Positions 1 to 64,000 of a stretch of DNA of 64,000 nucleotides are shown piece after piece. Below the pieces are notes generated by a model. The model was not told where the DNA came from and searched no databases. It saw only the letters and a list, made by a program, of their open reading frames with translations. Source of the DNA: Longibacter salinarum (GTDB taxonomy: Bacteria > Bacteroidota > Rhodothermia > Rhodothermales > Salinibacteraceae). The stretch is taken from NCBI RefSeq assembly GCF_002554795.1, contig NZ_PDEQ01000008.1:62001-126000 (forward strand). The letters are read 5' to 3'. A program made the position numbers and the translations under genes. Numbering within the stretch: position 1 is the first letter of the stretch; every line of letters begins with the position of its first letter.

Positions 1-685
1 TGACGGGTTCGGCCAGCATCGGGTCGATCGCTGCGAGACGATCGAGAAAGCCGCCGATGCCGCCCGCGAAGTATTCTGCGCCAGAGCCCAGCAGGATTAT
101 GGCCACGATGATCATCAGTCCGGCCTGCGCGGCGTTCGTCAGGGTGTGCGCGCTCGCCCCGCCGATGGAGATGTAGATGAGCGGAATACCGATCGTCATG
201 GCCATCGCGACGAGCATCGGCACCTCGAGCACGCTCGACAGGACGCGCGTCAGCCCGACGGTGATGAGCACCAGAAAGGCGATCTGCAGCAGACTGGCGA
301 CGGCGAAGAAGATCGTCAGCCGGCGGTCACCGAATCGATCGCCGATCCACTGCGGCACCGTCAGCGCCGTTACCTCGTCGCCGACGCGGCGAAAGGCCTT
401 CGAGAAGATGATGAGCCCGATGAAGACGCCCACGGGCAACGCGACGGCATACGCGATCACGCCACTCACACCGTAGAGGTAAATCAGCCCCGGGTTGATG
501 ATGAATGTCGCGGCGCTCGTGAGATTCGCGGCAAGGGACATCCCGATCCACACCGGGCTCACCTCGCGGCTTCCAACGCTAAAGGCCGAGAACCCGGTCA
601 TCTTCTTGATGCCGATCACCGCCGCACTCGTCACCGCGGCGAGATACAGACCGAAAAAGATCCAGGCAAAGGTCGTTTCTCCCAT
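1..685 (-). CDS. Sodium:solute symporter family permease, 3' end cut by window edge
   Basis: The reverse strand is open from an ATG at 685 to the left edge, giving 228 residues without a stop. The protein begins METTFAW-like (MGETTFAW) and consists of alternating hydrophobic helices, about six in the visible part, separated by short charged loops. The segments GSREVSPVWIGMS and LTVPQWIGDRFGDRR match the layout of the SSF (sodium:solute symporter) family, which uses a Na+ gradient to import small solutes across the inner membrane. SSF proteins normally have 13 or so helices and about 500-600 residues, so more than half is outside the window. The substrate cannot be told. Its start is separated from the KAS III gene upstream by a repeat-rich gap. 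Confidence 0.85.
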   Translation of the reverse strand, partial: MGETTFAWIFFGLYLAAVTSAAVIGIKKMTGFSAFSVGSREVSPVWIGMSLAANLTSAATFIINPGLIYLYGVSGVIAYAVALPVGVFIGLIIFSKAFRRVGDEVTALTVPQWIGDRFGDRRLTIFFAVASLLQIAFLVLITVGLTRVLSSVLEVPMLVAMAMTIGIPLIYISIGGASAHTLTNAAQAGLMIIVAIILLGSGAEYFAGGIGGFLDRLAAIDPMLAEPV

Positions 686-709
686 GTGTCGCTTCGCGTT
701 TGCTACGCG

Positions 710-770
710 GTTTGGACGTGTGAAAGTGCGGACGTGTTAAGGTGTGAACGTGTGGATGTCTGAACGTAGT
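710..770. repeat. Degenerate octamer array (GTGTGAAC-like)
   Basis: Successive 8-bp units resembling GTGTGAAC (gtgtgaaa, gtgcggac, gtgttaag, gtgtgaac, gtgtggat, gtctgaac) run through this stretch. On the minus strand, which is the sense strand of both flanking genes, the unit reads GTTCACAC. It sits between the KAS III stop and the SSF start and shares the core GTTCA with the heptamer array at 784-944. Confidence 0.7.
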
Positions 771-783
771 TACGTTCGTAGAT

Positions 784-944
784 CCCTAACCCTGAACCTT
801 GATAACCTGTTTGGCGGATGCATTGCGAAAAAATGAGCGGCGCGAGGACCGACCGCCGGGAGGTCCGCACCTTTGGATCGCCGAAGGCTGTCCGCCAAAC
901 AGGTTCTGAACCCTGAACTTTGAACCCTGAACCTTGAACTATCG
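784..944. repeat. TGAACCY heptamer array interrupted by an inserted element
   Basis: Seven-base units of the form TGAACYY occupy 784-803 and 906-940. The two blocks are separated by the inverted-repeat element at 804-905, so the element appears to have inserted into the array. On the sense strand of the KAS III gene the array reads GTTCARG and starts four bases after that gene's TAG stop (945-947). A second array of the same family lies at 5999-6080. Confidence 0.75.
804..905. mobile_element. MITE-like element, copy 1 (102 bp, 15-bp perfect terminal inverted repeats)
   Basis: The ends AACCTGTTTGGCGGA (804-818) and TCCGCCAAACAGGTT (891-905) are perfect inverted repeats. The interior is closely related, in reverse orientation, to the left part of the sequence at 30717-30915, which has the same right end. 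It carries no ORF of note. Short length, inverted ends, dispersion and insertion within a tandem array all fit a non-autonomous transposable element. No target duplication could be identified because the flanks are repetitive. Confidence 0.6.
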
Positions 945-1964
945 CTACGGCCCCCAACGAAGAGCCATGCCGGCGATTGCGGCGCCACCGCCCGAGGCGA
1001 TGAGAAACACCAGGTCGCCGGCCGACAACATTCCCTGCGCGTCCGCATCGGCCAGAGCCATCGCGATGCAAGCATTTCCGGTGTAGCCGAAACGGTCCAT
1101 CACGTTGTGCGCCTTCTCCTCCGGCAGGTCGAGGCGTTTCAGCGTCTCTCGGATGCTCTCGATGTTGATCTGCGTGAAGAAGTACCGGTCGACGCCCTGC
1201 GGCGTCACGTCGAGGTCATCGCACAGTTCGTGGACAAGCCGCGTCCAATGGTCTGGATTGAAGCCGTCGGGGAATTTCTTTCTGAACTCCAGCTTCTGCA
1301 CCCGGCTCGGTGCGCCGTCGCCCTCTACATTCGGCGAGATCGGAGCCGCCGCGCCACCCGTGTAGATGCCCATGTACTCGGCGAACTGGCCTTCGGATTT
1401 CAACTTCGACGTCAGAATTCGTCCACCATCGTCCGCCTCGGCAGCACCTCGCCCCTTCAGTACGGCTGCACCAGATCCATCGGCGAACAGCGACGCGACG
1501 TTCTTCTGCTCGTAGTCGATGAAGCGGCTCATCAGGTAGGCGCCGACGACGAGAACATGCTCGTACGATGCGTCGGCCTCGACGAACTTCCGCGCCGTGT
1601 CGAGCGCCGTTACGAAGCCCGCGCAGGCGGTGTTGAGGTCGAACGTTGCGGCATTCACGGCGCCGAGCTTGTCCTGCAGCACGGCGGCCGTTGAGGGCGA
1701 GAGGTAGTCCGGCGTATCGGTCGACACCACGATCAGATCGATGTCGGTGGCATCGACTCCAGCCTTTTCAAGCGCCATTCGAGACGCCTCTGCAGCAAGA
1801 TCGCTCGTCGCCTGGTCCTCGGCCGCGTACCGCCGCTCCTTGATGTTGCGACGCTCCCGGAGAAAGCTATCGACATCTTCGCCGTACAGCTCGTTGAAAT
1901 ACTCGTTCGGCACGACGCGCTCCGGCGCATACAGTCCCGTCCCGATAATCGATGCCGTTCGCAT
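945..1964 (-). CDS. KAS III-like 3-oxoacyl synthase (FabH/thiolase superfamily)
   Basis: The 339-residue protein has the FabH length and fold signals: N-terminal GTGLYAPERVV, the nucleophile motif NTACAGF with Cys114, and the C-terminal SGGGAAIAGMALRWG. FabH enzymes condense an acyl-CoA starter with malonyl-ACP using a Cys-His-Asn triad. Here the usual HQAN motif is TQIN (residues 264-267), so the catalytic His position is Thr264, while the Asn position (GNACIA, Asn297) is kept. The gene lies directly upstream of nothing cotranscribed except possibly the symporter; the FabG-like gene sits 128 bp upstream on the same strand. A role outside bulk fatty-acid initiation, such as acetoacetyl-CoA formation, is possible but inferred. 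Confidence 0.85.
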   Translation of the reverse strand: MRTASIIGTGLYAPERVVPNEYFNELYGEDVDSFLRERRNIKERRYAAEDQATSDLAAEASRMALEKAGVDATDIDLIVVSTDTPDYLSPSTAAVLQDKLGAVNAATFDLNTACAGFVTALDTARKFVEADASYEHVLVVGAYLMSRFIDYEQKNVASLFADGSGAAVLKGRGAAEADDGGRILTSKLKSEGQFAEYMGIYTGGAAAPISPNVEGDGAPSRVQKLEFRKKFPDGFNPDHWTRLVHELCDDLDVTPQGVDRYFFTQINIESIRETLKRLDLPEEKAHNVMDRFGYTGNACIAMALADADAQGMLSAGDLVFLIASGGGAAIAGMALRWGP

Positions 1965-2015
1965 GAGCTACTTGCTGGTTGTTCGTTGTAAATCGTAGAT
2001 CGGATCGACACCCGA

Positions 2016-2092
2016 TCCTCCCACTCTCCCCTTCTCCCATTCTCCCTTTCTCCCCTTCTCCCTTTCTCCCACTCCCCGTTTCCCAACCGCCC
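2016..2092. repeat. NTTCTCCC octamer array 3' of the FabG-like gene
   Basis: Octamers of the form NTTCTCCC (attctccc, tttctccc, cttctccc, tttctccc) run from about 2016 to 2084. On the sense strand of the FabG-like gene the unit is GGGAGAAN. The array ends about eight bases from that gene's stop codon (2093-2095). A related degenerate array follows lptE at 18036-18191. Confidence 0.75.
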
Positions 2093-2848
2093 TCACAAAA
2101 CCAGTCCGCCATCGACAGACAGCACCGCTCCGGTGATAAACGAAGCGTCGTCGCTCGCGAGGAAGAGGTACGCATTGGCGATATCCTCCGCGGTGCCGAG
2201 ACGTCCGAGCGGGGTGCGCCCCTTCAGCTGATCCAACACCTTCTCCGGCACCGTGTCAACCATCGGTGTTTCGATGAAACCGGGTGCCACGGCGTTAACG
2301 GTCACGCCGTCGCGGCCAAACTCTCGCGCCCACGTCTTCGTCATCCCGATCACGCCAGACTTCGTCGCAACGTAGTTCGTCTGGCCAAAATTTCCGTACA
2401 GCCCGACGACGGAAGCGGCATTCAGCACGCGACCGTGGTCCGACTCCGCGAGGTGCGGGCGCGCTGTTTTCGTGGTATTGAACACCCCCTTCAAGTTGAC
2501 GTCTACGACCTGATCGAACGCCTCCTCACTCATTTTCTTGAGCGTGGCGTCCCGCGTGATGCCCGCGTTATTGACGAGGATGTCGACGCCGCCGTACTGC
2601 TCCACGGCATGATCGACCATTGCCTGGACCTGTTCGCTGTCGGTAACGTCGACAGCCACGAACGACGCGGTGCCGCCATCCGCTTGAATGCTTTCGACGA
2701 CCGCCGTCCCCGCTTCGGCGTTGACATCGGCGACCACGACGTTAGCACCTTCCTCGGCAAACAGCCGGGCCGTCGCTCGCCCGATTCCCTGACTCGCTCC
2801 GGTGATGATTGCTGTGCGGCCGTGCAGACGTTGCTGAGGGGTGCTCAT
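2093..2848 (-). CDS. fabG: FabG-like short-chain 3-oxoacyl reductase
   Basis: This 251-residue classical SDR reduces a 3-oxoacyl thioester to the 3-hydroxy form with NAD(P)H. The cofactor motif TGASQGIG is at 16-23, NNAG at 93-96, and the catalytic residues Asn118, Ser146, Tyr159 and Lys163 (NYVATK) are all present; PGFIETPM follows. The start at 2848 places the cofactor motif at the usual distance from the N terminus; a longer reading would run into the TonB receptor gene. It lies close to a KAS III-like gene and 4 kb from PhaR and a phasin, so a PhaB-like acetoacetyl-CoA reductase role is as plausible as a fatty-acid synthesis role. The sequence alone does not separate these. Confidence 0.88.
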   Translation of the reverse strand: MSTPQQRLHGRTAIITGASQGIGRATARLFAEEGANVVVADVNAEAGTAVVESIQADGGTASFVAVDVTDSEQVQAMVDHAVEQYGGVDILVNNAGITRDATLKKMSEEAFDQVVDVNLKGVFNTTKTARPHLAESDHGRVLNAASVVGLYGNFGQTNYVATKSGVIGMTKTWAREFGRDGVTVNAVAPGFIETPMVDTVPEKVLDQLKGRTPLGRLGTAEDIANAYLFLASDDASFITGAVLSVDGGLVL

Positions 2849-2990
2849 AAACCGATAGAATACGTTTGTGCAAGAAAGTCCTGCTCTGACATCACAATCC
2901 TGAATAGACGGGCGGTGGGCGGTAACCGGTGCTACGACATCCCGGCCACACGTCCCACGAAACCGCCCGCCATCCAGGAAAAGCGAGAAA

Positions 2991-5522
2991 CTACAAGTTG
3001 AGGCCGTCGAACGTGTAGGTGGCAGACATCCAGAAGAGGCGTCCGGTGACCGGTGCCCCCAGAACATCGGGCGTCTCCGTATCGAAGAGGTTCGACACGC
3101 TCGCCTTCACCTGCACGCCCGTTTCCGGAACCGTGTATCCGGCAGTGAGCCCCATCGAGAACCGTCCGGGCACCTCGCCATCCTCGTAGAAGTTGCTGCT
3201 GACCCAGTGCGAGCCAGAGGCAAACTCGTATGCGGCATGCCAGCGACCGGAGGCGCTCAAGAACCAGCCGTCGAATCCGAGATCACGCACTGTGGCGGAC
3301 CCTTTCGCCTTTGTCGTCGGCACGTTCAGTAGAAGAGGATTGCTTCCGCTGTCCCCTTCCTCGAAGTCAGCCAGCTCAATGAGCGAGAGGTTTCCGGACA
3401 CGTTAAAGTGGTCGTTGAAGTACACGTTGATGCCGGCGTCCAGGCCGCGCACCGTTGCCTCACCAAAGTTGACGTAGGTGCTCAGACCGTTGAAATTGTC
3501 ATTGCTTCCGGGCGCGTCCACCGGCGTACCATCCGCATAGAACGGGATCTCCGTGAAGCCATTGGCGACCGACTGCAGCGGGCTGATGAAGTTGTTGTAC
3601 CACGACTGGTAGGCCACGATATCGAGGAAGACGCTCTTGCCGAATACACCTTTGTAGCCCACCTCGATCGAGTTCACCTCCTCCGGGCTGAGCGCGCTGA
3701 TCTCGCGGATGACGTCGCCATTCGGATCGCGAATCTCAAAGCCTGTGTAGTTGCCGAGTGCATTGACGACATACCCAGGAGGAACTCCGTTACCCGCGGG
3801 AATCGGAATGGGAATGAATAGGTTGCCTTCCAGAACGGTCGGGCTCTTGAACGCGCGGTTGTATCCGACGCGCACGTTCTGATTCGGGAGGACGCTGTAG
3901 ACGATGGCCGCCTTCGGGCTGATCTGCGTGTCGTACTCGCTGTGATCGTCAACACGGACCGCTCCGTTGATCCGGAGAGCGTCCGTCGGCCGATAATCAA
4001 GTTGCAGATAGCCGCCAACCTCCGTCGCGTCGAGGTCACGGCCAACGGCATCGGCGAGGAACGTGCCGTCGGAGTCCGGTAGGTAGCGACGGCCCTGCGC
4101 GCCCGTTACAATGTCGAGCGACCCGGAGCCGAGTCCGACCGTGTTGCGATACTGAATCTCGGAGTCCCAGAGTTCGCCGCGATCCACAAATTTGTTCGCC
4201 TCACGGAGGGAAGGAAGCTGATCCAAAGCGGTTTGGCGTGCCTGCTCCGGACTCGCGCCGCCGGCAAGCTCCTGGCCGTAGATGATCGATGCGCTCGATG
4301 CCACGCCGTTAATTTGATACGTGTCACCGGCATCGTTGGACGTGTGCGTGACCTGCGCAAACCAGTTCTCGTTGCTGACCTGCAGGTTCTGATACTGCAC
4401 CTGCCAGCCGCGAATGTGGTTACGGCCGTTGTTGGTCAACCCAAAGTTGTCGTTCTCCGAAAAGCCGTATGCGAAATTCGCCTGCCAGTCATCCCCAAAG
4501 CGGTAGTAGAGGCTTCCCTCCGCCCGAATCGACTCAATGTCGTAGTCGCCGACCAGCTCGCTCTCATTGAAGACGGGCGTGTAGAAGTGCGTCGAGTCCG
4601 ATGCCGACGCGTTCGGCCCGCCGCTCGGCGGGGCGAAGTCGTCCGCCGTCATGTATTGACCGGTCAGCTTCCAGCCGAACGTGCCATCGCCAAAGGTACC
4701 AGCGGTTCGGCCGTTGATGTCGAGCAGGCTCTGCTGTCCGCCGCGCACGTTCAACGCCACGCCCGACTGATCCCACGGATCCTTCGTGATGACGTTGACG
4801 ACGCCGGTGTGCGCGTTCGGTCCGTAGAGTGCCGACGCCGGGCCGACGACGACCTCGATCGACTTCACATCCAGCTCGGAGGTCGGCAGGAAGTTGCCCT
4901 GCGGCAACCCCGTTCCTGGCAGTTGGGCCACGCGGCCGTCCTTCATCTGCAGCATGCGGGTGTTGAAATGATTGTTGAACCCGCGCGCCGAGATGCCCTG
5001 ACCGTTGATGCCGACATTCACGAAGTCGACGCCTTTCACGGTCGACAGTGCCGAGAGATACGTGCCGCCGCCGGAAACATCCAGCTCGTCCGCGCTGATG
5101 GCCTCGATCTGAACCGGCGCATCGAGCAGCTTCTCCGGACGCTTCGACCCGGTCACCACGACCTCGTCGCCAACGAACGTCCGGGGCGTCAGAACGACAT
5201 CGACGACCGTCTCCTCTCGATCCGTAACGGAAATCGTCCGACGCTCATTTTCATACCCGATGAACGTCACGCGGAGCGTGTATTCCCCAACCGGAACGTT
5301 CTCAATGCGATAGGTACCGTCCGCACCCGTGCTCGTCCCACGCTGGAGTCCTTCAATTAACACGTTTGCCCCAGTAAGGGGCTCTTCCGTGTCGAGCTCG
5401 AGCACAGCACCCGAGATGGAGCCCGTGGCTTGCGCCTGCTCCTGTGCCCAAGCGTCCGCCGTGCCGGCAAGGCACAGAGCACATACGACGATGAACCATA
5501 ACAGGGGATTCTGGCGATTCAT
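2991..5522 (-). CDS. TonB-dependent outer-membrane receptor with carboxypeptidase-regulatory-like domain
   Basis: The 843-residue product begins with a signal peptide (hydrophobic LLWFIVVCALCLAG, probable cleavage after AWA near residue 26). A carboxypeptidase-regulatory-like beta-sandwich follows (about 34-115, with GADGTYRIENVPVGEYTL), then a plug domain (about 120-240, starting near VVVTGSKRPEKLLDAPV) and a long beta-barrel. Such receptors import substrates across the outer membrane with energy from TonB; the substrate is unknown. The ATG at 5522 is preferred to an upstream ATG at 5591 because it starts the signal peptide and has a perfect Shine-Dalgarno six bases upstream. No SusD-like partner is next to it, which argues against a glycan SusCD pair. 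Confidence 0.92.
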   Translation of the reverse strand: MNRQNPLLWFIVVCALCLAGTADAWAQEQAQATGSISGAVLELDTEEPLTGANVLIEGLQRGTSTGADGTYRIENVPVGEYTLRVTFIGYENERRTISVTDREETVVDVVLTPRTFVGDEVVVTGSKRPEKLLDAPVQIEAISADELDVSGGGTYLSALSTVKGVDFVNVGINGQGISARGFNNHFNTRMLQMKDGRVAQLPGTGLPQGNFLPTSELDVKSIEVVVGPASALYGPNAHTGVVNVITKDPWDQSGVALNVRGGQQSLLDINGRTAGTFGDGTFGWKLTGQYMTADDFAPPSGGPNASASDSTHFYTPVFNESELVGDYDIESIRAEGSLYYRFGDDWQANFAYGFSENDNFGLTNNGRNHIRGWQVQYQNLQVSNENWFAQVTHTSNDAGDTYQINGVASSASIIYGQELAGGASPEQARQTALDQLPSLREANKFVDRGELWDSEIQYRNTVGLGSGSLDIVTGAQGRRYLPDSDGTFLADAVGRDLDATEVGGYLQLDYRPTDALRINGAVRVDDHSEYDTQISPKAAIVYSVLPNQNVRVGYNRAFKSPTVLEGNLFIPIPIPAGNGVPPGYVVNALGNYTGFEIRDPNGDVIREISALSPEEVNSIEVGYKGVFGKSVFLDIVAYQSWYNNFISPLQSVANGFTEIPFYADGTPVDAPGSNDNFNGLSTYVNFGEATVRGLDAGINVYFNDHFNVSGNLSLIELADFEEGDSGSNPLLLNVPTTKAKGSATVRDLGFDGWFLSASGRWHAAYEFASGSHWVSSNFYEDGEVPGRFSMGLTAGYTVPETGVQVKASVSNLFDTETPDVLGAPVTGRLFWMSATYTFDGLNL

Positions 5523-5528
5523 GGCAAG

Positions 5529-5535
5529 CCTCCTT
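5529..5535 (-). promoter_or_regulatory. Ribosome binding site fixing the TonB receptor start
   Basis: The minus strand reads AAGGAGG six bases before the ATG at 5522. This is the clearest Shine-Dalgarno in the window and decides the start codon of the receptor against the longer reading from 5591. Confidence 0.8.
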
Positions 5536-5998
5536 GATTGTCCGCATGGCTGACTGCTGGCATCAACTCCGCGCCAGACGGCGGGAGTCATTATTTCTTA
5601 CGTTTGTAATTTTCGAAACGACCGATCACTACTGCCTCCGGTTGTCGAGTCGATAGCGCCTTTCCCAGCACGCACCCCCAACAGCTCGGGCCTGTTTTGA
5701 TCGTTTTGAATTTACCAAACGTTACACGGACGATAGAAAGCGCTTCCGAGAATGTCAAGGAAGCATCAACATTTCCCACAGAGAAGAAGAAGCCAGCCCA
5801 CGTACCACAATCCCTGAACCTCGTGGTCTCGGCAACATCGGTAACACCAGAAAGACCATCCTGACTTTTCTTTTCTGGTTCACTTCGATGGTCGGACCGC
5901 CTTCCCCCTTCGAAGGAATCAAGCGTCGCACGGCCGTGCGACGCTATTTGGTTTAATATCTCCGTCGGCATTCCCTTCAGGTCATTCGGCAACCCGCC
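5536..5998. other. Intergenic region upstream of the TonB receptor
   Basis: About 460 bp with no convincing gene. A reverse ORF through it (5591-6103) begins inside the GTTCAGR array and has no recognisable protein. A perfect 22-bp palindrome at 5923-5944 (arm GCGTCGCACGG) could form a strong hairpin or be a protein-binding site. It probably holds the receptor promoter; no known riboswitch consensus was seen. Confidence 0.5.
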
Positions 5999-6080
5999 GA
6001 ACCCTGAACCTTGAACCCTGAACTCTGAACTCTGAACCGTGAACTCTGAACCGTGAACTCTGAACCGTGAACTCTGAACC
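5999..6080. repeat. TGAACYN heptamer array directly abutting the GbsR-like stop codon
   Basis: About eleven tandem seven-base units (TGAACCC, TGAACTC, TGAACCG) fill this stretch. On the sense strand of the GbsR-like gene the TAG stop (6081-6083) is followed at once by GGTTCAG, with no spacer. It belongs to the same family as the array at 784-944. Confidence 0.8.
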
Positions 6081-6590
6081 CTACGCCGCTCGCTCCTCCT
6101 CAAGTCGCTTTTCTTTAATCTCCGTCCACCGATCTGAGAAGTCCTGGTAGAACGACTCCATCAGCTGATAAAACGCCTTCATGTGCTCCAGATTGCGGAT
6201 CGTCTCCTCCCGCCCGGATGGACCCTCAGCGCGAATCCGCGAGAGAAAACGCTCGGCCAGTTCCCGGTTTTTCTGGACCGTCGCCATGTTGAACTTAAAG
6301 TTGTTCAGGAAGAGGTCCGGGTGCGCAATATAGTAATTGCGTCGGTTCACGGGACCATTGACCTTCCGCGCCAGGCCGATGTCGTCGATTCGGCGCACGG
6401 CAATCGAGATCGGACCTTTTGAGTGACCGAGCAGCTCGACCATATCGTCGAGCGACACCGGCTCGTCCTGGGTGAGAAGAAGTCCAACAATAAGACCCTG
6501 GAGGCGCTTCAGTCCATATGACTCGTAGATGTTGCCGAATTCCTCGATCAGGTCGTTTTCGGCGGGGGTCAGCGAGCGATCGTGACTCAT
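6081..6590 (-). CDS. GbsR/MarR-family transcriptional regulator
   Basis: The 169-residue protein has a winged-helix core in its first 100 residues (LTPAENDLIEEFGNIYE, then SLDDMVELLGHSKGPISIAVRR as the helix-turn-helix and wing NRRNYYI) and a helical C-terminal dimerisation part rich in charged residues. GbsR-type proteins are dimeric DNA-binding regulators, often of osmolyte or envelope genes. The ATG at 6590 is chosen because the upstream extension is low-complexity and starts in noncoding DNA. Its targets are unknown; the divergent phaR gene begins 264 bp away, so the shared region may hold its operator. Confidence 0.8.
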   Translation of the reverse strand: MSHDRSLTPAENDLIEEFGNIYESYGLKRLQGLIVGLLLTQDEPVSLDDMVELLGHSKGPISIAVRRIDDIGLARKVNGPVNRRNYYIAHPDLFLNNFKFNMATVQKNRELAERFLSRIRAEGPSGREETIRNLEHMKAFYQLMESFYQDFSDRWTEIKEKRLEEERAA

Positions 6591-6790
6591 GGAGGTGGGC
6601 AAGAAGAAGAAAAACAGAGGTCCGTCACCCCGGTGGAAACCGCGTCCGTCTCGACGATCCGCGCCTAACCGGTGCGCACACGACAACACTTAGCCCCCGT
6701 CGATAGTTGCGCGCATGACAAAAATGCGCCTTCTCATGGCTAACACGGCCTATTTTCATTTCTGCGACCGTCTTTGGGATCAATAAATTA

Positions 6791-6828
6791 CGCAGTGCGT
6801 CATAAACGATAGACAATGACGCGATGCG
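6791..6828. promoter_or_regulatory. Imperfect 13-bp inverted repeat upstream of phaR (candidate operator)
   Basis: The arms 6791-6803 (CGCAGTGCGTCAT) and 6816-6828 (ATGACGCGATGCG) pair at 11 of 13 positions with a 12-bp spacer, and the inner seven pairs are perfect. The site lies 27 bp before the phaR ATG. Its position suits an operator for autoregulation by PhaR or for the divergent GbsR-like protein; which one binds cannot be read from the sequence. Confidence 0.45.
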
Positions 6829-6854
6829 TTATTTCACCAAAAGGGAAGCCTTTC

Positions 6855-7373
6855 ATGGCGCGACTCATCAAGCGGTACGAAAACCGAAAGCTCTACGACA
6901 CGGAGGCGAGCGAGTACGTCTCTCTCAGTGACATCGCCGCCCTGGTGCGAAGCGGCGATACCGTGCGCGTTGTCGACAATGCGACAGGGCGAGACCTGAC
7001 CGCGCAGACACTCACGCAGATCATTTTAGAGGAAGGAAAACGCGGCACGCACGCCATTCCGTCCGATATCCTCCACCAGTTGTTGCGCCGAAGTGAGGAA
7101 GCGATCGATGTCGGCTTTGAGCAACTTCGCTCCACGGTGGATGATCTCGTACAGAGCTCATTTGGGCGCCTTCGTCGCCTCGTGCAGGGTCCCCACGCGG
7201 AAGAGCTGGAGGAGCTCCGCGGTCAGTTACGTTCGCTGGAGCAACAACTCTCCACCATCCTCGGGGACCTTGAGGAGCGCGAAACGGCCGCCGATCCGTC
7301 CGATGCAAACCGTTCGTCCATGTCAACGACGGACGATTCCGCAGAGGATGATCCGGAGCATGTAGAGCCGTAA
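6855..7373 (+). CDS. phaR: PHA synthesis regulator PhaR
   Basis: The protein (172 residues) opens with MARLIKRYENRKLYDT, the hallmark of the PHB/PHA accumulation regulator DNA-binding domain, which covers about the first 60 residues. The middle is helical and probably coiled coil (LRGQLRSLEQQLSTILGDLEE) and the tail is acidic. PhaR proteins repress phasin and PHA genes and are released by binding nascent PHA granules. The ATG at 6855 matches the family start and has a purine-rich stretch (AAAAGGGAAG) just upstream; an ATG at 6816 would add residues not seen in the family. The phasin gene follows after 69 bp, the usual arrangement. Confidence 0.92.
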   Translation: MARLIKRYENRKLYDTEASEYVSLSDIAALVRSGDTVRVVDNATGRDLTAQTLTQIILEEGKRGTHAIPSDILHQLLRRSEEAIDVGFEQLRSTVDDLVQSSFGRLRRLVQGPHAEELEELRGQLRSLEQQLSTILGDLEERETAADPSDANRSSMSTTDDSAEDDPEHVEP

Positions 7374-7442
7374 CGATGGACTCACCGCCATCAGGTGTCT
7401 CCCACTTCACATCCGATCCGTACCATCACATCCCATCCTACC

Positions 7443-7856
7443 ATGAGTACCAAAGCGAAAAACTCGAACCTGCAGGACGAACTCACCCGCCGCGGACGCG
7501 ACGTCTGGCTCGCTGGCCTCGGTGCCCTCGCCACGGTTGAAGAAGAAGGAACCAAAGCGTTTAACTCGCTTGTGGAGCGGGGAAAAGGCTTTGAAGAGAA
7601 AGGCCGCAAGCAAATTGAGGACGCGATAAGCAAAGCGTCCAAACAACGTGACGAAGCCCTTTCTGATGTCGAACGCGCCGGTGAAGAAGCGCGGGAATAC
7701 ATCTTCAACACGGTGGACCGTGCGCTCGACCGCTTCGGCGTCGCCACCCGATCGGAGGTCGATAAGCTTACGAAGCAGGTGAGCAACCTGAACGACAAAG
7801 TCGACAAACTCACGAAAACGCTCCGAGACGGGACGAAGACCAAGAAGAAAGCCTAA
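7443..7856 (+). CDS. Phasin family PHA granule-associated protein
   Basis: This 137-residue, highly charged helical protein has the amphipathic segment RRGRDVWLAGLGALATVEEEG near its start, typical of the poly(hydroxyalkanoate) granule-associated phasin family. It ends in a leucine-heptad coiled coil (VSNLNDKVDKLTKTL) and a lysine-rich tail. Phasins coat cytoplasmic PHA granules and control their number and size. It forms an operon with phaR and is followed by a strong hairpin. No PHA synthase gene is in the window, so the polymerising enzyme must lie elsewhere. Confidence 0.88.
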   Translation: MSTKAKNSNLQDELTRRGRDVWLAGLGALATVEEEGTKAFNSLVERGKGFEEKGRKQIEDAISKASKQRDEALSDVERAGEEAREYIFNTVDRALDRFGVATRSEVDKLTKQVSNLNDKVDKLTKTLRDGTKTKKKA

Positions 7857-7872
7857 TCGAAACGATGCAGGC

Positions 7873-7898
7873 GGCCGGGACGACGCCTCGTCCCGGCC
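7873..7898 (+). terminator. Strong hairpin after the phasin gene
   Basis: A perfect 11-bp stem (GGCCGGGACGA with its complement) and a 4-nt loop lie 16 bp after the phasin stop. There is no immediate U-tract, although TTTTT occurs about 30 bp further on. The rest of the gap up to the patatin gene at 8173 (about 270 bp) shows no gene. Confidence 0.6.
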
Positions 7899-8172
7899 CA
7901 CCTGCGCTCCTACACTTTCTCTGGAACCCTTTTTGCAACTGGCGGATGTATCCAAGCGTATACGATTTCGCGCCAATGCGCTCAATTTTGTAATCCATCG
8001 ATGGAACGCACCTGCGCCTCACGGAAGTAAACCTGTCTTGATGAGGTGCTTTTAACCGATTCGTCCCTGATCGGGCATCCAGCGAGTTAGAACGGAACGT
8101 CGGCTGGAACCGCTTTCATTACAAATGGATACGGCGCATTGCCTTCAATGGAGATTCTAAGAGGTTGACCGC

Positions 8173-9435
8173 ATGAGAAGCAACGGAACGTCCAACTCTC
8201 CCCGAATCGGTCTCGCCTGCGCCGGCGGCGTCGTTGAGGGGGCTATTTATGAGGTCGGTGCGTTGCGCGCGCTCGATGAGGCCGTCGATGGCGCTTCGCT
8301 CCACGAACTCGACATGTACGTCGGCGTCAGCTCCGGCGCACTGATCGGCTCGTTCCTGGCGAACGGCGTCCCCACACACGAACTTACCCGCGCCATCGTC
8401 TCGGCTGCGTCGGACCCTTCCCTGAACGTCGAGCCCGAGGTCCTCTTTCGACCGGCACTCAGCGAGTACGCCGGACGCATCAAGAAACTGCCGGGAGCTC
8501 TCCTTAACACGCTCAAACATTACGCATGTAACCCGGGCGACTTATCGCTACTCGGGCTCGTGTCTACCCTTGGCTCGCTCGTCCCAACCGGCATCTTCGA
8601 CAACTCTGGACTGGGCGAATTCTTGGAGCGTGCCTTCTCAGAAGGTGGCCGCACGAACGACTTCCGGGAGCTTCGAGCGAAGCTTTTCGTGGTGACGATG
8701 CACCTCGACTCGGCCCGCATCGCAGTATTTGGCGAGCCGGGGCTTGATCATGTGCCGATCTCCAAAGCGATTCAGGCTTCAACGGCCCTCCCCGGGCTCT
8801 ACTGCCCGGTCGAAATCGATGGCCAGTACTATATCGATGGCGTTGCACGACGCACCGTCCACGCCAGCGTCGCCCTGGATGCCGGAGCCGAACTGCTCTT
8901 CTGCATCAATCCGATCGTCCCGGTGAACGTGCAACTTGAGCAGCATGCCGATCGCCTGTTGAAGCGCGACGGAAGCACGCTCGTCGACCATGGCCTCCCA
9001 TCGGTTCTGTCACAAACGTTCCGCGCGATCGTGGACTCGCGCAAGCAGACCGGCTTCAAGAAGTACGAGCACACGCACCCGGACGCGGACCTCATTTTGA
9101 TCGAGCCCGAGTGCGATGACACCAGCCTGTTCTTCTCGAACATCTTCAGCTTCCAAAATCGCCACGACGTGTGCGAGCACGCCTACCAGGCGACGCGCCA
9201 GCACCTCCTCCGTCGAGCCGATGAGATTGCCGCGAAGCTCGAACGCCACGGACTTCGCCTCAACGTGGAGCGCCTTGAGGATGAATCACGGTCGGTCTTC
9301 GACCCGGAACCCGGCGCCCTGCCTTCCGGCTCCCTCAACGGCGACGCGAACTCACCGAAGGAGGTATTCCGGGAAACCGGGCGCGTGCTCGACCGCCTGG
9401 ACGCAATGATCGATCAGATTCAGGCTGCAGCCTGA
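8173..9435 (+). CDS. Patatin-like phospholipase/esterase
   Basis: The 420-residue protein carries the patatin signatures: a glycine-rich oxyanion segment CAGGVVEG (about 16-23), the nucleophile elbow GVSSG with Ser53, and the DG of the catalytic dyad in YYIDGVARR (Asp222). Patatins cleave acyl esters of lipids using a Ser-Asp dyad and act in the cytoplasm or at the membrane. No signal peptide is present. The first motif lacks the arginine of the usual GGGxRG. It follows the PHA granule genes but after a hairpin, so joint transcription is unlikely; a role in granule or membrane lipid turnover is only an inference. An intrinsic terminator follows. Confidence 0.88.
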   Translation: MRSNGTSNSPRIGLACAGGVVEGAIYEVGALRALDEAVDGASLHELDMYVGVSSGALIGSFLANGVPTHELTRAIVSAASDPSLNVEPEVLFRPALSEYAGRIKKLPGALLNTLKHYACNPGDLSLLGLVSTLGSLVPTGIFDNSGLGEFLERAFSEGGRTNDFRELRAKLFVVTMHLDSARIAVFGEPGLDHVPISKAIQASTALPGLYCPVEIDGQYYIDGVARRTVHASVALDAGAELLFCINPIVPVNVQLEQHADRLLKRDGSTLVDHGLPSVLSQTFRAIVDSRKQTGFKKYEHTHPDADLILIEPECDDTSLFFSNIFSFQNRHDVCEHAYQATRQHLLRRADEIAAKLERHGLRLNVERLEDESRSVFDPEPGALPSGSLNGDANSPKEVFRETGRVLDRLDAMIDQIQAAA

Positions 9436-9466
9436 ACGTGCCCCCTTTCTCTGGCGCCGATTGTCT

Positions 9467-9496
9467 GCCGGTCACACGTTCGTGGCCGGCTTTTTT
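9467..9496 (+). terminator. Intrinsic terminator after the patatin gene
   Basis: The stem GCCGGTCAC / GTGGCCGGC (with one T-G wobble) and a 6-nt loop are followed by six T residues, 31 bp after the stop codon. Confidence 0.85.
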
Positions 9497-9571
9497 GTTG
9501 CCCCCTCATCACGACCATCGTGAGCTACGCGCGGGCATCACGGTCGCCCAACCTCAGCCGACTGAATCGCA

Positions 9572-10906
9572 TCAGGAAAAGGAGCGGTCCGGAAGCGGGT
9601 CATCCTTAAGCGACCAACGATACGACCCCTCCATCGCCCGGCGCTCCGACTCGGATAGACCGCGATACCCGCATGGCGGACGCCGTATTTCTCGAAGCAG
9701 GGCAACCGCCAACCAGCCCAGGGGCACGTACCACGACGCAAGATCCAGGTCTTTCATTAGACCACGCCAGCCATGGGCTTCCTCTGTTCGCCGGACGTTT
9801 CGCTCGTGATGTCCGTAGGAAACCGGCCATCCAAATGGAGTGGCCCCGAAGGCCCGCTTCCCGAGGTGACGAAGATGACGCAGAAGATCGGATAGATCAT
9901 ACGGCTTTTCTCCGTGCTCATCGACCGCATCGTCCAGCATCGACTGGCTCCGTCTGCGTACCTGCTCCGCCACGCGGGCCAGTTCGCGACGATCCGGGTC
10001 CTCTAAATCCGTGCATCCGGCGTCACGAAGCATCTTGCGGACGTTAATCGGGTCCTGGATGACGAATGTCATCTGGCAGGGAAACGCCAGGTAAAAGGCA
10101 AAGGGCAGCAGGGCTGCGATCGGTGCAATCGGAAGCGGAACGAACGGAACCCCGAGATACTTTCGCGACAGGCGGTCGAGCGCGTCAAACGTGATACTGG
10201 CCGGGTTGACCCACTCCGCATTGACGATGCTGACGGGATATACCGGTGCGTCGTGCCGCGCGGCCATTAGAACGAAACTCCGCGAGAAGGGCTGAAGCTG
10301 ATACCGCCGGAGAAAGCCTTTCGCGATACCCGGTACGCCCTCCGGATAATAAATCAACCGATCGCCGCGGTCCAGAAGACGATCGAAGTTGCCAACGGTC
10401 ATGTCGACCCCGCCCACGCGGCGCCACCAGTTATCCATGTCGAAAGGCCGCATCCACCACGTCGCCGCCAGCTCGGGCGTGTACACCGATCGAAACTTGC
10501 TCTCCTTTGTTAGTCCGTCTTCGCGCCACATCAACGCGTCGAGCACGATGGCGTCGTGAGGAAAGGCATTGCCACTGTGATTCGGTGCAACGACGATCGG
10601 TCCGTCTGAAGGCAGCTTCTCCTGCCCGATCAGCCGCGCACGGAAGTAGTGGTCAATGATATCGTACATCGGCCCGTCGTCGGCCAGCCGGTACAGATAG
10701 TCCCAGTCGATGGGGTCATGCGGTGCCGAATGCCGACCGCTGCGTCGTGACGTCCTCGTCTGATGCGAACTCGCCTGGTGCGCATCGCCGGAGGCACGTT
10801 CTTCTGAACGAGTCGCCGATGAGCGACCCGAATGCGACGCTGCCGGACCATCAACGGCTGTCCGGTTGTCGGTCGAGTCGTCACGAGAAGAGCGTGATCG
10901 ATCCAT
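9572..10906 (-). CDS. Lysophospholipid/diacylglycerol acyltransferase-like protein
   Basis: Of 444 residues, the first 65 are a polar Ser/Arg/His-rich extension. The acyltransferase core follows, with APNHSGNAFPHD (His110, Asp118) as block I and YYPEGVPG (188-190) in place of FPEGTRS. The His-to-Asp distance is longer than in the PlsC HX4D motif, resembling the NHSG subgroup related to TMEM68 and DGAT-type enzymes. A hydrophobic stretch (PIAPIAALLPFAFYLAF) may anchor it to the membrane. It likely transfers acyl chains to a glycerolipid. The exact start is uncertain because of the low-complexity N terminus. It converges on the patatin gene. Confidence 0.8.
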   Translation of the reverse strand: MDRSRSSRDDSTDNRTAVDGPAASHSGRSSATRSEERASGDAHQASSHQTRTSRRSGRHSAPHDPIDWDYLYRLADDGPMYDIIDHYFRARLIGQEKLPSDGPIVVAPNHSGNAFPHDAIVLDALMWREDGLTKESKFRSVYTPELAATWWMRPFDMDNWWRRVGGVDMTVGNFDRLLDRGDRLIYYPEGVPGIAKGFLRRYQLQPFSRSFVLMAARHDAPVYPVSIVNAEWVNPASITFDALDRLSRKYLGVPFVPLPIAPIAALLPFAFYLAFPCQMTFVIQDPINVRKMLRDAGCTDLEDPDRRELARVAEQVRRRSQSMLDDAVDEHGEKPYDLSDLLRHLRHLGKRAFGATPFGWPVSYGHHERNVRRTEEAHGWRGLMKDLDLASWYVPLGWLAVALLREIRRPPCGYRGLSESERRAMEGSYRWSLKDDPLPDRSFS

Positions 10907-11233
10907 AGCACGGAGGACGTCTGGCGAACAGTCCGAGAGATGAAATGGGCAGCGCCGGGTTCATAGCAACCTACGTGACAGCACGGGCGGATGCCAACTA
11001 TGGCCCACGCATCCATCATGTGCGATGGGATCGTCGATACGCTAATCACCCGACGCACTGATTGCGGGGCGCGAAAACAACAACTCGTAACACCATCACA
11101 AGATGAGAGGCTGTTGACCCATCCAAGCGCGTTCAATGTAGTTTTGGCGCCCCCGACGATCATCCTGAGGCTGAAATGAGCACCTATCTCCCGGTTCTTT
11201 CCACCTCAAGCAAGAATAAAGGCCGACTTAAGG
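10907..11233. other. Intergenic region between divergent genes, with one candidate promoter
   Basis: No gene is recognised. TTGACC at 11114-11119 and TGTAGT at 11137-11142 are spaced by 17 bp and could form a sigma-70-type promoter for the rightward collar gene. The match of the second hexamer is only moderate. Confidence 0.35.
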
Positions 11234-12316
11234 GTGAGATCCACTACCTTCTCTGACCGCCCAACCCAAGCTCTCCCCTCACGTCTCGATTTCATGCGCG
11301 AACTGATTGCCGCCCCCTCGCTGTCCGCTCTATCCCAATCGACCGGCTCTTCCCTCTCGGTGACAACCGACGACGCCCCTGTCGTTCTGCGAATTGCAGA
11401 CGTGCAGCCGGCCTCAAGCCAGCAGGAGGGCTACGAAAGCTTCTCCCTCATCCTGACCGGGCCCGGGAGCTTACCAAGCGGCGTCTACCGTGTGGAGCAT
11501 GATGCTCTCGGCCCGTTCGACCTGTGCCTGAACCCGACGTGGGCGAATCACGGCAACCCCGAGACCTGGGAGTACGAGGCGGTTTTCAATCGGGCCGTGG
11601 CGGCGGAAACGAAAGAAGTTGTAGAATCTTCCGCCTTACAGGAAACGTCGTCGCGGCGAGGGTTCTTCTCACGAATGGCTGCAGCAGCGGCCGGCGGGGG
11701 AATCATCACCGGGCTCTTCGGTAGCGATTCGGCACAGGCGCGACCAACGGAACGATCCGCCGGAGTCTCCGGTGCCCCTCTGGCTTACGAGCCCCTCATC
11801 GGAGGCATTGGAATGTTCGGCGGCAACTTCGCCCCTCGAAACTGGGCCAACTGCGATGGACAGCTTCTGGCGATTTCGCAGAACACCGCGCTCTTTTCCA
11901 TTCTCGGCACCATCTACGGCGGCGACGGTCGGACAACCTTTGCAGTGCCCGATCTGCGTGGTCGCGTGCCGATTCACGCCGGACAGGGCCCCGGTCTCAC
12001 CTCGCGAAATCAAGGCCAGAGTGGCGGCACGGAAACCGAGACGCTCGCAGCCGCGCAAATCCCGAACCACAGCCACCCGGCGTCGCTCCCCGTCACATCC
12101 GCAGAAGGAGATGCCACCTCCCCCGACGGAAACGCGCTCGGTGCCCAACCGAACTCACGCGGCACGCAGCCGATCTACAGCACCAACGCAACCAACGGAA
12201 CGATGGACGTGAATAGCGCGGCTGTCGGCGGGTCGCAGTCCCACAACAACATGCCGCCCTTCGCCGTGATTCGCTACGTCATCGCGCTCACGGGCATTTT
12301 CCCGTCCCGCAACTAA
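11234..12316 (+). CDS. DUF6916-like domain, internal Tat motif and phage tail collar domain fusion
   Basis: The 360-residue product has three parts. Residues about 40-125 resemble DUF6916 (LTGPGSLPSGVYRVEHDALGPF). Residues 139-165 form a twin-arginine-like segment (SSRRGFFSRMAA followed by a small-residue hydrophobic stretch ending SAQA). Residues about 185-360 are a microcystin-dependent/tail collar protein (GMFGGNFAPRNWANCDGQ, QNTALFSILGTIYGGDG, VPDLRGRVPIH, IPNHSH). Collar proteins of this type occur in phage tails and also as free bacterial surface proteins. The start is GTG at 11234; an ATG at 11294 is the alternative. A Tat signal in the middle of a protein is odd, so either the first part is cytoplasmic or the first 120 residues are cleaved. 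Confidence 0.82.
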   Translation: MRSTTFSDRPTQALPSRLDFMRELIAAPSLSALSQSTGSSLSVTTDDAPVVLRIADVQPASSQQEGYESFSLILTGPGSLPSGVYRVEHDALGPFDLCLNPTWANHGNPETWEYEAVFNRAVAAETKEVVESSALQETSSRRGFFSRMAAAAAGGGIITGLFGSDSAQARPTERSAGVSGAPLAYEPLIGGIGMFGGNFAPRNWANCDGQLLAISQNTALFSILGTIYGGDGRTTFAVPDLRGRVPIHAGQGPGLTSRNQGQSGGTETETLAAAQIPNHSHPASLPVTSAEGDATSPDGNALGAQPNSRGTQPIYSTNATNGTMDVNSAAVGGSQSHNNMPPFAVIRYVIALTGIFPSRN

Positions 12317-12367
12317 CGGCTATAGGCGATCACTTCCATCGTTCTCTTTCCCTATCTGCCGTTATCC

Positions 12368-14068
12368 ATGTTGTCGACGCTACTTATCACCTACTGCAGA
12401 CGGATCGTTTGTCTTGCGGCTCTTTTCACCCTCTGTTGCGGTCCGAACGCATCCGCACAGTACGCAGAACAGACCGGTACGAATAATCCATTCGACGGCA
12501 TCACCGCCCTCTCCTCGGCAAACGCGCTGGACGCCGTCGCGGGAGACTTCGACTCCGACGGCGACATCGACCTGCTCGCCTACGACGGCTCGAGTGAACG
12601 CTTTTACCAGAACGATGGAACGGCCACGTTCACCGAGCAGACCGGCGCTCAAAACCCATTCGACGGCGTCGCCCTCGTTTTCGGCACACGCGGTCGGACC
12701 TTCGTAGGAGATGTGGACGGAGACACCGACACCGACATCGTTGACTTCCGACCGGCGACGGGCACGTTCGCTTTCATCGAGAACACGGACGGATCAACGT
12801 ACACCGACCAGACGGGCACGAACAATCCATTCGACGGCATCCAGGTCTCGGGTAACCAGACATCTGTGGATGCCGTGTTTGGAGACTTCGACACGGACGA
12901 TGACATCGACCTCCTGGTCTTCGACGGCTCTACGGAACGGTACTACGAGAATGACGGGAGCGGCACCTTCACAGAGCAGACCGGCGCGTCGAACCCATTC
13001 GATGGGATCGCTCAGGCCTTCTGGACGAACACCACGACGCTCGTTCGGGACTTCGACGGCGACGGGGATGTGGACCTCGCCTCGCGGGACGGCTCAGCCA
13101 GCGGGACCGCCGCGTGGATCTACATGGAGAACACGGACGGCTCGACATACGCGGACCGGAGCGGCGCCGCCTTTCCGCTCGACAACGTGGCCGTTGACGC
13201 CACACAGAATAGCGTCGCGATCACCACGGGCGACTTTAACCTGGACGGGTCGCTGGACCTGCTCGCCTACGAGGGCACCAGCCAAACCTTTTACGCAGGC
13301 GACGGAGCGGGAACGTACACGGCTCAGACGGGGACGAGCAACCCGTTCGACGGCGTCACACCAGCCCTTCAGGTATTCGCAACGACTCTTCCGGTGAACG
13401 TGAATCCGGTGGTCGATGACGACATCGACATCACCTTTGGTGAGAATGACGCACTCCGTTTCATCGAGCGAACGGGCCAGGGCGTTATCCCCGTCGAACT
13501 CGCCCGCTTCAACGGCCAGATGGACGGAGACGCGGTTCAGCTTACCTGGGAAACGTTGTCTGAAACCAACAATGCCGGCTTCGACGTGCAACGACGCATT
13601 AGCACGACGTCGAATGCTCAATCCGGCATGTGGACGACGCTACAACACGTCCGCGGTGCCGGCACTACGAGCACCCCCCAGAACTACCGGTTCACCGATT
13701 CTGCAATCCCGTTCGACGCCAACTGGATTACATACCGGCTGCGACAGATCGACATTGACGGCACCACGGCCCTGTCTGACGAAATCCGGATCCGCCCTGA
13801 CGCACTCAAGCAGCTCACGCTTCGTCCCGCCTACCCAAACCCGGTGCGCGAATCCACCACCATCGAATTCGGCACCCCGGACGCCCGGCGCGTCACGCTT
13901 CAGCTCTTTGACGTAATGGGACGAAACGTCCGCACGTTGTTCGAAGCAGACGTGGTGGGCCGCGAGTCCGTCACGATTCGCACAGACGGTCTGGCGAGCG
14001 GTCTCTACTTCGTCCGACTCCAGTCTGAGGGTCAGACACGCACCGAGCGATTCGTCGTCGTCCGCTGA
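12368..14068 (+). CDS. Secreted FG-GAP/VCBS repeat protein with type IX secretion sorting domain
   Basis: The protein (566 residues) has a signal peptide ending near NASAQ (about residue 30). It then has about six tandem repeats of roughly 56 residues, each opening with a YxEQTGxxNPFDGI segment and containing a calcium-binding aspartate loop such as GDFDSDGDIDLL. A beta-rich middle (from VIPVELARFNGQ) is followed by a C-terminal domain of about 80 residues beginning LRPAYPNPVRESTTIEF and including GLASGLYFVRL, the type A sorting signal of the type IX secretion system. It should therefore be exported and attached to the surface or released. FG-GAP repeats form beta-propellers, often in adhesins. 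The DNA repeats are similar enough to suggest recent duplication. Confidence 0.88.
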   Translation: MLSTLLITYCRRIVCLAALFTLCCGPNASAQYAEQTGTNNPFDGITALSSANALDAVAGDFDSDGDIDLLAYDGSSERFYQNDGTATFTEQTGAQNPFDGVALVFGTRGRTFVGDVDGDTDTDIVDFRPATGTFAFIENTDGSTYTDQTGTNNPFDGIQVSGNQTSVDAVFGDFDTDDDIDLLVFDGSTERYYENDGSGTFTEQTGASNPFDGIAQAFWTNTTTLVRDFDGDGDVDLASRDGSASGTAAWIYMENTDGSTYADRSGAAFPLDNVAVDATQNSVAITTGDFNLDGSLDLLAYEGTSQTFYAGDGAGTYTAQTGTSNPFDGVTPALQVFATTLPVNVNPVVDDDIDITFGENDALRFIERTGQGVIPVELARFNGQMDGDAVQLTWETLSETNNAGFDVQRRISTTSNAQSGMWTTLQHVRGAGTTSTPQNYRFTDSAIPFDANWITYRLRQIDIDGTTALSDEIRIRPDALKQLTLRPAYPNPVRESTTIEFGTPDARRVTLQLFDVMGRNVRTLFEADVVGRESVTIRTDGLASGLYFVRLQSEGQTRTERFVVVR

Positions 14069-14117
14069 CCGGTTGCCGTTCACGGATCGTGTGCCCGCTG
14101 GAAATCGGCTTCGAGCA

Positions 14118-15965
14118 CTACCGGGCGAAGAGCGCCAGGAGGCCGCCGATAATGAAGAGTGGAATCGAGAGCCACAGCGGTCCGCCCTGAACGACGGCGA
14201 CGACCCCGCCGACGATGCACGAGCCTGCGATTATGCCACTTCGAAGACCCGCAATTGGGTCGTCCGTTGACAGGCGGGTGCTCATACGCTCCTCTGCGAA
14301 GGACACGCCCTGCGACATCAACTGAGGGAGCTGCATCACGGCGTCGACAAATTCCGGCGCGTTGCTCACGAGCTCCCGCCCGAGAGCTCGCGGGTCGAAC
14401 CGGTCACGGAAGATGTCCTGAACGTGGCGGCGTGAGACGGCCACGACATCGAGATCCGGGTCGAGCGTGCGCCCGACGCCCTCGAACGTGACGAGGGCTT
14501 TCACCATAAGGGTCATTTCGACAGGAAAGAAGACGTGATACCGCCCGCCGAGGCTTAAGGACTGCAGGATCACCTGCGCGAAACTGATTTCGCCCTGCTT
14601 GCTCCGCATCAGGAAATGGCGGGCCATATCCGCCACCGCGCGCTGGAATCCCTGCGGGTCCCCGCCTTCGCCGATGCGCGCCATGCTAAGCAGGTGACGC
14701 GAGGCATTTTCCACGTCCCCACGCACGAGAGCGTAATAGTAATATAGCATCCGGCGCTTCAGCTTCGAATTGAAACGTCCCACCATCCCGAGATCGATAA
14801 ACCCGATCTTGAGATCCTTCGGTCGCTCGCCCGGCATGATCATCAGGTTGCCCGCATGCAGATCGGCATGGAAGAACCCGTCGTCGTAGAGCATCCGGAT
14901 GATGGACGCCGCCCCCAGGTCGATGACCCGCTGCCGCTCCTCTTCGCTCAATGCAAGCGAGGCCGCAGAGCCCGGACGAATGCCTTCCAGAAACTCCATC
15001 GTCAGGACGTCATCCGAGCTCAGACTCCGGTAGATATCGGGAAACACGATGCCCGGCATGTCCTGGAAGTTCGCCGCGAAGACCTCCGCATTATCCGCCT
15101 CGTAGGTGTAGTCGACCTCGCGCCGGGTATAGGAGCTAAACTCCTCGATAATCTGCGAGGGTTGGTACCGCGGCAGGATCCACTGCAGGAAGACGCCGAA
15201 AAACTCGAGCAGCTTCAGGTCGGACGTGATGACGTCGCGGATGCCGGGCTTGATCACCTTCACCACCACCTCGTCGCCGCCTCGCGTCACCGCGCGGTGC
15301 GCCTGAGCGATGGACGCCGACCCGATCGGTTCGGGGTCGATAGACTCGAAAAGCAGATCGACCGGCGTCTCGAGGTCCCGCTCGATGATGGCCTGCACCT
15401 GCTCGAAAGGAATCGCAGGCAGGTGATCCATCAGGCTCTCCAGCTCCCGCGTAATCGCGTCGGGAAGCAGATCCTCACGGATCGCCATGATCTGCCCGAG
15501 CTTGGTAAACGTCGGGCCGAGAATCTCCAGCCGCCGCCGTAGTTGCACTGGAAACGGTTTGTCGCGCAGGTCGCGCTTCACGAGCGGGCGCAGCAGAAAT
15601 GCCAGCAGACGCCGTCCGGGCGAGCGCAACCGCTTCTTCTGCCGATCCGGAAGCGACCGGACGTACGCCAAATGCCCGCCCATGAGCAGGCCCGCCACGT
15701 GGCGATAGACCGTAAAAAATCGCCGGATCGCCCCACGATAGGGCGCTAACGGGTCGAAGTCGGCAAGCGGTGACTTCTTTTTGGATGACGATCGCGGCTC
15801 ATGCTCGACCGGCAGCGTATCAGATGTCTCCCCCACGCCGTCACCCGAAATCGGCTCTCGAAGGGCCGGCGGGATTCCCTCTTCGGATGTCGACTCTCCA
15901 GACGCATCCCCGTTTGGCGGGGACGCCTGCGACGTCGATCGAGATGTAGAGTGGGCGTCGGCCAT
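14118..15965 (-). CDS. UbiB/ADCK-family protein kinase-like protein (ABC1 family)
   Basis: The 615-residue product starts with about 65 Ser/Thr/Glu-rich residues, then the UbiB-type atypical kinase domain. The N-terminal KxGQ motif (TKLGQ, 155-158), the alanine-rich loop PIGSASIAQAH (about 213-223), the ATP lysine in VVVKVIK (Lys236), HADLHAGN (366-373) and the metal-binding IDLG (Asp391) are all visible. Two C-terminal membrane helices (GIIAGSCIVGGVVAVV and LSIPLFIIGGLLALF) match the family. UbiB proteins support ubiquinone or other isoprenoid quinone lipid handling at the membrane. Start at 15965 is chosen because the upstream extension from 16121 lies in probable promoter DNA; both readings are possible. 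Confidence 0.9.
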   Translation of the reverse strand: MADAHSTSRSTSQASPPNGDASGESTSEEGIPPALREPISGDGVGETSDTLPVEHEPRSSSKKKSPLADFDPLAPYRGAIRRFFTVYRHVAGLLMGGHLAYVRSLPDRQKKRLRSPGRRLLAFLLRPLVKRDLRDKPFPVQLRRRLEILGPTFTKLGQIMAIREDLLPDAITRELESLMDHLPAIPFEQVQAIIERDLETPVDLLFESIDPEPIGSASIAQAHRAVTRGGDEVVVKVIKPGIRDVITSDLKLLEFFGVFLQWILPRYQPSQIIEEFSSYTRREVDYTYEADNAEVFAANFQDMPGIVFPDIYRSLSSDDVLTMEFLEGIRPGSAASLALSEEERQRVIDLGAASIIRMLYDDGFFHADLHAGNLMIMPGERPKDLKIGFIDLGMVGRFNSKLKRRMLYYYYALVRGDVENASRHLLSMARIGEGGDPQGFQRAVADMARHFLMRSKQGEISFAQVILQSLSLGGRYHVFFPVEMTLMVKALVTFEGVGRTLDPDLDVVAVSRRHVQDIFRDRFDPRALGRELVSNAPEFVDAVMQLPQLMSQGVSFAEERMSTRLSTDDPIAGLRSGIIAGSCIVGGVVAVVQGGPLWLSIPLFIIGGLLALFAR

Positions 15966-16235
15966 CCGAAGTTCGACAGGGAAAAGGAAAAGCGCCGGAA
16001 GCAATCCTACCGGGACCGTCGGTTCATTCTCAACCGCCAATCTCCTTTGTTGGTTCTTCGTCGGTAAGAAGCGGAGTGGACCGTCAGAATGCAAATCCAC
16101 GCTATTTAGAGGATACGACACCGCCCGTGGTTAACACCGTTAATTTTTTCAGGGAAATGTCTTGCACCGGCGCCCGGAAGCGCTTACTTTAACGATCCCT
16201 TCGAATCATTGCCTCTCTCCGTACGCCGTCGACCC

Positions 16236-17294
16236 ATGATCTTCCTGACTGGCTTCCCCGGCTTCCTGGGCACCCGCTTCGTTCGAGCATTGGCCGAACA
16301 ACACCCAGAGAGCTCGTTTCTCCTCCTAATCCAGCCCAAGTTCGACGCGCAGGCCCGAGGCGTACTGCAAGACCTCGGCCTCACGGACCGGGCCGAACTT
16401 GTCCATGGTGATATCACCGAACCGGATCTCGGCCTCGGCACCCGGCACGACGAGCTGGCCGAACAGGTGACCCGGGCCTTCCACCTGGCTGCGGTCTACG
16501 ATCTATCGATTCCCCGTGAGATTGGCTGGAAAGTAAACGTGGACGGCACGCGGCATGTCGTCGATTTCCTCGAGCAGGCCCCTGACCTCGAGGTGTTTGG
16601 CTACATCAGCACGGCCTACGTGTCGGGCAAGCGCACAGGCGTTGTTCGCGAGGACGAACTGGTGCACGACACGGGCTTCAAAAATTTCTACGAGGAGACG
16701 AAGTACCACGCCGAGGTCATCGTGCAGGGTCGAATGGACGCGGTACCAACGATCATATTCCGCCCGGCCGTCGTCGTCGGCGACTCGGAGACCGGAGAAA
16801 CGGCCAAGTTCGACGGCCCCTACTTTATCCTGAAGGCGCTCCAGAAGCTTCCGCCCGTGACGCTGATGACGCGCATCGGAAGTGGCACGCGCGAGGTCAA
16901 CCTGGTACCGGTGGACTATGTCATCGATGCCATGACCTACCTCCAGAATCAGGAGGAGAACATCGGCAAGACGTTCCACCTCACGGACCCGAACCCGCTG
17001 ACGACGCAGGGCGTGATGGAGACATTTACGGAGCTCCTCGACATGAAGGTCGCATACGTGCCCATCCCGCCAGCCGTCGCACGCGCCCTGATGAGCACCG
17101 GCGTCGGACGCTTTCTTGGCATCTCCCCGGAGCTAATCGACTACTTCGACCACCCCGTTCACTACGATACGTCAGACGTGGAAAACGCACTCAAGGGAAG
17201 CGGAATTCGCTGCCCGCGGCTCCCGGAGTACGCCCCCAACATGGTCGACTTTATGCAAAAGCACGCCGAGCTCCGCAGCGATGCAATGTATTAG
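16236..17294 (+). CDS. NAD(P)-dependent extended SDR, fatty acyl-CoA reductase-like
   Basis: The protein (352 residues) has an N-terminal Rossmann motif TGFPGFLG (5-12), the substrate loop ISTAYVSGK (124-132), and the catalytic pair Tyr152/Lys156 in YEETK. The domain order and the sequence around VNVDGTRHVVDF fit the NAD-binding-4 group, which includes fatty acyl-CoA reductases and other thioester or sugar-nucleotide reductases. The substrate is not certain. The ATG at 16236 puts the cofactor motif at the extreme N terminus, normal for this family. Its stop codon is immediately followed by a G-rich heptamer array and an IS3 remnant. Confidence 0.8.
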   Translation: MIFLTGFPGFLGTRFVRALAEQHPESSFLLLIQPKFDAQARGVLQDLGLTDRAELVHGDITEPDLGLGTRHDELAEQVTRAFHLAAVYDLSIPREIGWKVNVDGTRHVVDFLEQAPDLEVFGYISTAYVSGKRTGVVREDELVHDTGFKNFYEETKYHAEVIVQGRMDAVPTIIFRPAVVVGDSETGETAKFDGPYFILKALQKLPPVTLMTRIGSGTREVNLVPVDYVIDAMTYLQNQEENIGKTFHLTDPNPLTTQGVMETFTELLDMKVAYVPIPPAVARALMSTGVGRFLGISPELIDYFDHPVHYDTSDVENALKGSGIRCPRLPEYAPNMVDFMQKHAELRSDAMY

Positions 17295-17367
17295 TGGGGT
17301 TTGGGGTGTGGGGTTTGGGGTGTGGGGTTTGGGGTGTGGGAAAGGGGGAGCGGGAGTGTGGGTGTGC
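17295..17367. repeat. GGGGTKT heptamer array (G-quadruplex-prone) after the SDR stop
   Basis: Starting one base after the TAG at 17292-17294, the coding strand alternates GGGGTTT and GGGGTGT three times (17296-17340), then decays into G-rich sequence. Runs of four G separated by three bases are a textbook G-quadruplex pattern and resemble telomeric repeats. The array runs directly into the transposase remnant. Confidence 0.8.
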
Positions 17368-17847
17368 TTTCGGGCTCAGATTGTGGCCCTTGCGGAGAGC
17401 GGCCGCTCCATTGCCGACCTCGCCCGTGAGTTTGAACCCTCGCGCTGGACGATCAACCACTGGGTCAAGCAGGCCCGGGTGGACGCGGAGGGGCCAACGC
17501 CAAGCGGCCCCATGACCACCGATGAACGAGCGGAGCTCCGGCGCCTGCGCCGCGAGAACCAGACGCTCAAGACAGAGCGAGAGATCCTGGCAAAGGCCAC
17601 GGCGTTATGGCGATGACGCATCGCCTGTCGCGAGGGAGACCCGGCACGTGCCGGATCGGTCTTCCGATTCATAGCCGCGCACTAGCCCACGTTTCCTGTG
17701 GCGACGATGTGCCGCGTGCTCGGCCTCAGCCGAAGCGGCTTCTACGCGCGGCGCCATCGGTCGACTTCGAGACACGCTCGAACAGATGCCACCCTTACCA
17801 CGCGGATCCCTAGTCGAAACCGGCATCTGAGCTGCGCTAGGCGGTGA
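17368..17847 (+). pseudogene. Decayed IS3-family insertion sequence (orfA and start of orfB)
   Basis: From 17368 the frame reads FRAQIVALAESGRSIADLAR and later RRLRRENQTLKTEREILAKATA, a typical IS3 OrfA helix-turn-helix and leucine-rich region without its first residues. After AKATALW a short insertion shifts the frame; the end of OrfA (ARETRHVPDRSSDS, stop at 17672) is recovered in another frame. OrfB begins in the +1 frame with FRFIAAH, hits an in-frame stop at 17683, and continues TMCRVLGLSRSGFYARRHR before losing similarity after about 35 more codons. Both ends, including the catalytic DDE region, are gone, so it cannot transpose. It follows the G-rich array with no gap. Confidence 0.85.
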
Positions 17848-18035
17848 CGTCTGAAGCCATACCTGGCAGACAATCCCGGTTCAGTCTAACGATCAATCTG
17901 CCTGCCGCAGATGCCTGTCGTACACGGTGGAGGCCGAAGCCAGACGTGGGCTTCTCAGCACTGCATGGACGCAGGCATCGACGTATGGCTATTGCCAGAA
18001 CGGTGCTCCGCGTGAACGACGGAGACAGCCTCAAG
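17848..18035. other. Gap after the IS3 remnant
   Basis: No gene or clear insertion-sequence end is seen here. It may be further decayed IS3 sequence, but no motif supports this. Confidence 0.3.
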
Positions 18036-18191
18036 AAGCGCAGGGCGCCCCTCACCCATTCTCCCAACTCCTTTCCCCCTCTCTCCCATTCCCCCTCTCT
18101 CCCATTCACCCTTTCCCCCATTCACCCTCTCCCCCTCTCACACTTCCCTCATCCCTCACACCTCACATCTCAAACCCCACCCCCCACAAAC
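18036..18191. repeat. Degenerate pyrimidine-rich array 3' of lptE
   Basis: Degenerate units such as CTCCCATT, CTCCCCCT and TTCACCCT run to within one base of the lptE stop (18192-18194). On the lptE sense strand the first part reads GGGGTTTGAGATGTGAGG-like and the later part GGGAGAAT/GGGTGAAT, i.e. a mixture of the families seen at 17295 and 2016. Confidence 0.65.
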
Positions 18192-18752
18192 CTACCAGTT
18201 TGAGGTTGCGGCGCTGAAGACGTCATCGGCGATTTGCTCCAGAGCGTCACGGGCTGCCGCCTCCTCGCCGTCCACGCCCTGGGTCACCGGATCGTAGTTG
18301 GAGGAGGCGCTGAACTCGCGCTCGATCATCGCTTCCGGCGGCTGCTTCGTCTGATCCATGTACTGCACCGACACGCGAATTCGGACCTGGTTGGCGTTGG
18401 CGCGGTCGTCGTCGCCAACCGTCGTCGGCTCGCTGCTATATCCAGTGATGGTCGCACTCAAGAGCGCATCAGCATCCGCCTCGTTGTTCGTCAAGCGCAG
18501 GCGCGTGCGATTCACGAAGCGATCGGTAAAGAACCGGGTCAGCTCACGATCCAGCGTCGTCACCGGACTGATGCTGTTGTCCTGCACCAGCGGCACGGCG
18601 ATCGTATTGAGGTTCGACGGGATGCTGCCGGCCTGAAAGCCGTAAAAGCTGCACCCGGACATCCAGAGAACGGAAGTTAGAAGGACCGCCAACAGAAACG
18701 TCGGTCGGCGGTAATTGAACACGCGAGACACAGGTACGATTCGGGGACTCAT
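18192..18752 (-). CDS. lptE: LptE-family LPS assembly lipoprotein
   Basis: This 186-residue protein has a hydrophobic N-terminal signal (FLLAVLLTSVLW) and a lipobox MSGC with Cys34, so it should be lipidated and sent to the outer membrane. The sequence YGFQAGSIPSNLNTIAVPLVQDN and the later TTLDRELTRFFTDRFVNRTRL match the LptE family of Bacteroidota, which plugs the LptD barrel during LPS insertion. It lies downstream of the sigma-54 activator in the same direction, an arrangement common in this phylum. The 305-bp gap between them contains a repeat array. Confidence 0.88.
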   Translation of the reverse strand: MSPRIVPVSRVFNYRRPTFLLAVLLTSVLWMSGCSFYGFQAGSIPSNLNTIAVPLVQDNSISPVTTLDRELTRFFTDRFVNRTRLRLTNNEADADALLSATITGYSSEPTTVGDDDRANANQVRIRVSVQYMDQTKQPPEAMIEREFSASSNYDPVTQGVDGEEAAARDALEQIADDVFSAATSNW

Positions 18753-18833
18753 GGGGGAATTCAGGGCGACCGGTCATGTGAACGCCCGGCTCAAACGAAG
18801 GTACGGATCCGAGTAAGGAAACGCAGGCGGAGG

Positions 18834-19057
18834 ATCATTTCGCATACCACACTTCGCATTTCGAATTCCGCATTTCGACCTTCGCACTTCGACCTTCGCA
18901 CTTCGACCTTCGCACTTCGACCTTCGCACTTCGACCTTCGCACTTCGACCTTCGCACTTCGACCTTCGCACTTCGACCTTCGCACTTCGACTATAGTATT
19001 TCCCTGCACATTTCGCACTTCCAACTTAGCACTTCGAACTTAGCACTTCGAACTCAT
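18834..19057. repeat. 14-bp (2 x 7) tandem array 3' of the sigma-54 activator
   Basis: About eight near-perfect copies of the 14-bp unit CTTCGACCTTCGCA run from about 18879 to 18990, flanked by degenerate heptamers (ACTTCGA, GCACTTC, CATTTCG). On the sense strand of the activator the unit is TGCGAAGGTCGAAG, i.e. two NNCGAAG heptamers. The array reaches the activator's TAG stop (19058-19060) with no more than a few bases of spacer. No spacers of unique sequence are present, so it is not a CRISPR. Confidence 0.85.
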
Positions 19058-20506
19058 CTAGAGGTCTTCGTCGATGTCCTTCAGCTTGCGGTAGAGCGTT
19101 CGCTCACTGATTCCGAGAGCACGTGAGGTCTTGCGCCGATTGCCGTCGAAGCGCTTTAAGGCTTGCGTGATGAGATCGCGCTCCGCCTGCTCCAGGGTCG
19201 GAATATCCTCAGGCTCCACGCTTCTCTCTTCCGCAGGCTCGCCCGATCCATTCGTCTCCGTTTCCCGGCGCCCGATGGTTTCCCCCGACCGATCTGGCTC
19301 TCCTCTCGGGCTATCGTCCACCTCGTAGGCAACATCCTTGATCCGCGACTCGGTGTCACTCGAGAAGCCTCCGGTCCCTGCGCCGCTGGTCGCGTCTCGA
19401 TCCGTGATGTTGGAATCGCGGACGACCACGAAGTCGTCATACGCCCCGGGAAAGTCGCTCCGCTCCACCACATCGCGCGGGACGACGACGCCGATGTTCG
19501 AGACCAGCGTCCGGATTTGGTCCTTCATCTCGCTCATCTCCATGCGCATCTCAAGGATGGCGCGGTAGAGCAGCTCTCGCTCGCGGATGTCCGAGCCGCC
19601 GCCCTGCGAGGCCTGCCCCCGCTGCTGCCCACCACCGGAACGGTCCCGTTCGGGCTCGACGCGCATGAGACTGGTTGATGACGCCCCCATGCCCGTTCCA
19701 CGAAACTCGTCCAGATCCCGCAACAGCGGACGAATGTCCTCGATCGTGACCTCGTCGTTTCGGAGCAGCACGACAACCTGCTCGGCGACGTTACGCAGCT
19801 CGCGGACGTTACCCGGCCAGTCGTAATCGACCAGCAGATCCTTGGCGTCGTCCGTCAGCTTCTTCATCGGCGAGTTGTACTCCGTGGCAAATCGGTGGAG
19901 GAAGGTTTCGAAAATGGGCATGACATCCTCCTTCCGGTCGCGGAGGGGCGGGATGTCGATCAGAACGGTGCTCAGACGGTAGTAGAGATCCTTTCGAAAG
20001 CGTCCCTGCTTCACCTCCTGCATCAGGTTCTTGTTGGTCGCCGCCACCACTCGCACGTCCGACTGAATCTGCTGTGATGACCCCACGCGGCTGAACTTGC
20101 CGGTTTCCAGCACGCGCAGCAGACGCACCTGCGCCTCCTGCGGCATTTCGCCGATCTCGTCCAGAAAAATGGTCGACCCGTCGGCCTCCTCGAAGTAGCC
20201 AACCCGCTTTTGAACCGCACCAGTGTACGCTCCTTTTTCCGCGCCGAACAGCTCGCTCTCGATCAGCCCCTCAGGGATCGCCCCACAGTTCACGACGACC
20301 ATGGGCTCGTGCCGCCGCATGCTGAGTTCGTGGAGCACATCGGCGATCAGCTCTTTCCCGACCCCGCTTTCACCCTGGAGTAAGACCGTGATCTCCGTTT
20401 TCGCCACCTGGCGAGCCCGATCGATCACATTTTTGATGGCGTCGGACGTGCCGACAATGCCAAATCGTTCCTGAATTGAGTCGCGGTCCATAACGGAGAG
20501 ATCCAT
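19058..20506 (-). CDS. Sigma-54-dependent transcriptional activator (AAA+ and Fis-type HTH)
   Basis: The 482-residue protein begins almost at once with the AAA+ sigma-54 interaction domain: Walker A GESGVGKE (45-52), the sigma-54 loop GAYTGA (92-97, Phe replaced by Tyr), Walker B IFLDE (113-117), and the R-finger region RKDLYYRL. A long polar, probably disordered linker (about 270-430) leads to a Fis-type helix-turn-helix (GNRRKTSRALGISERTLYRKL). There is no receiver or other sensor domain, so activity must be set by another protein or by expression. It hydrolyses ATP to open sigma-54 promoters. It precedes lptE, as in other Bacteroidota, suggesting a link to envelope biogenesis. Confidence 0.92.
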   Translation of the reverse strand: MDLSVMDRDSIQERFGIVGTSDAIKNVIDRARQVAKTEITVLLQGESGVGKELIADVLHELSMRRHEPMVVVNCGAIPEGLIESELFGAEKGAYTGAVQKRVGYFEEADGSTIFLDEIGEMPQEAQVRLLRVLETGKFSRVGSSQQIQSDVRVVAATNKNLMQEVKQGRFRKDLYYRLSTVLIDIPPLRDRKEDVMPIFETFLHRFATEYNSPMKKLTDDAKDLLVDYDWPGNVRELRNVAEQVVVLLRNDEVTIEDIRPLLRDLDEFRGTGMGASSTSLMRVEPERDRSGGGQQRGQASQGGGSDIRERELLYRAILEMRMEMSEMKDQIRTLVSNIGVVVPRDVVERSDFPGAYDDFVVVRDSNITDRDATSGAGTGGFSSDTESRIKDVAYEVDDSPRGEPDRSGETIGRRETETNGSGEPAEERSVEPEDIPTLEQAERDLITQALKRFDGNRRKTSRALGISERTLYRKLKDIDEDL

Positions 20507-20643
20507 TCGCGTACTTCATCGATGCGCGACGGGCGATCGGGTCACGCCAACAGCGTGCCCTGCCACAATGTCACGGGCCATATGACACCCAAAGTCCCCG
20601 GTCAAGATCCCGACCCACACGCCTGTGCGTTGACGATGCCGTG

Positions 20644-20686
20644 AATGAACAGGCGAAGCCTGGTCAATGAACGGGCGAAGCCTGGT
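20644..20686. repeat. Two tandem 22-bp repeats, each with a small palindrome
   Basis: Two copies of a unit beginning AATGAAC and containing GGCGAAGCCTGGT lie end to end with a 22-bp period. Each has the mini-hairpin AGGCGAAGCCT. The pair sits 27 bp beyond the stop codon of the nucleotidyltransferase gene. Confidence 0.7.
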
Positions 20687-20713
20687 TGTTGCATCTCAGA
20701 TCGTCTTGAACCC

Positions 20714-21532
20714 TCAGCCAGAACCGTCAAGCACATCGCGAAAGAGCCGGTTCAGCGGTTCGATTCCCGCCCGGGACGACCGACCCGCAAAATCGGTGTT
20801 TTGGAGTCGCTCAAGCTCACTGAACGCGAAATCCTGAAGTTCGGGAATTGGCGCAGCCGATGCCATCTCACCCGCTGCACGCTTCTCTTCCAGCAGGTCG
20901 TCGATCGCATGGCGAAGATCTTCATCCTCCACGCACGCGTCCACAAGGCGAGCAAACTCGACCGGCACGGGCCCACGGTCCGCCCCGATCCAGCGGATGG
21001 CGAGGAGCGGTCGCAGAACGTAGAGGTACTTTTTGAGGGGCACGGTGTCCGCATCGCGAAGATACCGATCCACGTTCGTCCGGGCCATGCTAAGATAATG
21101 GTACCCGGCAGCCTTCGGGCGATAGTACTCCAGGAGCAGATCGCGCCACCGCGTCATCACGGCGGCGTCTTCTCGGTATACGAGAGGAGACTGAAGCCAC
21201 TCGATCAGCGATGGGTTGCTCTTCCGGAAGAGCCGCAGCGCCTTGCGCAGATCCCAGGCGTGGATATCGATCTCCCCAACCGACGCGTCCTCAATCTCCG
21301 GGTCGATCGCATCGTCGCGACGCTCCAGGTCGATCGACAGATACCAGTCGCGGGGGTGAACGTAGACGACGCGAACATCGTAATCGGAATCCGGCGAAGC
21401 GAAGCCCCACGCCCGACTCCCCGACTCACACGCATACAGCACCCGCACATCGTGACGGGACTCGAACCTGTCCAGGCGCCCTTTCACTTCGGCACGGACG
21501 GAATCTGAGAGAGACGGCACGGATGTGACCAT
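20714..21532 (-). CDS. RlaP/YcgL-like predicted nucleotidyltransferase
   Basis: The 272-residue protein has the nucleotidyltransferase core ESGSRAWGFASPDSDYDVR (about 37-54), with Gly38-Ser39 and the metal-binding aspartates Asp50 and Asp52, followed by the helical C-terminal part with HYLSMARTNVDRYL. This matches the family of DNA polymerase beta-type nucleotidyltransferases that includes RlaP of RNA-repair clusters. The substrate is unknown and no RNA ligase or other RNA-repair gene is adjacent. The start at 21532 gives the core at the expected distance. Confidence 0.85.
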   Translation of the reverse strand: MVTSVPSLSDSVRAEVKGRLDRFESRHDVRVLYACESGSRAWGFASPDSDYDVRVVYVHPRDWYLSIDLERRDDAIDPEIEDASVGEIDIHAWDLRKALRLFRKSNPSLIEWLQSPLVYREDAAVMTRWRDLLLEYYRPKAAGYHYLSMARTNVDRYLRDADTVPLKKYLYVLRPLLAIRWIGADRGPVPVEFARLVDACVEDEDLRHAIDDLLEEKRAAGEMASAAPIPELQDFAFSELERLQNTDFAGRSSRAGIEPLNRLFRDVLDGSG

Positions 21533-21576
21533 ATGAAGTGAGCGGAGACGGAACGAGCCGAGCGAGAAGTGCCCGT

Positions 21577-21939
21577 TTACATCGGGCCCGTGTCTTCACC
21601 ACGCTTCCCGTGGAATACGCTGCGCTGCTCCAGAATTCGGCGACTCACCTCCACATCGTCGGCATACTTCTCACCAGCCGCTCGCATGGACTCGGCCTGG
21701 TTGTCGAAATAGGACTGTAGCGCATCACGATCGCGCACCTGATACTGGATCGTCCAGCGGCGCGTACCCTGCACATCGTCGCCGTCCGGAATCGTGGACG
21801 CGTCGTCGCTCCGCTCATACCAGGCCGCCGCCTCGAAGCCATCAATCTCGAGCATCTCCCGCACGTGCTCGCGTAGCCATGCAGCGTACTCGTTGATCAC
21901 ATCGGACGTCACGGTCAGATTGACTTCGTAGAAAAACAT
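21577..21939 (-). CDS. DUF4286 family protein
   Basis: This 120-residue cytoplasmic protein starts MFFYEVNLTV and contains WLREHVREML and WTIQYQVRDRDALQSYF, the pattern of DUF4286, a small ferredoxin-like alpha/beta family common in Bacteroidota. Its function is unknown. It lies 44 bp upstream of the nucleotidyltransferase gene on the same strand, so the two may be cotranscribed. Confidence 0.75.
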   Translation of the reverse strand: MFFYEVNLTVTSDVINEYAAWLREHVREMLEIDGFEAAAWYERSDDASTIPDGDDVQGTRRWTIQYQVRDRDALQSYFDNQAESMRAAGEKYADDVEVSRRILEQRSVFHGKRGEDTGPM

Positions 21940-22119
21940 GTAGCAGTCCCTGGTCTGTGGAAAAGTGCGTTCACGTCTGCAATGGAAGCCTCACTCGGTA
22001 GATCCGTACGAAGCGACTTCCGCGGAGATCGTCATTCAGAGTTTGCGTTCCCCAACCTTCTCTCGCTTCTGACCTCCTCCACGATGAGCATTACCGAGCG
22101 ATCCTCACGCACGTATCGC

Positions 22120-22683
22120 TTATTCCGACCGCTCACTGAGTACGCGCGCTGGGCTTGTGAACGAGATGCCGAGTGACGACTGCGAACTAATCATGATGGA
22201 CTCAACGATGGGCGCATGAACCGGCTGAGGTGCACTCCAGTCGATGATGAAGTTGGCGCCGAGGCCTCCCGCGGCATCGGTTTCTTCGATTACCACGGAG
22301 GTCGACGCGAGCGGGTCGAGGCGGCGAGGCCCGTCGAGGTAGCGCCGAACGAATTGCCCACTGTTGTCGATGTATTCGATCTTTGAGAGGACGATCGCCC
22401 GATCCGGGTCGGTGTTGCGAATGCTCACGGTCGCCGCAAGGTTAATCGTGCGATCCTGGTTCTTGAAATGGATGTGCGAGTAGATCGGCACGTAGAGCGT
22501 CTGCCCCCGCGACATGTTCACCTCCGTTAGAGCAACCGCTGTATCGGGAGGAGCAGCCGGCTCGAGTTGCGACGCTGGCGTTTCACCGGCAAATGAATCA
22601 GGGGTAGGCTCGTCGGGCTGAGCACATCCGGCAAACCCAATGAAGGCAAGACAGAGAATGACTCCAAGCGGGCAGAACGCCAT
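22120..22683 (-). CDS. DUF3124 family lipoprotein
   Basis: Starting at 22683 the 187-residue product has a clean lipoprotein signal (hydrophobic GVILCLAFIGF and lipobox FAGC, Cys20). A proline-rich linker leads to the DUF3124 domain (MSRGQTLYVPIYSHIHF, ATVSIRNTDPDRAIVL, DPLASTSVVIEE). The domain looks like a beta-sandwich exposed in the periplasm; its function is not known. A longer reading from 22794 would place basic sequence before the signal peptide and overlap the divergent pirin promoter. Confidence 0.8.
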   Translation of the reverse strand: MAFCPLGVILCLAFIGFAGCAQPDEPTPDSFAGETPASQLEPAAPPDTAVALTEVNMSRGQTLYVPIYSHIHFKNQDRTINLAATVSIRNTDPDRAIVLSKIEYIDNSGQFVRRYLDGPRRLDPLASTSVVIEETDAAGGLGANFIIDWSAPQPVHAPIVESIMISSQSSLGISFTSPARVLSERSE

Positions 22684-22937
22684 GTTCGTTCGGCGTGTCT
22701 TGCAGAAACCGATTGCTGCAGACGCAAACCGGGGTGCCATCATGAGACGCGTACGTTTTGCGAAGAAAAGTGCGCCCAAGGAGAAGCGCGACAAGTAAGA
22801 GGTACCATTCGGATGATTCGACCCTGTTCCGATTTCAGAACGCTAATGCATCACGTAACGGTACAGTTGTCTCTTTTCAACGGCCCCGATCCTTTTCAAC
22901 TAATACGTGTTGCAACACGAGACAGGCAACAATCCGG

Positions 22938-23708
22938 ATGAGCATTGGTGATACCGCTATGAGCACCGCGTCAACGCGCCCCACTCTTCGAATCCGCCGC
23001 AGCGAAGATCGTGGTTTCGAGGACTTCGGCTGGACGGACAACTGGATGACGTTCTCCTTCGCGAACTACAACGATCCCGACTGGATGCGCTTCGGGCCGC
23101 TTCGCGTCATGGTGGAGAACCACATCCAGCCGCATGAGGGATTCAGTGCACACCCACACCGCGACGTGGAGATCGTCACGTACGTCTCCTCCGGCGTCCT
23201 CACGCACGAGGACAACTTCGGGCACAAAGCCGAGATCACCGCCGGTGGAATGCAGCGCATCAGTGCGGGCAGCCGCGGAATGATCCACTCGGAGGAGAAT
23301 CGCCACGACAACGTTGAGCACAACTACCAGATGTGGCTCATCCCCGATCGGACAGGCACCGAGTTCGACTTCGGACAAAAGACATTTTCCACGGACGAGC
23401 GGCAAGGACAATTCCGACTGTACATTTCGCCCGACGGACGCGACGACAGTCTGCCCGTCAATACCGACGCCTTCATCTACGCCGGCCTCTTTTCCGAGGG
23501 CGACGCGGTCACGCACCAGCTCAATGCCGGACGCGGCGTGTGGATTCAAGTAGTCGACGGCGAGCTCTCCTTGGTTGGAAAAACGCTGCACACGGGCGAC
23601 GGCGTCGGCGTAACAGATGCCGACGGCCCGATCGACATCACGTTCGGTGCCGACAGCGAGGTCCTGCTATTCGACGTGCGCATGGACGTCCCGCGGATCT
23701 GGCAGTAG
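22938..23708 (+). CDS. Pirin family protein
   Basis: The 256-residue bicupin has the pirin metal-site motif in the order HIQPHEGFSAHPHRDVEIVTYV and GMIHSEEN, with the three His and one Glu that bind iron in known pirins. Some bacterial pirins are quercetin dioxygenases and others act as redox-sensitive regulators; the sequence does not decide between these. The start at 22938 (MSIGDTAM) is preferred to the longer reading because the first domain then begins near residue 15. ATG at 22959 is the alternative. Confidence 0.9.
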   Translation: MSIGDTAMSTASTRPTLRIRRSEDRGFEDFGWTDNWMTFSFANYNDPDWMRFGPLRVMVENHIQPHEGFSAHPHRDVEIVTYVSSGVLTHEDNFGHKAEITAGGMQRISAGSRGMIHSEENRHDNVEHNYQMWLIPDRTGTEFDFGQKTFSTDERQGQFRLYISPDGRDDSLPVNTDAFIYAGLFSEGDAVTHQLNAGRGVWIQVVDGELSLVGKTLHTGDGVGVTDADGPIDITFGADSEVLLFDVRMDVPRIWQ

Positions 23709-23724
23709 AACGTGCACCTCAAGA

Positions 23725-24780
23725 TTATGCCGGCATTTGCGAAGCCTTCGGCTCGATCATGACCTCGTCCAGCGATCGCCGCGGCGTATGGGACCGCTCG
23801 GGCTCGCCGTATCCGAGGCGGAACGTGATCTGCGGGTGCATCGCCGGGTCGGGGAGGAGCAACCGCAGGTCATTCTTCAGCACCGGAATCTGCAGCAGCT
23901 GGTTCATGGGCTGAAGCTGCAGTCCCCGGAGTGTGGCCGCAAGCCAGATGCGCTCAAGCGCCTGCCCGGCGCGGACCTGTGCTTTCGGCGTGTCGGCATG
24001 CGTAGCAAGAGCGGCGAGTACCGGCGCCGAATCCAGTCGCTCGCGATCCTTCGCCGTGGTGGAGTCGCTGAGGTCGAGATAGGTCACGGCTAGCTGCCCG
24101 ATCTTGGACATCAGCCACGGCGTGCCGAAGGCGCCCTCGCCGATGCACTCGGCTAACTCCTCACGCCATTCTCGATCCACAAACTGCATGGCGTTGGCCC
24201 GCGCCATCATCGCGTAGACGCTCGCCCGAATGCTCTCATCGTCGGTCATCCACAGGCGCATGTCGTCGCCGGCGTACCACTCGAGTGTGGACAAGACCCC
24301 GTCTGGCACCGGACGGTCTTCGTACGGCTCATGGTTGGTGTGCCGATCCACGATAGCGGGAAACAGCTCGGCACGATCCACATCGGCAGAGCCATCGGCA
24401 TCCACGTGCAACGTCGCGACGCGGATCAGATCTTCTCCCGTCGTAGACGCATGCGACGACAGATCGGGCGCCCAGTGGACGGTCACCTCGAAGTCCAGAT
24501 AGGCGGCAGCGACAAGAATATTCTCGATCGCACAGCCGATGCTTACGAACAGCTCGCGGCGATCGGGGTCCGCGTAACGTAGCCAGCGCGACGGGTCGGC
24601 GAAAACGTGAATGCGGGACCCGTCCACGGCAAACTGCCAGGGCTGCGTGTTGTGGCTGGAGGGCGCGAGAATGGCCCAGTTCAACAGGAAGCGGGTCTGG
24701 ACGGCGATGGGCTCGGTCGCGGGAAAATCATACTCCGAGACGGCCCAGGGGTCGGCGGGGGCAAGCGTGGATACGGTCAT
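23725..24780 (-). CDS. Acg-like nitroreductase family FMN oxidoreductase
   Basis: The 351-residue protein contains WAILAPSSHNTQPW near the N terminus, the FMN-binding signature of nitroreductase-fold proteins of the Acg type, and a later LAATLRGLQLQPMNQLLQ helix of the second half. Acg-like proteins bind FMN and have been suggested to sequester flavin under stress rather than reduce nitro compounds. The length (about 350 versus about 200 for classical nitroreductases) supports this subgroup. The start at 24780 removes an Arg/Pro-rich leader. Confidence 0.8.
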   Translation of the reverse strand: MTVSTLAPADPWAVSEYDFPATEPIAVQTRFLLNWAILAPSSHNTQPWQFAVDGSRIHVFADPSRWLRYADPDRRELFVSIGCAIENILVAAAYLDFEVTVHWAPDLSSHASTTGEDLIRVATLHVDADGSADVDRAELFPAIVDRHTNHEPYEDRPVPDGVLSTLEWYAGDDMRLWMTDDESIRASVYAMMARANAMQFVDREWREELAECIGEGAFGTPWLMSKIGQLAVTYLDLSDSTTAKDRERLDSAPVLAALATHADTPKAQVRAGQALERIWLAATLRGLQLQPMNQLLQIPVLKNDLRLLLPDPAMHPQITFRLGYGEPERSHTPRRSLDEVMIEPKASQMPA

Positions 24781-24951
24781 GGCAACGGGGCGGCGGTCCA
24801 ATGGCTGCAGCGGGCCGGGTCGCATGCTGCGTCCCAGCGTTGGACATTAAGATCGCCGTATCTCCCCGGACGTGTTCACCGGACGCCCCGTACAGGGATG
24901 TCGGGGAACGCCGCGTTCTCGCGTAGGCTTCTCCCCCGCATTCTAGCTGCT

Positions 24952-26451
24952 CTACGCCACGATCGTATCCGTTTCAGCCGCCTCGGCGAGTGTCGTCGTC
25001 TCCAGCGCTGTGCCGAGAAGGGTCGAGGATGTGCAGTCGTCGATGCGGACGCGAACATACTGTCCTTTCTCGTAGTCCTCTCGGGGGAAGACCACACCCT
25101 TGTTCGTGTCCGTGCGGCCGAAGAACTCCTCGTCGCTCTTCTTGCTCGGCCCCTCGATCAGCACCGTGTGGACTTTCCCGATTTCCTGCTTGTTGCTCTC
25201 CGCCGCGTGCTGACGCTGCAGCGTGATGATTTCCTCCAGGCGCCGCTGCTTCACCTCCTCCGGCACGTCGTCCTCGTACTTCCGGTGCGCGTAGGTCTGC
25301 GGCCGCTCGCTGTACTTGAACGTGAAGGCGTGGTCGTAGCGCACCTCCTCCATCAGCGTCAGCGTGTCGCGGTGCTGATCCTCCGTCTCACCGCAGAACC
25401 CGGCGATGATGTCGGACGAAAAGGAGATGCCGGGGCAGATGCTGCGTGCGCGGTCGATCAGATCGAGGTACTCCTCGCGGGTGTACGTCCGACGCATCCG
25501 ATCGAGCACCTCCGTGTTGCCGTGCTGCACCGGAAGGTGGATATAGTTGCAGACGTTCGGCCGGTCGCGGTGCACGCGAAGCAGATCGTCTGAGCAGTCC
25601 TTCGGGTGGCTGGTGGAGTAGCGAACGCGAAGCTCGGGAGAGACGCGACTCACGCGGTCGAGCAGCTCGGCAAAACTCACGTCCGTGCCGTCATCGTCCG
25701 TGTAGTGATACGAGTTCACGTTTTGCCCGAGGACGGTCACCTCCTTGTAGCCCTCGTCGACGAGCTGCTGCACTTCGCGCAAGATGCTCGACACCGGGCG
25801 GCTCCGCTCGCGACCGCGGGTAAACGGCACGACGCAGAAGGAGCACATGTTGTCGCACCCGCGCATAATCGTGACGAAGGCGCTGAGGCCGTTGCTGTCG
25901 TAACGCACGGGGGCGAGGTCCGCATACGTCTCCTCCTTCGAAAGCTGCACGTTCACGGCCGCCTGCCCACTCTCGTCCGCCTCATTAAGAAGACGCGGCA
26001 GGTCCCGGTAGGCGTCCGGGCCGACGACGAGGTCCACGAGCTTCTCCTGCTCCAGCAGTTTTTCCCGCAGTCGTTCGGCCATGCAGCCCAGCACACCGAG
26101 CGTCAGGTCGCGCCCACGGTCCCGCTTGTCGGCCCGCAGCATGCTTAGGCGCTTTCGCACCTTTTGCTCGGCGTTTTCCCGAATCGCACAGGTGTTAATC
26201 AAAACGACATCCGCCTCACTCTCCTCCGTCGTCAAGCCATATCCGTTTTCTCGGAGCACCGACGCGACGATCTCGGAATCCGACACGTTCATCTGGCACC
26301 CATATGTCTCAATAAAGACGGACCGGGCGCCGTCGATTTCCTGATAGCCAGACTTCGGTCGATCGAGCTCCTCGGGGTCGACCCCCTTCTCCTTGGCTCG
26401 CTCGCGCTTCAGGTCATTGTCGAGGATCTGAATGTCAGAAATGGGCTGCAT
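24952..26451 (-). CDS. miaB: tRNA-i6A37 methylthiotransferase MiaB
   Basis: The protein (499 residues) has an N-terminal UPF0004 domain with cluster cysteines Cys52 ([13 protein letters not shown]), Cys88 (NTCAIRENA) and Cys123 (GVLGCMAER), the radical-SAM motif CDNMCSFC (199-206), and a C-terminal TRAM domain. MiaB adds the 2-methylthio group to N6-isopentenyladenosine at position 37 of tRNAs reading UNN codons, using two iron-sulfur clusters and SAM. The sequences [14 protein letters not shown] and ETYGCQMN are diagnostic for MiaB rather than RimO or MtaB. The N terminus is about 40 residues longer than in many homologs. Confidence 0.96.
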
Positions 26452-26794
26452 GACGCGGTACGGCTAGGTGTGGTAGATCGAGACGCAGGTCCAGCGCCAG
26501 TGATTTCCCTCTCCCGTGGGGACGAGGGCGCCAGATACGTCTTCACGTGCAACCAAAGACAACGTTTGCATACGGGTTGGGTTCGCGTCTCCCTCGAATT
26601 ATCGCACCTCCTGTGTTTATCGTGCGAGCTCCCGCAGGGATTTCCCCCACACAGCCGGTCAGGATGTCCGGTCCCTCAGCATATGGTTTTCCCGACTCGC
26701 GTGTGGTGGGCGCGCTGTCTTGCAGGCCCCCAGAAATGTTGTGTCTTGACGACCGACGTTCTCGCAACCCCCGCTGGCTTACGCCTGCAAGACT
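26452..26794. other. Intergenic region between miaB and the YceI genes
   Basis: About 340 bp between divergent genes. No gene, known riboswitch or clear terminator is seen; it probably holds both promoters. Confidence 0.4.
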
Positions 26795-27415
26795 ATGACT
26801 CCACCGATTCCCCGATTTCTTGCCGCCACGATAGCGGCCGGCCTCATCATCCTGACCGGATTTGCCGCTCTCAATGCTCCGACCTACGTCTTTCGCGCGG
26901 AGCCAAGCGACATGACAATCTCCGGCACCTCGACGCTCCACGACTGGACGTGCGACGTGCAAACGATCGACGGCAGGCTTGAGGCGAGCACCGATACGTC
27001 GGGCTCCACTCCCATCCAGGCCCTGACCTCTACTCAGGTAAGCATCCCCGTCGAATCGATCGACTGCGACAAGGACCGGATGAACCGCAACCTCTACGAC
27101 GCGATGGCGGCGAAGAAGTACCCCACCATCCTGTTCTCGCTGAAAGAAGCGACCGTCTCCCCGCTTCCGGATTCCGCCGAGACGTGGATGAACGTTGACG
27201 CCAAAGGAGAACTCATTATCTCCGGTACGCGCAAGACCATCGACCTACCGCTGAAGGCCGAGAAACTCGATGACGGTAGCTTCCGCTTCGTCGGCGAGAC
27301 GACCTTCAAGATGTCGTCGTACGGCGTCGACCCGCCCAGCGTCATGCTCGGCACCATTAAGACGGGCGACGAAGTCACGATCGCATTCGACCTCGTTGCT
27401 GCACCACCAGCCTGA
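26795..27415 (+). CDS. YceI-family periplasmic lipocalin-like protein (first copy)
   Basis: The 206-residue product has an N-terminal hydrophobic helix (LAATIAAGLIILTGFAAL) for export and a YceI beta-barrel domain: GTSTLHDWTC, SIDCDKDRMNRNLYDAM, YPTILFSL, KGELIISGTRKTIDLPL and TTFKMSSYGVDPP. YceI proteins bind isoprenoid or long-chain lipids in the periplasm. Cys53 and Cys91 are shared in position with the next gene's protein and could form a disulfide. It is followed after 62 bp by a second YceI gene and then a porin. Confidence 0.88.
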   Translation: MTPPIPRFLAATIAAGLIILTGFAALNAPTYVFRAEPSDMTISGTSTLHDWTCDVQTIDGRLEASTDTSGSTPIQALTSTQVSIPVESIDCDKDRMNRNLYDAMAAKKYPTILFSLKEATVSPLPDSAETWMNVDAKGELIISGTRKTIDLPLKAEKLDDGSFRFVGETTFKMSSYGVDPPSVMLGTIKTGDEVTIAFDLVAAPPA

Positions 27416-27477
27416 GTTTTCTCTCGCCTCCAGACGAGAGACCCAGACTGTTTTCAACCCCATACGCGCGTACGATC

Positions 27478-28179
27478 ATGTTTCGTCTACGACTACATCC
27501 GCTTCTGATACTGCTCCTCGCGGCGACCATGACCTTGGGCGTCTCGCCCCAGGTCACGGCCCAGGAGTCGATCGATCAGAGAACGAGCTTCGAGTTGCTC
27601 GAGGAAAGTCGATTCTGGATCCGCGGCTCAACCACGGTAAATAGCTTCACCTGCGAGGTGGAGGCCGTGCGTGGAGACGGCGTCGTACCGCGCGTATCCG
27701 CCTCGTCCGTTCCCGTCTCTCTCGACCGAACGGCATCCCTCGATGTGCCCGTCCAGAAATTCGACTGCGGCAATGATCGAATGTCTTCGGACCTGAGGGA
27801 GACGCTGAACGCGAGCGACCACCCCCAAATCACCTTCCGCCTCGACAAGGTGGAAGCCATTGAGTCGCCGGCTGAAACCGCCACCGAGTGGTACCGGCTC
27901 CAGGTCCTCGGCGCGCTCACGATTTCCGGCACCGAACGCCTCGTGCGCATCTCCGCGTGGGGCCGCCCCGTCAACGACGACGTGTACCGCGTGACCGGCT
28001 GCAAGGACCTGAAGATGACGTACTTCGGCATCGAACCGCCGACCAAATTTATGAGCCTCGTGAAGGTAAAGGACCGGATCGTGGTTCACTTCGACCTCCT
28101 GGTTGAAACGCCGCGGGAGATGTCTCCCGCACTTGCCTCTCACACTCTGTCTAACCCTCCCCAGTGCCACAATGAGTAA
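27478..28179 (+). CDS. YceI-family periplasmic protein (second copy)
   Basis: The 233-residue protein has a signal peptide (LLILLLAATMTLGVSPQVTAQ) and a YceI domain: GSTTVNSFTCEVE, FDCGNDRMSSDLRETL, HPQITFRL, LTISGTERLVRISAWG and LKMTYFGIEPP. It shares the paired cysteines (Cys59, Cys97) with the preceding protein and has a third, Cys175. It is more divergent from typical YceI than its neighbour. A possible porin start codon (28172) overlaps its stop, which would couple the two genes. Confidence 0.86.
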   Translation: MFRLRLHPLLILLLAATMTLGVSPQVTAQESIDQRTSFELLEESRFWIRGSTTVNSFTCEVEAVRGDGVVPRVSASSVPVSLDRTASLDVPVQKFDCGNDRMSSDLRETLNASDHPQITFRLDKVEAIESPAETATEWYRLQVLGALTISGTERLVRISAWGRPVNDDVYRVTGCKDLKMTYFGIEPPTKFMSLVKVKDRIVVHFDLLVETPREMSPALASHTLSNPPQCHNE

Positions 28180-28246
28180 CGCAACCACTATACGTTCGAG
28201 CGTTTCTCGCTCTTCATCCCGTTCCGCAGCCCTCTCCCTCACCCAT

Positions 28247-29527
28247 ATGCGTACCCAACTCGTTGCCCTCGCCAGCATCCTGCTTCTGCTCGTCGCTTTC
28301 CCATTCGATGCGGCGGCCCAATACACTGACCTTCAGTACTATCGGCCTCACAGCCAAGCGGGCGTAAACGTCTTCGAACCCACGAAAGCTGACACGTCGA
28401 CCTACGATGGATTTGAGGTCGACTGGGGAGCTGCGTTCACACAGCAGTTCCAGAGCCTGAGCCACAGTAACGAAGCCGACGCCAACATCGTGGACGGCAC
28501 GGACGTGAACGCGCTCAGTGACATCGGCGCCGGCTTTAACCTCGCCACGGCCAACCTCTACCTCGGCGCGCAGCTGGCTGATGGTATCCGGGTCAACTTG
28601 ACCACGTACCTGTCGTCGCGGCACCACCCCGAGGCATGGGTGAAAGGTGGTTACCTGCAGGTTGACAAGCTGCCTATGCTCAACATCTCGGGCCTAAACA
28701 ACCTGATGGAGTATGTTACATTGAAGGTGGGTCACTTCGAAATAAACTACGGTGACGCCCACTTCCGTCGTACGGACAACGGTAACGCGCTGTACAACCC
28801 GTTCGTTGGCAACTACATCCTCGACTCGTTCACGACCGAGATTGGTGGTGAGGTGTATGTACAGAGCAACGGCTTCCTCGCGATGGGTGCCGTTACGGGT
28901 GGCGAGATTCGCGGCTCGGTTGAGAACCCGGACGGACGCGCGCCCTCCTTCTACGGTAAACTGGGCGTCGACCGGAACGTCGGCGACGACCTGCGCCTGC
29001 GCCTGACGGGGTCGGCCTACACGACCGCGAAGTCGCTCAACAACACGTTGCACTCCGGCGACCGCGCCGGCTCGCGCTACTACTCCGTCATGGGAGGTGG
29101 CGACTGGTCCGGACGCCTGTTCGGCGTTGGCTTCCGCGACGAAGTGACGTCCTTCATGGTCAACCCATTCGTTCAGTTCAAGGGCCTGGAGCTCTTCGGA
29201 ACGCTTGAATTCATCGAAGGCCGCGGCAGCAGTGCGGCACCGAAGCGTAGCGTAAACCAGTACGCGGTCGAAGGTGTCTACCGCTTCCTGGGGGATGACA
29301 ACCTCTACGTCGGGGCACGCTACAACGTGGTGGACGGCGAAATCGCCTCCGATGCGTTCGACAGCAGCGTGGAGCGCTGGCAGATCGGCGCCGGCTGGTT
29401 CGTCACATCCAACGTGCTGGCGAAAGTGGAATACGTGACTCAGTCCTACAGTGACTTCCCGTCCAGCGATATTCGCCACGAAGGCGAGTTCGACGGATTC
29501 ATGGTGGAAGGCGTCATCATGTTCTAA
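28247..29527 (+). CDS. Outer-membrane porin-like beta-barrel protein
   Basis: From the ATG at 28247 the product (426 residues) has a signal peptide (LVALASILLLLVAFPFDAAAQ) and then alternating amphipathic strands rich in Gly, Tyr and Phe, ending in Phe, as expected for an outer-membrane barrel. Segments such as YVTLKVGHFEINYGDAHFRRTDNG resemble the early strands of phosphate-selective and other substrate porins. An ATG at 28172, overlapping the YceI stop, would add 25 residues before the signal. Together with the two YceI genes it forms a three-gene operon closed by a strong terminator, suggesting the porin and the lipid-binding proteins act on the same substrate. Confidence 0.82.
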   Translation: MRTQLVALASILLLLVAFPFDAAAQYTDLQYYRPHSQAGVNVFEPTKADTSTYDGFEVDWGAAFTQQFQSLSHSNEADANIVDGTDVNALSDIGAGFNLATANLYLGAQLADGIRVNLTTYLSSRHHPEAWVKGGYLQVDKLPMLNISGLNNLMEYVTLKVGHFEINYGDAHFRRTDNGNALYNPFVGNYILDSFTTEIGGEVYVQSNGFLAMGAVTGGEIRGSVENPDGRAPSFYGKLGVDRNVGDDLRLRLTGSAYTTAKSLNNTLHSGDRAGSRYYSVMGGGDWSGRLFGVGFRDEVTSFMVNPFVQFKGLELFGTLEFIEGRGSSAAPKRSVNQYAVEGVYRFLGDDNLYVGARYNVVDGEIASDAFDSSVERWQIGAGWFVTSNVLAKVEYVTQSYSDFPSSDIRHEGEFDGFMVEGVIMF

Positions 29528-29581
29528 CCCTCACAATTCCTTTGTGAGCATTCCACTGCACATCTGCAGGGAAACATAATG

Positions 29582-29622
29582 CGAGCGGCCTCGCCCGAAT
29601 GGGTAAGGCCGCTCGTCTTTTT
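29582..29622 (+). terminator. Intrinsic terminator of the YceI-porin operon
   Basis: The stem CGAGCGGCC / GGCCGCTCG, extended by T-A, is followed by TCTTTTT, 55 bp after the porin stop. Confidence 0.9.
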
Positions 29623-29669
29623 GAGTGCTCGTGCCGAGTGATGGCGTGCTGCTGATCGAAAGCTACGGC

Positions 29670-30668
29670 CTAGGATCGCGTGCGACGGGGAGACTCTGAT
29701 GCAGATCCTTCGGCCTCGGACGGACGGTCCTCGATGGAATCAAGCAATGGCTCCGAAGAGGAAGCTGCTCGGGTAGCGGATTCGTCTTCGGAGTCGCGTT
29801 GGGCCGACGCGGCATGACCCTGCGGCTCTGCCTCCTTCTGTCCCGTTTTCGCGGCCTGAAGATGGTACAGTCGCTCGACCGCTTTCTCCAGCCGCTCCCT
29901 CGTTAGTTCGATCTCGTTTCGGTGCGACACGAACGTGTAGCTTCCGAGACCAGCGGCAAGAAGCAGCATCACAGCCGGTGCAATCAGGACCAGAGGCTCT
30001 CCCACCGTGACGGAGACCACGGTCGTGATGATTGCGATGGTTAGAAAGAGAAGCATCAGGCCCGGCCCCTCCCAGAGCCGCCCCGGCGGCATGGCGTACG
30101 ACATCTCGACGCGGGTGCCGCTCCCCTCGGGACGCACTTCGACCGTTACCGGTCCCTTCGTCGGTGTACTCATGCTGTCGAAAATTCGAAGCCAGTCTCC
30201 GGGCGTCGATCCAGACTGGAGGGCGCGGAGATCAAACCCGAACGATGACGCGAGATGCCATTCCCGAATGGGACCGGCGGTGGTCGTCTTGCCGGCGTTC
30301 TGAAAAACAGACTCCAATATCTTCACCATCTCCTCCCAGGTTTCGGCGTCTACTTGACCGGGTAGTACGCGGTCGACCCGGGCCCACGACGACGTCCGAT
30401 AGAACCGCTCGACGCCACGGGGCTCTCTGACCGTCTGAGCGGCCACCTCTTCCGACGCCAACCCACCCGCTAGATCAGCAGCTGCTGCCTCAATATGGGC
30501 CGCCGAGAGGCCGGATTCCTCACCAATCTGCTTCAACTCAGCCAGTGTCAGACCAGACTCGTCGCCCTCGCCGCGTGCCGCCTGTTGCCGCTCCGCCGCA
30601 CGACGAAAAATGTCCTGGATCTCTTCCGTCGAAAACCGTCGCGAATCATCCATATCAGGAGCGTTCAT
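29670..30668 (-). CDS. Membrane protein with N-terminal helical domain, function unknown
   Basis: Starting at 30668 the protein has 332 residues. The first 65 (RRFSTEEIQDIFRRAAERQQ, then LTLAELKQIGEESGLSAAHIEAAAADL) form a helical domain that looks like a regulatory or protein-protein interaction module. A cytoplasmic-looking middle follows, then two membrane helices (GLMLLFLTIAIITTVVSVTV and LVLIAPAVMLLLAAGLGSYTF) and an acidic, Ser-rich tail. I do not recognise a family with certainty. The longer reading from 30791 is rejected because it runs into the dispersed repeat at 30717-30915. Confidence 0.65.
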   Translation of the reverse strand: MNAPDMDDSRRFSTEEIQDIFRRAAERQQAARGEGDESGLTLAELKQIGEESGLSAAHIEAAAADLAGGLASEEVAAQTVREPRGVERFYRTSSWARVDRVLPGQVDAETWEEMVKILESVFQNAGKTTTAGPIREWHLASSFGFDLRALQSGSTPGDWLRIFDSMSTPTKGPVTVEVRPEGSGTRVEMSYAMPPGRLWEGPGLMLLFLTIAIITTVVSVTVGEPLVLIAPAVMLLLAAGLGSYTFVSHRNEIELTRERLEKAVERLYHLQAAKTGQKEAEPQGHAASAQRDSEDESATRAASSSEPLLDSIEDRPSEAEGSASESPRRTRS

Positions 30669-30716
30669 CGTGTCAAATCTCGTTTCCAACCTTTCCATTT
30701 CCAATGACAGCTTCAA

Positions 30717-30915
30717 AATCTGTTTGATGGAGAGCCTCCGGCGATGCAAAGGTACGGACCTCCCCACGGTCGGTCCTCGCGACACCTGCAACTTTAGGCC
30801 TGGTTCACCTCGCGCTGCATGTCTACTACGTCATTGCGAAAGGATAACCCGCGAGCCTCCGATAGACATGAACGTCGGCGTTTATCTTTTCCGCAATCCA
30901 TCCGCCAAACAGGTT
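30717..30915. mobile_element. MITE-like element, copy 2 (199 bp)
   Basis: The right end TCCGCCAAACAGGTT (30901-30915) is identical to that of copy 1, and the left end AATCTGTTTGATGGA (30717-30731) matches its 15-bp inverted repeat at 12 positions. The stretch 30733-30781 (AGCCTCCGGCGATGCAAAGG...) matches copy 1 (reverse strand, about 837-886) at about 45 of 49 bases. About 95 bp in the middle have no counterpart in copy 1, so copy 1 is either an internal deletion or copy 2 carries an insertion. The remaining sequence up to 31001 shows no gene. Confidence 0.6.
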
Positions 30916-31001
30916 GTTAACACCGACATTATTCTTGGCAACACCAGGTTCGAGTAACCATTCCGGCGGTCCAGGCGTATCGTGGTCCCACTATTCCCAC
31001 A

Positions 31002-32678
31002 GTGCTCGATGTGATGATACGACGCTTCCGCGTTCTCACGATCATCTTTTTCGTCGCATGGACCGTCGGTGCCGTCTCGCCGGCTGGTGCTCAGTCCTCC
31101 GACGCAGACCGTAAACAATACGCGTTTTCGAATTACGATGTTACGGTCGCCCTGCAGGCGGACGGCTCTCTCGATGTTCGGGAGACCATCCAGCTCGACG
31201 TGATCAGCGGCTCGTTCTCGACGATGTACCGCGCGGTAAAGATGAAGCGGCTCGACTCTCTCACCAATGTCTCCGTAACCAGCACGGACGCCGCGGTCGA
31301 CAGCCTGACAATCACACGGGACGACGGCGACATCATGATCCAATGGGCCTTTCCGGAGCGATCGACACCTGCCTCGTTTGAGATCGCTTACCGAGCTTAT
31401 GGCGCGTTGCGGTCGAACGACGATACGAATTCGCTCCACTGGACGGTGGTCGGCTCAGAGATCAATGTGCCGGTATCGGACGTGGACGCAACGCTGCGCC
31501 TCCCGGCGGAGCTACGTATCCCGCGCGACAGCCTGTCCGTGGACCCAGATCCCGATGACGTTCGCTCGAGCGGGCTCGGAACCGAGATTTCTTTTTCTAG
31601 AGAATCGCTGGAGGCGGAGACAAGCTATTCCGTCAAAGCGACCTTCCCGAAGCGGTTCAACGCACCAGAAGCGTTTGATGGGCTCGATGTTCTAAAGGGA
31701 CTGCTCCTTGCCCTGCTCACGTTCGGGATATTCGCTGGTGCATACATCTCTCGTCAAAAGGAGGAAATCTCGCCGGACGACGTCTTTCCGCGAGAACCGA
31801 ATGTGCCTCCGTACGAAGCCGCACGCATGTTGAGCAGTAGCCGGGCCCACAGCATGCACAGCTCCATGCTCGTCGACCTTGCTCGACGTGGACACCTGTC
31901 GCTGCGTGCCGAATCGAGCGACTCGTGGCTCGAGTCAAAACAGACCATCCATGTAGACGTCCACCGTGACCCTGACGATCTCCAGCCGTTCGAGTCTCGG
32001 TTTCTCGACGAGCTCTCGAAGCACGAAACCCTGGAGGACGTGAATCTGCGCATGTCCGACTTCCAAAAAGAGCAGCGGACCGAGATCCGGAAGCGGCTCG
32101 TCGAACGAGGCCTGCTCTACGATCGGTCCACGGAGTATGTCCGCTTCACTGCCCTCGCGTGCCTTGCCTGCTTTGCAGCCGTCGGGATCGCCGTGTGGGC
32201 GATCGTGCAGAGCGTCCCGGAAGCCGTCTATGTCGTCAGCCCCCTGATTGGGGCCTCGATGGGGAGCCTGTTCTTTATCGGAACGCGCTATGCACCGACA
32301 GAACGCGGGAAGCGAAAGCGCGCGGAACTGAAAGCCTTCCTGGCGGAGAAAAAGACGGAAATGGAAGCGCTCGTTGAAGACGATCCCAAACGAGCCGCTG
32401 CTCGTTTTCCCGACGATCTGCCGTGGCTACTTTTGTCAGAACGGATTTCGGGGGCCTGGCTTGAGAAACAAGGCCGAGCGATCGAGGAGGCAGGCGTGGA
32501 AAATGTCTTGCCCGACTGGCTCCGCGACACCAGCCCCCAGGCAGGCGCGGCGGGATTCGCCTTGTACGTCGCCATCATCGGGACGACGGGTGTTTCCAGC
32601 GGATCGACGGCGGGCGTGGCCGGAGCCGCGGGCGCCGGCGCGGGTGGCGCAGGCGGTGGTGGGGCCGGCGCTGCGTGA
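31002..32678 (+). CDS. DUF2207 domain membrane protein
   Basis: The 558-residue product has a signal peptide (VLTIIFFVAWTVGAV...AGAQ). A large extracytoplasmic beta domain follows (YDVTVALQADGSLDVRETIQLDV), then a membrane helix near residue 232 (LLLALLTFGIFAGAYI), a cytoplasmic region with NVPPYEAARML, further helices (FTALACLACFAAVGIAVW and VSPLIGASMGSLFFI) and a Gly/Ala-rich tail. This order is that of DUF2207 proteins, whose function is unknown. Met5 (31014) is an alternative start. The glycine-rich end is usual for the family. Confidence 0.82.
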   Translation: MLDVMIRRFRVLTIIFFVAWTVGAVSPAGAQSSDADRKQYAFSNYDVTVALQADGSLDVRETIQLDVISGSFSTMYRAVKMKRLDSLTNVSVTSTDAAVDSLTITRDDGDIMIQWAFPERSTPASFEIAYRAYGALRSNDDTNSLHWTVVGSEINVPVSDVDATLRLPAELRIPRDSLSVDPDPDDVRSSGLGTEISFSRESLEAETSYSVKATFPKRFNAPEAFDGLDVLKGLLLALLTFGIFAGAYISRQKEEISPDDVFPREPNVPPYEAARMLSSSRAHSMHSSMLVDLARRGHLSLRAESSDSWLESKQTIHVDVHRDPDDLQPFESRFLDELSKHETLEDVNLRMSDFQKEQRTEIRKRLVERGLLYDRSTEYVRFTALACLACFAAVGIAVWAIVQSVPEAVYVVSPLIGASMGSLFFIGTRYAPTERGKRKRAELKAFLAEKKTEMEALVEDDPKRAAARFPDDLPWLLLSERISGAWLEKQGRAIEEAGVENVLPDWLRDTSPQAGAAGFALYVAIIGTTGVSSGSTAGVAGAAGAGAGGAGGGGAGAA

Positions 32679-32734
32679 CGAATCGACACCCGCCCATTGC
32701 ATCGCGTGAGACCCGAGGCGCGATGCACCCGACG

Positions 32735-33382
32735 TCACGAGGCATCCAGCCACTGCCGCGCCAGGGCCGTCGGGTCGGGGGCATCGTTCCCCGGCTGCAG
32801 CGCGCCTACGACGTACTTGCCGATCATGTCGAACTCCAGGTTCACCCCCGTGCCTTCCTCCCACGTCCGCACGTTCGTGTGATCGTACGTATGCGGAATG
32901 ATCGCCACGGTCAGCTCAGTGCCGTCCAGCCGGGCCACGGTCAGACTGATGCCATCGATTGCGATCGAGCCCACCGGGATCAGGTACGCCGCATACGCCT
33001 GCTCGAAACGGATGCTGTAGAGCCAGTTCGTCTCCTCTCGCTCCACCGACGTGACGACGCCCGTCGTGTCGACGTGCCCCTGCACGAAGTGCCCGTCGAT
33101 GCGGCTATCCGCCTTCATCGCCCGCTCCAGGTTCACCGGGTCACCTTCCTCCAGGTCGCTGAAGGTCGTCTTCCGCAGCGTCTCCTCGATGGTCACGACC
33201 GAAAAGGTGGTTTCCGTCGCGTCGACGACCGTCTGGCACGCGCCGTTGATCGATACACTCTCGTCAACGCGAAGCGCCGGCGACATCTCGGCCGCGATCG
33301 TGATGCGTTTGCCGGCAGCCTCGCTCCCAAGCGGTTCAATGGTTTTGACCCGCCCGACTTCTTTGATGATGCCCGTAAACAT
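32735..33382 (-). CDS. ribE: Riboflavin synthase alpha subunit
   Basis: The protein (215 residues) begins MFTGIIKEVG, the invariant start of riboflavin synthase. It has two tandem lumazine-binding halves, seen from the parallel motifs SVSINGACQTVVD and IAIDGISLTV, and GHFVQGHVDTTG between them. The enzyme dismutates two 6,7-dimethyl-8-ribityllumazine molecules into riboflavin and a pyrimidine product in the cytoplasm. It lies 80 bp downstream of ribD on the same strand, forming a riboflavin operon. No FMN riboswitch was recognised upstream of the operon. Confidence 0.95.
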   Translation of the reverse strand: MFTGIIKEVGRVKTIEPLGSEAAGKRITIAAEMSPALRVDESVSINGACQTVVDATETTFSVVTIEETLRKTTFSDLEEGDPVNLERAMKADSRIDGHFVQGHVDTTGVVTSVEREETNWLYSIRFEQAYAAYLIPVGSIAIDGISLTVARLDGTELTVAIIPHTYDHTNVRTWEEGTGVNLEFDMIGKYVVGALQPGNDAPDPTALARQWLDAS

Positions 33383-33462
33383 AGAGGTTGGTATTCACCG
33401 ATGGATGCAGAAGAGAGTGCCGAGCTGAGAAACCCGGGATGTAGGAGTCGGCGCCGGAAGTG

Positions 33463-34671
33463 TTAGTCGCGGTCCGCTCGTTCGTTTTCCGATTGCCGGT
33501 TCGATCCGACCGAGCGCCGGTACCCGCGTAGCAACATGTCGTTGCCCACCGCCTCCCAGCAAACGTCGTCGAACGTCAGCGCGTCCCGCATTTCCTTCGT
33601 GCCCAGATCTCCCGTCGTCGGCATTCCTCGGCCGCTCACTTTGGGCGCGATGAAGCAGAAGTAGCGGTCTACGAGATCCTGCTGAAAAAGGGCCGTCGCG
33701 AGACCGGGTCCGGCTTCGACGAGCAAAGACTGCACGGGACGAGGACCATCGATGGCGCCATTTCCACGGGCCGGCCCGTCCTGGCCCAGCGTCTCGAGGA
33801 GTTCGCGAAGGTTGAGGTGACCGGTCTCCGTTTCCGCGACCCGCAAGACGCGTCCGCCGCGCTCGTCGAAACCACCGGCATATGGGAGCTGCGTATCCGT
33901 CGCCGTGACGACAATGGTCTGTGCGACGTGATCGTCTGTGAATAGGCGAAGATCGGCAGGCAGCCTGCCATGACGATCCAGAACGAGTCGCATTGGCTGC
34001 CGCCCTTTCACGTGGCGCACGGTGAGCCGGGGATCGTCGGCTTCCGCTGTACCGGCTCCAACCAGAACACCGTCGACCTCCGACCGCCAGCGATGAACAA
34101 GCGTCCGAGACGATTTGCCTGAAATCCACCGGCTGTCGCCAGACGCCGTCGCCACGCGTCCGTCCACGGTCTGCGCTACTTTCAGCGTGACGAGCGGCCG
34201 ACCGGTACACACGTGGTGGAAAAAGGCCTCGTTGAGCCGCGCACATTCGTTTTCGAGAACGCCAAGTTCAACATCAACCCCGTGCTCGCGCAACCGTCGG
34301 ATGCCGCGACCCTTCACGGCTGGAAACGGGTCGATCGTTCCGACGACGAGCCGCGGGATACCGGCCTCTAGCACGAGATCCGTGCACGGCGGGGTCTTGC
34401 CGTGATGCGAACACGGCTCGAGGTTGACGTACAGGGTTGCATCGCGCAATGCATCAGCGCCATGCGCATCGAGAGCGGCCCGCACAGCGTTGGCCTCGGC
34501 ATGCGGGCCGCCGTAGGTCTCGTGCCAGCCCTCGGCGAGCAACGACCCGTCCGGCCCAACGATGACCGCCCCGACGAGCGGATTTGGACTCACCGACCCG
34601 GCACCGCGCCGGGCACGGTCCAGGCAGCGCTGCATCCAGTGCTCATGCGCCTCGTCGCCGCGCGGCGTCAC
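33463..34671 (-). CDS. ribD: Bifunctional riboflavin deaminase/reductase RibD
   Basis: The N-terminal cytidine-deaminase-like domain has the zinc site GGPHAEANAV (His57, Glu59) and PCSHHGKTPPC (Cys87, Cys96). The C-terminal reductase domain begins near LVTLKVAQTVDGRVA. RibD converts the pyrimidine intermediate by deamination and NADPH reduction. I place the start at GTG 34671, where GTGA overlaps the stop of the upstream gene; this gives an N terminus of family length (402 residues). An upstream start at 34716 would add 15 residues. The overlap suggests translational coupling to the upstream unknown gene. Confidence 0.93.
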   Translation of the reverse strand: MTPRGDEAHEHWMQRCLDRARRGAGSVSPNPLVGAVIVGPDGSLLAEGWHETYGGPHAEANAVRAALDAHGADALRDATLYVNLEPCSHHGKTPPCTDLVLEAGIPRLVVGTIDPFPAVKGRGIRRLREHGVDVELGVLENECARLNEAFFHHVCTGRPLVTLKVAQTVDGRVATASGDSRWISGKSSRTLVHRWRSEVDGVLVGAGTAEADDPRLTVRHVKGRQPMRLVLDRHGRLPADLRLFTDDHVAQTIVVTATDTQLPYAGGFDERGGRVLRVAETETGHLNLRELLETLGQDGPARGNGAIDGPRPVQSLLVEAGPGLATALFQQDLVDRYFCFIAPKVSGRGMPTTGDLGTKEMRDALTFDDVCWEAVGNDMLLRGYRRSVGSNRQSENERADRD

Positions 34672-35393
34672 ACTTCCTCGATGTAATCCGGGAGCGATGG
34701 CTCCTTCAGCTGCCATGTTTCGAAGTAGAACTTACTTTCAGATCGGGCTTTCTGGTACGGCAAAACAAACCGCCGGAGATTCGGTGCGGGATGCGCGCGG
34801 AACGCGGCCACGAGCCAATCCCGCATCGGGCGGTCGGCAAAGAAACTCCAGTCGAAGCCGTCGTGGGCCCGCTCCGGAAAAAAGGCGATGGCTCCCTCGT
34901 CCAGGATATCGCGGAGTGGCTGCAGAGAGCGGCGGCGTCCCGTACCTGCCACAGCGGCGGCACGTTCCGGATCAATCTCTGCGACAGCCGTGATCAGAGC
35001 CGCGACCTCGCCCGGTGCAGCGAGCACACCTGCAGCATCGGCGATTTCGATCGACTGCGTCTGTCCCGCCCCTCCGACCGAGATCCAGAACGATTCACCC
35101 AGTGCATCGAGGAGCGGCGCAACGAAAACGCTTGCATCCGGAAGAGCCGTTAGCCCGACGATGTCCGTATCGGGATCCGGTGCTCCCTGCGTGCGCGTTC
35201 CCGCCAGGTAACCGCGATAATAGTCGTCCGTCTGCAGTAATTGCTCGATCGGCATTGACGGCCCTGACGTTCCGGGGCCATGATCGGGCCGACCGGCTCG
35301 CCGCCGGGCATCCGGATCGGTATCCGGCGTGACGGGCTCCAGCAGCGCCGGCTCTTCGTAAAAATATTTGAGGATGTCGGGCGATTGAGCCAC
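34668..35393 (-). CDS. Hypothetical protein coupled to ribD
   Basis: This 241-residue soluble protein has no signal peptide or membrane helix. It contains a Pro/Asp-rich region (about 20-45), IEQLLQTDDYYRGYLAG, an alpha/beta middle (FVAPLLDALGESFWISVGG) and a C-terminal part ending FYFETWQLKEPSLPDYIEEV. I do not recognise a family. It is the first gene of the riboflavin operon and its stop overlaps the probable ribD start by four bases, so its level is probably matched to RibD. Confidence 0.7.
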   Translation of the reverse strand: MAQSPDILKYFYEEPALLEPVTPDTDPDARRRAGRPDHGPGTSGPSMPIEQLLQTDDYYRGYLAGTRTQGAPDPDTDIVGLTALPDASVFVAPLLDALGESFWISVGGAGQTQSIEIADAAGVLAAPGEVAALITAVAEIDPERAAAVAGTGRRRSLQPLRDILDEGAIAFFPERAHDGFDWSFFADRPMRDWLVAAFRAHPAPNLRRFVLPYQKARSESKFYFETWQLKEPSLPDYIEEV

Positions 35394-35886
35394 AGTCGGA
35401 AGGCAGAAGGATGGCGTCAGCTACATTCGAGTATTGACTTATATCGACTCTCTACCAAAAGGATGCCGTGCCCGTGCGAGGAAGAGACGAAACGAACACG
35501 ACCGTTCCGATTCTTTCGTTCGCCAACACGTGCGGATCGACTTATTCCCACATGCCCCGCCGTCCCATCTTCAATTGAGTGCACGAAATCCAGACCTACA
35601 GCCCCACGATATTCCATCTGATACGCGAAAGGATCAATCGCCATCAGCGGTAGCCGTCCCGCATACTACGCTTTGGTACTCCGTTGGGTGAGTAATTTCA
35701 GTCAGTCCTTTGAGCGTTTTGCCCAACCCAACGCTCCATAAATACCGCAACGCAAGAATCTGCAGGATCAGGATGCAGACGCCAGTTCCGTTCTAACTCA
35801 GTACCGGATTCGCTGTACTATTCATAGGAGTGGTTCCGCTCGATTACTTTTCCGCGTCTGTCCATCATTTGCAGCGGCACATTCCG
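35394..35886. other. AT-richer gap before the glycosyltransferases
   Basis: About 490 bp between divergent genes. No gene or RNA is recognised. Base composition shifts toward A+T here and stays so until about 38.6 kb. Confidence 0.4.
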
Positions 35887-36963
35887 ATGAATAACGACCG
35901 TCTTCCACATGTGAGCATTGGGCTCCCTGTTTTTAACGGAGGTGCATTTATTGAATCTGCGATCGAATCCGTTCTGAATCAGACGTTTGATGACTTTGAG
36001 CTAATTATTTCGGACAACGCGTCCACCGACGATACGGAGTCTATCTGTCGCCGCTACAGCCGCCAGAACGCACGCATAATCTACATCCGAAATGATCAAA
36101 ATACGGGGGCTGCCTCAAACTTTAATCAGACACTCTGGCGTGCAAAGGGAAAATATTTTAAGTGGATAGCCCATGATGACGTCATCGAACCGACATATTT
36201 GGAGCGATGCGTTGAGGTATTAGATACCACTCCGAATGCGATAATCTGTACGTCTCATACGGTTGAAGTCAACGACGATGGCCAGACGGAAATGCATCGC
36301 CTGCCGTCGCTCCTTAGCCATTCGAGGCCACATACCAGGCTCTATGGACACCTTTGTATAGCTAAACATCGGTGCTACCAGGTATTCGGCCTGATGCGTC
36401 GCCGCGTGCTAGCGGACGCGGGGGGGATACCCGGATATGTCGAGTCCGACCAGGTACTGCTCGCGAAACTCAATCTTGCAGGTCGGACGGAAATTATTGA
36501 TGCTCCGCTTTTTCGGGCCAGGGATCATGCTAATCGTTCGATCTACATTCCGATTCAAGAGCGTGCACCCTGGTTCAATCCAGACCTTTCTCAACGCCGG
36601 GTCTCACCTAAATGGAGACTCTTTGGTGAGTACATCAAAGCCGTAGTGCAAGCTGGTTATCCGCAACAAGAGACAGCGCGCTGTCTGCTCGTCGTCGGAA
36701 TTTGGGCAACGCTTCGCTACCCTACGTTAAAACGAGAATTCCTATCTCTATGGAGTCATTATTTCGGACGCGAGATGATCGATCGGGTCCGTCAACCCAA
36801 GCAACGGTCCGCTCAGGAGCCAGAACGCGGTTCGAATTCAGACTCACGCAGAGAACCGCTTAATATTCACGCCTCCGATGGCGGCAGCCTATCACACCTT
36901 CAAACGGTGATGACCGCGCACAGGGCAAACGATGAGCGTTCGAAGCAACCGTCATCCGACTGA
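35887..36963 (+). CDS. Family 2 glycosyltransferase
   Basis: The 358-residue protein has a GT-A fold N terminus: VSIGLPVFNGGAFIESAIES, ELIISDNASTDDTESICRRY and, at the metal site, KWIAHDDVIEP (the DxD-like HDD). It transfers a sugar from a nucleotide donor, probably in surface polysaccharide or glycolipid synthesis at the cytoplasmic face. The last 60 residues are polar and low in structure. The ATG at 35887 starts the domain directly; the longer reading from 35830 is not supported. Codon use is visibly more AT-rich than in flanking genes, consistent with acquisition by transfer. Confidence 0.88.
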   Translation: MNNDRLPHVSIGLPVFNGGAFIESAIESVLNQTFDDFELIISDNASTDDTESICRRYSRQNARIIYIRNDQNTGAASNFNQTLWRAKGKYFKWIAHDDVIEPTYLERCVEVLDTTPNAIICTSHTVEVNDDGQTEMHRLPSLLSHSRPHTRLYGHLCIAKHRCYQVFGLMRRRVLADAGGIPGYVESDQVLLAKLNLAGRTEIIDAPLFRARDHANRSIYIPIQERAPWFNPDLSQRRVSPKWRLFGEYIKAVVQAGYPQQETARCLLVVGIWATLRYPTLKREFLSLWSHYFGREMIDRVRQPKQRSAQEPERGSNSDSRREPLNIHASDGGSLSHLQTVMTAHRANDERSKQPSSD

Positions 36964-37088
36964 ATGTATCCTTGCGCAACGAGCCGTCACGACCTCAATC
37001 GGGAAGCAAAAAATGAACGTCGTCAACATCCACATCTGCGGTGAACCCGATCAAACCATCATCGCTCACTATCTACTTCTAGGGCAAA

Positions 37089-38405
37089 ATGAAGATCGCT
37101 TTTGTCTCACAACCATGGGATGTCGTTCGTCCTGACGATGCTTCCGGCTCGCTTCAAGTCTGGACAAAAGAGATCAAGAACCGGATTTCGACAACCGCTC
37201 CCATCCTAATATATTCTCCGAACTGGACGAGTCGACAGGTCGAAACAATATCGGAGGGGAATGTCACGTACGTTTACGTTCCCATGCGCGGAGAGGCGTG
37301 GACGAAAACACTGGGGCGTGCTTCAGGACATGCCTTGAAGTGGATAGGACGTCAGAACGAGCGATTCCCTCCGTTCGCACACACGTTGCAGTATCTCGGC
37401 TATAGTTCTGGAGTTGGCTGGGATCTTCGGCGGCGAGGCTGTGACCTCGTTCATGTTCACAATTTCTCGCAGTTTCTGCCGATCGTCCGGCGATTCAACC
37501 CTGATATCAAAACCGTCTTACACATGCACTGTGAGTGGCTCTCACAGTTAGAACCTGGGATTGTCGCGAGGCGGCTCGCCCACACGGACCTCGTCGTCGG
37601 ATGTAGTCATCATGTCACCAAAGCCATTCGAAAAGCCCATCCGACGTATGCTGGACAGACAGCGACCGTTTATAACGGGGTCGACACGGCGGATTTTCCT
37701 TGCCGTCCCCGGAGGTCGACACGAACTGATGACGCGTCCTTCCGAATCCTCTTCGTGAGTCGAATATCACCGGAGAAAGGAGTTCACGATCTCCTAACGG
37801 CGTTTTCTCATCTGAAGGCTGTGATTCCGAATTCACAACTCACACTCGTTGGAGCCTTTGGATCGGCTCCGTACATGTATATCGTCGGATTGAGTCAGGA
37901 CCCGCTCGTTTCGAAACTCAAGCAGTTCTATTCAGCCAGCGCTAATTCAAACGACGCGTATAGAACATACATAGAGCGCATGGTCCATGATCACGATCTG
38001 TCAGGCATCACATTTACAGGTCGTCTCTCGCACCGAGAAGTCCGTTCATTTTATCACGGAGCCGATGTTCTTGTCGCCCCCTCATTGAGCGAAGCCTTCG
38101 GCATGTCTATCGTTGAGGGTATGGCGTCAGGAGTACCCGTGGTAGCTACACGTACCGGGGGAATTCCAGAAATCGTCGTTGATCAGATCACCGGACTACT
38201 CGTCCCGCCCGGATGTCCCGACGCCCTGGCAGATGCTATACTGCAGTTGTACCATGCCCCCGAACGTCGTGAGCGAATGGGACAGGCGGGCCGAGCACGC
38301 GCCGAGACGTTGTTTGGTTGGTCAAACGCTGTTGACCAACTGCTCTCGGCGTATTCAGCCATTCCGAACATGCCCCAGCCCGTCACGACTCACCGGTCGT
38401 ATTGA
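37089..38405 (+). CDS. Family 4 glycosyltransferase (GT-B fold)
   Basis: This 438-residue protein starts MKIAFVSQPWD and has the two Rossmann halves of GT-B enzymes. The C-terminal half shows ILFVSRISPEKGVHDLL, TFTGRLSHREVRSFY, and the donor-binding ExxxxxxE segment in APSLSEAFGMSIVEGMASG followed by PVVATRTGGIPEIV. It probably adds a sugar to a lipid-linked or surface glycan. It follows the GT2 gene after 125 bp and shares its lower GC, so the two look like one acquired unit. An overlapping small ORF at 36932-37135 is not convincing. Confidence 0.9.
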   Translation: MKIAFVSQPWDVVRPDDASGSLQVWTKEIKNRISTTAPILIYSPNWTSRQVETISEGNVTYVYVPMRGEAWTKTLGRASGHALKWIGRQNERFPPFAHTLQYLGYSSGVGWDLRRRGCDLVHVHNFSQFLPIVRRFNPDIKTVLHMHCEWLSQLEPGIVARRLAHTDLVVGCSHHVTKAIRKAHPTYAGQTATVYNGVDTADFPCRPRRSTRTDDASFRILFVSRISPEKGVHDLLTAFSHLKAVIPNSQLTLVGAFGSAPYMYIVGLSQDPLVSKLKQFYSASANSNDAYRTYIERMVHDHDLSGITFTGRLSHREVRSFYHGADVLVAPSLSEAFGMSIVEGMASGVPVVATRTGGIPEIVVDQITGLLVPPGCPDALADAILQLYHAPERRERMGQAGRARAETLFGWSNAVDQLLSAYSAIPNMPQPVTTHRSY

Positions 38406-38639
38406 ACGCAGCGTGTTGCGCGCAAACTACAGAGCGACGATGCCGACATCTGCTGGCTAAGCGTCCGGAAACAGGTCTCATCCCGCAGATGGGGATATCG
38501 CTTTATCTGCCAGTCCCTTGGCAGATGTTCTTTGTCGACAGCATTGGTTGACATCGACTCCTTCGCGTGCCTGGCGAACCAAAATGTGCGATCCGGCATT
38601 TGCGTCATGTTCCATGCATTGACCTGATCTCACTCTTCT

Positions 38640-39425
38640 ATGCGCTCCGTTCTCGTCACCATCTGGGTATGGACTGCGATCGTAACCCTGATGATCGCGT
38701 GGCTCCCCATCATGGCATTCATGCGGCTGATTGACCGCGACCCGGCCCGCTACCGTACCGGCCTGATGCTGCGCCGCCTCGGTCGCGCCATGACATACGT
38801 GAACCCCTTCTGGGACGTTGAGGTGGACGGCGCCTTTCCATCGAATCCGCGCAACCCGTACGTCTGCGTCAGCAACCACCTGTCCCAGGCCGATCCACCC
38901 ATCATTGCGCGTGTCCCATGGGAAATGAAATGGGTCGCGAAGGTCGAGTTGTTCAGCTTACCAATTGCGGGACCACTGCTCCGAATGAGTGGCGATATTG
39001 CTGTCGACCGTCGGGACCGAGATAGCCGAGGCAATGTGCTCGCTCAGGCGAAAACGTACCTGAAGCAGAAATGCAGCGTCATGTTCTTTCCAGAGGGTAC
39101 GCGCTCACGCGACGGTCGCGTGCACAAATTTGCCGATGGCGCCTTCCGCCTCGCGATCAAGAATGACGTACCCGTCCTGCCGATCGCCATTGACGGGACA
39201 CAGGAAGCCCTCCCGAAGCATAGCGTCTGGTTCCAGCCCAACCCGGAGAAGATTCGTGTGCGTGTCCTCCCCCCGGTGGACACGAGCGACTACGCCCCGG
39301 AAGACACCCGCGAGCTTCAGCGCCTCGTCAGAGCCCGCATCATCCACCAGGTTGCCGAATGGCGCGGCGTGGATCCCTCGGAGGTCGATGCGCTCGCTGA
39401 AAAAGCGGAAACAGCGAATCCGTGA
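38640..39425 (+). CDS. plsC: 1-acyl-sn-glycerol-3-phosphate acyltransferase (PlsC-like)
   Basis: The protein (261 residues) has an N-terminal membrane helix (VLVTIWVWTAIVTLMIAW), block I NHLSQAD (His80, Asp85), and block III FFPEGTRS (149-156), the full PlsC signature. It acylates lysophosphatidic acid to phosphatidic acid at the cytoplasmic membrane. The C-terminal third is charged. GC and codon use return to the window norm here, marking the right edge of the AT-richer segment. A second, divergent acyltransferase lies at 9572-10906. Confidence 0.9.
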   Translation: MRSVLVTIWVWTAIVTLMIAWLPIMAFMRLIDRDPARYRTGLMLRRLGRAMTYVNPFWDVEVDGAFPSNPRNPYVCVSNHLSQADPPIIARVPWEMKWVAKVELFSLPIAGPLLRMSGDIAVDRRDRDSRGNVLAQAKTYLKQKCSVMFFPEGTRSRDGRVHKFADGAFRLAIKNDVPVLPIAIDGTQEALPKHSVWFQPNPEKIRVRVLPPVDTSDYAPEDTRELQRLVRARIIHQVAEWRGVDPSEVDALAEKAETANP

Positions 39426-39583
39426 CCCCGAAGTACGTATCGGGGATCGAAGTACACGCGATTGGTGAAGCATCGGTCAAACCATCGCAGACGGAGATCC
39501 GACCGGAACCAGATCTGCCACACGTGCATTTCCCCGAACCCTGAGAACGAGCCGGCCACACAGGCCCGCGCCTCACTTACGAT

Positions 39584-39656
39584 TGCCCAGTAGCTCAATT
39601 GGCAGAGCATCTGATTCTGGTTCAGAAGGTTGATGGTTCGAGTCCATCCTGGGCAA
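39584..39656 (+). tRNA. tRNA-Gln (anticodon CUG)
   Basis: The cloverleaf is complete: acceptor TGCCCAG/CTGGGCA, D-arm GCTC/GAGC, anticodon stem TCTGA/TCAGA with loop TTCTGGT (anticodon CTG), variable AGGTT, and T-arm GATGG TTCGAGT CCATC. The discriminator is A and the CCA end is not encoded. An intrinsic terminator follows 20 bp downstream. Confidence 0.95.
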
Positions 39657-39675
39657 CTTTCCCGACGCAGATGCA

Positions 39676-39716
39676 CGCCCCTCTGTCACCCCGCGGTGAA
39701 CGGACGGGCGTTTTTT
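39676..39716 (+). terminator. Intrinsic terminator after tRNA-Gln
   Basis: CGCCC pairs with GGGCG around an inner hairpin TCACC/GGTGA, followed by six T residues (39711-39716). Confidence 0.8.
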
Positions 39717-39925
39717 ACTTCGCCCCCTCTCTCGGTGCGAAAGATCTCTTCTGTGTCCGACGCGTGGATCGTAACCGCTGACCACACTGAGGTCGCACGA
39801 CTTACACTATCGTACAGAAACCCCTCGTTCGCATACACCTACTCTCCACCTGCCCTTACCCCCCTCAGAAGCGGATTAGACGAAAGACCACCACGGAGAT
39901 TCCGCCCCAACCTGCATCTTCATCT

Positions 39926-40027
39926 TTCCTTATTTGGAGAAGTCCGACCTCCGCATTATGTTGGTAACCGTACATATGAGATAAACGACGCAGCCGACCT
40001 CGCCCGAGGTGGGCCTTTTTTATGTCT
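39926..40027 (+). ncRNA. Repeated RNA-like element A ending in an intrinsic terminator
   Basis: The element begins TTCCTTATTTGGAGAAGTC, contains TTATGTTGGTAAC, and ends with a GCC-ACCT hairpin and a T-run followed by ATGTCT. It aligns with element B (40244-40344) almost without gaps: 35 of the first 43 bases match, the middle has diverged, and both terminator stems keep a G-G mismatch at the same position. There is no conserved reading frame. It could be a small RNA, or the remains of a duplicated tRNA unit; neither is proven. Confidence 0.45.
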
Positions 40028-40043
40028 ACACAAGACAGATCCT

Positions 40044-40156
40044 TGTACAGTCGCGTGGATCTGCGGCGTCCCTGGGCATCGTAGCCCGACCGGCCAACAT
40101 GCAGGGCTCCTAACCAGATACATGGGTTTTGTACAGTTACCGGTCTATCCTGTACA
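40044..40156. other. Three TGTACA palindromes between elements A and B
   Basis: The hexamer TGTACA occurs at 40044, 40130 and 40151, each next to C or T. The segment between the two RNA-like elements holds no gene. The cluster may be chance or binding sites. Confidence 0.3.
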
Positions 40157-40243
40157 TGAACAGACGTACGCTCTTATCGCCGCAGAACGGGTATCCCCTG
40201 CGTGCGGCAACGGACTAGACCGAGACAACTGGCGTCTTCATGA

Positions 40244-40344
40244 TTCCTTGTTTGGAGAAGTCGGCCCTGTCTGTTATGTTGGTAACTGTTGATTCGAAGC
40301 AAACCTCGCAGCCGGCTCGCACAGAGCGGGCTATTTTTATGTCT
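40244..40344 (+). ncRNA. Repeated RNA-like element B ending in an intrinsic terminator
   Basis: It begins TTCCTTGTTTGGAGAAGTC, contains TTATGTTGGTAAC, and ends with the hairpin AGCCGGCTC/GAGCGGGCT followed by ATTTTTATGTCT. It has the same length and plan as element A. The middle (CTGTCTGTTATG ... GATTCGAAGC) loosely recalls the 3' half of a tRNA but does not fold into a cloverleaf by eye. The sirtuin gene begins 118 bp further on. Confidence 0.45.
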
Positions 40345-40462
40345 GTGCGACGCGTTGGCTTGCCGCCGTCAGCGGTCCTGCCCCATCTCCTCGCGCTGCG
40401 AACCCCCTCCGGCACCACGGCGTTTTATGGTGCCCAGTACCGTCTCATCGGCGCAGAATGTC

Positions 40463-41341
40463 ATGGCGTCTTCGGCCTCTCCCTTCTCCTCGGTCCCGGC
40501 TCCAGACCCGACCCCGAGTACATCGCTTCTCGATGCGCTCGCTGGCCTCCTGCTCCGGAGAGATGTTGCCGTGCTCAGCGGTGCAGGCGCAAGCACTGAA
40601 TCGGGCATTCCCGACTACCGGGGCCCACAGACACGGGAAAAGGCGCGAAACCCCATGCGGTATCGCGCCTTCACCAGCTCTGCCGACGCCCGCCGACACT
40701 ACTGGGCGCGAAGCGCGATCGGATGGGATTCGTTTTCTGCCGCCGAGCCAAACGACGGCCATCACGCGCTCGGTCGCCTAGAACGCGCAGGGTGCGTGCG
40801 TGGCGTGGTTACGCAGAACGTGGACGGTCTTCATCAGGCGGGCGGGAGCGATCACGTCGTCGAGCTTCACGGCTCGCTCGCTGAGGTCATCTGCCTGGAC
40901 TGCCGTCAGGTCGAGTCCCGCCATGCGTTTCAGGAGCGGCTTCTCGACCGAAACCCGGGCTGGCTTTCCCGGGTCGCGGAGATCGCACCGGACGGCGACG
41001 CCGACCTGTCCGTCGACGAAACGATTGTCTTCGATGTGGCACCCTGCCAGCAGTGCGGGGGTGCGATGAAACCCAACGTCGTTTTCTTCGGCGAGGACGT
41101 TCCCGACGACAGAACCGACGCAGCCTGGGAACTCGTCGACGAATGCGAGGCGCTGCTCGTCGTCGGCTCCTCACTCACCGTGTACTCCGGCTTTCGCTTC
41201 GTGCGAGCCATGGCCAAACGACGCAGCCCGGTCGCGATCGTCAATCTGGGCCCGACTCGTGGCGACGACCTTGCCCTCATGCGCATCAATGGGCGGACCG
41301 GTACCGTCCTTCCCCGGCTCGCTTCGCTCCTCGGCGTTTGA
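40463..41341 (+). CDS. Sir2-family NAD-dependent protein deacylase
   Basis: From the ATG at 40463 the protein has 292 residues. It shows the NAD site [18 protein letters not shown] (38-54), [12 protein letters not shown] (117-128), the catalytic His136 in ELHGS, and the zinc cysteines CLDC (144, 147) and CQQCGG (195, 198). Sirtuins remove acyl groups from lysines using NAD+, releasing nicotinamide. A start at 40427 would add 12 residues. The catalytic core is complete. Its position downstream of element B may place it behind that element's terminator if transcription comes from the left. Confidence 0.93.
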
Positions 41342-41440
41342 CGAACCCTCAGAGCAGGTCGCGTGCGCTAAGTCGTCTTCCGTGCTCACCCCGTTACGCG
41401 AACCGGGCACCAGAACCGTTCAGGCTATGTTGACGCCTGC

Positions 41441-41659
41441 TTATCCGACGGTTTCTTCGAGGGTGAATCCAACCTCGATCGTAACCTGAAAGTGTTTTAC
41501 CTCACCATCTTCGATGTGGCCTCGCGTTTCCTTGACCTCGAACCAGCGCAGGTTCTCGACTGACTCGCTCGCCCGGTCGATGGCGTTCTGAATGGCTTCC
41601 TCAACCGAAGCCGTGGAAGAGCCGGTGAGCCGAATGTGTTTGTATACGTGATCCGCCAT
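41441..41659 (-). CDS. Dodecin
   Basis: The 72-residue protein reads [24 protein letters not shown]-like at the start and ends [15 protein letters not shown], the full dodecin fold of one helix packed on a three-stranded sheet. Trp39 in the [10 protein letters not shown] segment is the residue that stacks on flavins in known dodecins. Dodecin forms hollow dodecamers that store or buffer FMN, riboflavin or CoA. It is transcribed divergently from the EamA transporter gene 97 bp away. Confidence 0.93.
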
Positions 41660-41756
41660 ATCATTGACTTCATTTGTCGGAAAGAACGCGCATGATTAAA
41701 CGTATTCACCACGTGCTCGGCCAACTGCAACGATTACTCGATTCGTCTGCTCGCCG

Positions 41757-42695
41757 ATGACCTCTTCTCGCTTCTCCGGCTACCTGCTTACGCTGACAGC
41801 GGCCACGTGCTGGGGATTGCTCGGACCGATGGCGCGGGTCGCTCTGGCCGACGGCGTCTCTGCGCTGGAAGTGGCCTTCTGGCGGGCTACGGTCGGGGGT
41901 GCGCTGTTCGCCCTGCACGTCGCGCTTCTGGCCGCCCGGCGATCCGCTCGGCCATCACCGGCACGCCGACGGCTTCGTCTTCAACGGGCGGACATACCCG
42001 CTGTCATTGGCTTCGGCGTGATCGGCGTCGCCCTGTTCTACGGGTCCTACCAGCTGGCCGTGGAATCCGGAGGAGCCGCTCTGGCCTCCGTCCTTCTCTA
42101 CACGGCCCCCGCCTGGGTGGCCGGCATGGGCGCCGCGTTCCTGAGTGAGCCGTTGACCCGGCACAAAGTGGGCGCCGTCGCGCTGACGCTCGCGGGCGTA
42201 ACGGCCATAGCGATGGGCGGCACAGCGGGCGTCACCCTCACCACCGTGGGCATCCTCTGGGGGCTTCTCTCGGGCTTCCTATACGCGTCCTATTACCCGT
42301 TTGGAAAGCATTACTTCCAACGCTACGTCCCAGCAGCCATTTTTGCGGTCGCCCTGCCCATCGGCGCCATCGTTCTTCTGCCGTGGATCGACTTCGCGCC
42401 GAAATCCAGTGCGGCCTGGCTCGCTCTCACCGCAATCGCCTTCATTTCAACATACGGCGCGTACCTCGCGTACGGCGCGGCCCTGCAGCGCTTGGCCGCT
42501 TCTCGTGCGAGTATCGTCGCCACGCTCGAACCCGTGGTCGCAGCCGTCGTCGCGACACTCTGGTGGAACGAGGATCTCGGCGTGTGGGGCTACGTCGGAG
42601 CCGCCATGATCGTCGTCGCGACCTTGCTCGCAGCCATGGAGCGCGAGCGCACGCCCACTCCACCAGCGGATAGCATCACCGAGAATGTGGCGTAA
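41757..42695 (+). CDS. EamA family (DMT superfamily) transporter
   Basis: The 312-residue protein shows ten hydrophobic helices in two EamA repeats, starting GYLLTLTAATCWGLLGPMAR, with SVLLYTAPAWVAGMGAAFLSEPLT in the first and RLAASRASIVATLEPVVAAVV in the second half. Family members export metabolites or amino acids across the inner membrane; the substrate cannot be inferred. An inverted repeat follows 24 bp after its stop. Confidence 0.9.
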   Translation: MTSSRFSGYLLTLTAATCWGLLGPMARVALADGVSALEVAFWRATVGGALFALHVALLAARRSARPSPARRRLRLQRADIPAVIGFGVIGVALFYGSYQLAVESGGAALASVLLYTAPAWVAGMGAAFLSEPLTRHKVGAVALTLAGVTAIAMGGTAGVTLTTVGILWGLLSGFLYASYYPFGKHYFQRYVPAAIFAVALPIGAIVLLPWIDFAPKSSAAWLALTAIAFISTYGAYLAYGAALQRLAASRASIVATLEPVVAAVVATLWWNEDLGVWGYVGAAMIVVATLLAAMERERTPTPPADSITENVA

Positions 42696-42718
42696 CCCAC
42701 CCGACAGAATCGTAGAGA

Positions 42719-42757
42719 CGCACGATCGACTGTTGATTCAAAAAGAACGATCGTGCG
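42719..42757. terminator. Perfect 10-bp inverted repeat after the EamA gene
   Basis: CGCACGATCG (42719-42728) and CGATCGTGCG (42748-42757) form a perfect stem with a 19-nt loop containing AAAAAGAA. There is no T-run after it, so it may be a weak terminator, a processing hairpin or a binding site for the TesB gene downstream. Confidence 0.4.
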
Positions 42758-42848
42758 CCGCGAATCTCATGAGCATGATTTTGCATTACCGAGATCACGG
42801 AGTCGCTCGTTCACTGCCGTCTTCCCCACCACCGCCTCGACCTCTTGC

Positions 42849-43721
42849 ATGGCTTACACCCTCGACGACCTGCGCCAGCTCCTCGACCTCGAACGCATCG
42901 AACACAACATCTTCCGTGGCCAGAGCAAAGATATTGGCTCCGGAAGTGTATTCGGTGGACAGGCCCTCGCTCAAGCACTGGTCGCAGCAGCCCGCACGGT
43001 GGATGACCCCGGTCGAAGTCCGCATTCGATGCATGGATACTTTATCCTGCCGGGCGACGTCGACGCGCCGATTGTCTATGAGGTCGATCGGATCCGCAAC
43101 GGGAATAGCTTCACCACGCGCCGTGTCGTCGCCGTCCAGCACGGACGAGCGATTTTCAACATGTCCGCCTCGTTCCATGTCACCGAACAGGGCGCGGACC
43201 ACCAGACCGACATGCCGGACGTGCCCGGCCCAGAGTCGCTTCCGCGCGAACTCGATCTCTTGCGCAAAATCGCCCATCGCGTCCCGGAAGAGCGGCGGTC
43301 CTTCTTCACCGAGGAACGTCCGATCGAATTTCGACCCGTCGATCCGGTATCGGACCCATTCAACCCGGAGCCGATGCCGCCGCGCCGACACCTCTGGCTG
43401 CGTGCTCGCGGTCCTCTTCCCGACGACCCGCTCGTTCACCAGAGCGTGCTCGCGTATGCCTCCGACTACGGGCTGCTGGGAACCGCACTCCGCCCTCACG
43501 GCCTGACCTTCGCCTCGCCGAACATGCAGGTCGCCTCCCTTGACCACGCCCTCTGGTTTCATCGCTCGGTACGTGCGGACGAGTGGATGCTCTTTGCCAT
43601 CGATAGTCCGAGCGCCTCCGGGGCCCGAGGATTCACGCGCGGACAGATTTTTAATGAGAACGGTACGCTTATTGCCTCTGTAACTCAAGAAGGGTTAATA
43701 CGTCGCCGAACGTCAGAGTAA
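42849..43721 (+). CDS. tesB: Acyl-CoA thioesterase II (TesB-like)
   Basis: The 290-residue protein has the double hot-dog fold signature of TesB: RGQSKDIGSGSVFGGQALAQ near the start, HSMHGYFILPGD, the loop FTTRRVVAVQHGRAIFNMSASF, and in the second half ASDYGLLGTALRPHG and SLDHALWFHR. The catalytic Asp of ASDYG (position of Asp204 in E. coli TesB) is kept. It hydrolyses medium- and long-chain acyl-CoA in the cytoplasm. The ATG at 42849 begins the family N terminus; the GTG at 42753 lies in the hairpin region. Confidence 0.92.
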   Translation: MAYTLDDLRQLLDLERIEHNIFRGQSKDIGSGSVFGGQALAQALVAAARTVDDPGRSPHSMHGYFILPGDVDAPIVYEVDRIRNGNSFTTRRVVAVQHGRAIFNMSASFHVTEQGADHQTDMPDVPGPESLPRELDLLRKIAHRVPEERRSFFTEERPIEFRPVDPVSDPFNPEPMPPRRHLWLRARGPLPDDPLVHQSVLAYASDYGLLGTALRPHGLTFASPNMQVASLDHALWFHRSVRADEWMLFAIDSPSASGARGFTRGQIFNENGTLIASVTQEGLIRRRTSE

Positions 43722-43883
43722 CGGCGGAAGCCACACGACGCTTTTCGCTACCCCGGTGCGCCAGATCGCTCTCCAGGCGGAGCAGCACCGCCTCCAATAT
43801 CCACTCGTCATGGATTACGTTTAGCCCGGTGACGTTCGGAATCTACCTGTGTCGTCTTTGCATTTCTCGGTCCCGGCATTTCT

Positions 43884-45392
43884 GTGCCCGCTTCTTCCTC
43901 CAACCGTACTGTGGTGTCCGATGAGCACGCCGCCTCCCTGCAAAATGTGGAGGAGGTACGCTCTGGCTCCCGTTCGGATGCGATGGATCCCCTGACACTG
44001 GCGGAGAAGAACGCGGTCACGCGGGACGCTGTCGACGCAGCCATTACGCAACGCGTTTATCAGTACACGCGACCCGTATCCGCCGGTCTAGCCGTCATGT
44101 ACGCCGGGTTCTCCGTCTTGCATGTCTTCGCGCTTTCGCCGGCGTCAGCATGGATCATGAGTCCGCTCGCTGCCATAACGGCCCTCGTTTGTTTTGGCCT
44201 CTGGGTGGCATGGAAGAAACTGCCGGTGGAAGCGCCCTACCCGCACATGGTCGGGGCCTTTATCTCCGCGCTGGTCATTGCGAATGTGCTTACTCACATC
44301 GCGGTCGAGGACAATCTGGAGGTGACGACACACCTCATACTTATGCTTCTCGGGACCAGCGTCCTGCTTCTCTCGTCCCGCTGGCTCGCCCTCGTCATCG
44401 TCGCGTCTCTTCTCGGCTGGGGCACGATCGTGCTGACCACGGGACCGTACGCGTCTATCCTGCACTACGCAACCACTCTGCTGACGACGACGCTCCTCTC
44501 AGGAATCATTCATATCGCCCTGCGACGCGCCACCCGTCAGAGCGAGCGACGCCGCCTCTCTGCAGAACGCCTACAAACGGCCCTGTCTCGCGCTCTTGAT
44601 GCTGAAGCACGTGCCCGCCGCCAGCTCGAAGATACGAACCACGCCCTGGAGACGGCGGTGCATGAAGCGGAGGAGTTAAATGAGATGCAGGCCGCCTTTC
44701 TCTCGGACATGAGCCACGAAATTCGCACGCCGCTCACATCGATCATCGGGTTCGCAGAGGTTCTGAGCGAAGAAAACCCTGCCGACGCCGAACACTTTGC
44801 CGACCTGATCCGGCAAAGCAGTGAGCGACTGATGGAAACAGTTAACTCGGTTCTTGACCTCTCGAAACTGAAGCGGGGCGTCGCCGAATTCCGGCCCGAG
44901 CGCGTCGACGTGGACGACCTGCTCCAGGACACGCTCATGCTATTCCGCGGGCGCACCGATGCTGAGGACATGAATCTCGCTCTCGAAACGCCAAAGGAAC
45001 CGGTCGTTGCCCGACTCGACCCCTCCTCGCTCAACCGGATTACGTCAAACCTCGTCAGCAATGCCGTCAAATTCTGTGATGCGGGCGACGACATTACGGT
45101 GCGACTGGAAGCGACGGACGACACCGTTTCGATATCGGTCGAAGATACCGGACCCGGCATTCGACCGGAGTTTCGCGCCAAACTGTTCGAGCCGTTTCAC
45201 CGGGACGAGTCGCTGTCCCGACAGGGCACCGGTCTCGGCCTCACGATTACGCGCCGACTCGTCGAGGCGATGGACGGCACAATCGAGGTCGACAGCGTCT
45301 ACGGCGAAGGAACGACGTTCACGGTTACGCTACCGCGGTCACTCGATGAAGGCGATTTAGAAGTGAGCTCCAGCGAGGCGAGCTGCGCATAG
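43884..45392 (+). CDS. Membrane-bound sensor histidine kinase
   Basis: The protein (502 residues) has five to six membrane helices between about residues 64 and 212, a coiled-coil linker (RRRLSAERLQTALSRALDAE...), a HisKA domain with phosphoacceptor His278 in SDMSHEIRTPL, and a HATPase domain with N-box (NLVSNAVKF), G1 (DTGPGIR) and G2 (GTGLGL). The sensor part is a plain membrane bundle without PAS or periplasmic domain. No response regulator is adjacent; the nearest is the PhoB-like gene 6 kb away on the other strand, whose own operon lacks a kinase. The start is GTG at 43884; Met34 is an alternative. Confidence 0.9.
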   Translation: MPASSSNRTVVSDEHAASLQNVEEVRSGSRSDAMDPLTLAEKNAVTRDAVDAAITQRVYQYTRPVSAGLAVMYAGFSVLHVFALSPASAWIMSPLAAITALVCFGLWVAWKKLPVEAPYPHMVGAFISALVIANVLTHIAVEDNLEVTTHLILMLLGTSVLLLSSRWLALVIVASLLGWGTIVLTTGPYASILHYATTLLTTTLLSGIIHIALRRATRQSERRRLSAERLQTALSRALDAEARARRQLEDTNHALETAVHEAEELNEMQAAFLSDMSHEIRTPLTSIIGFAEVLSEENPADAEHFADLIRQSSERLMETVNSVLDLSKLKRGVAEFRPERVDVDDLLQDTLMLFRGRTDAEDMNLALETPKEPVVARLDPSSLNRITSNLVSNAVKFCDAGDDITVRLEATDDTVSISVEDTGPGIRPEFRAKLFEPFHRDESLSRQGTGLGLTITRRLVEAMDGTIEVDSVYGEGTTFTVTLPRSLDEGDLEVSSSEASCA

Positions 45393-45402
45393 TAGCCACC
45401 GG

Positions 45403-46233
45403 TTAAGCCGCGCGCCGATGCGGTTGCGTCTCCCGCGTTCGGGAAAATAGCTCGTCGCCGTCGGCGTTGCAGAATCGCGTGGTCATCTCCAGCCGATCGA
45501 GCGTGATCACGGCAAAGCCCGGTGTCGCCTCCTGAAACTCAACCCCACTCGGTGAAGCCCCATTCGACAGAGGCTCAGCACCGGCGCCGGCACCGCTCAG
45601 CACCTCGCCGATTCCCTCCTCGTCCGCCAGCTGCAACCGCTGGTCGTACCCGCAGAGATAAGCCTGCGCGCCGAACTGACGGAGCACCGCTCCCACGTCG
45701 TCTCCCCCCGGCTCCGAGGCGAGCGACGACAGCGCATGGTGCCCAATCACGATCTTCCAGTCCGACCGTGAGGGCGCAAGCATGTTGCGAAGCCAGTACA
45801 TCTGCAGCATCGGCTCGCGGTGCGGCACCATGTCGCGGTCACCGGACAGCGGCGTCGAGTCGAGAATCACGAACTGGGCGTGCGTCTGATCGTCGACGCG
45901 CTTGTTGACCGAGTAAAACCGACCCGGCATCCGCCAACGCAGGTCGTGCTTCGCGTACTCCACCTGAGCATCCGGACTTCCCTGATAGCACCGGTCTCCA
46001 AGACAGGCGTACCACGGCAGATCCAGCGTCGGCACGTCGTACACCGCGTCGAAGCTGTCGTGCCACTGCGGATCCAGCACACCGTTGACACCCTTTGGGC
46101 GAAAATTGTCGCCCGTGGTGACGACGAAGTCGACGTCATAACGCTGGGACGCACGAGCAAGCCCCTGGGCAACGGCAGCCTGCTCATGATGCCCATGGCG
46201 ACCCCAGTTGCCGAGAACGAGGAAGGAAAGCAT
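45403..46233 (-). CDS. Calcineurin-like metallophosphoesterase homolog lacking most metal ligands
   Basis: The 276-residue protein follows the plan of purple/tartrate-resistant acid phosphatases: LVLGNWGRHG at the N terminus, TTGDNF, CLGDRCYQG, VIGHHALSS and LCGYDQRLQL. Compared with the family motifs GDxG, GDxxY, GNHD, GHxx and GHDH, the ligand positions read Asn9 for Asp, Arg81-Cys82 for His-Asp, and Tyr196-Gln198 for the two His; only Asp42 and His165-His166 remain. It is therefore probably not a normal dinuclear-metal phosphatase. No signal peptide is seen. It lies 210 bp downstream of phoU on the same strand. The start at 46233 is chosen because motif I begins there. Confidence 0.8.
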   Translation of the reverse strand: MLSFLVLGNWGRHGHHEQAAVAQGLARASQRYDVDFVVTTGDNFRPKGVNGVLDPQWHDSFDAVYDVPTLDLPWYACLGDRCYQGSPDAQVEYAKHDLRWRMPGRFYSVNKRVDDQTHAQFVILDSTPLSGDRDMVPHREPMLQMYWLRNMLAPSRSDWKIVIGHHALSSLASEPGGDDVGAVLRQFGAQAYLCGYDQRLQLADEEGIGEVLSGAGAGAEPLSNGASPSGVEFQEATPGFAVITLDRLEMTTRFCNADGDELFSRTRETQPHRRAA

Positions 46234-46443
46234 GTGGAAACGAGGGAATGGGCAGAAAGACAGTCGAAGTAGCAGATGCACCCGCGAACGGACCCTGTCG
46301 CATAGCCACCGGCGCAAACCATCACTCGGTCATCCCACCGTGGCACGGCACATCCATTACGTTACGCAAGAATGATGACAGTCTACATGGTCCATTTGGG
46401 TTTTTCCTGGGACAAATACGCCTGGAAGCGCTTCAGGAGACGA

Positions 46444-47121
46444 TCATGACGACTCAGCTCGCAAGCCACGGTGGCGAATATCATTGCCCTCGATCATGAA
46501 GACGATGCTCTTGGCAACATTTTTCGCGTGATCCGAAATTCGCTCCAGGCCTTTGCTTGCCGTCAACAGATGCGCCACAACTTCCGCGCGCTCCCGGTGC
46601 GACCTTGACATCTCTACCAGCATGGAGAAGTTGTCCGCGTGCATGCGGTTCACCTGAAGATCACGAGCGATGACCTTTCGCGCCTTCAATCGGTCCTCCT
46701 CCAAAAAGGCGACTTCGACCTCGCGCAGCATGCCGCGGGCCATATCGGCCATCTCGGGAATGTACGTTTTGACGATCAGGCCAGGCCAGTCGACGAGGTG
46801 CTCTGCATTTCGCGATAGATTGCGGCAGTGATCACCGATGCGCTCGAAGTCCGTATTGATCTTCACCGCCATGATCAGCATGCGAAGGTCAACCGCGACG
46901 GGCGCGTGGAGCGCCAGAATGCGCTCGCACTGCTCATCGATCTTCATTTCAAGCTCGTCGATCGCGTCGTCGCGCTCGATCACCGTATCGGCCAGCTCCG
47001 TATCGCCATTCAAGAGCGCATTGGTCGCGTCGGCGAACTGCTCGTCCACGCGCCCAGCCATTTCGATGATCAGGCTCTGCAACGATGCCAGCTCGCGATC
47101 TAGCTGTAATCGGTTAGACAT
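46444..47121 (-). CDS. phoU: Phosphate transport regulator PhoU
   Basis: The protein (225 residues) is all-helical with the two PhoU repeats. The repeat signature EDxxxxxxExxVDxxC is represented by RDDAIDELEMKIDEQCERIL in the first half, followed by INTDFERIGDHCRNLSRNA, and the second half has LERISDHAKNVAKSIVFMIEG. PhoU links the Pst transporter to the PhoR-PhoB system and shuts it down when phosphate is plentiful. The ATG at 47121 (MSNRLQLDREL) gives the family N terminus. It is the last classical gene of the pst operon. Confidence 0.95.
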   Translation of the reverse strand: MSNRLQLDRELASLQSLIIEMAGRVDEQFADATNALLNGDTELADTVIERDDAIDELEMKIDEQCERILALHAPVAVDLRMLIMAVKINTDFERIGDHCRNLSRNAEHLVDWPGLIVKTYIPEMADMARGMLREVEVAFLEEDRLKARKVIARDLQVNRMHADNFSMLVEMSRSHRERAEVVAHLLTASKGLERISDHAKNVAKSIVFMIEGNDIRHRGLRAESS

Positions 47122-47208
47122 AAGACAGAGCGGGATAAGGGTGGAAAGCCACGCGCCCGGCCACTCACACATGGGCCTCGCGCCACGAACTAACGGCAAC
47201 CGTTCCGT

Positions 47209-48096
47209 TCAGCCGAAGCGTCCGGTAACATATGCTTCCGTGCGGTCATTTTGAGGACGCGTGAAGATCTGATCGGTTCGATTCATCTCCACGAGCTTCC
47301 CCATGTACAGGAACGCGGTCTCGTCGCTGATCCGCGAGGCCTGCTGCATATTATGTGTTACGATGATAATCGTATAATCGTTTTTCAGCTCGGTAATCGT
47401 TTCCTCCACCTTAGAGGTCGCGATAGGATCGAGCGCGCTGGCCGGCTCATCCATCAGTACCACGTCGGGCTCCACCGCGAGGGTCCGCGCGATGCACAGA
47501 CGCTGCTGCTGGCCGCCGCTCAGGTCGTACGCCGGCGCACCCAGACGATCCTTGACCTCGTCCCAGAGAGCAGCCTGACGTAGGGATCGCTCGACGAGCG
47601 CGTCCATGTCGCCCGTAAATCCGTTGATCTTCGCACCCCACGCGACATTCTTGTAGATCGTCTTGGGGAATGGATTCGGCTTCTGAAAAACCATTCCGAT
47701 TCGGCGTCGGACCATCACCGGATCCGCCTTGCGGTCGTAGATGTCCTGGCCGTCCAGCGTAATGCGTCCCTCAAGTGTCGTACCCTGGATCAGCTCGTTC
47801 ATGCGGTTCATACAGCGGAGCAGTGTCGACTTCCCACAGCCGGATGGCCCGATGAGCGCCGTCACCCTGTTCGGCTGAATATCCATCGTGATGCCCTTCA
47901 GCGCGTGGGTGTCGCCGTACCAGAAGTTGAGATCCTCGACCCGAATCTTTGCCATACCACTGTGTTCTGACGCTCTGATCGCTTGGCTCGGCTCCGCCGC
48001 CTCATCACCCCGATGCGCCGCTGCACCATTCGTACGGGGATCCGTTTCCGCGAGCGGCTCCGTGCGCGGGTTCGATGTCTTGGTAGAATCGGTCAT
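47209..48096 (-). CDS. pstB: Phosphate ABC transporter ATP-binding protein PstB
   Basis: The ABC ATPase of 295 residues has Walker [10 protein letters not shown], the Q-loop [12 protein letters not shown] typical of PstB, the signature [16 protein letters not shown], Walker [14 protein letters not shown] and the H-loop [10 protein letters not shown]. It powers phosphate uptake through PstC-PstA. The first 47 residues are a polar extension before [14 protein letters not shown]; translation could start at either methionine. It sits 57 bp after pstA and 87 bp before phoU. Confidence 0.96.
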
Positions 48097-48153
48097 AGCA
48101 GTCGATCCGTTTGCGTCTGGACGTCCGGGTGGGTGATGAAATGTATGCGGCGG

Positions 48154-49035
48154 TCAGTCGCCCGCCCGCTTTCCCTCGAAGTAATTGCGAAGCAGAATGG
48201 CCGACAGGTTCATCGCGAACAGCAAGATCATGAGGACCACAATCGCCGCGGCGGCCAATCCACGGAATTCGTCCTGCGGCCGGGCCGTCCAGTTGAAGAT
48301 CTGAATCGGCAGGACCGTAAACGGGTCGAGCACGCTGTTCGGCGCCATCACCATTCCGGCCGCGCCGACCATGATCAGCGGGGCAGTTTCTCCGATCGCA
48401 CGACTCAGCGAAAGGATGACGCCCGTCAGAATGCCCGGAGCGGCCGATGGCAGCACATGACTCCAGATCACCTGCGACCGGGTGGCGCCGAGAGCAAACG
48501 CAGCTTCACGCATTCCGCTCGGGATTCCGCGAAGTGCCTCCTGCGTGCTGATTATGATGATCGGGAGGACGAGCAGGCCAAGCGTCATCGCCCCGGCCAT
48601 CACGCTGCTTCCCAGCGCGACGAACCGGACGAAGATAGCGAGCCCCAGAATGCCGTAAATCACGGAAGGCACGCCGGCGAGGTTGGCGATATTCACCTGA
48701 ATCGTCTGCAGGAACCAGCCTTCGGTTGCGTACTCCTCGAGGTATATCGCGGAGGCCACACCAAGCGGGACGGCGATAAGCCCCGTCAGCCCCATCACCC
48801 AGAGCGAGCCGACGATGGCCGGCCAGATGCCGGCACGCTCCGGCAGCCGCGACGGCATCTGCGTCAGAAACTCCACATTGAGCCACGGTGCAGCCTGGAC
48901 AGCCACATCCACGAGCAATGCGATGAGTACCAGGAGTCCGAACACGGTGGCGAGGAAGAAGAAGCCGGCCATGAAGGCACCAAACGCTTTCCGTCGGTCT
49001 CGCCTCAACTGGAATGTACCCGAAGCATCGGTCAT
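48154..49035 (-). CDS. pstA: Phosphate ABC transporter permease PstA
   Basis: This 293-residue membrane protein has six helices. The inner-loop motif EALRGIPSGMREAAFALGATRSQVI, with the EAA-type GATR contact site for PstB, is followed by SLSRAIGETAPLIMVGA, a hallmark of PstA. It forms the phosphate channel with PstC. A long periplasmic loop lies between helices 1 and 2. Confidence 0.95.
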   Translation of the reverse strand: MTDASGTFQLRRDRRKAFGAFMAGFFFLATVFGLLVLIALLVDVAVQAAPWLNVEFLTQMPSRLPERAGIWPAIVGSLWVMGLTGLIAVPLGVASAIYLEEYATEGWFLQTIQVNIANLAGVPSVIYGILGLAIFVRFVALGSSVMAGAMTLGLLVLPIIIISTQEALRGIPSGMREAAFALGATRSQVIWSHVLPSAAPGILTGVILSLSRAIGETAPLIMVGAAGMVMAPNSVLDPFTVLPIQIFNWTARPQDEFRGLAAAAIVVLMILLFAMNLSAILLRNYFEGKRAGD

Positions 49036-49111
49036 ATCATATTCTGCCCTAACTCGTGGTCAACGTCGCCCTTACTCGTTTCTCGTTCCCTATTAGCGGT
49101 CCGCTATCTCG

Positions 49112-50191
49112 TTAGTATTTGTCCTGGTAGCGAGCGACAATTCGATTCGCGAGGATGTTCATTCCAAGCGTGATCAGAAACAGCACGAGTCCGACCGCGA
49201 AGAGCGACTTGTACTCGATCGTCGACTGCGCGATGTCGCCTTTCCCCATCTGTACGATAAATGCCGTCATCGTCTGAATCGACTCCGTCGGGTCGAGCGT
49301 CAGCTTCGGCGTTGCCCCGGCGGCCAGCGTCACGATCATCGTTTCGCCAATCGCGCGGCTGAGAGCCAGAATGAAGCTCGCCACGATGCCGCTAAATGCC
49401 GACGGCACCACCACGCGCATAACCACCTCAAGCTTCGTCGCGCCGAGAGCGTAGGCCCCGTTCCACAGGCTCCTGGGCACCGCCTGGATTGCATCTTCGC
49501 TCAGGGAGGCCACCATCGGGATCACCATGATGCCGACGACGATCCCGGCGCTCAGTGCGTTGAAAACACCGAGGTCGCCCGTCCAGGGCTCAGTGGGTGG
49601 GGACACGAAGGGCAGCAGACGCAGGACAAACGCATAGGCCTCGTAGAAAACGGGAGCGACGTGCGGCAAAGCGGTCTGCAACAACGGTGTCACGAAGGTG
49701 AGCGCAAAGTAACCGTAGACAACCGTCGGCACGCCGGCCAGCAGTTCGATTCCGGGCTTCAGCCATTTTCGAAGCCAGACCGGAGCATACGCACTCAGGT
49801 AGATGGCACTCGCGAGGCCGAGCGGCATCGAAACCAGAGCCGAGATGACTGTAATCAGCACAGTGCCCGCGATGAGCGGCCAGATGCCAAAATGCTTGTC
49901 CGCAAACTGCGGGGTCCACTGCGTGCTGCCAAGAAACTCTCCAATGCTCACCTCCTGAAAGAAGGCCGCGGACTCGACGACGAGGACGGCAGCGATCCCG
50001 AGTGTGGTAAGGATGCTCACGAGTGCGCATGCGCCGAGTGCGTATCGAATCACCCGTTCTTTCGGGCTATCGAAGACGTTCGCATGGAGGGTCTCGCCGG
50101 TCCGACTCCCTTTCGACGCGGCCGAAGCTGCCGCCGGATCGACGGCGGACTCAGAGACCGGCGCCTCAGATGTGGACGTGGGATCTGTCAT
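49112..50191 (-). CDS. pstC: Phosphate ABC transporter permease PstC
   Basis: The protein (359 residues) has six helices and the PstC contact motif AIQAVPRSLWNGAYALGATKLEV followed by LSRAIGETMIVTLAAG. An N-terminal polar stretch of about 45 residues precedes the first helix (YALGACALVSILTTLGIAAV). A large extracytoplasmic segment (FGIWPLIAGT upstream, VFYEAYAFVLRLLPFVSPP later) lies between helices. It pairs with PstA. Confidence 0.94.
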   Translation of the reverse strand: MTDPTSTSEAPVSESAVDPAAASAASKGSRTGETLHANVFDSPKERVIRYALGACALVSILTTLGIAAVLVVESAAFFQEVSIGEFLGSTQWTPQFADKHFGIWPLIAGTVLITVISALVSMPLGLASAIYLSAYAPVWLRKWLKPGIELLAGVPTVVYGYFALTFVTPLLQTALPHVAPVFYEAYAFVLRLLPFVSPPTEPWTGDLGVFNALSAGIVVGIMVIPMVASLSEDAIQAVPRSLWNGAYALGATKLEVVMRVVVPSAFSGIVASFILALSRAIGETMIVTLAAGATPKLTLDPTESIQTMTAFIVQMGKGDIAQSTIEYKSLFAVGLVLFLITLGMNILANRIVARYQDKY

Positions 50192-50253
50192 TCATGTGAT
50201 GGAGACCGTGGAAAAGGGGCGGTGGATCGATACACGCTCGCTCTCTTCCATCA

Positions 50254-51324
50254 TTATTCCGCGGGTGGACCGGACACCGAGTCGGCCGGTGCCGTGCCGC
50301 CGCGAAGGACTGTTTCGATATCGGCACTGGCCTTCACATCCTCTCGGCCAAACAGCGTCCCGGTGCGGCCTTCGGTGAAACGCTGCAATCCGAGCGCGTA
50401 CGCCTGATCCGACAGCGGGACGTAGCCGACCTGGGGTGCAAGATTCGCCACGTTGTCCATGTAGAACTGAATGAAGCGCTGGATGGCCTCCCGCTTCGCT
50501 GCTTCGGAACGGATGTACACGAACAGGGGACGCGAGAGCGGGCGGTACTCGCCCGTTTGAATGGTCGACGCGTTCGGCGCGATGCACTCCGCCCCTCCAC
50601 CAAGGGTGTCGGCGTCAACCTTCATCAGAACAAGCTTGTCGGCGTTGTTCTCGTAGTACGCAAAGCCGAAGTATCCCAGAGCGCCCGTCGTGCCAGACAC
50701 GCCCTGGACCAAAACGTTGTCGTCTTCGCTCGCGCTAAAATCCGTCCGGCTGGCCCCACTCTCTCCAACAACCGCCTCCGTAAAGTAGTCGTACGTGCCA
50801 CTCGCCGTCCCCGGACCATACAGCTTCAAAGACACATCGGGAAATCCGTCTCGGACATCACTCCACTGCGTGACCTCGCTGTTCGGTTCCCAGATGCGGC
50901 GAAGTTCGTCAGCGGTCAGGCAATCTGTCCAGTCGACACCTGGATGGGCGGTCACAGCAATCCCGTCGTACGCGACCGGCATCTCGATAAACGAAATTCC
51001 AGCCTCGTCGGCACGCTCGATCTCGCTCGGCGTGATCGGACGCGAGGCGTCATTCATGTCGGTTTCAGCGCGGAGAAATTTTGAGAATCCACCGCCGGTC
51101 CCGCTCTCCCCAACCGTTACTCGAACATCCGGATTCGCCCGCATGAACTCCTCTGCCACGGCTTCCGTCAGCGGATACGTTGTGCTCGACCCATCGATAC
51201 GGATCGTTGTCGTCGAGGCCTCGTCATTCCCGCACCCTGAGATAACAAAAAGCAGAAGAAACACAAGCGTACATCTTAACACGCTCGATCGGGCGATTGC
51301 GTAGCTGGAGAGAAAGCCAATCAT
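50254..51324 (-). CDS. pstS: Phosphate-binding lipoprotein PstS
   Basis: The 356-residue protein starts with a lipoprotein signal (TLVFLLLFVISGC, Cys31) and has the PstS-type binding-protein fold: IRIDGSSTTYPLTEAV, GESGTGGGFSKF with the phosphate-binding loop, ASRPITPSE, YDGIAVTAHPG and KLYGPGTASGTYDYF. It captures phosphate at the outside of the inner membrane and passes it to PstCA. The lipid anchor is in line with organisms that tether PstS to the inner membrane. Confidence 0.94.
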   Translation of the reverse strand: MIGFLSSYAIARSSVLRCTLVFLLLFVISGCGNDEASTTTIRIDGSSTTYPLTEAVAEEFMRANPDVRVTVGESGTGGGFSKFLRAETDMNDASRPITPSEIERADEAGISFIEMPVAYDGIAVTAHPGVDWTDCLTADELRRIWEPNSEVTQWSDVRDGFPDVSLKLYGPGTASGTYDYFTEAVVGESGASRTDFSASEDDNVLVQGVSGTTGALGYFGFAYYENNADKLVLMKVDADTLGGGAECIAPNASTIQTGEYRPLSRPLFVYIRSEAAKREAIQRFIQFYMDNVANLAPQVGYVPLSDQAYALGLQRFTEGRTGTLFGREDVKASADIETVLRGGTAPADSVSGPPAE

Positions 51325-51383
51325 TGGTCGTGGTTCGAAGCTCGTTAGCTGGACATACGCGCAGGGTCGACAGCGTTTGTGTG

Positions 51384-52088
51384 TTACTCTTTGAACTTAT
51401 AACCGACCCCTTTGACGGTCTCGATATACGTACTGCCGATTTTCTCCCGGATCTTTCGGACGTGGACATCGACGGTCCGGTCGACCACGTAGACGTCCGG
51501 TCCCCACACCTCGTCGAGGATTTCCTGCCGGGAAAAAACTTTGCCCGGATGTGAGGCAAGGAAGTACAACAACTCAAATTCTTTCCTCGGCATCCGAAGC
51601 TCCTCTTCTTCACCCTCGCGCTCCTGAAAAACGAGGTAGCGATCGCGATCCACGGTTAGATCATGCACGGCGAGCTTGTCTGGTGCCACCTCATATCGAC
51701 GCGCCGAGCGAAGCAGTGCCTTCGCCTGACTCACGATGACGGAAATGCTGACCGGCTTACTAAGGTAGATGTCCGCACCTACATCGAGCCCGGCGACCTG
51801 ATCTTCCTCTTCGCTTCTAGCGGTCAACATCATGATGGGAATGGTTCGCAGGTGCGCATCGGCCCGAAGGCGACGGCACGCCTCAATCCCGTCCATGCGA
51901 GGCATCATGACATCCAGAACAATCAGATCTGGGTCATGCTCACGAGCGGCATCCAGCGCCTCAACGCCGTCGTGCGCCTGCAACGTGTTGTAGCCCTCCT
52001 GCTTGAGATTGTACTCCAGGAGGTCGAGCAAGTCTTCCTCGTCATCCACGATGAGGATCGTGGGGGCATCAGAGCGTGGTTCTTCCAC
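51384..52088 (-). CDS. phoB: PhoB-like OmpR-family response regulator
   Basis: The 234-residue protein has a receiver domain (ILIVDDEEDLLDLLEYNL, phosphoacceptor Asp59 in LIVLDVMMPRMDG, and the conserved Lys of LSKPVS) and a C-terminal winged-helix OmpR-type domain (RKEFELLYFLASHPGKVFSRQEIL, VDRTVDVHVRKIREKIG, ETVKGVGYKF). It heads the pst operon with 59 bp to pstS. The cognate kinase phoR is absent from the operon. No clear Pho box was recognised by eye upstream (52089-52310). Confidence 0.92.
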   Translation of the reverse strand: MEEPRSDAPTILIVDDEEDLLDLLEYNLKQEGYNTLQAHDGVEALDAAREHDPDLIVLDVMMPRMDGIEACRRLRADAHLRTIPIMMLTARSEEEDQVAGLDVGADIYLSKPVSISVIVSQAKALLRSARRYEVAPDKLAVHDLTVDRDRYLVFQEREGEEEELRMPRKEFELLYFLASHPGKVFSRQEILDEVWGPDVYVVDRTVDVHVRKIREKIGSTYIETVKGVGYKFKE

Positions 52089-52310
52089 GGCGAAGGTAGC
52101 GGGTTCGTGGGCGGCGTGTGTGTGCGTATGTTACCCTCATCACAAGCACTACGTTGTTATGGAAAGTTTATTATCGCTACATGCCACCATGAACAGGTCA
52201 GATTTTCGCCCGCCCTTGGTTCATATTCCGCATCAATCGTTCGCCGGAACGTCGTCGTCATGACTCGTATCTGATGGGCACGGCTTTCCCCATTCGTTCA
52301 ACCTCGCCCT

Positions 52311-53660
52311 GTGCCCTCTTTTATTCACCGCGTGAAAGCGGCCCTCACTAGCCCGCACGACCGCCCCATTCTAGATCTAGCGGTCCCAGCCCTTGCCGGC
52401 CTGGCAGCGGACCCGCTCGTTTCCCTCGTTGATACGGCCTTCGTCGGACAACTCGGACCGATCCCACTGGCTGCGCTCGGGATCAATGCGTCCATCTTTT
52501 CGATGACGTTCGTCATCTTCAATTTCCTCGCCTACGGCACCACGCCGCGCGTGGGACGCGCCATCGGAACCGGCGACCGGGAGGAAGCCTCCCGCGTTGT
52601 CATGCGTGCGATCCTCCTTGCCATCCTATCCGGAGCCGTTGCCCTCCTCCTGCTGCAGGTGTTCGCTGAACCGATCCTGCGGCTCATGGGGGCAGACGAC
52701 GGGCTCCTCGGTCCCGCCCTCACCTATCTTCGGATCCGAGCGTGCGCCGGGCCCGCCGTCCTCTTGATTACGGCCAGTCACGGCGCTTTCCGGGGCTACC
52801 AGGACACGCGCACCCCGATGAAGGTCACAATCGGGTTCAACATCATTAACGCTACGCTCGACCCGATCCTCATCTTTGGTTTCGACTGGGGCCTCGCCGG
52901 CGCAGCCACGGCGACCGTCGCCGCACAGTGGATCGGCGCCCTCACTTTTCTCGTGCTTCTCCTGCACCGGCGGCGCGAGGAACTGGGCATCCGTCCCCTC
53001 GTGCCGAAGCTGCGCTCTCTGGGGGCCTTCCTCACGATCGGGCGCGACCTATTTATCCGAACGTCAGCCCTCGTCGGCACGATGACGCTCGCGACGGCCA
53101 TCGCGACACGCATTGGCACGACCGCCGTTGCCGCCCACCAGGTAGCCGCCCAGCTCTGGCTCTTCCTCGCGCTCCTCGTCGATGCGCTGGCCGTATCCGG
53201 ACAGGCGCTCGTGTCGAAGCATCTCGGGGCAGGCGACGAGGATGCCGCCCGCTCGGTATCGAATCGTCTCCTCCAGTGGGGCCTCGGCGTCGGCATCCTG
53301 CTTGGCGTAGCGTTCTATGGCCTTCAGCCGGTCTTGCCAGACTTCTTTACCGACGACGCAGCCACGATCGCCGCTGTGCTCACCATCTTCCCATTCGTCG
53401 CTGTGCTTCAGCCGCTCAACGGTCTTGTCTTCGTCTGGGATGGCCTGTACATGGGCGTCGAAGCCTTCAGTTATCTCGCGAAAGCGATGCTCCTTTCGGC
53501 CGGCGCCGCTGCAGCCGTCCTCCTCCTCACGATCCCGATGAACTGGGGCCTCGCCGGCGTCTGGTGGGGCATTACGACGCTGATGGGCGTCCGCCTCCTC
53601 ACGCTGGCTGTACCCTATGCGCGCGGCACCCTCCTCTCGGCCGCCGCCGACTCGGACTGA
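52311..53660 (+). CDS. MATE family efflux transporter
   Basis: This 449-residue membrane protein has twelve helices in the two-bundle MATE plan, with the N-terminal LAVPALAGLAADPLVSLVDTAFVGQLGPIPLAALG and the later FRGYQDTRTPM loop typical of the DinF branch. Family members export cationic drugs or metabolites in exchange for Na+ or H+. The start is GTG at 52311, close to the first helix. It is divergent from phoB. Confidence 0.9.
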   Translation: MPSFIHRVKAALTSPHDRPILDLAVPALAGLAADPLVSLVDTAFVGQLGPIPLAALGINASIFSMTFVIFNFLAYGTTPRVGRAIGTGDREEASRVVMRAILLAILSGAVALLLLQVFAEPILRLMGADDGLLGPALTYLRIRACAGPAVLLITASHGAFRGYQDTRTPMKVTIGFNIINATLDPILIFGFDWGLAGAATATVAAQWIGALTFLVLLLHRRREELGIRPLVPKLRSLGAFLTIGRDLFIRTSALVGTMTLATAIATRIGTTAVAAHQVAAQLWLFLALLVDALAVSGQALVSKHLGAGDEDAARSVSNRLLQWGLGVGILLGVAFYGLQPVLPDFFTDDAATIAAVLTIFPFVAVLQPLNGLVFVWDGLYMGVEAFSYLAKAMLLSAGAAAAVLLLTIPMNWGLAGVWWGITTLMGVRLLTLAVPYARGTLLSAAADSD

Positions 53661-53845
53661 CCACGCGATCTCATCCCCCGGCGTGTGCATGCGCCGAGGC
53701 CGCCGCCCCGAACCTGCCGCCTCCCGGTTCACCATTCTGATTATAGCGGTTTCGTCATTTTCCGCACGCGCGCTGTCTCTTCCGTCGCGCGCGTCGTATG
53801 TTACCGGGTCCTTGGTGCCGTTTGCGACGCCATACGTTCATCTAC

Positions 53846-55699
53846 ATGCCCTCTGTGTTCCTGACGCTCTTTCCGCTTCTCGCCCAGTCCGCATCGCCGA
53901 TTCTGACGCCCGACATGTTTGTCGTGTTGGGCATCGTCGGCGTTGCCCTGGTCTTATTCGTATCGGAATGGCTTCCCCTCGATGTCACGGCGATCGGCCT
54001 CATGGTACTCGTCATCATCCTGGAGCCCTGGACGAAGGTAACTCCAACGGACGGCGTCTCGGGGTTCGCCAGTACGGCGACGATTACGGTCCTGGCCATG
54101 TTCATCTTGAGTGAAGGGGTGCGCCAGACAGGCCTGCTGCAACGGCTCGGAAATCAAATCGCAACCTACACGGATCGCAATCCACTCAAGCGCTTCTCCA
54201 TGATCGTCGGGATGTCGGGCTCGGCAGCCGGCATCATCAACAACACCCCGGTCGTCGCGATGATGATCCCGATGGTGTCCGGGATCGCAAAGAAGACGCG
54301 GACCTCGCCGTCGAAGCTTCTGATGCCGGTATCGTTCGCCGCCATGATGGGCGGCACGCTCACGCTCATCGGTACGTCGACCAACATCCTCGCCTCCGAC
54401 GTCTCCGAGCGACTCATCGGACGACCCTTCGGCATGTTCGAGTTCACCGGGCTGGGGGCGCTCGTGCTTCTCTTCGGTTCGATCTACCTGATCTTTATCG
54501 GCCGCCACCTGATCCCGGAGCGCATCAAGCCGGAGGAAGACCTGACTGATGAATTCGAGATGGCAGGCTACCTCTCGGAGGTCGTCATTCGAGACGACTC
54601 TCCGCTCGTCGGGCGGACAGTGGAAACGGTGCTCAACGAGATGGACGAGGATGTGGACATCGTTCAGATCATCCGGGACAATGAGGTCTTCCCCGCGCCC
54701 ATCTTGAATAAACAGTTCCGAGTGGGAGACCTGCTCATCCTTCGAACCCGGCGGGACACGCTCTTCCATCTCATGGATACGGCGGGGCTCCAGCCTGCCG
54801 CGAAAGCGCGGATTACGGAGGAGGACTTCGACATTGAGGACAAAGGGGAGCAACTTGTGGAGGTCGTCCTGCTGTCCGAGAACCCGATGCTCGGCGAGAC
54901 CATCCGATCGTCCTTGTTCACCCAGCGCTACGATGCCCTCGTCCTGGCCGTGCGGCGCCGAGGGATGAACTTTACGGATCGGATCGACGAAATCCCGCTC
55001 CAGGGTGGTGATACGCTGCTGCTCCAGGCCTCGCAGCGAGCCATGAAACGGTTCGAGGGAAACCGAACCTTTGTTCTCATCCAGGAAAGCGAAGACCCGG
55101 CCTTTCGTCGGGAAAAGACCGGGCTCGCGCTGGGTATTGTCGCAGCCGTGGTCGGAACAGCCGGTCTTGGCATCACCTCGATTCTCGTGTCGGCCCTCGC
55201 CGGCGTCTTCGCCATGATCGTGACGGGCTGCGTGCAAGCCAACGAGATCTATAAGTCCGTCGATTGGAGCGTGATCTTTCTGCTCGCCGGCGTCATCCCA
55301 CTGGGTATGGCGATGGAGCGATCCGGACTCGCCGAGTATCTCGCGTACGCGCTCGCGGATGCCGGAGGCAACCTGTCCGGAATTACGCTTCTGTTTGTGT
55401 TCTACGTCTTCACCTCGCTGATCACGCAGGTTATCAGCAACAACGCTAGCGTGATCTTGATGATACCCGTCGCGGTGGAGGCCGCTCGGCTGGCCGATGC
55501 GAATGCGTTCTCGTTCATCCTCGCCGTCACGTTTGCCGCCAGTTGTGCTCTTCTCACACCGGTCGGCTACCAGACCAACCTCATGGTCTACGGCCCCGGC
55601 GGCTACCGCTTCACGGACTTTCTCCGCGTCGGCGGTCCGCTCCAAATTGTGCTCGCGATTGTCACCTGTCTGGGTATCGCGATGATCTACGGCGTGTAA
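53846..55699 (+). CDS. SLC13/DASS-type anion permease with two TrkA-C domains
   Basis: The protein (617 residues) has an N-terminal set of membrane helices with the conserved INNTPVVAMMIPMV and LIGTSTNIL (SNT-type ion-binding motif), two soluble TrkA-C domains (about 210-400: YLSEVVIRDDSPLVGRTVET and VEVVLLSENPMLGETIRSS), and a second membrane half ending with ISNNASVILMIPVAVEAA and TPVGYQTNLMVYGPGGYRF. This is the architecture of SLC13 permeases that may carry sulfate, dicarboxylates or other anions with Na+; the inserted domains likely regulate it by ligand binding. The ATG at 53846 is preferred over 53798. Confidence 0.9.
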   Translation: MPSVFLTLFPLLAQSASPILTPDMFVVLGIVGVALVLFVSEWLPLDVTAIGLMVLVIILEPWTKVTPTDGVSGFASTATITVLAMFILSEGVRQTGLLQRLGNQIATYTDRNPLKRFSMIVGMSGSAAGIINNTPVVAMMIPMVSGIAKKTRTSPSKLLMPVSFAAMMGGTLTLIGTSTNILASDVSERLIGRPFGMFEFTGLGALVLLFGSIYLIFIGRHLIPERIKPEEDLTDEFEMAGYLSEVVIRDDSPLVGRTVETVLNEMDEDVDIVQIIRDNEVFPAPILNKQFRVGDLLILRTRRDTLFHLMDTAGLQPAAKARITEEDFDIEDKGEQLVEVVLLSENPMLGETIRSSLFTQRYDALVLAVRRRGMNFTDRIDEIPLQGGDTLLLQASQRAMKRFEGNRTFVLIQESEDPAFRREKTGLALGIVAAVVGTAGLGITSILVSALAGVFAMIVTGCVQANEIYKSVDWSVIFLLAGVIPLGMAMERSGLAEYLAYALADAGGNLSGITLLFVFYVFTSLITQVISNNASVILMIPVAVEAARLADANAFSFILAVTFAASCALLTPVGYQTNLMVYGPGGYRFTDFLRVGGPLQIVLAIVTCLGIAMIYGV

Positions 55700-55782
55700 T
55701 GCATCGTAGTTTGTCCGGCGTTATGAGACCGAGTCGGCTGGTGTCTTAGAAGGAAAAGACTCTTCCCAATGCTTTCCGTCTC

Positions 55783-56295
55783 ATGCGCGTGTCCGACCAT
55801 GCCTCCGCTGTGCTCATTCTTCCCCTCCTGATCCTCGGGCTCGTCTGCTCGAACCCGTGTAGCGCACAACCCCTCGCCGATACGATCGTGACGTGGCGCG
55901 GCTACGCGCTCGAGGCACGCGCTCAGGTGCAGGTGTACCCATCCCCGCCGGACGATGAACGCCGGGATCGCACCGTCGTCGTGCGCGAACTTGCACGCAA
56001 CCGTGGTCCGTCCACACTGGACGACGTACGGTACCTGGCAGATCGCATCGGCAGAACGTTTCAGATCGACCCGGCACGGGTATACTGGATCATGCACTGG
56101 GGCGCGTTCTCGCACCGAGGGGCCCGCGGATCGAAGGAGCTCTTCCTCCGCGTCACCTTCCGCCGCTCGGACAGCGGGCGGCTGAGTTCGCCATACTGGC
56201 GTCTGGTGTCCAAGGCAGATGTCCGTGAACTCACGGACCGACGCTACCGGTCGACCCTCCCCGATCCACCTCCCCCGGAGGGCGACGCCCCATAA
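55783..56295 (+). CDS. Small secreted protein of unknown function
   Basis: The 170-residue protein has a signal peptide (VLILPLLILGLVCSNPCSAQ). The mature part has TIVTWRGYALEARAQVQVYP, RTVVVRELARNRGPSTLDDVRYLADRIG and RVYWIMHWGAFSHRG, with no recognised domain; it ends in a proline/acid tail. It is probably periplasmic or secreted. It is transcribed in the same direction as the SLC13 gene, 83 bp downstream. Confidence 0.65.
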   Translation: MRVSDHASAVLILPLLILGLVCSNPCSAQPLADTIVTWRGYALEARAQVQVYPSPPDDERRDRTVVVRELARNRGPSTLDDVRYLADRIGRTFQIDPARVYWIMHWGAFSHRGARGSKELFLRVTFRRSDSGRLSSPYWRLVSKADVRELTDRRYRSTLPDPPPPEGDAP

Positions 56296-56325
56296 CGCGA
56301 CGTAGTCGGCTGAAACGGCTGATCT

Positions 56326-56366
56326 AATAAAAAAAGCGCCGCCCGTCTCCCACAGACCGGCGGCGC
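56326..56366 (-). terminator. Intrinsic terminator for the leftward pdxH transcript
   Basis: On the minus strand GCGCCGCC pairs with GGCGGCGC and is followed by seven T residues. It lies 290 bp beyond the pdxH stop and also closes the gap after the rightward small secreted protein gene. The rest of 56367-56605 holds no recognised gene. Confidence 0.8.
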
Positions 56367-56605
56367 AATACTCATCGGTTTCACCAGAGGACCCCACGGT
56401 TGCCAGTCAAGGCTTCACCATAAAGGCGATCATCCGTCGGACCCTCCTTCCCACATCTACATAACGTGGACCGACCAAGATTTATTACAGGTACAGGGCG
56501 TTTTTTCAAAATCGAACACTCTTGAACGAGAGATGACGCGCGGAGCATTTTTCCGACTGTGCCTACTCGGTCTCGCTCGTAAGCTCCCGCAAAGTACGCC
56601 TCACC

Positions 56606-56668
56606 AGCACTTCCTCGCTTCGCTCAGGGCGCACCCCAAGAGCACTTCCTCGCTTCGCTCAGGGCGCA
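56606..56668. repeat. Two 28-bp direct repeats, one containing the pdxH stop codon
   Basis: Identical 28-bp units lie at 56606-56633 and 56641-56668 (35-bp period). The unit contains the palindromic core CGCTTCGCTC. The second copy encodes the last residues and the TGA of pdxH (56659-56661). Confidence 0.85.
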
Positions 56669-57297
56669 AGGCGTTCTAGGGTCCACTGGCCGGATTCCTC
56701 GTGGCGGTAGCGGAGGCGGTCGTGCAGCCGGTTCGGCCGTCCCTGCCAGAACTCGATCGTCCGCGGCCGAACGACGTAGCCTCCCCAGTGCGGTGGACGC
56801 GGCACCTCGCCCTCGTTGTATTCGGCCGACACAAGCTCCAGACGCTTTTCCAGCACTTCCCGGCTTTCGATCACACGGCTCTGTGGCGATGCCCACGCAC
56901 CAAGTTGACTACCATACGGGCGACTCTTGAAGTAGTCGGCCGACTCCTTATCTGGTAGCTTTTCAACCTCGCCCTCGATTCGAATCTGACGCTCAAGCGG
57001 CTCCCACCAAAAGACGAGAGCAGCATGCGGATTGGCGGTGAGCTGTTGCCCTTTCTGGCTATCGTAGTTGCTGTAAAAGATAAATCCGCGCTCGTCCGCG
57101 CCCTTCAACAGCACGATCCTCGCCGCCGGCCGGCCGAGCTCGTCCGTCGTGGCCAGCGTCATGGCATTGGGCTCCTCGACCTCCGCCTTTAGTGCCTCGT
57201 CGAACCAGACCTCGAACTGTTGGATGGGATCGTCCTCAACGTGGTCTTGGTCGAGTTCGTGCTTTGCGTATTCCTGCCGCAGATCTGCTATGCTCAT
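56659..57297 (-). CDS. pdxH: Pyridoxine/pyridoxamine 5'-phosphate oxidase
   Basis: The 212-residue protein shows MTLATTDELGRPAARIVLLKG, GFIFYSNYDSQKGQQL, FWWEPLERQIRIEGEV, SRPYGSQLGAWASPQS and the C-terminal WQGRPNRLHDRLRY, covering FMN and substrate contacts of PdxH. It oxidises PNP or PMP to pyridoxal phosphate with FMN and O2. The ATG at 57297 gives the family length. The last codons lie within a 28-bp direct repeat. It follows the DUF429 gene by 148 bp and may be cotranscribed with it. Confidence 0.95.
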   Translation of the reverse strand: MSIADLRQEYAKHELDQDHVEDDPIQQFEVWFDEALKAEVEEPNAMTLATTDELGRPAARIVLLKGADERGFIFYSNYDSQKGQQLTANPHAALVFWWEPLERQIRIEGEVEKLPDKESADYFKSRPYGSQLGAWASPQSRVIESREVLEKRLELVSAEYNEGEVPRPPHWGGYVVRPRTIEFWQGRPNRLHDRLRYRHEESGQWTLERLAP

Positions 57298-57445
57298 GCG
57301 TCGCTTCGTTCGTGTCGTTGATTGAGTTGCATCGCCCCAACGAGCCCCTGCGGTCCGCCGTTTCTTGCCGGGCCGGTTGTTGCAACCCTCGCACGTCTGC
57401 ACGTGCAGATCGGCCGCTGTTCCGCTCCACCGAACCTGGGTTGCC

Positions 57446-58180
57446 TCACCACCAGATTTCCATGCGCAGACCGCGCTCGTTGGTCGCCGGAGCCTCGGGA
57501 ATTCGGCTGGCCGTCTCGTTGGCCATGCGTGCCGCACTCCAGCAGACCGCATGCGCATCCAGCACGTCGTCTGCGCCCACCTCGCCCGTGGCGTATTGTG
57601 CAAGTGCGTCGTCGATGTCGGGAAAACCGTTCTCCGCAAGAAGACGGCGCCGGATGTTCTGCCCGCTGTCGTCGTGTTTGCTCTCATTTACGCTGGTCCG
57701 GCCGTTCATTTCATAGAATGAAAGCTCGGGATGAACCTCCCGGACGCGATCCTGCCGCCCCGGTGTCACGATTCTTGAGAGCTCCCGCATCTTCGGCAGG
57801 AGATGGAATGCCTGGATCGTGATGCCCGGCGCATCGTCTGCCGTCGCGGTGTGGAGGCGACGCGCCTCGTCGAAGCTGTCTGCCGAGAGCGCGGCATAGG
57901 CAGGTGGCGAGAACACGCTGCTGCTCCGCGGATAGCCAAGAATCGAGCGGGCCTCCCGGTCGCATGAGCGCCCACCCCGCGCTGCCCGGTCCGGGAGACC
58001 AATCACCATGTCGACACCAATGAATACGGGGGCTTCTGGCGCGTCAAGCACATCTTCCACGGAGTCGACACGCCTACGCTGCACCTGCCCATCGCTCGGG
58101 CGAAAGAACACGGCGAACCAGCCAGAGCGAAAGCCGTCAAGACCTGCTACCCAGCGGGTGTCGGGCGGGATCTCGTTCAT
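57446..58180 (-). CDS. DUF429 family protein (RNase H-like fold)
   Basis: The 244-residue protein starts with VAGLDGFRSGWFAVFF and continues VFIGVDMVIGLPDR, SSSVFSPPAYAAL, IQAFHLLPKMREL and REVHPELSFYEMNG, the pattern of DUF429, a predicted RNase H-like nuclease family of unknown role. The acidic residues in AGLDG and GVDMVIG are placed like metal ligands. Its ATG overlaps the stop of the upstream esterase gene (ATGA), indicating translational coupling. The C-terminal VLDAHAVCWSAARMA is conserved in the family. Confidence 0.85.
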   Translation of the reverse strand: MNEIPPDTRWVAGLDGFRSGWFAVFFRPSDGQVQRRRVDSVEDVLDAPEAPVFIGVDMVIGLPDRAARGGRSCDREARSILGYPRSSSVFSPPAYAALSADSFDEARRLHTATADDAPGITIQAFHLLPKMRELSRIVTPGRQDRVREVHPELSFYEMNGRTSVNESKHDDSGQNIRRRLLAENGFPDIDDALAQYATGEVGADDVLDAHAVCWSAARMANETASRIPEAPATNERGLRMEIWW

Positions 58181-59460
58181 TTCCCTGCAGTGGCCGGTTG
58201 ACGAAAGAGCCAGTGGTACGCCTCCGAAAACTCGCGTCGCCAGAACCACTCAGCATGCTTGCCATCGGCGCGAATATGCGAGGTGAGGTGCACCCCAGAC
58301 GTATATCCAGCCTCCTTGAGGAGGTCGATCATTTTCTCGTGATCACGCACATAGACGCTGTCCGGCTCGCCGGGAGCTGTCTCCAGCGCACCGCTCATCA
58401 CGTACCACCGGGTGTTAGGTTCAGGCGCTGGTGCTGATTTTGCCATGTCGAAAATGTCCGACGCGAACCAGTAGGCCGGAGAGAAAATCCCAGCTTTTCG
58501 GAAGACATCCGGATACTCGAACATCGCATACGTGGAAATAAGGCCGCCCATGCTCGAACCCATGATGCCCGTGTGCTCGGGTCCCGGCTTCGTGCGATAG
58601 AGGGAGTCAATATGGGGCTTTAGTTCTTCGACGAGAAAGCGGACGTAGTCTTCGCCTTCGCCCCCTGCGCCCACAGACTCATTTCGCCACGGAGAGTATT
58701 CATCAGAGCGGAGCTCAGCTCCATTGTCCACGCCAACGACAATAATTCCGGGATCGCCGCTGGCGTGCAGGGAGTCGAGCGATTCATCTACGCCCCACTC
58801 ACCAGCGTAACTCGTCGCCTTGTCGAACAGGTTTTGCCCGTCATGCATGTAGAGCACCGGGTAATCTCGTTCTGATGTCTCGTAGTCGGGAGGCAAATAG
58901 ATCCAGACGCGCCGTTCTCGGTCCAACGGTGCCATTTCGAACGCTGGACCCAGGACAGAGACAGAACCGGTAGCCGTCGAATTGGGATACGGCCACGACC
59001 GTTCTGGATTTCGCCAGCCCGCTATTGTCGATTCATAAATCACTCCTCGATCTTCCGGAACGACAATCTTTCGATTACCGACCTCCTTACGGTCTGCATC
59101 CACCTCTACATATTCCCAGGAGCCTAGCGTAAACTTGAACTGTAACGGTCCAGGAGATGCCTCCTGAAGCGTGATTTCGTACAGCCCGTCACGGGTTTGC
59201 TTCAGGCGATACTCACTCTCTCCAGGCTCCCAATCGTTAAATGAGCCAGCGACATAAATCTCGGCTCCGTCGGGAAGAGTATCCGGGACATTTACTTTCA
59301 ATCGTGCACCATTTGTAGGTGCGACGCGCCCCTCATTGCAACCACTTACGCTGAGAGCCACCATCATTCCCAGAATGAGAATCGTGAATGCAGCTCTGCT
59401 GACATTCTGAGTTGAGACGAACCGACCTGACGCCCGGCCGCTGGATACGTTTAAGCACAT
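58177..59460 (-). CDS. Lipoprotein esterase of the enterochelin esterase-like family with N-terminal glycan-binding-like domain
   Basis: From ATG 59460 the protein has 427 residues. It has a lipoprotein signal (ILILGMMVALSVSGC, Cys41), an immunoglobulin-like CBM48-type domain (about 52-140, with IYVAGSFNDWEPGESEYRL), and an alpha/beta-hydrolase esterase domain with YPVLYMHDGQNLFD and the nucleophile GSSMGG (Ser303); the acid is likely in the region of DPGEP-like loops and His in DGKHAEWFW. Relatives hydrolyse siderophore or carbohydrate esters. It is exported and lipid-anchored. The stop overlaps the start of the DUF429 gene. Confidence 0.85.
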   Translation of the reverse strand: MCLNVSSGRASGRFVSTQNVSRAAFTILILGMMVALSVSGCNEGRVAPTNGARLKVNVPDTLPDGAEIYVAGSFNDWEPGESEYRLKQTRDGLYEITLQEASPGPLQFKFTLGSWEYVEVDADRKEVGNRKIVVPEDRGVIYESTIAGWRNPERSWPYPNSTATGSVSVLGPAFEMAPLDRERRVWIYLPPDYETSERDYPVLYMHDGQNLFDKATSYAGEWGVDESLDSLHASGDPGIIVVGVDNGAELRSDEYSPWRNESVGAGGEGEDYVRFLVEELKPHIDSLYRTKPGPEHTGIMGSSMGGLISTYAMFEYPDVFRKAGIFSPAYWFASDIFDMAKSAPAPEPNTRWYVMSGALETAPGEPDSVYVRDHEKMIDLLKEAGYTSGVHLTSHIRADGKHAEWFWRREFSEAYHWLFRQPATAGK

Positions 59461-59668
59461 ACGGAGATGAAAAAGCGGAAATCGTGAAGACAGGATACAC
59501 AGACTCGGAAATCTGACAGGCAAATGCACATTCCTTTTCAAATCCGAGGGTTCCAAATGGCATTTACTGATTCTCCCCAACCATCCACTTTGTTCTAAGT
59601 TAACATGGATCGAGTCGGTTTTCGCCGGCTGCCGATCTCGAATCCTCCCCCGATGAATCCTTGGAGCC

Positions 59669-60529
59669 ATGAAACTGCCGTTCGTGCTAGCCAGTCGTTT
59701 TGTTGCTGGCGAAACGCTGGAGTCGGCCCTCCCCGTCGTCGACGAACTGAACGCCAAAGGACTACACGTCGCTCTCGATCTTTTGGGAGAGCATATCCAT
59801 GACCGGGAGAAAGCCGAGCGAGCACGGGATGCCTACATCGACCTCGTGCATACCATGGCCGAGCGGCCGAAGTCCCACCTTCGGAATCGGATCTCGATCA
59901 AGCTGTCGATGATGGGACAGATGATCGATGAAGACTTTTGCCTTGACAATCTGCGGCAGCTGCTTGAGGTCGCCGCGAGCAAGGATATCTTCGTCCGGCT
60001 CGACATGGAGGACTCCGACCTGACGCAGTCGACGCTCGACCTGTTCGAGACCGTGTATCCCGATTACCCCGACCACGTCGGTCCGGTGCTGCAGGCGATG
60101 CTCAAACGAACGGATCAGGACATCGGCCGCATGTGCGAGCTCGGTGCAAGCGTGCGGCTGTGCAAGGGCGCGTACGGCGAGCCGGCGTCCGTCGCCTATC
60201 AAGACATGGACATCATCCGGGCGCGCTACATCGACTATATGGAGCGCCTCCTGCAACACACGGACTACTCCGGTATCGCGACGCACGACGACCAACTTAT
60301 TAATGCGACCAAAGCGTACGCGGCGAAGCAGGGTATTGCGCCGGAGCGATACGAGTTCCAGATGCTCTACGGCCTCCGGCCGGAAACGCAGGAGAAATTG
60401 GCCGCGGACGGCTACAACATGATGGTCTACGTCCCATACGGAACGGAGTGGTTTCCGTATTTCTACCGTCGGCTGCGGGAACGAAAGGAAAACGTGTTCT
60501 TTATTCTCCGCAACCTCTTTCGCTCATAA
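59669..60529 (+). CDS. Monofunctional proline dehydrogenase
   Basis: This 286-residue (beta/alpha)8-barrel protein shows FVAGETLESAL, LDLLGEHI, ISIKLSMMGQ, FVRLDMEDSDLT, SVRLCKGAYGEPASVAY and the C-terminal YVPYGTEWFPYFYRRLRER, the diagnostic substrate-binding helix of ProDH. It oxidises proline to pyrroline-5-carboxylate with FAD. The short length is that of the Thermus-type enzyme, not the PutA fusion, so the P5C dehydrogenase must be encoded elsewhere. Confidence 0.94.
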   Translation: MKLPFVLASRFVAGETLESALPVVDELNAKGLHVALDLLGEHIHDREKAERARDAYIDLVHTMAERPKSHLRNRISIKLSMMGQMIDEDFCLDNLRQLLEVAASKDIFVRLDMEDSDLTQSTLDLFETVYPDYPDHVGPVLQAMLKRTDQDIGRMCELGASVRLCKGAYGEPASVAYQDMDIIRARYIDYMERLLQHTDYSGIATHDDQLINATKAYAAKQGIAPERYEFQMLYGLRPETQEKLAADGYNMMVYVPYGTEWFPYFYRRLRERKENVFFILRNLFRS

Positions 60530-60644
60530 CACATCGCACAGCGTATCAACCGGTTCCGCATCGTGTGTCATCAGCCGATTTATGACACAGTCCTTCTTCG
60601 TGGCGTGTCGTTGATCGTACGAGAAATAGATACAGGACAAGCAA

Positions 60645-60683
60645 TCAGAAAAAAGGGCCGCCCGCATCACTGCCGGTGGCCCT
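60645..60683 (-). terminator. Intrinsic terminator for the trxA-trxB-LysM transcript
   Basis: On the minus strand AGGGCC/GGCCCT, extended by a wobble and two C-G pairs, is followed by six T residues. It lies 28 bp after the LysM lipoprotein stop. Confidence 0.85.
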
Positions 60684-60710
60684 TCGCGTATCTTGAACGT
60701 GTGGACGTGA

Positions 60711-61340
60711 TCAACGAACCCGAATGCGCTGTCCTGGCTGGAGGCTCGTGCCCCGAATCTCATTCAAGTCCTTGATCCGCTCGACGGACGCACGGTGTCG
60801 TCTCGCAATTTTCCAGAGCGTGTCGCCGGAGCGAACCGTGTAGTAGGCACCTTTCGATTCCGTATCTCCACCTGCGTCCGCAATCATCTGGCGGGCTTCC
60901 GCGACCGACTGTCCGGCGACCGTAACCTGGTTGTTTACGCTGTGAACGCCGTCCACACGCGCCAGGACGCGCTCAAGCACCCGATGCTGTTCCGAGGTGT
61001 TGACGTCCCCAGACAGTGTGAGGCGTCCATCCTTCACCGTGGGGTGGAAGTCGAAGATGCGAAGTTGAGATTGCTTCGCGAGTGCGTGGATCACACGTGC
61101 TTCGGCACTGGCATCGTCAAGTCGCTGCTGCAACGTGCGCGTCGCGGCCGTCGTCGTTCGTGCCGGAACCGCCTTCTCGGCATCGACCGCGTGGGTCACA
61201 GGATCCGGTTCAGCCAGTGCTGTCTCAGGATCTGGAGCCGGCGGAGGCTGCAGAGCGTCCGACTGCATCTGGCAGCCGGAGACGAGGAGAGCAACGAGAC
61301 CGAACACGAAAAGACGTGGAATGAACAACTTGACACGCAT
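60711..61340 (-). CDS. BON and LysM domain lipoprotein
   Basis: The 209-residue protein has a lipobox signal (LFVFGLVALLVSGC, Cys23), a Pro-rich linker, a BON domain (about 75-145: RIFDFHPTVKDGRLTLSGDV, HRVLERVLARVDGVHSVNNQV) and a C-terminal LysM domain (YYTVRSGDTLWKIARRHRAS, LQPGQRIRVR). BON binds phospholipid membranes and LysM binds peptidoglycan, so it likely bridges envelope layers. The start at 61340 begins the signal peptide. It follows trxB by 94 bp and shares its terminator. Confidence 0.9.
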   Translation of the reverse strand: MRVKLFIPRLFVFGLVALLVSGCQMQSDALQPPPAPDPETALAEPDPVTHAVDAEKAVPARTTTAATRTLQQRLDDASAEARVIHALAKQSQLRIFDFHPTVKDGRLTLSGDVNTSEQHRVLERVLARVDGVHSVNNQVTVAGQSVAEARQMIADAGGDTESKGAYYTVRSGDTLWKIARRHRASVERIKDLNEIRGTSLQPGQRIRVR

Positions 61341-61434
61341 GAAACAATGGGCGTACGAAGCGAAGACGTGGGACTGCATAACCTAACAGCAAATCTCGTG
61401 CAAATCTAGCACGTCTGGCATAGAAAACGAGATT

Positions 61435-62532
61435 TTAAGATTTTGCGGCCGTGGCTTTTGGCTCCGCAACCCGTTTCTTCTCCGCCTGAGGATCCACGCG
61501 GCCGTGTTCGGCAAGCCATCGTTCTGCGTCAATAGCGGCCATGCATCCCGTTCCCGCAGCCGTCACCGCCTGCCGGTACTCATGATCCTGAGCATCCCCC
61601 GATGCGAAGACGCCGGGCACGTTTGTGTACGTCGAGTCCGGCTTCGTGATGATGTAGCCGTTGTCGTCTGTATCGAGCCACCCCATGAAGGGCTCCGTGT
61701 TGGGCGTATGACCGATGGCCAGGAATAGACCTGTGACTTCGTCCATCACGCGGGTCTCGCCTGTTTCGTTGTTGATCACCTCAATGCCCTCAACCTGATT
61801 CTCGCCGAGGACATCAATGACTTCAGTATTCCAAACGAACTCGATCTTGTCGTTTTCAAACGCACGCTCCTGCATGATCTTGGATGCGCGCAGCTCGTCC
61901 CGGCGATGCAGGACATACACTTTCTTTGCGAACTTGGTGAGGAAGGTCGCTTCCTCCATAGCGCTATCGCCTCCACCCACCACAGCAACCGTTTCGCCGC
62001 GGAAGAAGGAGCCATCGCATGTCGCGCAGGCCGTCACACCCTTTCCGATCAAACGCTGTTCATTCTCAAGACCAAGGTAGCGGGCAGACGCTCCGGTCGA
62101 CACAATGACGGCTTGAGCATAGACAGGCGTCTCTTCGTCAACCAGGAGGCGATACGGACGCTCAGAAAAGTCGACGTGCGTCACGGTGCCATAGCGGGAC
62201 TCCGTGCCGAACCGTTCCGCCTGCTGCTGGAACCGCTCCATCATTTCCGGCCCGAGAATACCCTCGGGGAAGCCAGGGTAATTCTCCACGTCCGTGGTTG
62301 TCGTCAACTGCCCACCGGGCTCCGGCCCCATGTAAATTAGAGGGTCTAGGTCCGCCCGTGCTGCGTAAATAGCAGCGGTCCAGCCCGCCGGGCCTGTACC
62401 AATAATAACGACATCGTGCATCTCCGCATCGGAGAAATCGATGTCGTCGAACATGGAGGTGTCAGGCGTCGTCGGGGCACCGTCGCCGGTAGTCCCGTTC
62501 GATGTGGAGTTTTGGTCTGCAGTAACAGCCAT
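61435..62532 (-). CDS. trxB: Thioredoxin reductase
   Basis: The protein (365 residues) has an FAD motif DVVIIGTGPAGWTAAIYAAR (about 40-60), the redox pair in ACATCDGSFF (Cys169, Cys172), the NADPH motif VVGGGDSAMEEA and GVFASGDAQDHEYRQAVTAAGTGC-type FAD contacts. It reduces thioredoxin with NADPH. There is an extra N-terminal stretch of about 38 polar residues and a lysine-rich tail. It follows trxA by 114 bp with a strong hairpin in between. Confidence 0.95.
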   Translation of the reverse strand: MAVTADQNSTSNGTTGDGAPTTPDTSMFDDIDFSDAEMHDVVIIGTGPAGWTAAIYAARADLDPLIYMGPEPGGQLTTTTDVENYPGFPEGILGPEMMERFQQQAERFGTESRYGTVTHVDFSERPYRLLVDEETPVYAQAVIVSTGASARYLGLENEQRLIGKGVTACATCDGSFFRGETVAVVGGGDSAMEEATFLTKFAKKVYVLHRRDELRASKIMQERAFENDKIEFVWNTEVIDVLGENQVEGIEVINNETGETRVMDEVTGLFLAIGHTPNTEPFMGWLDTDDNGYIITKPDSTYTNVPGVFASGDAQDHEYRQAVTAAGTGCMAAIDAERWLAEHGRVDPQAEKKRVAEPKATAAKS

Positions 62533-62582
62533 GTTATACGTCGTCTAAGTCGTTATCGTCCGGTCCGGCAGACACCTGAACG

Positions 62583-62612
62583 CCGGTGCCGGCATCAATA
62601 TGCGGGCACCGG
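62583..62612 (-). promoter_or_regulatory. Hairpin between trxA and trxB
   Basis: Two arms of 13 bases pair at 12 positions (CCGGTGCC and GCAT with their complements, one G-G mismatch) around a CAAT tetraloop. No U-tract follows, so it is more likely a processing or mRNA-stability hairpin than a terminator. Confidence 0.55.
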
Positions 62613-62646
62613 TCGTCCAGATTGCTCCGTCACATGCGTGCGCTAC

Positions 62647-62991
62647 CTACGCAGGCTGACCGCTAAGTGCTTCGAGCTTCTTCGCGAGGGCGCTCTTCGC
62701 CATCGCACCGACGAGCTGCTCTTCTACTTCACCGTTCTTAAAGAATAGAAGCGTCGGGATCGAGCGTACGCCGTATTCCTGCGCCGTTCGTGGATTGTTG
62801 TCGACGTCCAGCTTGCCGATCTTCGCCCGCCCCTCGAAGTCGTCAGCCAGATCTTCGATGATGGGGGCGATCTGGCGGCAGGGACCGCACCAGGTTGCCC
62901 AGAAGTCGACGAGAACCGGCTTGTCCGCGTTCAGGACTTCCTCTTCAAAGTTATCGTCCGTCAGCGTTACGACATTTGGGTTGTCAGCCAT
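62647..62991 (-). CDS. trxA: Thioredoxin
   Basis: The 114-residue protein has the thioredoxin fold with the active site WATWCGPCRQ (Cys35, Cys38), the cis-proline in RSIPTLLFF and the conserved KLDVDNNP strand. It reduces cytoplasmic disulfides. It heads a leftward group with trxB and a LysM lipoprotein, so the electron donor and its reductase are encoded together. Confidence 0.96.
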   Translation of the reverse strand: MADNPNVVTLTDDNFEEEVLNADKPVLVDFWATWCGPCRQIAPIIEDLADDFEGRAKIGKLDVDNNPRTAQEYGVRSIPTLLFFKNGEVEEQLVGAMAKSALAKKLEALSGQPA

Positions 62992-63194
62992 AATCTTGGT
63001 TTGCTTGCAGGGAAAGTGATCAGGATGCCAGCGAGATAAACCGTCTCATTGATGCTACGGTTTCTCGGATTGCCATCCTTCATCGCAATAATACGATGAA
63101 CAAGGAGCGTGCCGTTCTCGTGTCACGCAGCTTTGCAGATCGCTTCTGCCATCGCGACACGACATATACGCAGGCTAGCGTCGGTCACGTACAT

Positions 63195-64000
63195 TTAGGC
63201 GTTCATCCGTTTCGGGATTGCGTTTTCGTAGACATCACTGATCGCGCCCACGTCTGCGTCAAGATATTCGCTTCCGGAGACGGTGAGCTTGAGATTCGCC
63301 CCTCCGACCTCACCAATACGGCGAACCGAGACGCCATCGATGTCCGCCAGCACCTCTTTCACTCGTTCTGCAGCATTAGCGCGCGTGGAGAACGTAATCC
63401 GGGACTGCGCCTCCCCGAATAGAATAGCATCTGCCCGGATGTCATCGACGGCACCGAGGTCCACCTGCCCACCGACCTGGCCGTGAATAGCCGATTCCGC
63501 CAGTGCGATCGCTAGGCCACCATCAGAGACATCGTGCGCGTGCTGCACGATGCCGTCACGGATCAGAGTGAGCATTGCGTTCTGTACGGCTCGCTCTTCC
63601 TCGAGGTCGATATAGGGAGCGTCTCCGGCTGTCATGCCGTGCAGCGTCGCCAAATATTCGGATCCGCCGATGTCGTCCCGGTGTGCCCAGGTGTCGGGCG
63701 ACAGCAGAAAGAGCACATCGCCGTCTTCCTGGAATGCCGAGGTTGTGCTGTGCTCTGCGACATCGTCAACAACGCCAAGCATGCCGATGGTCGGGGTAGG
63801 GAAGACAGCTCCCTCCGGATGCTCGTTGTATAACGACACGTTCCCTCCGGTGACGGGCGTCTCCAGCGTTGTGCAGGCATCGCTCATACCACGGATCGCC
63901 TGCTCGAACGTCCAGTACACCTCCGGCTTGTACGGATTGCCGAAGTTCAAGCAGTTCGTAATGGCCATCGGTTTCCCACCTGCGCAGGTCACGTTACGTG
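63195..64000 (-). CDS. purL: Phosphoribosylformylglycinamidine synthase PurL, C-terminal part
   Basis: The frame is open to the right edge, where it reads RNVTCAGGKPMAITNCLNFGNP, so the start is outside the window. The visible 267 residues include TPVTGGNVSLYNE, PTIGMLGVVDD, QHAHDVSDGGLAIALAE and LFGEAQSRITFS, all from the second half of the small-type PurL. It forms FGAM from FGAR with ATP and ammonia in purine synthesis, together with PurS and PurQ. No purQ or purS is in the window. Confidence 0.95.
   Translation of the reverse strand, partial: RNVTCAGGKPMAITNCLNFGNPYKPEVYWTFEQAIRGMSDACTTLETPVTGGNVSLYNEHPEGAVFPTPTIGMLGVVDDVAEHSTTSAFQEDGDVLFLLSPDTWAHRDDIGGSEYLATLHGMTAGDAPYIDLEEERAVQNAMLTLIRDGIVQHAHDVSDGGLAIALAESAIHGQVGGQVDLGAVDDIRADAILFGEAQSRITFSTRANAAERVKEVLADIDGVSVRRIGEVGGANLKLTVSGSEYLDADVGAISDVYENAIPKRMNA

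Follow-up and report, generated by a model that had tools for sequence, protein, structure and literature searches.

An apparent pseudo-purple acid phosphatase encoded behind phoU in Longibacter salinarum, with a proposed connection to phosphate control

Tartrate-resistant acid phosphatase (TRAP) is a human bone enzyme of the purple acid phosphatase (PAP) family. A PAP-like protein may also serve without catalysis, as with GAP50, the glideosome anchor of Plasmodium, which has a structural and non-enzymatic role. GAP50 has nevertheless been termed a fully active ACP5 unit (PMC4256932), and its catalytic status is uncertain. A second precedent is VPS29 of the retromer, in which the metallophosphoesterase fold acts as a protein-binding scaffold (PMC9636581). 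Among bacteria, direct homologues of the protein described here are found in Bacteroidota and relatives at 30-40% identity ('tartrate-resistant acid phosphatase type 5 family'); all those checked residue by residue have an intact site, and most of those in this order are apparent lipoproteins. In the literature searched, in which subscription papers were only partly covered, we found no bacterial pseudo-PAP described. PhoU is described as a link between Pst and PhoR whose mechanism is not yet clear (PMC9239213), and the question of how the intracellular phosphate state is conveyed to PhoU and the Pho kinase is still unsettled.

The window, the whole 64,000-nucleotide stretch analysed here, encodes a bacterial pseudo-PAP with an apparent link to the phosphate regulon. 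By analogy its kind would be a known one, VPS29 being a scaffold with the same fold. The relevant features are as follows.

43884..45392, plus strand: membrane-type histidine kinase (HisKA and HATPase_c)
45403..46233, minus strand: pseudo-PAP gene (TRAP/ACP5-type fold), 276 aa, without signal peptide
46234..46443, minus strand: leader between phoU and the pseudo-PAP gene, 210 bp
46357..46378, minus strand: phoB-type (Pho-box-like) motif TCATCATTCTTGCGTAACGTAA, ~145 bp upstream of the pseudo-PAP start
46444..47121, minus strand: phoU, start at MSNRL (mechanical ORF from 47199)
47209..48096, minus strand: pstB
48154..49035, minus strand: pstA
49112..50191, minus strand: pstC
50254..51324, minus strand: pstS
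51384..52088, minus strand: phoB (response regulator, winged helix)
52152..52173, minus strand: phoB-upstream motif TAATAAACTTTCCATAACAACG, conserved across the family

The pseudo-PAP ORF has 276 codons and starts with an ATG at 46233. Its product matches Pfam Metallophos (PF00149; E 4.5e-7) and, by phmmer, human TRAP (2bq8; E 2.8e-36, residues 2-267). The solved structures closest to it by sequence are all tartrate-resistant/purple acid phosphatases, followed by GAP50. An AlphaFold2 model built with a 39-sequence alignment has a pLDDT of 95 and a pTM of 0.93; it superposes on 2bq8 with a Z of 38.2 over 269 residues at 1.9 A, and Foldseek comparison with TRAP-type structures gives TM values of 0.86-0.88. 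Thus the acid phosphatase fold proposed in the original prediction is upheld, and the protein is by prediction a well-folded homologue that belongs to the TRAP/ACP5-type PAPs as a fold and homology family, on full-length similarity of both sequence and fold. It shares with TRAP (ACP5 type; 2bq8, 1ute; PF00149) the full-length fold (at 30% identity), the domain boundaries, the GDN and GHH motifs and the C-terminal LCG and SGAG. It differs from TRAP in that five of the seven metal ligands and the catalytic His are replaced, and in its predicted cytoplasmic location and its place beside a Pst operon. GAP50 (3tgh; Z 35) has the same TRAP fold but is eukaryotic and membrane-anchored, and the likeness is one of fold, not residue by residue. 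VPS29, also eukaryotic, belongs to another, smaller subfamily and has VPS35 as its partner.

PAP chemistry requires two metals, and in mammalian numbering their ligands are D14, D52, Y55, N91, H186, H221 and H223. Most of these are given for human PAP under another numbering (PMC13319145). Alignment to 2bq8 places the motifs of the window protein (GNWG, GDN, GDRC, GHH and GYDQ) at D14, D52, N91/H92/D93, H186 and H221/H223, and defines a former active site of N9, D42, R45, D80, R81, C82, H165, Y196 and Q198. Where an active PAP has D, D, Y, N, H, H, H as ligands, the window protein has N, D, R, D, H, Y, Q. Five of the seven are therefore changed (D9N, Y45R, N80D, H196Y and H198Q), leaving only D42 and H165. 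Y45R turns GDNFY into GDNFR and removes the Fe(III)-tyrosinate ligand. Within GNHD, the catalytic His is replaced as well (H81R), and D82C changes a motif residue that is not a ligand. The original prediction had listed the three altered and two retained motifs correctly; its count of four changed ligand positions was one short, Y45R having been overlooked. With pocket geometry read by homology, the M1 (Fe3+) site is lost through D9 to Asn (Asp in the sister species), Tyr45 to Arg and His198 to Gln (Glu in the sister), and the M2 shell is rewritten as Asp42/Asp80/His165/Tyr196.

Homologues were sought in 148 relatives, then in 114 genomes of the order, and in a further sample of the phylum. 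A homologue was present in only 15 genomes of the order search, and the phylum sample added ~50. The only other genome of the genus (G001) encodes a homologue 75% identical to the window protein, on a contig that matches a Great Salt Lake MAG contig. We tabulated the nine active-site positions in 41 proteins: the window protein, the sister protein and 39 others. The window protein reads N D R D R C H Y Q and the sister D D R D R C H Y E, while 39/39 others read D D (Y or H) N H (D or E) H H H, with His in place of the Tyr ligand in five of them. This normal group includes the homologue from a neighbouring genus of the same family (G006), which was joined from two overlapping contigs. R45, D80, R81, C82 and Y196 are thus common to both members of the genus, and positions 9 (D/N) and 198 (E/Q) differ; the window species has lost one ligand more (D9N) than its sister. 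Because an independent assembly of the sister species shares five changes at 75% identity, they cannot be ascribed to chance or sequencing error, and because both members have them, the loss dates to the ancestor of the genus. The original prediction had called for a check of whether homologues conserve the altered residues, and the sister does so except at positions 9 and 198. It had also taken intact motifs in sister species as a sign of recent decay. Such decay is discounted, since the only other genome of the genus is also degenerate and the intact homologues lie in another genus.

Selection on the gene pair was estimated from dN (0.15) and dS (1.40, which is near saturation), giving a dN/dS of ~0.11. 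The corresponding values are 0.11 for PstC, 0.15 for the kinase and 0.03 to 0.15 across neighbouring genes. The other homologues conserve 61 alignment columns, of which the window protein has lost 7/9 at the active site versus 9/52 elsewhere (Fisher P = 0.0007). In the tree, the pair and G006 group with full support; after the split from the intact G006 protein the stem measures 1.02 and the tips 0.22 and 0.14. The long stem with short tips is the mark of rapid change when catalysis was lost, with constraint restored later. Read from these alignments, the common ancestor of the genus had already lost the binuclear site, and purifying selection has since kept the gene, in a degenerate form known from two genomes only. 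The window protein thus has the marks of a pseudoenzyme: catalytic residues gone, predicted fold kept, a loss common to two species, and purifying selection at dN/dS 0.11 between those two genomes. We conclude that the proposal of a catalytically dead phosphatase-like protein is well supported.

No signal peptide is found in either protein of the genus, and the G006 ORF is unable to carry one. In most relatives within the order the N termini, read by eye, are lipoprotein-like, and these proteins appear to be lipoproteins. We rejected the idea that the ORF extends upstream into a signal peptide: the extensions are unrelated between the two species, and in G006 the ORF is closed four codons 5' of the ATG. 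The pseudo-PAP is accordingly predicted to be a cytoplasmic protein.

The gene was said to lie immediately after phoU. Order and strand are as described, with a gap of 210 bp between the two; the gaps measured among the pst genes further upstream are 57-76 bp. On its other side it converges with the histidine kinase gene, 10 bp away, an arrangement kept in the sister. The whole order, kinase > < PAP < phoU < pstBACS < phoB, is identical in the two species. The kinase (502 aa, with membrane segments predicted by eye) is a candidate Pho sensor. The window phoB operon itself contains no kinase.

The leader carries a phoB-type motif. A scan for E. coli-style Pho boxes gave one match in the 64 kb versus about four expected, which is not significant, although a half site of that style (CTGTCAT) overlaps the leader motif. 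A family-specific matrix was therefore derived from 14 distinct phoB sites with the PAP leader left out; two of the 14 belong to a second phoB-like gene of the genus. The underlying motif, GATAATAnTTCnATAACAAC, has TAA half-sites 11 bp apart and precedes phoB in most of the family. The leader site at 46357-46378 scores 11.2 bits and ranks second in the window after phoB's own site; the next-best score among ~128,000 other window positions is 5.8. Scores like that of the leader site are expected ~7-10 times per Mb per strand, corresponding to P ~0.002 for a 210-bp leader. The motif block is also the 24-mer that the leaders of the two species conserve best (20/24, against a maximum of 17 in 40 shuffles). 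Despite this, the sister site scores -5.8 against the matrix because its second half-site is TCAC, not TAAC. Scans of 45300-46500 found no sigma-70 promoter and no strong terminator, with one weak terminator-like site within the coding region. Thus the suggested link to phosphate genes stands on synteny in both species and on the motif in the window species, and is weaker on the motif in the sister. In the window species, the pseudo-PAP gene is probably under PhoB control.

Since the catalytic residues are lost yet the gene is preserved beside phosphate-sensing genes in two related species, a non-enzymatic role is probable. The steps of the explanation we favour descend in strength. First, the protein would be unable to hydrolyse phosphomonoesters via the PAP mechanism. 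Second, phosphate limitation would induce its expression through a PhoB-controlled promoter of its own. Third, it would act non-catalytically in the cytoplasm in phosphate control, tuning Pho signalling, a role that we infer to be likely. Taken whole, this account of a maintained dead PAP, expressed under PhoB and serving phosphate control in the cytoplasm, seems to us evenly poised between right and wrong. The third step could take two forms. In one, Arg45 and Arg81 in the former pocket would bind phosphate or a phosphoester, or might pair with the remaining acids in place of the metals. The other would make the protein a binding scaffold on the Pst-PhoU-kinase complex, much as VPS29 is in retromer; this complex is the obvious candidate partner, given the known connection of Pst and PhoR through PhoU. 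The roles of phosphate or phosphoester sensor and of adaptor put forward in the original prediction are likewise hypothetical. A narrower version, in which a TRAP-type phosphatase has become a cytoplasmic, metal-poor receptor for phosphate or phosphoesters acting on PhoU or the Pho histidine kinase, a pseudo-acid-phosphatase of bacteria incorporated into phosphate sensing, is tentative and, so specified, rather doubtful.

The protein may instead be a pseudoenzyme unrelated to Pho signalling, a cytoplasmic scaffold or binding protein employed elsewhere whose gene moved behind phoU by chance, with or without acquiring a Pho promoter. The intact syntenic homologue in G006 adjoins an acyl-CoA thioesterase gene, away from phoU, and in the window the orthologue of that thioesterase gene is found two genes from the pseudo-PAP gene. 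PAP and thioesterase genes have the same relative orientation in both, with the kinase inserted between them in the window. The PAP gene is therefore older than its phoU neighbourhood. None of the other PAPs examined is near phoU; the adjacency is thus genus-specific and could be a chance rearrangement. Against this, the neighbourhood is kept in both species and the leader contains the phoB-type motif, and we think an unrelated role unlikely.

It is also conceivable that the protein has residual or new activity, because D42, D80, H165 and Y196 could hold a single metal. A new or weak hydrolase would then bind its phosphoester on R45 and R81. The rewritten M2 positions (N to D, H to Y) are still possible metal ligands, their substitutions are identical in both species, and Cys82 is new and common to both. 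However, the M1 site and the catalytic His are gone in a family whose chemistry needs two metals, and the species differ at positions 9 and 198, which is unexpected of catalytic residues. We consider such neofunctionalization improbable. Cys82, present in both dead proteins, and Cys194 adjoin the former active site and could form a disulfide or a Cys-containing metal site there.

Slow decay of an unneeded phosphatase, with the active site lost first and drift under relaxed constraint thereafter, would account for the accelerated stem and the additional D9N, but is disfavoured, indeed very improbable, given the low dN/dS, two ORFs intact at 24% protein divergence, differences of 0.11 at codon position 2 versus 0.49 at position 3, a confidently predicted fold, and losses clustered in the active site rather than spread.

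No intact TRAP paralogue was found in the host genome, which gave one hit only at E 1e-10; it does have 11 further Metallophos ORFs, three PhoD phosphatases and one of PhoA type. Among plasmid records, none matched the degenerate form closely, all falling under 60% identity.

If the favoured account is true, the dead phosphatase next to phoU, whose gene has a phoB-type site of its own, would feed into phosphate sensing as an accessory input. The locus is also a clean example of a metalloenzyme that became a pseudoenzyme inside a single bacterial genus, and the neighbouring genus supplies an intact syntenic homologue for comparison. Ahead of its Q-x-x-W motif that homologue (G006) carries an insertion of ~45 residues rich in Gly/Ala/Arg; unusually for the family, it lacks a signal peptide, so that it appears to be a cytoplasmic PAP.

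Upstream of phoB, a strongly conserved motif, TGATAATAGTTCGATAACAACA, lies at ~50-110 bp in most genomes of the family (L055-L082) and looks like the Pho box of phoB. The second phoB-like gene of the genus (G000:C6:127708-128385, L082; G001:C56:1372-2052, L081) is 67% identical, and the motif upstream of it is related. Its G000 copy stands between an MshB-like deacetylase gene on the upstream side and a gene for a PhoR-like histidine kinase on the downstream side.
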